A DNA stretch of 21,356 bases from a virus: positions 1 through 21,356 of the IMG/VR virus record IMGVR_UViG_3300010430_000518. One strand, 5' to 3'. The first letter of the stretch is position 1. The number at the start of each line of letters is the position of its first letter. A program made the translations under genes and the position numbers. A model generated the notes under the pieces. That model worked only from the letters and a program-made list of their open reading frames with translations. It was not told where the DNA came from and did no database searches. Below are positions 1 to 21,356 of this stretch, in pieces.

Positions 1-36
1 GCAACAAGGCTCGCTGTGGTGGCAAGCGCCAACGCG

Positions 37-342
37 CTACGCCGTAGAATCATCGCCCAAACGCTCCATCTTGCGCTTGAAAATCACACTCTCGCGTCTG
101 TCGCGCCGAAGCTGGAAAACCACCTGTGTCAGGTAGCCGATAATCCCCAGGCAGATACCAACAATCACGCCAAGCTCCGCTATCGTTAATGCGCTCTGCA
201 CGAAGGCTGGATCTTGAGACGCCCTATCTACAACCTGCCCAGCAACACCAGAACCCACGGCAGCGGCTGTACCTGCACCACCAACCTTTCCCGATATATT
301 GATCGCGGCCTGCTCTACCGCGTGCTGAGTTGGGCTAGACAT
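37..342 (-). CDS. Putative phage holin (101 aa, single membrane segment)
   Basis: This is likely the holin, which forms inner-membrane lesions at the end of the lytic cycle. It has a polar, Gly/Ala-rich N-terminus of about 48 residues, one strong hydrophobic segment at about residues 49-74, and a highly basic tail (LRRDRRES, KRKMER). One central segment with a charged tail resembles small HP1-type holins, but I see no diagnostic motif. An AAGGAAG Shine-Dalgarno lies a few bases upstream of the ATG and the stop is TAG. It is the first gene after the Q gene and a leader with three terminators, which is where lambda S sits. The endolysin would follow beyond the left edge. Another small membrane protein is possible; position is the main argument. 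Confidence 0.6.
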   Translation of the reverse strand: MSSPTQHAVEQAAINISGKVGGAGTAAAVGSGVAGQVVDRASQDPAFVQSALTIAELGVIVGICLGIIGYLTQVVFQLRRDRRESVIFKRKMERLGDDSTA

Positions 343-453
343 TCAACTTCCTTGGGGTTAAAGCACCCACGCGCACGCCCCAGTGGTTAGCCTGGTGAGC
401 TGACGGCGGTGGGCGATCCGGCGGGAGTATCCCAACTGACGCCGAATAGGAAT

Positions 454-476
454 AAAAAAGCCCCGTTGGATGGGGC
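454..476 (-). terminator. Intrinsic terminator 3 of the late leader
   Basis: On the minus strand the stem GCCCC/GGGGC (472-476 with 460-464) is followed by six T. It is the last of three hairpins between the late promoter and the holin. Confidence 0.85.
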
Positions 477-513
477 AAGGCCGGTTTGCGAGTCCGGCTC
501 CATCAAGTCAAAT

Positions 514-533
514 AAAAAAGGCCCCGAAGGGCC
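514..533 (-). terminator. Intrinsic terminator 2 of the late leader (UUCG loop)
   Basis: On the minus strand GGCCC-TTCG-GGGCC is followed by six T. A five-pair GC stem closed by a stable UUCG tetraloop plus a U-run is a textbook rho-independent terminator. Confidence 0.9.
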
Positions 534-568
534 AAGTACCAGCGGTGGCTGGCGGGGTTGTCGGGCAC

Positions 569-590
569 AAAAAAACCCGCACGCGGCGGG
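569..590 (-). terminator. Intrinsic terminator 1 of the late leader
   Basis: On the minus strand CCCGC, a CGCGT loop and GCGGG are followed by seven T. It lies about 25-45 nt downstream of the predicted late start site, in the position of lambda tR'. On the plus strand the stem is followed only by TTCTT, so minus is the main orientation. Confidence 0.9.
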
Positions 591-609
591 TTCTTGGTGT
601 GACAAAAAT

Positions 610-650
610 TCTATAATGCCAGATTATGCCATTTTTGCTGCGACAGTCAA
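610..650 (-). promoter_or_regulatory. Candidate late promoter PR' with a -10-like repeat downstream
   Basis: On the minus strand a -35 element TTGACT (650-645) is separated by 16 bp from a -10 element CATAAT (628-623). Ten bases further the same word returns as TGGCATTAT (621-613), followed by TATAGA (615-610), so a second -10-like element lies at about +1 to +6. The -35 overlaps the Q stop codon. In lambda-type phages a sigma70-dependent pause at such an element is where Q is loaded. The promoter words are seen; the pause role is inferred from lambda PR'. Confidence 0.6.
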
Positions 651-1015
651 CCCCCCAAGCGCGACTCTATCCAGCCCTCCGCGCGGTGCCGCATATCTCT
701 GACGTGGTGCCTTGTATGCCTAACTTGTGTCTCCTTGCTCAGCGCCCTCGCAATCACGGCATCACTGCAACAGTGAACGTATGACATAACGATAACAGCG
801 TGGCGGTACTCATCAACATTGGCGAGCTGGGATACCACGCTATCAACCTGCCCATGAGTCTCATCGTCGAGCGCCGATAGCTTTACCGCCCACCCTCCGC
901 TTTTGCTCAGTCGGGAAAATGGCGTTTCATGAGGATAGTCAAGATGATATGGATCATTGATAGCGCGACTCTTGCCCCACCGTATCAGGTACTGCTGTAC
1001 GTCACTTCCCATCAT
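647..1015 (-). CDS. Q: Q-type late antiterminator
   Basis: This is probably the phage antitermination protein Q of the DLP12/phage-82 type, which loads onto RNA polymerase at the late promoter and lets it read through terminators. Family-like features are an early 'YLIRWGKSRA' segment and a C-terminal block 'YRHAVIVMSYVHCCSDAVI' followed by 'AEGWIESRL'. These match the helix-turn-helix-like end of the family. The length of about 122 aa is typical. Two tandem ATG codons (1015 and 1012) follow a G-rich stretch; a TTG at 1018 is also possible. The start overlaps the upstream zinc-ribbon gene. The promoter and three terminators just downstream fit the role. Confidence 0.8.
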   Translation of the reverse strand: MMGSDVQQYLIRWGKSRAINDPYHLDYPHETPFSRLSKSGGWAVKLSALDDETHGQVDSVVSQLANVDEYRHAVIVMSYVHCCSDAVIARALSKETQVRHTRHHVRDMRHRAEGWIESRLGG

Positions 1016-1151
1016 CAACCCCCATCAGCCTTTCCCGCCCAATAGCCCTGTCAGTCCAACCGCACGACTGACACCACCATGCCCTCACCTGCATACCCTC
1101 GGATGCGTTGATGCACGGAGTCACCTGCTTACCGCAGTGAGGGCAATTCAT
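1002..1151 (-). CDS. Small zinc-ribbon protein (49 aa)
   Basis: This is a short ORF of unknown function. It begins MNCPHCGKQVTPC and continues with a second pair, WWCQSCGW, so CPHC plus CQSC forms a compact zinc-ribbon knuckle pair. Such ribbons bind nucleic acid or protein partners; the target cannot be told from the sequence. The ATG overlaps the stop of the upstream 37-aa gene (ATGA) and follows a GAGGGA ribosome site. Its 3' end overlaps the Q start by about 14 nt, so translation of all three is probably coupled. Its place next to Q suggests an accessory role in late control, which is only inference. Confidence 0.65.
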   Translation of the reverse strand: MNCPHCGKQVTPCINASEGMQVRAWWCQSCGWTDRAIGRERLMGVDDGK

Positions 1152-1261
1152 CGCCTATCCCTCTTGTCCATCCACATCGCCAAAAGCAGTATCCCCACCC
1201 TCACCCCGTACCAGAGCAGAGGGCCGAAGGTGAGGATTGCCAGGAGCCACCAGCACGTCAT
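1148..1261 (-). CDS. Tiny single-pass membrane protein (37 aa)
   Basis: The protein starts MTCWWLLAILTFGPLLWYGV, stays hydrophobic to about residue 30 and ends with the basic tail MDKRDRR. Its ATG overlaps the ninG stop (ATGA) and its own stop overlaps the next ATG (ATGA), so it is bracketed by real genes with no spare base. That, and the sensible membrane pattern, make it likely to be translated. The function is unknown. It might adjust lysis timing or act on the host membrane. Confidence 0.6.
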   Translation of the reverse strand: MTCWWLLAILTFGPLLWYGVRVGILLLAMWMDKRDRR

Positions 1262-1857
1262 GAGATACTCCGCAGTTTCTTGTAGTGCCGCGCCCTGCGG
1301 CTGAATATGCGCTTAACTCGCTTCAGGTACTCAATGTCAAAGGTGCGAGGCTTGTTGTTGCACTCAAGAGCCTCGACACGCGCAAGGCCAATGCGGTCAA
1401 TGAGCCGAATGCGGTACTCGACAACGTTGCCGGAAAGATCGCGGTTATCCTTGACGCTCTGCCCGTGGCAATTAAAAACGTTGAACCGAAGGTGTGCCGC
1501 CGCCCCGATAGACCGATAGTGACCAGCGTCTACCCTTGAGCCGGTCAGCAGGTCGCTGTCATTGGTGAGCCTGCCGCTGGATATGCACGGCTTGCCGTAG
1601 TCCCGCGCCCGAATGTAGGAATTGAACGCGGCCTGCGCCTCTTTCATCCAATCCGATTTGGTCTTGATTGCCCGCTTGCGAGACTTAAGTTCCCGCGCCT
1701 CCCGCAGCCGCTTGCGCTCCGCAGCCTGCCGGGTCCGGTGATTGGCAAGGGCGTAACCGCAGGCTGGGCTGCAAAACTCAGCCATTGGCCCCATAAGCTC
1801 ATCACGCGGCTTGCGTACTGAGCAGTCAGGGGCTTTGCAGGATTTCAGGCGGGGCAT
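1258..1857 (-). CDS. ninG: NinG (Rap) recombination protein
   Basis: This is NinG/Rap, a structure-specific nuclease that helps RecBCD- or Red-dependent phage recombination. The 199-aa product has an N-terminal Cys cluster (CKAPDC and CSPAC), a basic coiled region at about residues 40-75, then the family core: 'FNSYIRARDYGKPCIS', 'DAGHYRSIGAAAHLRFN', 'DNRDLSGNVVEYRIRLIDRIG'. Lambda NinG is 204 aa. Lambda has a Cys pair at CISCG and QCVVC; here these read CISSG and QSVKD, so part of the zinc site is replaced. I recall the same change in other NinG relatives. The chosen ATG at 1857 lies 7 nt after the upstream stop; it has a weak ribosome site and is probably coupled. Confidence 0.88.
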   Translation of the reverse strand: MPRLKSCKAPDCSVRKPRDELMGPMAEFCSPACGYALANHRTRQAAERKRLREARELKSRKRAIKTKSDWMKEAQAAFNSYIRARDYGKPCISSGRLTNDSDLLTGSRVDAGHYRSIGAAAHLRFNVFNCHGQSVKDNRDLSGNVVEYRIRLIDRIGLARVEALECNNKPRTFDIEYLKRVKRIFSRRARHYKKLRSIS

Positions 1858-1864
1858 GGGTGCA

Positions 1865-2020
1865 CTACCAGTGGCTGCTATAAACGATGCTGTGGCCGAA
1901 CAGCGTAACGCCCGCATAGAGCACACCGCTGATCATGTCGGGCTGATATTCGATCCCGAACCTCTTTTCGGTCCATGTCGGTGGGCGATAGTGAAATCGC
2001 CAAAACTTCCAATATCCCAT
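1865..2020 (-). CDS. Small aromatic-rich protein of unknown function (51 aa)
   Basis: I do not recognise this protein. It starts MGYWKFWRFHYRPPTWTEKR, is rich in Trp, Tyr and Phe, and has a mildly hydrophobic C-terminal part (GVLYAGVTLFGHSIVY). The start at 2020 has a GGGAG site six bases upstream; an in-frame ATG at 2041 would add seven residues. It fills the gap between the 72-aa gene and ninG and ends 7 nt before the ninG ATG. A longer overlapping frame (1878-2144) has the Arg/Gly/Asp-rich look of a shadow, so I prefer this one. Confidence 0.5.
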   Translation of the reverse strand: MGYWKFWRFHYRPPTWTEKRFGIEYQPDMISGVLYAGVTLFGHSIVYSSHW

Positions 2021-2062
2021 CTCTATCTCCCGCGCCGTCATGGGTGGCGCATACCCGAATTG

Positions 2063-2281
2063 TTAAATCGTCACCAGCCCGCCATGCCGTGACACCATCG
2101 CCCCCGGCCTGAACTGTGGGTTGCGGTTGGCCTCGGAGCCGCACTCTTGAATCTCCCCGCCTTGGGCAAGGAACCGCTCAACGTCTGCCTCAATCTCTAC
2201 CCTCTCCCGCAGCTTGCCCTCGGGTATCCGCGTGGGGATTGGGTCTGTGCTGGGGAAGTGCCTTAACTGCTCTGATCTCAT
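2063..2281 (-). CDS. Hypothetical phage protein (72 aa)
   Basis: This is a small soluble protein beginning MRSEQLRHFPSTDPIPTRIP, with a probable helix 'LRERVEIEADVERFLAQGG' and a C-terminal basic stretch. Similar short proteins with a 'PEGKLRERVE...FLAQGG' pattern occur in phage replication/nin regions, but no function is known to me. Its ATG overlaps the ninB stop (ATGA). The stop is TAA, followed by a short gap before the next small gene. Confidence 0.65.
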   Translation of the reverse strand: MRSEQLRHFPSTDPIPTRIPEGKLRERVEIEADVERFLAQGGEIQECGSEANRNPQFRPGAMVSRHGGLVTI

Positions 2282-2715
2282 GCCGCTACCTCGCTAGGGT
2301 GGAGAAGGCACAGCCCCTGCTGGCTGTACTCCCTCACCACGGTTTCAATAAATTCGGTTGCTTGGGCTTTCGCCATTTTTGAAGTGACCGGAAGCCAGTC
2401 CATTGCCCGCAGTTTGAACTCGTAATCAAGCGGCTTGATCGCCTTGTCGTAGACGTAGCAAAACTCCTCACTGTGAGCGCGGAGAATCGGCACGCCATAT
2501 CTCAACTTGCATTCCCGCCGTATGTCCACAATGGCGCTGTCTGGTAGCTGTGACGCTATCTGCTGGTACAGCGCATAGATAAGCGAATTCTGGTCAAGGC
2601 TCCGAGACTCAGGCACGAACTCAACCACAGGCCGCTTGCCAGAAAGCCTCAGCGTCCCAACGTGTGCCATGAACCGCTGCATCACGGTCTCACTGCTCAA
2701 GTCCCAGCGCCTCAC
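2278..2715 (-). CDS. ninB: NinB recombination protein
   Basis: This is NinB (Orf), a recombination mediator that binds single-stranded DNA and can stand in for RecFOR in lambda recombination. The key signature is 'VPESRSLDQNSLIYALYQQIA', which matches the lambda NinB block with RSLDQN. The start is GTG at 2715, giving 145 aa against 146 in lambda. This GTG overlaps the dcm stop as GTGA and is preceded by GGGGAGG. An upstream extension to 2805 is Cys/Gly/Arg-rich antiframe sequence and is rejected. The junction is one copy of an 18-bp repeat also found at the dcm start. Confidence 0.88.
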   Translation of the reverse strand: MRRWDLSSETVMQRFMAHVGTLRLSGKRPVVEFVPESRSLDQNSLIYALYQQIASQLPDSAIVDIRRECKLRYGVPILRAHSEEFCYVYDKAIKPLDYEFKLRAMDWLPVTSKMAKAQATEFIETVVREYSQQGLCLLHPSEVAA

Positions 2716-2727
2716 GCCTGCGCCTCC
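2710..2727. repeat. 18-bp direct repeat, copy at the ninB start
   Basis: The plus-strand word CCTCACGCCTGCGCCTCC occurs here and again at 3984-4001. On the coding strand it holds a ribosome site (GGAGG), the codons for EAQA or its equivalent, and a GTGA stop/start overlap. The two copies bracket dcm exactly. Confidence 0.95.
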
Positions 2728-3989
2728 CCTACAGCCATACCTGCAACAACCTCCACGGCCTCCGCACACACATCCTCGTAACGCTGGATTCGTGACCCTA
2801 TCCATCCCATGACAGGGACGGCCATGCTATTTCCCAGGGCCTTGTATCGAGGCCCATCAGGGCACTTTTCGACTGGTTTGTTGCGGTAGGGAATGGCTGT
2901 GTACTTGTCGGGGAAGCCCTGTAGGCGCTCGCACTCAACGGGCGTTAAGCGTCGGACTTGCATGGAGCTGAAAACACCGTGACTGTGAGCTGCCTGGAGA
3001 GTGAAAGCAGGGTCGCCATCATCCCCAATGCCAAACCCGGTGCCCTCGCCCATCTTTTCGCTGCGTGTTGCTATCTGCGTGTTGATTGGCATGGCAACCG
3101 CAGGCTTCTTGCTCTTGTCCAGGGTGGGGCTGACCGACTCGATCACACTGTCGCCCTGGCTGGGACTGTTCTGCCAACCGAATGCGACCGGCACAATTGG
3201 CGTGCCGCGCCCTGTTCCGTCCTCGCTGGCGTTATACTTTGCGCGTAGGGTGTGGGCTACTATCGGGGCTTCGTGGTTGCAGGTAAGCGTTGGCCCCATG
3301 TTGTGCGCTATCTCAGCGCCACCTTGGCCGTGGGCCATTGAAATCAATCCCCCATCGCAGTCGAAGTCAGTTCCGAGGCCACCGACTCCAGTGCTTCTTG
3401 CAGGGATGGTGGGAGCAACTTTCCCCTTTTCTCGGCGCGGCGCAGGATGCCCCGACAGGCTGTGGCGCTCAAAAAGTACCGCTGCGGCACCTCTCCAGTC
3501 TCCAAGACATCCGACAACGAACACACGCTTGCGCCGCTGTGCCAGACCGACGTATTGAGCGTCAAGAACTCGGTAGGCGAACCCATACCCGAGCTCCCCC
3601 AGGAGCCCGAGGAAGGAACCAAAATCCCGTCCTCCGTTACTGGACAGGACGCCGGGGACGTTCTCCCAAACCAGCCATTGGGGCCGATATTTTGCAGCAA
3701 TCGCACCAAAGGTAAGCATGAGGTTGCCACGCGGATCATCCAGTCCTTTTCTGAGTCCTGCGACTGAGAACGACTGGCACGGGGTGCCTCCAACGAGAAC
3801 ATTGATATTTGCATCCGGCCAATCCTTATATTTTGTCATGTCGCCCAGGTTGGGCGCATCTGGGTAGTGGTGAGCAAGCACGGCTGACGGGAAAGCTTCA
3901 ATCTCGCTGAAGAATGCAGGCTCCCACCCGAGCGGATGCCATGCCGCTGTCGCCGCCTCAATCCCGCTGCACACGCTCCCGTACCTCAC
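2712..3989 (-). CDS. dcm: DNA (cytosine-5-)-methyltransferase
   Basis: This transfers a methyl group from S-adenosylmethionine to C5 of cytosine in a target site, probably protecting phage DNA from host restriction. The conserved blocks are in order: motif I 'GSVCSGIEAATAAW' (residues 4-17), catalytic loop 'GGTPCQSFSVAG' with Cys71, ENV at 109-111, QRRKR at 151-155, a variable target-recognition region at about 165-340, motif IX 'RRLTPVECERLQGFP' (346-360) and motif X 'RYKALGNSMAVPVM' (381-394). The recognition region repeats short 'APTIPA / GPTLTC / SPTLDK' units. The start is GTG at 3989, overlapping the upstream stop (GTGA). No partner restriction gene is visible, so it is an orphan. It sits between two 18-bp repeats. 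Confidence 0.95.
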   Translation of the reverse strand: MRYGSVCSGIEAATAAWHPLGWEPAFFSEIEAFPSAVLAHHYPDAPNLGDMTKYKDWPDANINVLVGGTPCQSFSVAGLRKGLDDPRGNLMLTFGAIAAKYRPQWLVWENVPGVLSSNGGRDFGSFLGLLGELGYGFAYRVLDAQYVGLAQRRKRVFVVGCLGDWRGAAAVLFERHSLSGHPAPRREKGKVAPTIPARSTGVGGLGTDFDCDGGLISMAHGQGGAEIAHNMGPTLTCNHEAPIVAHTLRAKYNASEDGTGRGTPIVPVAFGWQNSPSQGDSVIESVSPTLDKSKKPAVAMPINTQIATRSEKMGEGTGFGIGDDGDPAFTLQAAHSHGVFSSMQVRRLTPVECERLQGFPDKYTAIPYRNKPVEKCPDGPRYKALGNSMAVPVMGWIGSRIQRYEDVCAEAVEVVAGMAVGEAQA

Positions 3990-4170
3990 GCCTGCGCCTC
4001 CACCTGTCCATGTCCTGCTGGCAATTCAGCATCGTCCTGACTATCGGCTTCAGGTTGCCCGGAACCCTGCCCAATGCCTCGTCCTGCGCTGGCCTGTCTC
4101 CCCTCAGCGCGTAGATGTACCGGAACCAGCCACGGGCGGTAACGGGCGTTGAATTCTCGGTCTGTGACAT
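3958..4170 (-). CDS. Hypothetical protein in the alternative frame (70 aa)
   Basis: This ORF begins MSQTENSTPVTARGWFRYIY and ends in a run of basic residues (DRWRRRREVRERV). It overlaps most of the neighbouring 79-aa ORF and runs 32 nt into dcm. Its codons carry mostly G or C in third position over the whole length, as in its neighbours, and its composition looks like a real protein. Its ribosome site is weak (GGTGG). It may be a true overlapping gene or the C-terminal half of a gene that starts in the other frame. No family is recognised. Confidence 0.45.
   Translation of the reverse strand: MSQTENSTPVTARGWFRYIYALRGDRPAQDEALGRVPGNLKPIVRTMLNCQQDMDRWRRRREVRERVQRD
3984..4001. repeat. 18-bp direct repeat, copy at the dcm start
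   Basis: This is identical to 2710-2727. It provides the ribosome site and GTGA overlap for dcm, and encodes the EAQA ending of the upstream ORF, just as the other copy encodes the EAQA ending of Dcm. Confidence 0.95.
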
Positions 4171-4225
4171 GGCCCACCATTGCGTACTCTGACTCGGACA
4201 AAACCGCTGGCTTGACGTGGATCAT
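3986..4225 (-). CDS. Hypothetical protein coupled at both ends (79 aa)
   Basis: The ORF starts MIHVKPAVLSESEYAMVGHV and ends in VEAQA. Its ATG overlaps the upstream stop (TGATG, with GAGGT upstream) and its TGA overlaps the dcm GTG. Both junctions are the type used throughout this operon, which argues that it is real. The first third has normal third-position GC; the second half turns Gly/Gln/Ala-rich while the competing frame (3958-4170) looks better. A frameshift between the two, or two overlapping genes, would explain this. No function is recognised. Confidence 0.5.
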   Translation of the reverse strand: MIHVKPAVLSESEYAMVGHVTDREFNARYRPWLVPVHLRAEGRQASAGRGIGQGSGQPEADSQDDAELPAGHGQVEAQA

Positions 4226-4536
4226 CAGAAGTACCTCGGGCTGCAATCGACCTGTACAGCACCCCTGCGCCAGGGGCGGGACATCATCGAAACGCCATCC
4301 TTAAATATCGGCTTTGGCTCGGCCTTGATGTACACAAAGGATTCGTCGGGGGAGTTTCTAGGCAGAACATTAAGGAGGTCACCGCGAACCATGGCTCCAA
4401 GCGCGCCGCGAATAGTGTCAATCTTCACTGGATTCTTACGGCTGCCGAGAAGGGTGTTTATGTCACTTGCCTTGAACGGCTCACCAGACTGGTAATGGCG
4501 AGTGCCAATGATGTAATCAATAAGTTTCAGGCTCAT
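4225..4536 (-). CDS. Small winged-helix-like protein (103 aa)
   Basis: The N-terminal 60 residues (LIDYIIGTRHYQSGEPFKAS, then INTLLGSRKNPVKIDTIRGA) read like a short winged helix: helix, a 'DINTLLG' turn, a second helix, and a hydrophobic ending 'GDLLNVLP'. The C-terminus is polar. The ATG overlaps the helicase stop (ATGA) and the gene ends at the next ATG. Its place behind the helicase is where lambda P or an accessory replication protein would be, so it may help load the helicase or bind DNA. This is inference. Confidence 0.6.
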   Translation of the reverse strand: MSLKLIDYIIGTRHYQSGEPFKASDINTLLGSRKNPVKIDTIRGALGAMVRGDLLNVLPRNSPDESFVYIKAEPKPIFKDGVSMMSRPWRRGAVQVDCSPRYF

Positions 4537-5492
4537 GCTGCGACCCTCCGGTTGAATTCAAGGTGCATCTTCCGGCCATCATGGAATTGCAGAGACTGGT
4601 CAAAGTTCAGGCCGATAGTTCCCTCAAATGACCCGTTGCGCTGCTTCTCGACAATCAGGCGCTGGTCAAAGCGGTTATCAAGGTAAACAGTCTCAGCAGG
4701 CGTAAGCGTTAAGCCGTTATCCAGCTTGCTGCGCAGCTTGATTTTCTTCTTGTCGGCCCAGTGGATGAACACGTTGTGGACAAGATCGGTCAGCTCACCA
4801 GCTCCACGCACATCAAACTTGTTAGGTATGTATTCTTCACCCTGGCTGGCTGGCTTGCGAACGTGGCACACAAGGTGAATATGGATCTGGAAAGCCTTGG
4901 CCGTGGCACACAGTGCGTCAATGAAATCCTTTTCAGCACCGCGCTCACCGTAGGGCAGGCCACACTTGGTGAGTGAGTCAATCAGGATATGCTTGCAGCC
5001 CATGTCCTTGGCCATGTAGAACACGGCACCGAGAACCCGGCTTGAAGGGGTGGTGTCCAGCTTGTCGTAGTAGGCAAGGCGCTCAAAGTTCCACTGCGCC
5101 CATTCCCGTATGTAACCCGGTGATGGGTATTGCGACCCAGCAGCCTGCTGGCACATGCGCTTCTGGGTATCCCTCACGGGCATTTCAAACGAAGCGATCC
5201 CGCAAGGCTCACCGTCAGCAGCAAACCACTCCATCATCTGACCGGTCACCATAGACTTCCGGTGCCCGTTCATACCGGCGTGAATGGAAACCTCACCGGG
5301 ACGGAACCTGATCTTGTCGTGGGTTTTCGCCCAAGGGAGTTTTGCGCCGGTCAGGACTTGGCCGTTACGGAAGTAATCAAGTAACTCCGCTTCGTAGTCA
5401 CTGCCCCATGAAATATTCTGCGACTCTTGCAGCCCGAGGTAGGAAATCAGGTCTTTGTCGGTGTAGTTGCAATCGTTATCGGTGAAATTCAA
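4533..5492 (-). CDS. DnaB-like replicative helicase
   Basis: This is a phage DnaB/RecA-fold helicase of 319 aa, expected to unwind DNA at the fork. Seen are the P-loop 'GMNGHRKSM' (about residues 73-81), 'ASFEMPV' (the H1a region, about 100-106), the Walker B strand 'HILIDSL' (168-174), 'HLVCHVRKP' (206-214, histidine sensor region) and 'RGAGELTD' near 229-236. The DnaB N-terminal domain is missing, as in many phage versions. The start is TTG at 5492: TTGA overlaps the stop of the O-like gene and a GGAGGTG site lies five bases upstream. It follows the initiator gene in the order seen in many lambdoid phages (O then helicase or loader). Confidence 0.88.
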   Translation of the reverse strand: MNFTDNDCNYTDKDLISYLGLQESQNISWGSDYEAELLDYFRNGQVLTGAKLPWAKTHDKIRFRPGEVSIHAGMNGHRKSMVTGQMMEWFAADGEPCGIASFEMPVRDTQKRMCQQAAGSQYPSPGYIREWAQWNFERLAYYDKLDTTPSSRVLGAVFYMAKDMGCKHILIDSLTKCGLPYGERGAEKDFIDALCATAKAFQIHIHLVCHVRKPASQGEEYIPNKFDVRGAGELTDLVHNVFIHWADKKKIKLRSKLDNGLTLTPAETVYLDNRFDQRLIVEKQRNGSFEGTIGLNFDQSLQFHDGRKMHLEFNRRVAA

Positions 5493-6256
5493 AACACCAC
5501 CTCCTGCTCGCCAGATACGGTTTCGCCAACTTCGTCTTCCCACCCCTTGTCCCTGATCCAGCGTTCAACGTGTTGGAAGTTTGGGGCGAACTCCCCAGCA
5601 GACCTCAGCTCACGTTTAGCCAAAACCTGTTGGTCAAGGCAGGACTGAATCTCGGCACAAAACTCAGGTGATGGGTTGAGTCGCTTCCACTGGTCGAAGG
5701 CGCGTTTGCGGTTGCCCTTTCCGCCAAGGTCTGTGGGCCAGGAATCCCACAATTGATCAAACGTCAACGCGTGCTTGTCACGCGTGCTTTCCTTTCCTTC
5801 CTTCCTTCCTTCCGCTTGTGCGTGCACTTCACGCGTTGCTGACGGTACTTCCACGCGTCCGTCACGCGTGCCCCACGCGTCAGAAGCCGCGTCTTTACTG
5901 GTTATCACCTCATCCGCATCATCAACAGACGGTAAATCGGACGCTGATTCACGATTATTGATAACTTGGTGCTTTGTGAAGGTGGGAATGCAGCCAAACC
6001 ACTCGTCGTCCACGCGATACTTCACGACGAAACCACGCGTGAGCCACGCGTGAAGCACGCGTGAAAAATCAACGTCATCATGGGGTAATGTCTGTGCTTT
6101 TATCGTCCGTGGACGCCAGGGAAATCTCCCCTCGCGATCGGCAACTGTGAACAACATGACCCAAGCGAAACGCACCGGAAGGCCCGTTTCCTGCTCCAGG
6201 TCAAACATGCCCTCATGTGCGGCAAGCTCAGGCTTAACTGTTCTGATTCTCGCCAT
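5489..6256 (-). CDS. O-like replication initiator
   Basis: This is a replication protein with the layout of lambda O. The N-terminal domain (about 1-100) begins MARIRTVKPELAAHEGMF and carries 'ADREGRFPWRPRTIKAQTLP', typical of the winged-helix origin-binding part. A polar linker (about 110-165) follows. The C-terminal block 'FDQLWDSWP', 'KGNRKRAFDQWKRLNP' and 'VERWIRDKGWEDE' is usual for phage replication proteins that recruit the helicase. The linker DNA and part of the N-domain DNA contain nine ACGCGT repeats, the probable origin. The ATG shares a base with the upstream stop (TAATG); the stop overlaps the helicase TTG. Confidence 0.85.
   Translation of the reverse strand: MARIRTVKPELAAHEGMFDLEQETGLPVRFAWVMLFTVADREGRFPWRPRTIKAQTLPHDDVDFSRVLHAWLTRGFVVKYRVDDEWFGCIPTFTKHQVINNRESASDLPSVDDADEVITSKDAASDAWGTRDGRVEVPSATREVHAQAEGRKEGKESTRDKHALTFDQLWDSWPTDLGGKGNRKRAFDQWKRLNPSPEFCAEIQSCLDQQVLAKRELRSAGEFAPNFQHVERWIRDKGWEDEVGETVSGEQEVVF
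5767..6062. other. Probable replication origin: ACGCGT iterons inside the initiator gene
   Basis: Nine copies of ACGCGT, seven of them preceded by C on the plus strand, occur in 296 bp. Cluster A starts at 5767, 5780, 5831, 5853, 5864 and 5875; cluster B starts at 6035, 6046 and 6057, with a one-base variant at 6012. Within clusters the step is 11 bp, or 22, so the sites face one side of the helix. The 11-bp step carries the same word through all three reading frames (SRV, HAW, TRG in one cluster; DAW, TRD, GRV in the other), so the repeat is kept for its DNA. The spacer between clusters contains more A/T-rich patches. Lambda ori is also iterons inside O. Confidence 0.82.
5794..5813. repeat. 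(TTCC)5 tract inside the origin region
   Basis: Five exact TTCC units, preceded by further TTTCC copies from 5788, give a pure purine strand on the coding side, which encodes the EGRKEGKE segment of the linker. It lies between two iterons. Loss or gain of a unit would shift the initiator frame. Confidence 0.9.
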
Positions 6257-6522
6257 TATTGTCTCCGCGATCTGATCCGCATGAACGCCTCAATCTCGGC
6301 CTTCAGTAGCCAGTCCTCAATCTTCACGCCCTGGCTGCGCTGATCCGCGCAAAGCTCAAGGGTCAAGGCGTCAAGGGCAGGCTCTGCCGACTTCAATATT
6401 GGGTATGCGTAGGAATCAAAATGATTGCGGTGCAACCGTATCTGGCTGCGTATGCCCTCGGCAGACAGCGGTATACCGCCATTTGCGAATGTGGGCTGTT
6501 CCGGTGTTCTGGGTTGTGCCAT
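6256..6522 (-). CDS. Hypothetical protein between cro and the initiator (88 aa)
   Basis: I do not recognise this protein. It begins MAQPRTPEQPTFANGGIPLS, has an amphipathic helical middle (IRSQIRLHRNHFDSYAYPIL), and a helical C-terminus ending in IRSRRQ. It occupies the place of lambda cII but shows no helix-turn-helix that I can see. A ribosome site (GAGG) lies before the ATG at 6522. It is separated from cro by 61 bp containing a plus-facing terminator. Its stop shares a base with the initiator ATG. Confidence 0.65.
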   Translation of the reverse strand: MAQPRTPEQPTFANGGIPLSAEGIRSQIRLHRNHFDSYAYPILKSAEPALDALTLELCADQRSQGVKIEDWLLKAEIEAFMRIRSRRQ

Positions 6523-6543
6523 AATTACCTCGTTGTTTTGATT

Positions 6544-6581
6544 AACCCCGGTGGGTGCCAGCCCGTTAAGCCGGGGTTTTT
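6544..6581 (+). terminator. Intrinsic terminator facing against the operon
   Basis: The stem AACCCCGG (6544-6551) pairs with CCGGGGTT (6571-6578) and is followed by T-rich TTTTTCTTT on the plus strand. On the minus strand the stem is followed by AATCAAAA, a poor terminator. It therefore mainly stops plus-strand RNA, antisense to this operon. It may also act weakly as a tR1-like site for the operon. Confidence 0.7.
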
Positions 6582-6583
6582 CT

Positions 6584-6781
6584 TTATGCGGCTGTTTCTT
6601 GATCTACAGTAGGTCGCCATTCTGCCGGACATACGTCAGGGAACAGCAGCGCCAGTGTTTGACGCCTCGGCTGCGGTATACCTTGGACGCGCCACTCTGA
6701 AACAGACGGCGGCTTAATCCCCAAAATTGCCGCGACCTTTCCAGTCCCGCCAAGCTTATCAATAATCTGTGAGTCGTTCAT
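6584..6781 (-). CDS. cro: Cro-like repressor
   Basis: This is a 65-aa DNA-binding protein of the P22 Cro/YdaS-like type. The core is 'MNDSQIIDKLGGTGKVAAIL' followed by 'GIKPPSVSEWRVQGIP', a helix-turn-helix with the recognition helix around PPSVSEW. It is the first gene behind the right early promoter, and presumably binds the TAGG-N4-CCTA operators in the promoter region, switching off early transcription. The ATG at 6781 has an AGGGA site at good spacing and lies about 15 nt from the predicted start site. A longer ORF up to 6892 would run through the promoter and is rejected. Confidence 0.82.
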   Translation of the reverse strand: MNDSQIIDKLGGTGKVAAILGIKPPSVSEWRVQGIPQPRRQTLALLFPDVCPAEWRPTVDQETAA

Positions 6782-6802
6782 CGTAGTCCCTCTGTTTTGC
6801 CG

Positions 6803-6831
6803 ACTATAGGCGAACCTAAAACAAGTGTCAA
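6803..6831 (-). promoter_or_regulatory. Right early promoter (PR-like)
   Basis: On the minus strand TTGACA (6831-6826), a 17-bp spacer and TATAGT (6808-6803) make a near-consensus sigma70 promoter. It drives cro and the replication operon. The 12-bp operator at 6807-6818 covers the -10 edge and the spacer. Confidence 0.9.
6807..6818. promoter_or_regulatory. Operator over the right early promoter
   Basis: TAGGCGAACCTA has perfect 4-bp half sites (TAGG/CCTA) around a 4-bp centre. The same type of site lies over the left early promoter in the same relative place. It is the likely binding site of the Cro-like protein or a CI-like repressor. Confidence 0.75.
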
Positions 6832-6843
6832 CGCCGTTGCGCT

Positions 6844-6885
6844 TATCATAGCCTAAATTATTTTCGTTCGCCCTAATTATTTTCC
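6844..6885. promoter_or_regulatory. Middle part of the control region: half-operators and AT-rich repeat
   Basis: Between the two promoters, CCTAAATTATTTTC (6852-6865) and CCTAATTATTTTC (6872-6884) form an imperfect direct repeat about 20 bp apart. Each begins with the CCTA operator half site, with only a poor partner half upstream (6844-6855 and 6864-6875). They may be weak operators or a bending/IHF-type element. Confidence 0.45.
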
Positions 6886-6914
6886 TTGACACTCACTCTA
6901 GGCTCACCTAATCT
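6886..6914 (+). promoter_or_regulatory. Left early promoter (PL-like)
   Basis: TTGACA (6886-6891), a 17-bp spacer and TAATCT (6909-6914) form a strong sigma70 promoter. The predicted start is near 6921. The leader contains a small hairpin (GCCCG 6923-6927 with CGGGC 6936-6940) and then the ribosome site of the first gene. Confidence 0.88.
6899..6910. promoter_or_regulatory. Operator over the left early promoter
   Basis: TAGGCTCACCTA is a TAGG-N4-CCTA palindrome that overlaps the spacer and -10 edge, matching the site over the right promoter. Confidence 0.75.
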
Positions 6915-6953
6915 TACCCCATGCCCGACAACAACCGGGCCGGGAGAAAAGAC

Positions 6954-7211
6954 ATGGATTACCTTGAAGCACTCGCAGCAGCATCAGGACTCACCGAAGA
7001 AGCGGTATTGCAGATCGCCAACGGCGTAGCCACCGCAATCGAATCTGACAAGTCGGCTGAATGCTACATCGCAGCCAGCCAAGAAGATCAGGTGAACATC
7101 GCCCTGGCCTACTTCGATCACTACCAGCGCATGACCAAAGAGTTTGCGATTCAGCATCACAACAACCCTGAGCCGCTTAACTCCTACATTCTGGCGAGGG
7201 TTTCAGCATGA
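6954..7211 (+). CDS. First gene of the left operon, hypothetical (85 aa)
   Basis: This is an acidic, helical protein beginning MDYLEALAAASGLTEEAVLQ, with a later helix 'DQVNIALAYFDHYQRMTKEF'. No family is recognised. The ATG at 6954 is chosen because GGGAG lies seven bases upstream and the predicted transcript starts near 6921; an in-frame ATG at 6921 would be leaderless. As the first product after the left promoter it takes the place of lambda N, but it lacks the Arg-rich N-terminus of N proteins. It could be an early regulator or host-takeover protein. Confidence 0.65.
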   Translation: MDYLEALAAASGLTEEAVLQIANGVATAIESDKSAECYIAASQEDQVNIALAYFDHYQRMTKEFAIQHHNNPEPLNSYILARVSA

Positions 7212-7564
7212 GCGCACCAGAAAAATACGTTAACCAATACGGCAAAGAGTGTTATCGGGGTGTTACCGAAGACACTCAATTTAACGGCGAGTTATTCCAC
7301 AAACCTGAATGGCAAGAAGATGACGGTGAGAACTTCGCGTTTCACTCTGAGATTGGAAGTCTGACTGTCGTTGACCGTATGACCGGCTTTGGTTGGCGAG
7401 ATATTGAGACTGGATACCGTGATCCAGAAGGCCGTTTTTGGCTCGCATCTGGTAACTACGATGTACGCGAAAGCGGCTGCGAAACAGTTGGCGAAGCAAT
7501 TGACTGGGTAAAAGTTAGAGCAAATAACTGTGTTGGGTATCTAGCTGGCGAGGTGGTCGCATGA
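7208..7564 (+). CDS. Hypothetical early protein (118 aa)
   Basis: This is a soluble protein starting MSAPEKYVNQYGKECYRGVT, rich in aromatic and charged residues, with segments 'GFGWRDIETGYRDPEGRFWL' and 'GEAIDWVKVRANNCVGYLAG'. The latter looks like an alpha/beta domain edge. The ATG overlaps the previous stop (ATGA), so the two are co-translated. I do not recognise a family. Confidence 0.65.
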   Translation: MSAPEKYVNQYGKECYRGVTEDTQFNGELFHKPEWQEDDGENFAFHSEIGSLTVVDRMTGFGWRDIETGYRDPEGRFWLASGNYDVRESGCETVGEAIDWVKVRANNCVGYLAGEVVA

Positions 7565-7707
7565 ATGACGTTAAGTACATGTTCCCTGACCGCCGCATGG
7601 CATACCCCAAGCCCATGGAAGCTTTCTGGAAGGTCTTTCCCGTGGCTGTAGTCAGCTTTGCCTGGGGTGGTATCAGCGTGTATTTCTGGCTGGGAGGTGC
7701 GCTGTGA
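7561..7707 (+). CDS. Small membrane protein (48 aa)
   Basis: The N-terminus is polar (MNDVKYMFPDRRMAYPKP), followed by one hydrophobic segment from about residue 22 to the end (FWKVFPVAVVSFAWGGISVY). Both ends use overlaps: ATGA with the previous gene and GTGA with the next. The function is unknown. Its place in the early operon suggests a host-envelope or exclusion role, which is only inference. Confidence 0.6.
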   Translation: MNDVKYMFPDRRMAYPKPMEAFWKVFPVAVVSFAWGGISVYFWLGGAL

Positions 7708-7949
7708 GCAGGTCACTGCTTCACATAACGAAGCTAGAAGAATTCAAGTCGTGGCTCGACTCTCGGGGAATTGAGCACAGACCTCCGCGCGGTGACTATC
7801 AGGTACTCCAAGTCAAGATGCGAAAGCACGGCTACGCATGCGTTTATAGCCGACACGACATGAAGGAGCACTTCACTGTAGACGCAAGGATAGAGGGGCT
7901 TGTTTCTAGGTTTTGCCGGGAACGGAAAAAGCAGGGTGGTGCGCTATGA
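7704..7949 (+). CDS. Hypothetical early protein (81 aa)
   Basis: The GTG start overlaps the previous stop (GTGA). The protein reads MSRSLLHITKLEEFKSWLDS and then 'YQVLQVKMRKHGYACVYSRH'. It is basic at the end (RFCRERKKQGG). I recall the pattern 'TKLEEFKSWLDSRGIEHRP...YQVLQV' from other gammaproteobacterial phages, without a known role. Confidence 0.65.
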   Translation: MSRSLLHITKLEEFKSWLDSRGIEHRPPRGDYQVLQVKMRKHGYACVYSRHDMKEHFTVDARIEGLVSRFCRERKKQGGAL

Positions 7950-8200
7950 AAAAAGTACGCATATGGGCAACGGTGGAAGTTGATTGCTTTATCTATCCAA
8001 CTGAAGGGGATTTTGGCGACACCGAATATGTAATTGAATCGGCAGTGCCGGTAAAGCAAGAGCTGATGGATACCCCTGACAGCGACTACAAGCTGCAACT
8101 GTATGAGGCGGTAGACGACCAGTTAGAAAACGAGGCGTTTCAGGCCTCAGACCCTGGGCAAATATACGGCGACCCTTATATCTCGGGAGTTATCTCATGA
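7946..8200 (+). CDS. Hypothetical acidic protein (84 aa)
   Basis: The ATG at 7946 overlaps the previous stop (ATGA); an upstream extension to 7913 is rejected. The protein opens MKKVRIWATVEVDCFIYPTE, a beta-hairpin-like start, and is strongly acidic afterwards (DDQLENEAFQASDPGQIYGD). Small acidic early proteins are sometimes DNA mimics against host defences, but nothing here proves that. Confidence 0.6.
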   Translation: MKKVRIWATVEVDCFIYPTEGDFGDTEYVIESAVPVKQELMDTPDSDYKLQLYEAVDDQLENEAFQASDPGQIYGDPYISGVIS

Positions 8201-8517
8201 GAGCAACACTGGAATTTCAGTTTAACGGCGCGCGGGTATCGGCCACGGTTGATTACAGCTATGGCGTTGAGGATGACGGACGGATTGAGCTTGGCCCCGT
8301 GACATTCCTCGGCAGCATTGACGACATCACCGGCCTGCTGAACGAGTACCAGAGAGATTACATGATGGGCCTGTGCAGAAAGGATTGGGCGCACCACCTG
8401 TCATGCCATGAGCGGTCAAAGCCGCGCCCGGTACCGCAGGACATTATCGACGCAGAGCGCGAGGCGGTGTTTAACGATCCGATTAGCAAAGCAAAAGAGT
8501 TACACAACCAACTCTAG
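8197..8517 (+). CDS. Hypothetical early protein (106 aa)
   Basis: The start overlaps the previous stop (ATGA). The first half reads as beta strands (MRATLEFQFNGARVSATVDY), the second as helix (DITGLLNEYQRDYMMGLCRK) with a polar tail. No known family is recognised. Its TAG stop ends the first coupled block of the operon. Directly after it a GC hairpin (8517-8530) precedes the next ribosome site. Confidence 0.6.
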   Translation: MRATLEFQFNGARVSATVDYSYGVEDDGRIELGPVTFLGSIDDITGLLNEYQRDYMMGLCRKDWAHHLSCHERSKPRPVPQDIIDAEREAVFNDPISKAKELHNQL

Positions 8518-8530
8518 GCGCAAGTGCGCC
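8517..8530 (+). other. GC hairpin before the recombination genes
   Basis: GGCGC-AAGT-GCGCC is a perfect five-pair stem that begins in the previous stop codon and ends two bases before the AAGGAG ribosome site of the next gene. There is no T-run, so it is not an intrinsic terminator. It may be an RNA stability or processing element. Confidence 0.5.
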
Positions 8531-8543
8531 CAAGGAGATAGCA

Positions 8544-9062
8544 ATGACAAACCTAGTATTTGAACCGTCACAGACAACTCACTGGAAAAACCTGTTCCCA
8601 AGCAAAACCATGCTGCTCGGGTCGCACAACCTCAACCCAGGCGAAGAACTCATTGCGACGATAAAGATCGTCAAGATTCAAGAGATCGTAAGCACCAGCG
8701 GTCAGAAGGAGAACGTGCCGGTAGTGCAGTTTGAGAACGCGCCCCCAATGGTGCTGAACATCACGAACAGCCGCACGATCGCCAGCCTTTACGGTGAGTG
8801 CTACGACCATTGGGCTGGCAACCATGTCCAGATATTTGCCACGAAGGTAAAAGCTTTTGGCGTTGAGCAGATGGCGCTGCGAATCCGTCCAGCGATACCT
8901 GACACGAATCAGGATGTTTCAGAACACGAATCAAATCTTCGCGCCTGCACCACGATGGCAGACCTCAAGTCGTGCTTCATGGCGATACCCAAGCACCTCA
9001 AACCAAAGCTTGAGTCTGTAAAGAACGAGATGAAGGAGTCTATCAATGCTGCGCAAAATTGA
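8544..9062 (+). CDS. Probable ssDNA-binding or recombination partner (172 aa)
   Basis: The first 120 residues look like an all-beta fold, perhaps OB-like (ELIATIKIVKIQEIV, VPVVQFENAPPMVLNITNSR, HVQIFATKVKAFGVEQMALR). The C-terminal tail 'LRACTTMADLKSCFMAIPKH' resembles the helical ends of phage RecT/Erf-type recombinases. It ends 17 nt inside the start of the YqaJ nuclease, so the two are made together. Exonucleases of this type usually pair with an annealing protein, so a lambda Bet/SSB-like role is plausible. I cannot name the family. Confidence 0.6.
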   Translation: MTNLVFEPSQTTHWKNLFPSKTMLLGSHNLNPGEELIATIKIVKIQEIVSTSGQKENVPVVQFENAPPMVLNITNSRTIASLYGECYDHWAGNHVQIFATKVKAFGVEQMALRIRPAIPDTNQDVSEHESNLRACTTMADLKSCFMAIPKHLKPKLESVKNEMKESINAAQN

Positions 9063-9666
9063 TGTTGAGCAAGGCTCGCTGGACTGGCACATATTGCGCC
9101 AGGGTCGCGTGACAGGGACAACGCTCAAGAGTGCGATTGGCTCGCCAAAAGTGCAGGAAACGCTGATGCACAAGCTTATAGCCGAGATGATGACAGAGCC
9201 GCAGATTGACGACATTAACAGCGCGGCAGTTACTCGCGGTCGGGAGATAGAGCCACTGGCAAGGGCGGCGGTCATTGCGGAGACAGGGATTCCGTTCACT
9301 GAAACAGGCATGTTGGTGTGCGATGAATTGCCCGGCTTCGGGGTCTCGCCTGACGCGATATTTGAGGATAGCGGTTTGATTAGAGGCGGGCTGGAAATCA
9401 AGTGCCCTGACAGCAAAAAGCACGTTGAGTACCTGCGAGCCGGTGTGCTGCCAAGCGAGTACGACCAACAAGTCATGGCCCCGTTTATCCTGTCAGACGA
9501 CATTACGCACTGGTATTTCGCTAGCTATGACGACAGAAACTATCAGCTCCCGCTTTTCCTTATCCGTATCGAGCGCGACCAGTTCCCGGATATTGAAAAG
9601 CACAGGGAAAAACTGCGCGCATTTATCAGGCGCGTTCACGAAACGCACGAAGAACTTACATTCTAG
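9046..9666 (+). CDS. YqaJ-type recombination exonuclease (lambda Exo-like)
   Basis: This is a PD-(D/E)XK exonuclease that resects DNA ends for phage recombination. Family blocks are 'EQGSLDWHILRQGRVTGTT' (8-26), 'RGREIEPLAR' (64-73), 'GFGVSPDAIFE' with Asp103, 'GGLEIKCP' with Glu117 and Lys119, and 'YDQQVM' (139-144), which together form the metal site. At 206 aa it is close to lambda Exo (226). It overlaps the 172-aa gene upstream by 17 nt and ends with TAG. The pair is the exo-bet equivalent of this phage. Confidence 0.92.
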   Translation: MLRKIDVEQGSLDWHILRQGRVTGTTLKSAIGSPKVQETLMHKLIAEMMTEPQIDDINSAAVTRGREIEPLARAAVIAETGIPFTETGMLVCDELPGFGVSPDAIFEDSGLIRGGLEIKCPDSKKHVEYLRAGVLPSEYDQQVMAPFILSDDITHWYFASYDDRNYQLPLFLIRIERDQFPDIEKHREKLRAFIRRVHETHEELTF

Positions 9667-9678
9667 CGAGGCAGCAGC

Positions 9679-9882
9679 ATGACAACCTTGGTATCCCCTA
9701 CCGGCGAGCGCGTTGAGATTATCTGGCTGCGCCCCTTCTGCCGGAAGTACGGCCTTGACTCCGGGAACATGACCCGAGTTATCAACGGAGAGCGTCAGCA
9801 CCACAAGGGCTGGCGACTTGCGGATACCGGGGCCTTCAGGCGCAAGCCGTACGCGATTGAACGCTATCACTTACATGGCTGA
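9679..9882 (+). CDS. Small NUMOD-like DNA-binding protein (67 aa)
   Basis: The segment 'WLRPFCRKYGLDSGNMTRVI' followed by 'NGERQHHKGWRLADTG' matches the helix-turn-helix repeat found next to HNH/GIY-YIG homing nucleases and as free small phage proteins. There is no nuclease domain here. The role is probably sequence-specific DNA binding, target unknown. The start ATG lies 12 nt behind the exonuclease stop. Confidence 0.65.
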   Translation: MTTLVSPTGERVEIIWLRPFCRKYGLDSGNMTRVINGERQHHKGWRLADTGAFRRKPYAIERYHLHG

Positions 9883-9953
9883 TTTCACGGCGGCGAAGGG
9901 CGCGGATACCGGCAGCGCCAAACCCTGAGCCGCCACCAATTGAGGAAGTAAAA

Positions 9954-10487
9954 ATGAAAGGAACGATAACAGCCCCAGGGCATGTAAACGGCAAGTACGC
10001 GGGTGAAGTTAGTGTGCATTGGGACGGTGAAAGCATTGATGTTTCGTCGTCTATTGACGCGGAGCCGGCACCGGAGCCCATACCGGCGCCAGACCCGAAG
10101 CCACCAAGCGGCAACTGGCCAGTCGTTGACCTGGCCACGGACGGCACCCGGAGTCAGCACTACCTAAAACGCGGCGAGGTGAAGACGTGGGAGCTGCGCA
10201 CCAATGGCGACCCGAAGTTGTCTGGCGATATAAATATCTCTGAAATGACCAACTACGAAAAGGTATTCCGCCGCATGTGGATTTCCGAAACTCCGGGCGG
10301 AAAGGCTATATACAAAGGCGAGGCCGACGGAGTAAGCGGGTGCAAACTGCGGTGGACACAGGCCAAGCCGAGATTTTTCCAAATCCGGGCGCACCTCACT
10401 CCGGGCAAAACATACTACCTGAACATCACTGCAACCAGTGGGCCGGACAGGTCAGGACTGTACCTCACCTTTGGCAGCAAGTCTTGA
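9954..10487 (+). CDS. Two-domain beta-rich protein with a proline linker (177 aa)
   Basis: Residues 1-35 form a small beta domain (MKGTITAPGHVNGKYAGEVS). A Pro/Ala/Glu linker follows (AEPAPEPIPAPDPKPP, about 36-52), then a larger beta-sandwich-like domain with 'YLKRGEVKTWELRTNG' and 'HLTPGKTYYLNITATSG'. The latter recalls adhesin or pre-peptidase C-terminal type domains. No signal peptide is seen. A good ribosome site (GAGGAAG) and its own terminator at 10493-10530 make it a separable unit, like a moron. Such domains normally sit in virion or surface proteins, so its place among early genes is odd. Confidence 0.6.
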   Translation: MKGTITAPGHVNGKYAGEVSVHWDGESIDVSSSIDAEPAPEPIPAPDPKPPSGNWPVVDLATDGTRSQHYLKRGEVKTWELRTNGDPKLSGDINISEMTNYEKVFRRMWISETPGGKAIYKGEADGVSGCKLRWTQAKPRFFQIRAHLTPGKTYYLNITATSGPDRSGLYLTFGSKS

Positions 10488-10492
10488 TGGCT

Positions 10493-10530
10493 CCCCGCCC
10501 GAGCCTGACCAGCAACGGCGGGGCTTTTTT
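10493..10530 (+). terminator. Intrinsic terminator inside the left operon
   Basis: CCCCGCC (10493-10499) pairs with GGCGGGG (10517-10523), followed by C and six T. Genes downstream, including xis and int, would need read-through, antitermination or their own promoter. Confidence 0.88.
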
Positions 10531-10540
10531 GGAGATACAC

Positions 10541-10615
10541 ATGATCATAGCAGACTGGGCAGTATGGCCCGCCCTGGCGCTGATGGTGCTGGCGGCATGG
10601 AGGATGGAAGGATGA
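10541..10615 (+). CDS. Tiny hydrophobic protein (24 aa)
   Basis: A GGAG site lies seven bases before the ATG. The product starts MIIADWAVWPALALMVLAAW and ends RMEG, a single hydrophobic segment. Its stop overlaps the next ATG (ATGA). It may be a leader peptide that couples translation to the next gene, or a small membrane protein. Confidence 0.45.
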   Translation: MIIADWAVWPALALMVLAAWRMEG

Positions 10616-10866
10616 GTGATATTACAGGCGGGCCAGCATATCCGGTAGTTGGCCATATGTACGACAAGAGCAGGCTTGGCGGGCAACTGGCGCACGGCAT
10701 GACCCTGCTAGACCACTTCGCTGGGCTTGCTATGCAGGGCTACCTAATCAACATTGGAATTGTTGGCGGTAACGCACCAACTGATGTTGATGTAGCCCGG
10801 TACGCATACGAAATGGCAGAAGTCATGCTCAGCGCCCGCGAGACATACATGGATGGAAACGTATGA
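10612..10866 (+). CDS. Common phage hypothetical protein (84 aa)
   Basis: This belongs to a frequent small phage family with the pattern 'GGPAYPVVGHMY... GMTLLDHFAGLAMQGYL ... YAYEMAEVMLSARE'. Its function is unknown. The start at 10612 overlaps the 24-aa gene; the longer frame up to 10438 is rejected because it crosses the terminator. Its TGA overlaps the next ATG (ATGA). Confidence 0.75.
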   Translation: MSDITGGPAYPVVGHMYDKSRLGGQLAHGMTLLDHFAGLAMQGYLINIGIVGGNAPTDVDVARYAYEMAEVMLSARETYMDGNV

Positions 10867-11327
10867 CTTTCAGCGACTTCATACGCGGCGATAACAAAGA
10901 GGCGGTGATGATGGACGTGATGGACAAAGCAAAGCGGGAGCAGTTACGCACACTGGCGCTGGCAGACGCGCAAGAGTCTCCACGCAGCTACGTTACAGCG
11001 CAGGACGTTATCGCCCTGCTGGACAGGATAGACGAGCTTGAAGCAGCCGCCGAGGTGGAGAGCGCGGAGCCCAATAAAATGATCAGCCCGGCCGGGTGGG
11101 GGGAATTCAGGGAAGCCGGCTTGCTCTGGTGGGTCAATCGGTCGCTTCACTTATTCGGATGGGCCATTGTTGTTGATGTTGGGGACGACGGCTCGATAGA
11201 TAACTGCTACCCGGCGCGCTGCAGGTTCAGGGGGTTCGATGTGGAATCTGAGGAAGCCGGGTTTGTAAAACTAACGCAGCACCTATCCGACTCCATGCCG
11301 CAATTATTGAACGACATAAAAGACTAA
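10863..11327 (+). CDS. Hypothetical phage accessory protein (154 aa)
   Basis: The N-terminus is helical (MDKAKREQLRTLALADAQES, then 'VTAQDVIALLDRIDELEAAA'), a common phage accessory head module. The C-terminal half is a different aromatic-rich domain (EFREAGLLWWVNRSLHLFGW). Between them lies 'AAAEVESAEP', encoded by a 29-bp segment that recurs in the next gene. The protein looks modular. I know no function. Confidence 0.65.
   Translation: MTFSDFIRGDNKEAVMMDVMDKAKREQLRTLALADAQESPRSYVTAQDVIALLDRIDELEAAAEVESAEPNKMISPAGWGEFREAGLLWWVNRSLHLFGWAIVVDVGDDGSIDNCYPARCRFRGFDVESEEAGFVKLTQHLSDSMPQLLNDIKD
11043..11071 (+). repeat. 29-bp repeat, copy 1 (Glu codon intact)
   Basis: This matches 11474-11502 in 28 of 29 bases. 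The single difference is G at 11052 here versus T at 11483 there: codon GAG here, TAG there. Both copies are read in the same frame. Confidence 0.95.
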
Positions 11328-11350
11328 ATATGCTTATAAAGGGAGAATTA

Positions 11351-11839
11351 ATGAAGGATATAGCGAAACTGCTAAGTGAGGCGCGGAAGCTGACACACGG
11401 CTTTCTGAACAACCCAACCAACGTCTCGCCCAACATTGGGTGGCTAGTTGATCTTGATAGCAGGCTTGAATCCGCAGCCGCCTAGGTGGAGAGCGCGGAG
11501 CCGGTGGCGTGGACGAGTCGAAATCAACTCAACTACATAAACGGAGGAGATGATGGCCGGATGTTCCCGGAAGGCGATGATGCCTATGTAGACATACCCC
11601 TCTACCGCCACCCACCCAGCGCAGTGCCGGAGTGGATTCCGGTATGGGAGAGAATGCCGGAGGAGCTCAAATACACCCATGCACTCATTACGCTAGACAA
11701 CGGCGACAACCAGTGGGTAGTCGCTGACAGGTATGATGGCTATAGCAAATCATGGGAGAACCATTACGACCCGAGTGGCACGGTTTGCGTAACCCACTGG
11801 ATGCCCCTGCCAGCAGCCCCGCAGGGAGGTGATGTGTGA
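11351..11839 (+). pseudogene. DUF551/Ea22-like gene interrupted by an in-frame TAG
   Basis: From the ATG at 11351 (GGGAG upstream) the frame reads 44 codons, MKDIAKLLSEARKLTHGFLN to RLESAAA, then TAG (11483-11485). It then continues open for 117 codons to 11839. The second part has 'EPVAW...DIPLYRHP', a common Ea22-type linker, and 'WIPVWERMPEELKYTHALIT ... VTHWMPLPAAP', the DUF551 signature. DUF551 proteins normally carry such a helical head, so this is one gene. The sister copy of the 29-bp repeat has GAG at the same codon, so the stop arose from one G-to-T change. GTG immediately after TAG could allow re-initiation but has no good ribosome site. Confidence 0.75.
11474..11502 (+). repeat. 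29-bp repeat, copy 2 (carries the TAG)
   Basis: This is the second copy of 11043-11071. It spans the joint between the helical head and the DUF551 part of the interrupted gene, suggesting a shared joint used for module exchange. Confidence 0.95.
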
Positions 11840-12135
11840 GTGACTTGTGGATTGACGGGCGTGACGAAGGTGACGTAGCGGAACTTTGCAAAACCCAACC
11901 GAATCTTGTGGGATATAACTATGTCGAAGATGTAACAGTTATGAGAGAGGACATAGCAACCCTTGAAGCCCAGCTCGCAGCAGAGCGAGGGCGGTCATTA
12001 GAGTTGGCTAGCGCACTAGAAGCAATTTGCTTCCATTGGGATAACTGCCTGAACAACCTAGACAGCGGTGCAGAGTACGAAGCACGAGAGCACGCCCGCG
12101 AAGCACTACAGGCCACAGCGCAGGAGGGGGAGTGA
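11836..12135 (+). CDS. Coiled-coil phage accessory protein (99 aa)
   Basis: The GTG start overlaps the DUF551 stop (GTGA). After an acidic head (MSDLWIDGRDEGDVAELCKT) comes a coiled coil, 'MREDIATLEAQLAAERGRSL', and then helical 'ALEAICFHWDNCLNNLDSGA'. This resembles the coiled-coil parts of common Ea22-like phage proteins. The function is unknown. Confidence 0.65.
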   Translation: MSDLWIDGRDEGDVAELCKTQPNLVGYNYVEDVTVMREDIATLEAQLAAERGRSLELASALEAICFHWDNCLNNLDSGAEYEAREHAREALQATAQEGE

Positions 12136-12377
12136 TGACTCTCAATGGCGTCAACGTGGTTGTTCAGCCTGACTACAGAACAAAATGCGCGCACTTCGTG
12201 AAATCGAAAAGGAAGTGGGGGCCACGCATGGATAAGGTCTGGCGCTACGGTTGCGGGAATGCACTCCGTGATGGTGAGATCTGGGGCGACTCAAAAACCG
12301 CTGTTATGAACCCGAGAACGTACAGCGCACTTCGGGCTGAAATTGACCGTTATGGGCAGGAGGTAGTGGAGCCATGA
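12135..12377 (+). CDS. Hypothetical basic protein (80 aa)
   Basis: The ATG at 12135 shares a base with the previous stop (TGATG); GTG at 12132 is an alternative. It begins MTLNGVNVVVQPDYRTKCAH and is basic in the middle (FVKSKRKWGPRMDKVWRYGC), so nucleic-acid binding is possible. No family is recognised. Confidence 0.6.
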   Translation: MTLNGVNVVVQPDYRTKCAHFVKSKRKWGPRMDKVWRYGCGNALRDGEIWGDSKTAVMNPRTYSALRAEIDRYGQEVVEP

Positions 12378-12386
12378 GCAGAGAGC
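12374..12386 (+). repeat. Repeated gene-start word, copy 1
   Basis: ATGAGCAGAGAGC begins the genes at 12374, 12946 and 13194. The copies at 12946 and 13194 share 18 bases, CATGAGCAGAGAGCAGGA, starting one base before the ATG. All three sit on the ATGA overlap. Confidence 0.9.
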
Positions 12387-12949
12387 GCCCGATATTATTC
12401 AATGGCGACATGGTGCGGGCCATACTCGAGGGCCGGAAAACCATGACGCGGCGGGTGATGAAGCACCAGCCCGGTGAAGTTACGGCGGTAGGCAGGCCGC
12501 TGTTTTTCCAAGACGGCGACACCGGCCGCAGGGTCAGCCCGAAATGCCCCTACGGCCAGCCCGGCGACCATCTATGGGTTCGAGAGACTTTCGCTGATGA
12601 AGCGGGCGACACCCGCAAATATCTCGGCGATCACATCTATTACCGGGCGGATGGTGATGGTGTAGACCTTCAGGACGGATTCTGGACACCATCCATCCAC
12701 ATGCCACGCTGGGCTTCACGCATCACGCTGGAAGTAACCGGGGTCAGGGTGGAGAGGTTGCAGGATATTAGCGAGGAAGACGCACAGGCAGAAGGCGCTG
12801 AACCGAAACTTTGCACCGGGTATCCATACCACAACCCACCTAGCACGCATACCAATGGATTCTGCCAGCTATGGGAATCAATCAACGGCCCCGGCTCATG
12901 GGATGCAAACCCCTGGGTATGGGTAGTCGAATTTCGGAGGCTGACATGA
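12374..12949 (+). CDS. ASCH/PUA-like phage protein (191 aa)
   Basis: This is a widespread phage accessory family. Seen are 'RPILFNGDMVRAILEGRKTMTRRVMK' in part (residues 5-31), 'CPYGQPGDHLWVRETFA' (about 58-74), 'SIHMPRWASRITLEVTGVRV' and the ending 'LWESINGPGSWDANPWVWVV'. The 'GRKTMTRR' start and 'PGDHLWVRET' block resemble ASCH (PUA-superfamily) folds that bind RNA or modified bases; the role in phages is not known. The start is ATGA-coupled and uses the repeated ATGAGCAGAGAGC word. Confidence 0.75.
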   Translation: MSRERPILFNGDMVRAILEGRKTMTRRVMKHQPGEVTAVGRPLFFQDGDTGRRVSPKCPYGQPGDHLWVRETFADEAGDTRKYLGDHIYYRADGDGVDLQDGFWTPSIHMPRWASRITLEVTGVRVERLQDISEEDAQAEGAEPKLCTGYPYHNPPSTHTNGFCQLWESINGPGSWDANPWVWVVEFRRLT

Positions 12950-13197
12950 GCAGAGAGCAGGAGAAATGGGAAGTTAACGGCGGCACGGACGTATGGTTTG
13001 GCGATGATTTGTGCGTATGGGTTGGCACCGAGGAGCGCGCAAACCTGATAGCTGCCGCGCCTGAGTTGTACACCGCACTGGATTCACTTGTGCGCGCACT
13101 GGCCCTCAAAGAGGGAGACCTCATGGTGGCGCTTAATTCGGCGGCGGCAATACTGCTGAAAGCCAAGGGAGATTATCCAGGGGGCGAGAAGCCATGA
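12946..13197 (+). CDS. Common phage hypothetical protein (83 aa)
   Basis: The segment 'EERANLIAAAPELYTALDSL' is a very common phage motif, often followed by a helical tail as here (VALNSAAAILLKAKGD). Residues 1-27 form a small beta part (WEVNGGTDVWFGDDLCVWVG). The function is unknown. The start overlaps the previous stop; the first codons are copy 2 of the repeated gene-start word. Confidence 0.75.
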   Translation: MSREQEKWEVNGGTDVWFGDDLCVWVGTEERANLIAAAPELYTALDSLVRALALKEGDLMVALNSAAAILLKAKGDYPGGEKP

Positions 13198-13460
13198 GCA
13201 GAGAGCAGGACAGGCGGAGGCTCGTAGACCAGTTCTACCGCGAGCATGGCCCCTGCTGTGCCGGGTGCGACTGGTGGCGGTTCCACAACTCGGTTGTGGG
13301 TGAGTGCACCAGGTCGGCACCGGTGGCTGGTGGCGACAGGGTGGCCATGCTGGGTATGGAGGGTTGCAGCTTGCCGGATCGTGCAGGCCACATCCTGACA
13401 CCGAGGGATCACCTCTGCGGTGAGTTTATTGATACGCATGATTGGGAGGCGAAACAGTGA
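13194..13460 (+). CDS. Cys-rich phage hypothetical protein (88 aa)
   Basis: The protein carries 'CCAGCDWWRFHNSVVGECTR' and later 'GCSL' and 'HLCGEF', so several Cys and His could form a zinc or iron site. It begins MSREQDRRRLVDQFYREHGP. Similar short Cys-rich proteins occur in phage accessory regions without known function. It starts on the ATGA overlap with copy 3 of the repeated start word and ends in a GTGA overlap. Confidence 0.7.
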   Translation: MSREQDRRRLVDQFYREHGPCCAGCDWWRFHNSVVGECTRSAPVAGGDRVAMLGMEGCSLPDRAGHILTPRDHLCGEFIDTHDWEAKQ

Positions 13461-14068
13461 TTGAGCAGGACAGGGAGCTACTGGAGGCTGCGGCACTTGC
13501 CAATAACTCCGAGTTGACGCCAGAAACATGGGCCAACTTTGTTGATCGCTTACGCCATGACTGCGTTGGTGATGGTGTAGATGACCACTACACCGCTGAC
13601 GCTATTTTCATAGTTCAGGCAAGACGGCTGATCTACGGGATTGACAGGGACTACTCAGACAAGGTGTGCGTGATCGTTGAAGATTCCTGTTGGCACAGCC
13701 CGATGGAGTACTGGTCTGATCTTGACTACGAGGAGCAGGAGTCACTGGACAGAGAGTCTGTTACCAGTAGGGCATCTACGTTCACTGAACTGACGGAATG
13801 GCAGCAATGGTCAATTCTTGGCGACCTCCCTGACCACACCGTCACTTGCTGGGACGAACGGTGGGAATACGTCAACGCCCACTTCACAAAGGATGCGGCC
13901 GAGGCATTCATTCGCCGCAAGAAGCACGATTACCGAGACGGCCTGCGGGTTTATGTGGACGCGCAGACCTACTGCTGGGAATACAACGCGATCAAAGCGG
14001 CAATCTTGAATGGTCAGATCGGATTTGTCCGGGCTGCTGCGGCAATGAGTGAGGGGCAGGAAGGGTGA
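13457..14068 (+). CDS. Phage accessory protein, probably composite (203 aa)
   Basis: The GTG start at 13457 overlaps the previous stop. The N-terminus 'IEQDRELLEAAALANNSELT' is a common accessory head. The middle holds 'WSDLDYEEQESLDRE', and the C-terminal part 'HFTKDAAEAFIRRKKHDYRD' with 'LRVYVDAQTYCWEYNAIKAA' is a separate common phage module. The joining of known modules suggests fusion by recombination. The function is unknown. Its stop is joined to the xis start (TGATG). Confidence 0.7.
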   Translation: MIEQDRELLEAAALANNSELTPETWANFVDRLRHDCVGDGVDDHYTADAIFIVQARRLIYGIDRDYSDKVCVIVEDSCWHSPMEYWSDLDYEEQESLDRESVTSRASTFTELTEWQQWSILGDLPDHTVTCWDERWEYVNAHFTKDAAEAFIRRKKHDYRDGLRVYVDAQTYCWEYNAIKAAILNGQIGFVRAAAAMSEGQEG

Positions 14069-14391
14069 TGCAGATAGCGTATGTTGAATGGGTAACTGCC
14101 GAGCGTATGTCAGAATTGACCGGCCTCACCGTCCGGGCCCTGGAGCACCGGCGTCAGCGCGGCTCGCATCCAGAGGGCCTGGTGTGGGAGAAGATCGACG
14201 GCAGGGTGATGTATAACATATCGGGGTATAACGAATGGTCAGAGACTCAACGCTCCCACCGGGGGTCAGCCTCCGTGGCGACACAATCTGGATCAGGTTC
14301 ACCTGGGCGGGCACACGCTACTCAGAAGCCTACCCGTTCCCGGCGTCCCCCGAGAACATCCGCCGCGCGGGCCGTGCTTACCGTGACATAA
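14068..14391 (+). CDS. xis: Excisionase (Xis-like)
   Basis: The first 60 residues, 'EWVTAERMSELTGLTVRALE' followed by 'HRRQRGSHPEGLVWEKIDGR' and 'VMYNISGYNEWSE', are an excisionase-type winged helix that bends att DNA and directs the integrase to excise. The gene lies directly before int. Its frame stays open 157 nt into int, and that extension (Ser/Arg/Thr-rich) looks like a shadow of the int frame, so the functional part is probably residues 1-62. The ATG at 14068 shares a base with the upstream stop; GTG at 14065 is an alternative. Confidence 0.78.
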   Translation: MQIAYVEWVTAERMSELTGLTVRALEHRRQRGSHPEGLVWEKIDGRVMYNISGYNEWSETQRSHRGSASVATQSGSGSPGRAHATQKPTRSRRPPRTSAARAVLTVT

Positions 14392-15407
14392 GGCAGAAGA
14401 TCAGGCTGGGTGTTTTCGGCATCGAGGACTTCAAGGCGCTGTTCCCCACCAGCCCACGGGCGCACCAGACCGGCCCTGATACGCTTTTCGGCACCGTGGC
14501 CCAGCACTGGCTGGACAATGTGGAAGTGAGCCACAACACTCGGGACGAGTATCGCAAGGCGCTGAACCGCTACTGGATGCCGGTCTTTGCCACCCGCGCT
14601 ATTGCAAGTATCCGGATCAGTGAGATTCGGCAGGCGGTGAATGATGTGGAGTGGAAGACGGCGAAGACCAGAAACAATGCCTTGATCTCCCTGCGCGGTG
14701 CGTTCGCCCTGGCACATGAAGATGAGATCATTGATCGCAACCCGGTTGCCCGGATGAAGAACCAGAAGCACCAGAAGCCGCCGCCTGATCCATTCTCGCG
14801 GGATGAGGCCGATACGATCATCGCTCACCTGTACGCGCACGAAGACCCGATCCATGCCGCGTATTTCGAGTTCGCTTTCTACTCGGGACTGCGCCCCAGC
14901 GAAATGCTGGCGCTCACCTGGGAGGATGTGGATTTCAGGCAGGGATACGTCAGGGTGGCCAAGGCCCTATCGAAGGGGCGCATGAATGACCGGACGAAGA
15001 CCGCCGTGGTGCGTGATGTGCTGCTCAACAACCGATCACGAAACGCCATGCAGAAAGCCAAGGCCCTCACGTTTTTGGCCGGTGGCGCGGTATTCCGATC
15101 CAGCCGGTATCACAACCAGGAGCAATTCAAGACGGAGAAGGCACAGCGCATGGTCTTTACCCGGGTGCTGAAGAAGCTGGGCATACGCCACCGGCGGGCA
15201 TACAACACCAGGCACACCTACGCGACGATGCTACTCATGGCGGGTGTGAACCCGACATTTGTGGCGGCGCAATTGGGCCATTCGGTGATGATGACGCTCA
15301 CGGTGTATTCACGGTGGATCGAGGGTGATGCAAGTCAGGCAGAGCTTCAAAAACTTGATGCCTCGGCCCAAAGTGGCGACATTGTGGCACACGGCACTCG
15401 TAAGTGA
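14235..15407 (+). CDS. int: Tyrosine-recombinase integrase
   Basis: This 390-aa integrase joins attP to a host tRNA gene. The N-terminal arm-binding domain starts 'LPPGVSLRGDTIWIRFTWAG', the core-binding helices span about 80-180, and the catalytic domain follows. Visible residues are Arg220 (GLRPSE), Lys255 (RTKTAV), 'YNTRHTYATM' with Arg326 and Tyr at the usual His place, His349 (LGH) and the nucleophile Tyr358 (VYSRW). Tyr in the His position is common in phage integrases. The gene ends 10 bp from the tRNA-like att core, as expected. Confidence 0.95.
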   Translation: MVRDSTLPPGVSLRGDTIWIRFTWAGTRYSEAYPFPASPENIRRAGRAYRDIRQKIRLGVFGIEDFKALFPTSPRAHQTGPDTLFGTVAQHWLDNVEVSHNTRDEYRKALNRYWMPVFATRAIASIRISEIRQAVNDVEWKTAKTRNNALISLRGAFALAHEDEIIDRNPVARMKNQKHQKPPPDPFSRDEADTIIAHLYAHEDPIHAAYFEFAFYSGLRPSEMLALTWEDVDFRQGYVRVAKALSKGRMNDRTKTAVVRDVLLNNRSRNAMQKAKALTFLAGGAVFRSSRYHNQEQFKTEKAQRMVFTRVLKKLGIRHRRAYNTRHTYATMLLMAGVNPTFVAAQLGHSVMMTLTVYSRWIEGDASQAELQKLDASAQSGDIVAHGTRK

Positions 15408-15417
15408 TTGAAAAATA

Positions 15418-15441
15418 TGGTCGGGACGGCAGGATTTGAAC
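15418..15441 (-). other. attP core: 3' end of a tRNA, probably tRNA-Pro
   Basis: Read on the minus strand, this has the T-loop TTCAAAT, the stem half CCTGC, the acceptor strand CGTCCCG, discriminator A and CCA. The acceptor sequence pairs with a 5' CGGGACG end, and a first C with discriminator A fits gammaproteobacterial tRNA-Pro. The partner T-stem half (ACAAG here) no longer pairs, so this is only a fragment. Phage genes lie on both sides, so this is attP rather than attL or attR. Confidence 0.8.
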
Positions 15442-15443
15442 TT

Positions 15444-15526
15444 GTTTTGTGGGGTGTGCTCAGTGTGGCACGGTAGGGAAATCAACGGCTTAGGCCAATA
15501 GGGCACCATCGAACACCCCACAAAAC
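15444..15526. repeat. attP arm region: 14-bp inverted repeat and GTGG(C/T)AC words
   Basis: GTTTTGTGGGGTGT (15444-15457) and its exact reverse complement (15513-15526) flank the arm. GTGGTACAAA occurs at 15534-15543 and 15546-15555, 12 bp apart, and GTGGCAC at 15384-15390 and 15465-15471. These are likely arm-type integrase or Xis sites. The whole 15408-15593 stretch has no gene. Confidence 0.6.
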
Positions 15527-15558
15527 CCGGCCTGTGGTACAAATCGTGGTACAAACGC

Positions 15559-15589
15559 ATCGCAGGATGATAAGACGAAAACCTGCGAT
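15559..15589. repeat. 8-bp inverted repeat between the convergent late and int operons
   Basis: ATCGCAGG (15559-15566) pairs with CCTGCGAT (15582-15589), five bases from the spanin stop. There is no clear T-run on either side, so it is a weak terminator candidate at best. Confidence 0.45.
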
Positions 15590-15593
15590 CACA

Positions 15594-16085
15594 CTACTCA
15601 ATCCCCCTCACCTCCTCATAAGCCACCTCACACGCATCACCCGCTAATCGTGATCGGTCAGCCGACTCCGCGTAGTCTCCAGCCAAGCCCTGTAATTCTC
15701 TGAGCAAGTCGGAATACAAGTCGGCAGCGGACTGGATTGGCGCGCAGCTTCCGGTAGCGGTGGAATCCTGACTGGCTCGCTCTCGACTGTCTGCAAGTGC
15801 GGTGTGCAGGCTGTCACGCTCAGCAGCGACACCAGAAAGCACACCTGCAAGCTCTGTGAGTTTCTCCCTGCCTTCATCCTGTATCGCCTCCATCGTCTCG
15901 TTTAGGTGCCTCTCCCGCGCCCTGTGCGCCGCTTCCTGAGCCAGTAGGGCGTTGGCGTGTACAACCTTCTCATCTTCCCACTTCACCTGCACAGAGCTAG
16001 CCCCGGCCCTGTGGCCTGCCCAGTAGATAGCGATGACAAGAGCAATGGCAGATCCGCCTATGATGAAAGGTAGATATGCCTTCAT
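15594..16085 (-). CDS. Rz: Rz-like inner-membrane spanin
   Basis: This is the i-spanin, which with Rz1 fuses inner and outer membranes at lysis. The 163-aa protein has an N-terminal anchor (MKAYLPFIIGGSAIALVIAI, residues 1-24), then a long charged coiled coil in the periplasm (about 30-115), and a C-terminal part with two Cys (SCAPIQ and DACEVAYEEV). The ATG at 16085 overlaps the tail-fibre stop (ATGA). Rz1 is nested in another frame. Being at the end of the tail operon, far from the holin, is unlike lambda. Confidence 0.85.
   Translation of the reverse strand: MKAYLPFIIGGSAIALVIAIYWAGHRAGASSVQVKWEDEKVVHANALLAQEAAHRARERHLNETMEAIQDEGREKLTELAGVLSGVAAERDSLHTALADSRERASQDSTATGSCAPIQSAADLYSDLLRELQGLAGDYAESADRSRLAGDACEVAYEEVRGIE
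15644..15877 (-). CDS. Rz1: Rz1-like outer-membrane spanin lipoprotein, nested in Rz
   Basis: The 77-aa ORF lies wholly inside Rz in another frame. It starts MKAGRNSQSLQVCFLVSLLS and has a lipobox VTAC with the acceptor Cys at residue 24. The mature part is Pro-rich (PVRIPPLPEAARQSSPLPTC), as in lambda Rz1. A GGAGG site lies nine bases before the ATG. Signal peptide, lipobox, proline content and nesting all fit an o-spanin. Confidence 0.85.
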   Translation of the reverse strand: MKAGRNSQSLQVCFLVSLLSVTACTPHLQTVESEPVRIPPLPEAARQSSPLPTCIPTCSENYRAWLETTRSRLTDHD

Positions 16086-19000
16086 GACGGCGAGTACATA
16101 ATCGCCCCGATGGCGTAATAAGGTGGAGCCCATGACTTGGTGTCCGTGACGGTGTGGGTGTGCCGCCCATCTGCGGAGTGATAAACAAGATTCGTTGTCG
16201 TGGAGGCTGTGGATTCGTTTGTTGCGTGGCCGTGTGAGTGTATGTCAACGCTGCCGGTTATCGTGATGGTGTTATCCCCTGCAGCGACATCCTCCCCACC
16301 AATGGGTGCGATCTTGGGGTAACGCTCGCGCAGATCGGGTGTTGCCCCCGTACCATCACAAGCCACCCAGTCGGTCGGGATACTGTCCATGTCCTCCCAA
16401 AGCACGATGAAGCCGGGAATGATCGGGTACTCCTCACCTGACCCCCAAAGCGCCAGGGTTTTGGATTTCATATCGGCCCGTGCGGTGAGAGATACGCTGT
16501 GTGTATGCGACCCACCAGCACTGATTGACGTATACCGAGTGCTGGGGCCAAAGTCTGGCGACGATGAATTCCCCGTGCTCTGGATGTGGTTGTGGTTCAC
16601 ACCACCCGCACCGCTTGTGGCAGAACCTACTGGCGTAGCCGACTCGCCCGCATTGGCATTGGCTGCCGCCGCGAACAGCGCCCGGTTTGACGCAGCAACC
16701 ACACGGGAGAGTCCAGCAAACGCGAGGTTCGGAAGGCCGAAAACCTGAACCTCCGGGGGTATCGTCGTGTCCGCTGAACCCGTCTTTTTCACCAGCTTGT
16801 TTTCACGCCGAAGCGGTGAAATCGTGAACTCTGGAATTTGCACAGCGTGGTTGTGGTTAGTCCCAGGCTCCTGAATCGTCCCGGTAGACGACGCCCCCGC
16901 CCCATCATCACCAGCAACAGGGAACCGAGTCCCAGCAGACCGACTGTGCATCGAGTCCGTGGACGTGTTTACGCTGTAAGTGGCAATCGTGGCTGAGTCG
17001 CCGCCGGTATCCCCAGGTGAAATACTGTCACCAGCAATCAGGATGTACTTGCCGTTTGCATCGGTAAAGTCAGACCACCCAGCCGGTATGGTGTCTCCCG
17101 AAAGCGGGAGAATTGCCCCCACTGGAATCGTGCCCATATCGTCTGGCAAAACCAGCTCTGAGGGATAATGCGCAGGGTCATAGCGCATCCCCGTGACACG
17201 ATAGCGCCCGTAGCTGATCATCTTCACGGACATGATGCGCGCGTAGATGTCCGTCCCCCGGCTGGGCATCAGGTGACGGCGCACATCGCCCTTTCGATGG
17301 ACGATGCCCCGGTCCCGCGTGACCCATGAGATCCGCACGCGGTTCTTCATCTGCTCCAACCTCGCCAAGGCCTTGTTGGCGGCCTCCTCCGGGCGTGTGA
17401 TCCCCGGCAGGGTCAGCGTCGACTCCACCAGCGAGACCTCCCCGGCACTAACGCCTGGTAGGCTTTGCGGCGGCGACAGGATTTCCGGCCAATAGCCAGA
17501 AGTACTGGACGGCTGGGTGTGGCGTACGTACACCCGGTTTGGGGTGTCGCCGTCATCGATACCGTCTACCGTCAGAGTGTCTCGGATACACTCCTCTTCC
17601 GTCAGCACAGTCTCCAGATCAACCGCCTGGTCAGGCACGAAGACGATGCTGGCTCCTTCCCAATACCAGAACAGCTCAGCATAGGCACCGGCCATCAAGT
17701 CCAGATAGCTGGCGGTCGGCTGTGGCTGGGTGAGGGTCAGCGCCAGGCGACACCGCGGGAGAGCGCCGCCCAACAGCGAATCGTTCCAGTCAGCACAGTC
17801 AGAAACACCTGACACAGCCACACCCATGCCAAACACGGGATTGGTCGCGAGATCGGCCGTGCACAGCGCAGAGTTTTCGGTATATACAATATCGCTGGCT
17901 TCAGGAATGTCGAACGTGCGGGTCTCGTTTGAAGTCCAATCCACGGAGCTGCGCACATCGTGAGCGGTAGTCCAGCTTGTGCCGTCATCAGAATATTGGA
18001 TCAGGAAGTCAGCCGGAGCCCGCGCGGCCCCACTGGAAAGAAGCTGCGCCTGGATAACAACTTGCGCAACTGTAGTGGCTGAGCCGAAATCGTAGCGTAT
18101 CCACTGCGGCCCAGCCTCTGCCGCCTCACTGAGCCACACCGTGGAGGAGCTGTTGTCGAAAGCCTTGGCTGCTGTGTTCGAACCATCAACACTGCTGGCC
18201 GAGGCTGTGCCACCTGAACACTGGTCAGAGCCCCCCAGTGTGGCCCTCATCTGGATTTCAGCAATGCTCGTGAAATAGGTGTCTGCGGTCTCGGTATCAG
18301 TAACGTAGATGCGCCAGTAGCGCGCCGATGGGTAAGGGTCGCCAACGGTGATGCGCGGGTCGTATACCTTGCGTCCACGGATCACCGCGCTGAAGCGCAG
18401 ATCGCCGCTGATCGTGCCCGGGTCGATCCTGAACACACTGTAACCAATACCGATGTCCCCGTCTGGCGTGCTCAACACCAGGTCATCGGCGTAGGCGGCA
18501 ATTGCAGAGGCCAGGGTCGCGTCAGCGGTCTGGGTGGTGGTGCCCGGGTAGTGCGTGACCGTCACACCGGAGATCGGTAGGGGCGCGTCGTTGATGTAGA
18601 CCTTGTCGATTGCCCGCAACTCACCATAGCCCCAACCGACAGCAACAACGAGATCACCGGACAGTGTCCCGACCGCGATGATCTCACCTGCCCTGGGTGC
18701 GTTACCGTATAGGACGGGGATCGGCGTATTGGCCGCGGTGACCGTGACGTTGGTGTCCTTGGCTGGGGTGGCCAGGGCCTTGATCTCTCTCGCCGACGGA
18801 CGCCCACGTATGGCGCGAGTGGACGCCGGCGCTGGCTGGGTACGCGCGCTGTCCCGCGTCTGCAGGGTGATTGTCATGCCATCCCAGACGATCTGGGTGC
18901 CGGCCGGGGGAATGTGGTTACAGACCGACTCGTAGGTGTACCGTGGCGACATGCGAGACAGAGAGGAAACCTGTTCGGCACTGACCCGAATACGATTCCC

Positions 19001-19369
19001 GGAGAAGCTGCTGGAGCGGATCTTGCCGTCCACCATCAGCACGCCATCTTCCTCGGCGTATACCTGGTTCTCGCTTTCCGGCAGGCCCGGGATCGCCCAG
19101 ACCTTGCAGATACCTCCCCGCCAGGCGCCAGTCTGTATTTCCCCTACCCGGGCCGGCGACCAGGGGAGTTCCAACGAGGCCGAAAGGGCATCCTGAATCT
19201 CAGTGACCGTGCAGCCGCCGGCCGTGAACACCCGGCCGTCATACACGACTTCACCCGACGCGCTCAGCAGCTCAGAGATGCCGCTGTGGGCCAGTTCAAC
19301 AACGTAGATCGGGCGCGTGATTTCGGAATCGACGTTCGCAGCCGCATTGGTCGAGAGCGTGCGCGGCAT
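16082..19369 (-). CDS. Tail tip/fibre protein with discoidin-like and collar domains (1095 aa)
   Basis: This is a late structural protein at the tail tip that should contact the host. Residues 1-150 (ITRPIYVVELAH, GEIQTGAWRGGICKVWAIPG) resemble a DUF2163-type tail assembly domain. About 200-345 is a tip-attachment-like part. About 350-510 is an F5/8 type C (discoidin) sugar-binding domain (ARYWRIYVTDTE, AAKAFDNSSSTVWLSEAAEA, WIRYDFGS). From about 740 two collar-like segments, 'IPVGAILPLSGDTIPAGWSD' and 'IPGFIVLWEDMDSIPTDWVA', lead into repeats with His pairs (NHNH twice, SHTH, HSHGH, RHTH), as in metal-binding fibre tips. It shares a base with the upstream stop (TGATG) and is ATGA-coupled to Rz. 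Confidence 0.82.
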   Translation of the reverse strand: MPRTLSTNAAANVDSEITRPIYVVELAHSGISELLSASGEVVYDGRVFTAGGCTVTEIQDALSASLELPWSPARVGEIQTGAWRGGICKVWAIPGLPESENQVYAEEDGVLMVDGKIRSSSFSGNRIRVSAEQVSSLSRMSPRYTYESVCNHIPPAGTQIVWDGMTITLQTRDSARTQPAPASTRAIRGRPSAREIKALATPAKDTNVTVTAANTPIPVLYGNAPRAGEIIAVGTLSGDLVVAVGWGYGELRAIDKVYINDAPLPISGVTVTHYPGTTTQTADATLASAIAAYADDLVLSTPDGDIGIGYSVFRIDPGTISGDLRFSAVIRGRKVYDPRITVGDPYPSARYWRIYVTDTETADTYFTSIAEIQMRATLGGSDQCSGGTASASSVDGSNTAAKAFDNSSSTVWLSEAAEAGPQWIRYDFGSATTVAQVVIQAQLLSSGAARAPADFLIQYSDDGTSWTTAHDVRSSVDWTSNETRTFDIPEASDIVYTENSALCTADLATNPVFGMGVAVSGVSDCADWNDSLLGGALPRCRLALTLTQPQPTASYLDLMAGAYAELFWYWEGASIVFVPDQAVDLETVLTEEECIRDTLTVDGIDDGDTPNRVYVRHTQPSSTSGYWPEILSPPQSLPGVSAGEVSLVESTLTLPGITRPEEAANKALARLEQMKNRVRISWVTRDRGIVHRKGDVRRHLMPSRGTDIYARIMSVKMISYGRYRVTGMRYDPAHYPSELVLPDDMGTIPVGAILPLSGDTIPAGWSDFTDANGKYILIAGDSISPGDTGGDSATIATYSVNTSTDSMHSRSAGTRFPVAGDDGAGASSTGTIQEPGTNHNHAVQIPEFTISPLRRENKLVKKTGSADTTIPPEVQVFGLPNLAFAGLSRVVAASNRALFAAAANANAGESATPVGSATSGAGGVNHNHIQSTGNSSSPDFGPSTRYTSISAGGSHTHSVSLTARADMKSKTLALWGSGEEYPIIPGFIVLWEDMDSIPTDWVACDGTGATPDLRERYPKIAPIGGEDVAAGDNTITITGSVDIHSHGHATNESTASTTTNLVYHSADGRHTHTVTDTKSWAPPYYAIGAIMYSPS

Positions 19370-19698
19370 CAGACTTCCCTCGCCCGATAGTCAAACTCCA
19401 TGTTGTAGTAAATACCGGTCATGGTCCGGCGGAGGGGGCCACGCAACCGGCCTATGTAGTCGATACCGTCAATGGTGGCAGTGACCTCCTCGGCTCGGTT
19501 GGTTTTGATGAAAGCCAGTAGCACCTGCATTTCCGCCCGAGTCATCATCTTGATTCGCAGCCCGATGTCTGTGTACGGGTCGCCCAGCACGCGGATAAGG
19601 AGCGTTCCGTCATCCATCGTGTCGTCTGTTTCGTTGAGGTGATCGGTCACCGGAGTGTCACGCCCGATGCGGTAACCTGATGGGAATGCGACAGACAT
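19369..19698 (-). CDS. Minor tail protein, gpM-like by position (109 aa)
   Basis: This small tail protein lies between the tape measure and the tip, where lambda has gpM. It begins MSVAFPSGYRIGRDTPVTDH and contains 'MTRAEMQVLLAFIKTNRAEE' and a beta-rich ending 'TGIYYNMEFDYRAREV'. I see no catalytic motif; it should be a structural piece of the tail end. Start and stop both overlap neighbours, so it is made in step with them. Confidence 0.7.
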   Translation of the reverse strand: MSVAFPSGYRIGRDTPVTDHLNETDDTMDDGTLLIRVLGDPYTDIGLRIKMMTRAEMQVLLAFIKTNRAEEVTATIDGIDYIGRLRGPLRRTMTGIYYNMEFDYRAREV

Positions 19699-21356
19699 CA
19701 GTAAACCCCCGCTTCCTGCCCACCAAAGCCGCCAAACCCTGAAAGCGCGCCTGCTATGGTTTGAGCCGCCTCCAGCATCGTGTCAGCCGCTTTCTGTTGC
19801 TGTGACGCAGCTTCAACAAGCAAATTCCTCACCTCGGCGTTCTGGTCTCTCTGGGTTACCTCGATCTCTCGCTCCATCCGTTCAAGACGGGCCTGAGAAA
19901 TTACCTCCAACCGCTCGGCATAGTTTGCGTAGGCATCTGCCTGCGATTGTGTTGGGTCTGACAAGGACTGAAATATCTGGCTATTGAGGCGCAATGCTTC
20001 CGATAGGCTGTTTGCAATGAGGCTGGGGTCATCAGCAGTGCGAATAGAGTCGGTGAGAGAGTTACGCTGATCGCGCCATGCCGCTCTGCGCTCGTCCTCC
20101 GTCATCACCGATTCACGGATCGACTGCGCGCTACTAACGCCCATGCCAGTGATCTGGTCGGACACCTGACGGATCGCCATGGCCATCTGTGCCGCCAATT
20201 GCTGGTTCTGTGCCATGGCTGCTGAAAGGCTTTGCACGGAGCTGGCCGAGCCATCGAAGCCCCGCACCATATCCGAAATGGAGGCCATCTGGTTACGGTA
20301 GACCTCTGAGGCCGTCATGCTCGCCTGGCGCATCTGGTCAGCGACGACCGTCACCGGGTTGGTGGTTGCCTGATCCCAGAGTGCCTGCACAGCGTTGGTA
20401 TACGCGACGGTTTCCTCCATCGTGCCCTTGAACGCAACACCAAGCTGTTTAACCGGCCATGCCAATTCGGTGGCCTGCCGGATGAGCACATCCATCGCAT
20501 CCTCAAGCAATGCGGATACGTTGGCGTACTCTTTCCCGTCCATCTGTAATGGCGACTTGTTCCCTTGAGATATAGAGAACATTGCCCTTGAGCCACCTAT
20601 GGCAGAGGCAAACCCCAGCAGGGTATCGGACAACTGCTGCATGGGGTCTTGATACTCAGCTCGCTGAGTGCCCCACAGCTTCGAGCTGTTAGACGTGAAA
20701 TCTATGTCAGCGCCGCCGATGCGGTTTTTGCTGGAGCCAAATGCGGAGTCGAGAGCGCCGCCGATGGCCCCGCCGATTGCAGCACCGAGAGGGCCACCCA
20801 GGAACGCGCCCGCAGTGCCGCCCAGACCGGCACCCCAATTGCTGTTCGATGTCCGGCCGGTGAGGGATGAACCCAGCGCGTTCCCAGCCATGCCGCCGAG
20901 AATACCGGCCCCTGCTGTCAGCGCGCCGCCAGCCAGAAAGCTGGTCGTACCACCGGCGCCCTGAATGCCCAGGGCGGAGAGCGCGTTGTACCCAAGCTGG
21001 CCGGTAGACCCGAGGAACGCCCCCGTCTGGGAGCCAAGACCCAGCGCGCTACCGATGCCAGAGATGCCGCCGATCAGCGACCCACCAATACCAGTGGACA
21101 GCAGTGAGCCCAGCCCACCCAGGCCAGACGCGCCACCGGCAGCACTGGCTGCCCCGGACACACCACCCAGTCCAACGCCCACAAAGATGCGATTGGCCGC
21201 TGCGGTGGCGATCATCTCGGCGATCATCTTCTTGAACAGGTTGGTCAAGTCACTGAAGGAGGCCTTGCCGTCCACGATCAGGCGCTCGAAAAAGTCACCC
21301 ATGCCATCCCGCATGCGCTCGATGCCGCGCGCCCACGCTACCGCCATGGCGTCCGA
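19698..21356 (-). CDS. Tail tape measure protein, C-terminal part (cut by the window edge)
   Basis: The frame is open to the right edge, so the N-terminal part is missing; an internal ATG at 21347 is not the true start. Near the start of the visible part 'MGDFFERLIVDGKASFSDLT' and 'LFKKMIAEMIATAAANRIFV' are typical of the lambda-family tape measure C-terminal domain. A long Gly/Ala-rich hydrophobic region (about residues 60-215 of the visible part) follows, then coiled coil. The protein sets tail length and forms a DNA channel in the host membrane. The Gly/Ala region would fit the membrane step. Confidence 0.85.
   Translation of the reverse strand, partial: SDAMAVAWARGIERMRDGMGDFFERLIVDGKASFSDLTNLFKKMIAEMIATAAANRIFVGVGLGGVSGAASAAGGASGLGGLGSLLSTGIGGSLIGGISGIGSALGLGSQTGAFLGSTGQLGYNALSALGIQGAGGTTSFLAGGALTAGAGILGGMAGNALGSSLTGRTSNSNWGAGLGGTAGAFLGGPLGAAIGGAIGGALDSAFGSSKNRIGGADIDFTSNSSKLWGTQRAEYQDPMQQLSDTLLGFASAIGGSRAMFSISQGNKSPLQMDGKEYANVSALLEDAMDVLIRQATELAWPVKQLGVAFKGTMEETVAYTNAVQALWDQATTNPVTVVADQMRQASMTASEVYRNQMASISDMVRGFDGSASSVQSLSAAMAQNQQLAAQMAMAIRQVSDQITGMGVSSAQSIRESVMTEDERRAAWRDQRNSLTDSIRTADDPSLIANSLSEALRLNSQIFQSLSDPTQSQADAYANYAERLEVISQARLERMEREIEVTQRDQNAEVRNLLVEAASQQQKAADTMLEAAQTIAGALSGFGGFGGQEAGVY

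Follow-up and report, generated by a model that had tools for sequence, protein, structure and literature searches.

In bacterial oriC, the DnaA boxes are followed by the DnaA-trios, an array of short repeated units. Plasmid iterons are generally ~17-22 bp long and lie outside the rep gene, and in some RepA_N replicons the origin is found within rep. In phage lambda, an A+T-rich segment with almost all purines on one strand lies beside the iterons (PMC5043065), and an AT-rich tract is required for unwinding (PMC7466680). The locus described here, at positions 5767-6062 of the window (the whole 21,356-bp stretch of viral DNA that was analyzed), is of a known kind, namely an iteron origin within the initiator gene as in lambda gene O. 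It is best read as a lambda-like origin whose iterons, tract and initiator differ from those of lambda. Judging from the sequence, we put the probability at about 0.87 that it is a phage replication origin inside the gene of its own initiator, where an initiator-bound phased array would open the tract and the helicase would be loaded.

The hexamer ACGCGT occurs nine times in the window. All nine copies (Table 1) fall within 5767-6062, inside the minus-strand ORF 5489-6256, and none lies elsewhere. The whole-window count is unremarkable when taken alone, as dinucleotide shuffles gave a mean of 5.8 copies and at least nine in 18 of 100 cases. Within the initiator gene, where ACGCGT is the commonest 6-mer, shuffling of synonymous codons gave a mean of 1.44 copies and a maximum of 6. 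The four ACGCGT pairs spaced by 11 bp were reached in none of 20,000 such shuffles (mean 0.12). An earlier note on this DNA had reported the nine copies and their 11-bp step, the peptides SRV, HAW and TRG in one cluster and DAW, TRD and GRV in the other, and had asked for a codon-preserving shuffle count. Positions and peptides proved correct, and no shuffle among the 20,000 contained nine copies. Its placement of the array within an initiator gene agrees with the matches of the encoded protein to PHROG replication initiation families. A general avoidance of ACGCGT outside the gene, through titration or restriction, was considered and rejected: the rest of the window has no copy, but in related loci the observed-to-expected ratio is 0.65, rank 22 of 64 palindromes.

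Table 1 Features of the proposed origin and its flanking genes, in window coordinates.
Feature	Position	Strand	Remark
Helicase gene adjoining the initiator gene	4533-5543	-	RecA/DnaB-like C-terminal fold; PHROG DNA primase/helicase
Initiator gene, 255 aa	5489-6256	-	N-terminal winged-helix domain (predicted, ~residues 1-120), variable C-terminal part
Cluster I iteron 1	6057-6062	-	encodes SRV
Cluster I iteron 2	6046-6051	-	encodes HAW
Cluster I iteron 3	6035-6040	-	encodes TRG
Degenerate copy TCGCGT	6012-6017	-	one mismatch; one base off grid
Cluster II iteron 1	5875-5880	-	encodes DAW
Cluster II iteron 2	5864-5869	-	encodes TRD
Cluster II iteron 3	5853-5858	-	encodes GRV
Cluster II slot 4	5842-5847	-	degenerate
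Cluster II iteron 5	5831-5836	-	same grid, 22 bp after iteron 3
Polypurine tract GGAAGGAAGGAAGGAAGGAAAGGAAAG	5787-5813	-	proposed unwinding or single-strand element; TTCC/GGAA array
Trailing iteron	5780-5785	-	just past the polypurine tract
Second trailing iteron	5767-5772	-	13 bp beyond the first trailing iteron

On the gene strand, the first copies read TTC-ACGCGTGC, TTC-ACGCGTGG and CTC-ACGCGTGG. Cluster II of the window occupies slots 1, 2, 3 and 5 of a single 11-bp grid, and a relative with 72% identity (L070) likewise has sites in the cluster II grid. Ten relatives carry a true ACGCGT 44 bp past the first copy, to be compared with the degenerate TCGCGT of the window.

To select relatives independently of the word, we used a protein profile search alone, took the closest 80 relatives and thinned them at 80% identity, which left 47 genes; the relatives are metagenomic and represent a sample. 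Two or more ACGCGT pairs spaced by 10-11 bp occur in 46 of these 47 genes, where synonymous shuffles predict 0.14 of 47. Pair distances are sharply phased, with 151 pairs at 11 bp, 82 at 22 bp and 20 at 33 bp, none at 10 bp and one at 12 bp. Nearly all of the 47 genes keep both clusters, and the cluster I copies lie at gene positions 194, 205 and 216 (191, 202 and 213 in some relatives). Phasing between the two clusters was rejected, as their distance differs among relatives and is no fixed multiple of 11.

The codons of cluster I follow the word. Serine is TCA in 43 of 43 cases, alanine GCG in 43 of 43, aspartate GAC in 37 of 37 and histidine CAC in all seven, and arginine is CGC at site 1 (44/44) versus CGT at site 3 (41/41). 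Leucine within the word is always TTG or TTA (TTR, 42/42), whereas leucine just outside it is CTC in 20 and CTT in 21 cases, and out-of-word glycine codons vary too. Codon choice in cluster I is thus set by the DNA word and not by the amino acid. The same word is kept although the predicted recognition helix differs between branches, a point that tells against the origin reading.

We also scanned IMG/VR without reference to protein, using the pattern ACGCGTN{4,5}ACGCGTN{5,35}GGAAGGAA, which was designed after the tract had been seen in the initial relatives. The pattern matched 69 stretches, 65 of them in ORFs of this initiator family. With the control word AGCGCT in an otherwise identical pattern there were seven matches, none in the family. 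Cluster I is mostly absent from this set and cluster II comprises 2-7 copies at 11 or 10 bp. In 25 genes its last iteron begins precisely 12 bp ahead of the tract, and about half of the genes have an extra ACGCGT just past the tract. Across 270 cluster II sites, use of the three reading frames is even (93, 91 and 86 sites), and with rare exceptions the bases on either side of the word are C or G, which gives the symmetric site (C/G)ACGCGT(G/C). One record (L039, G003) holds another ACGCGT 11-bp array at 22826-22853, ~560 bp beyond that of the initiator gene. Within a further initiator gene (L006, nt 640-850), iterons and a GGAACGGG tract are present twice as near-identical tandem duplications, and this sequence suggests that the module was amplified as a unit.

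The view of the earlier note that the word is selected as DNA is borne out by the shuffles, the conserved spacing, the word-fixed codons and the use of three frames. It had named relatives that keep the initiator and lose the spacing as the case that would tell against it; the protein-selected relatives keep the spacing with a single exception. The two-cluster design it described holds up and is conserved across the branch to which the window belongs, but more distant relatives mostly have cluster II alone. Two further features, the polypurine tract and the 11-bp step of a sister family with another word, were absent from that note.

In the relatives the polypurine tract is 20-50 nt long and lies just downstream of cluster II. 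Of the 47 protein-selected genes, 44 contain 18 or more consecutive purines, a number to be read against the ~20 of 47 in which synonymous shuffles also yield such a run; the mean run length in the ACGCGT family is 35 nt, versus 18 nt in the shuffles. The repeat unit varies among relatives (GGAA, GGGAA, GGGAAC, GGGATCA and GGGAACA). Over its first 40 bp, the tract (in the sister family, the corresponding TGATTCC array) is lower in stability than its synonymous alternatives (t 6-8 in both families), and the iterons of the ACGCGT family are more stable than theirs. The tract is of a GGAAGG type with a G+C content near 50%, and its stability lies only modestly below that of the synonymous alternatives. 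That it is not A+T-rich, unlike classical unwinding elements, was counted against the origin reading. A universal G-quadruplex was rejected: four GGG runs occur in several tracts, but the G runs in the tract of the window and in the sister TGATTCC array stop at GG.

Where ACGCGT is missing from a relative, another word takes its place, such as AAGCAAC, present three times at 11 bp in L026, or GCATGTGCAC at a 10-bp step in L005. The Bordetella and Pseudomonas branch, here called the sister family, has a GCACNNTGC-like word at 11 bp. Across 42 non-redundant members, the 110 nt before its TGATTCC array match themselves more often than expected when shifted by 11 nt (z 15.0) or 22 nt (z 15.9), and the surplus at other lags is only small (z 3.9 at lag 33, z 3.1 at lag 7); these z values treat genes as independent, though relatives are not, and serve as guides rather than probabilities. 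The TGATTCC array itself, a 7/8-bp repeat that is the complement of a GGAATCA unit, shows periods of 7, 8, 14 and 15 (z 17-26, to be read in the same way). In the ACGCGT family, a C-terminal region used as control gave nothing at lag 11 in the same self-match test. In Klebsiella phage ST512-KPC3phi13.3 (L029), GTAC-type palindromic repeats with ~11-bp spacing precede a GGGATCA array at gene nt 330-400, a third word in the same layout.

The initiator protein matches PHROG replication initiation protein families over its N-terminal domain (phrog_16167, E 1.2e-37; PHROG 1408, E 9e-20). No Pfam or NCBIfam family matched the protein of the window, and a Pfam search with 44 aligned relatives returned five matches to three unrelated families. 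Two of these 44 members contain an HNH endonuclease domain inside the initiator ORF. AlphaFold2, run on the alignment of the 44 relatives, gave pLDDT values mostly above 90 at residues 11-120, with the C-terminal part poorly defined; the confident N-terminal domain of the model is read as a winged helix. Among solved structures there was no PDB match below E 0.001 and no convincing relative by sequence or fold. Weak structural matches were mostly winged-helix proteins, mostly repressors, and included AspA and TubR; predicted viral structural relatives include proteins named replisome organizer. The cluster I copies encode residues 65-74, within the predicted helix 64-74, which from its position in the fold is probably the recognition helix.

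In many named phages, relatives of the initiator gene adjoin DnaC-type loaders, DnaB-like helicases or primase/helicases. The same early block of the window has a C5-cytosine DNA methylase gene at 2712-3989 (minus strand; PF00145, E 3e-49). Homologues of a Q-like antiterminator, NinG and NinB are encoded at 647-1018, 1258-1926 and 2278-2805, respectively, all on the minus strand, and correspond to the lambdoid block downstream of the replication genes. GC skew gives no indication of an origin at this locus and was taken as uninformative: in two related phages its extremes fall elsewhere than at the initiator gene, and in the window its minimum lies near the operon divergence.

As the ACGCGT layout is common to more than 100 distinct related phages, the locus is almost certainly a replication origin. 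We infer that copies of the winged-helix domain of the initiator would bind the (C/G)ACGCGT(G/C) sites at intervals of one helical turn (11 bp), and that the resulting phased array would bend or strain the DNA. Such an array could open the adjacent polypurine tract, onto which the helicase encoded by the next gene would then be loaded. By analogy with the DnaA-trios, the short-unit purine array might even be a new kind of sequence-read single-strand element, one that evolves in step with either the initiator or its helicase loader, and that determines the strand to which the helicase goes, an idea we put forward tentatively and consider rather doubtful.

Other functions of the array have to be weighed against an origin. 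The array might serve as an operator, bound inside the gene by the initiator or another phage regulator that thereby controls its own transcription, with the tract present only incidentally. Phased operator arrays do exist, and a predicted winged-helix DNA binder with mostly repressors among its weak structural neighbours would suit this role. Such an operator is nevertheless improbable, given that the array lies 65-163 codons into the gene and not at a promoter, that the purine tract is coupled to it in almost every relative, with the distance from the last site fixed (-12) in 25 genes, and that the sister family changes both word and tract unit yet keeps the layout. Still less can be said for a partition or packaging site, a centromere-like array that happens to sit in a replication gene. 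In its favour, the weak fold matches include two centromere-binding proteins, AspA and TubR, and sites of this kind typically consist of short phased repeats. Against it, the array lies in the initiator's own gene and its word differs from one initiator family to another, the neighbours are helicase genes, and those ORFs of the window that were searched against Pfam (not every ORF) include no ParA-type partner.

It is just as hard to credit that words and tract arise at the level of protein or mutation, a KEGR-type linker of repetitive, low-complexity sequence generating them through codon bias or slippage. For the tract this explanation has some force, since it is partly coding-driven, as the purine runs of ~20 of 47 shuffled genes indicate, and short tandem units can grow through slippage; the observed runs are nonetheless about twice as long as the shuffled ones (35 versus 18 nt). 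For the words it is already refuted, as their counts and steps lie far outside the synonymous shuffles, the three frames are used equally, and in-word codons are frozen while adjacent codons vary.

Read as an origin, the locus would be a distinct variant, with its 11-bp step, short palindromic word, two clusters, G-containing purine tract of changeable unit and initiator without a Pfam model. No account of origins marked by ACGCGT, an 11-bp step or GGAAGG within phage initiator genes came up in the open-access papers searched, a scope that leaves priority uncertain. For many temperate phages and prophages with no mapped origin, the signature indicates where the origin probably lies, as the 65 of 69 blind matches illustrate. 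It also offers an unusually clean case of two codes in one gene, with a hexamer kept in all three frames and codon choice pinned to the DNA word. The sister families share the 11-bp step but neither the word nor the tract unit, which makes co-evolution of initiator and origin directly testable.

Compared with the origins of lambda and the lambdoid Stx phages in gene O (PMC7466680, PMC5043065), the locus is alike in lying inside the initiator gene, the proposed array and tract being wholly within the ORF. It is alike, too, in the order of repeated sites and then a segment with purines and pyrimidines divided between the strands, which opens in lambda and is proposed to do so here, and in an initiator gene that adjoins a helicase-loading function. 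Lambda has four and Stx phages six iterons of ~18-19 bp, whereas the sites here are 8-bp palindromes (6-bp core) every 11 bp and, unlike in lambda and Stx phages, number up to nine in two clusters. The segment of lambda is A+T-rich, in contrast to the GGAA/GGGAA tract with its G+C near 50%, and unlike lambda O the initiator matches no Pfam family, the O families (phage replication protein O) included. With iteron plasmid origins (RK2, P1, F; PMC5043065) the locus shares replicon-specific, helically phased direct repeats beside an opening element and, as in iteron replicons generally, these repeats are under selection at the DNA level; it differs in the 11-bp step and in an array that is itself coding sequence. 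RepA_N replicons (pSK41, pTZ2162, PLE; PMC7145576) likewise have a winged-helix-type N-terminal DNA-binding domain and semi-palindromic repeats, but here there is no RepA_N match in Pfam, the site length is another and a poly-A centre is missing. As in oriC, an array of short repeat units, potentially able to hold one strand, comes directly after the double-strand sites; the initiator here, however, is not an AAA+ DnaA, and the units are purine-rich words of 4-8 bp instead of GAT trios.
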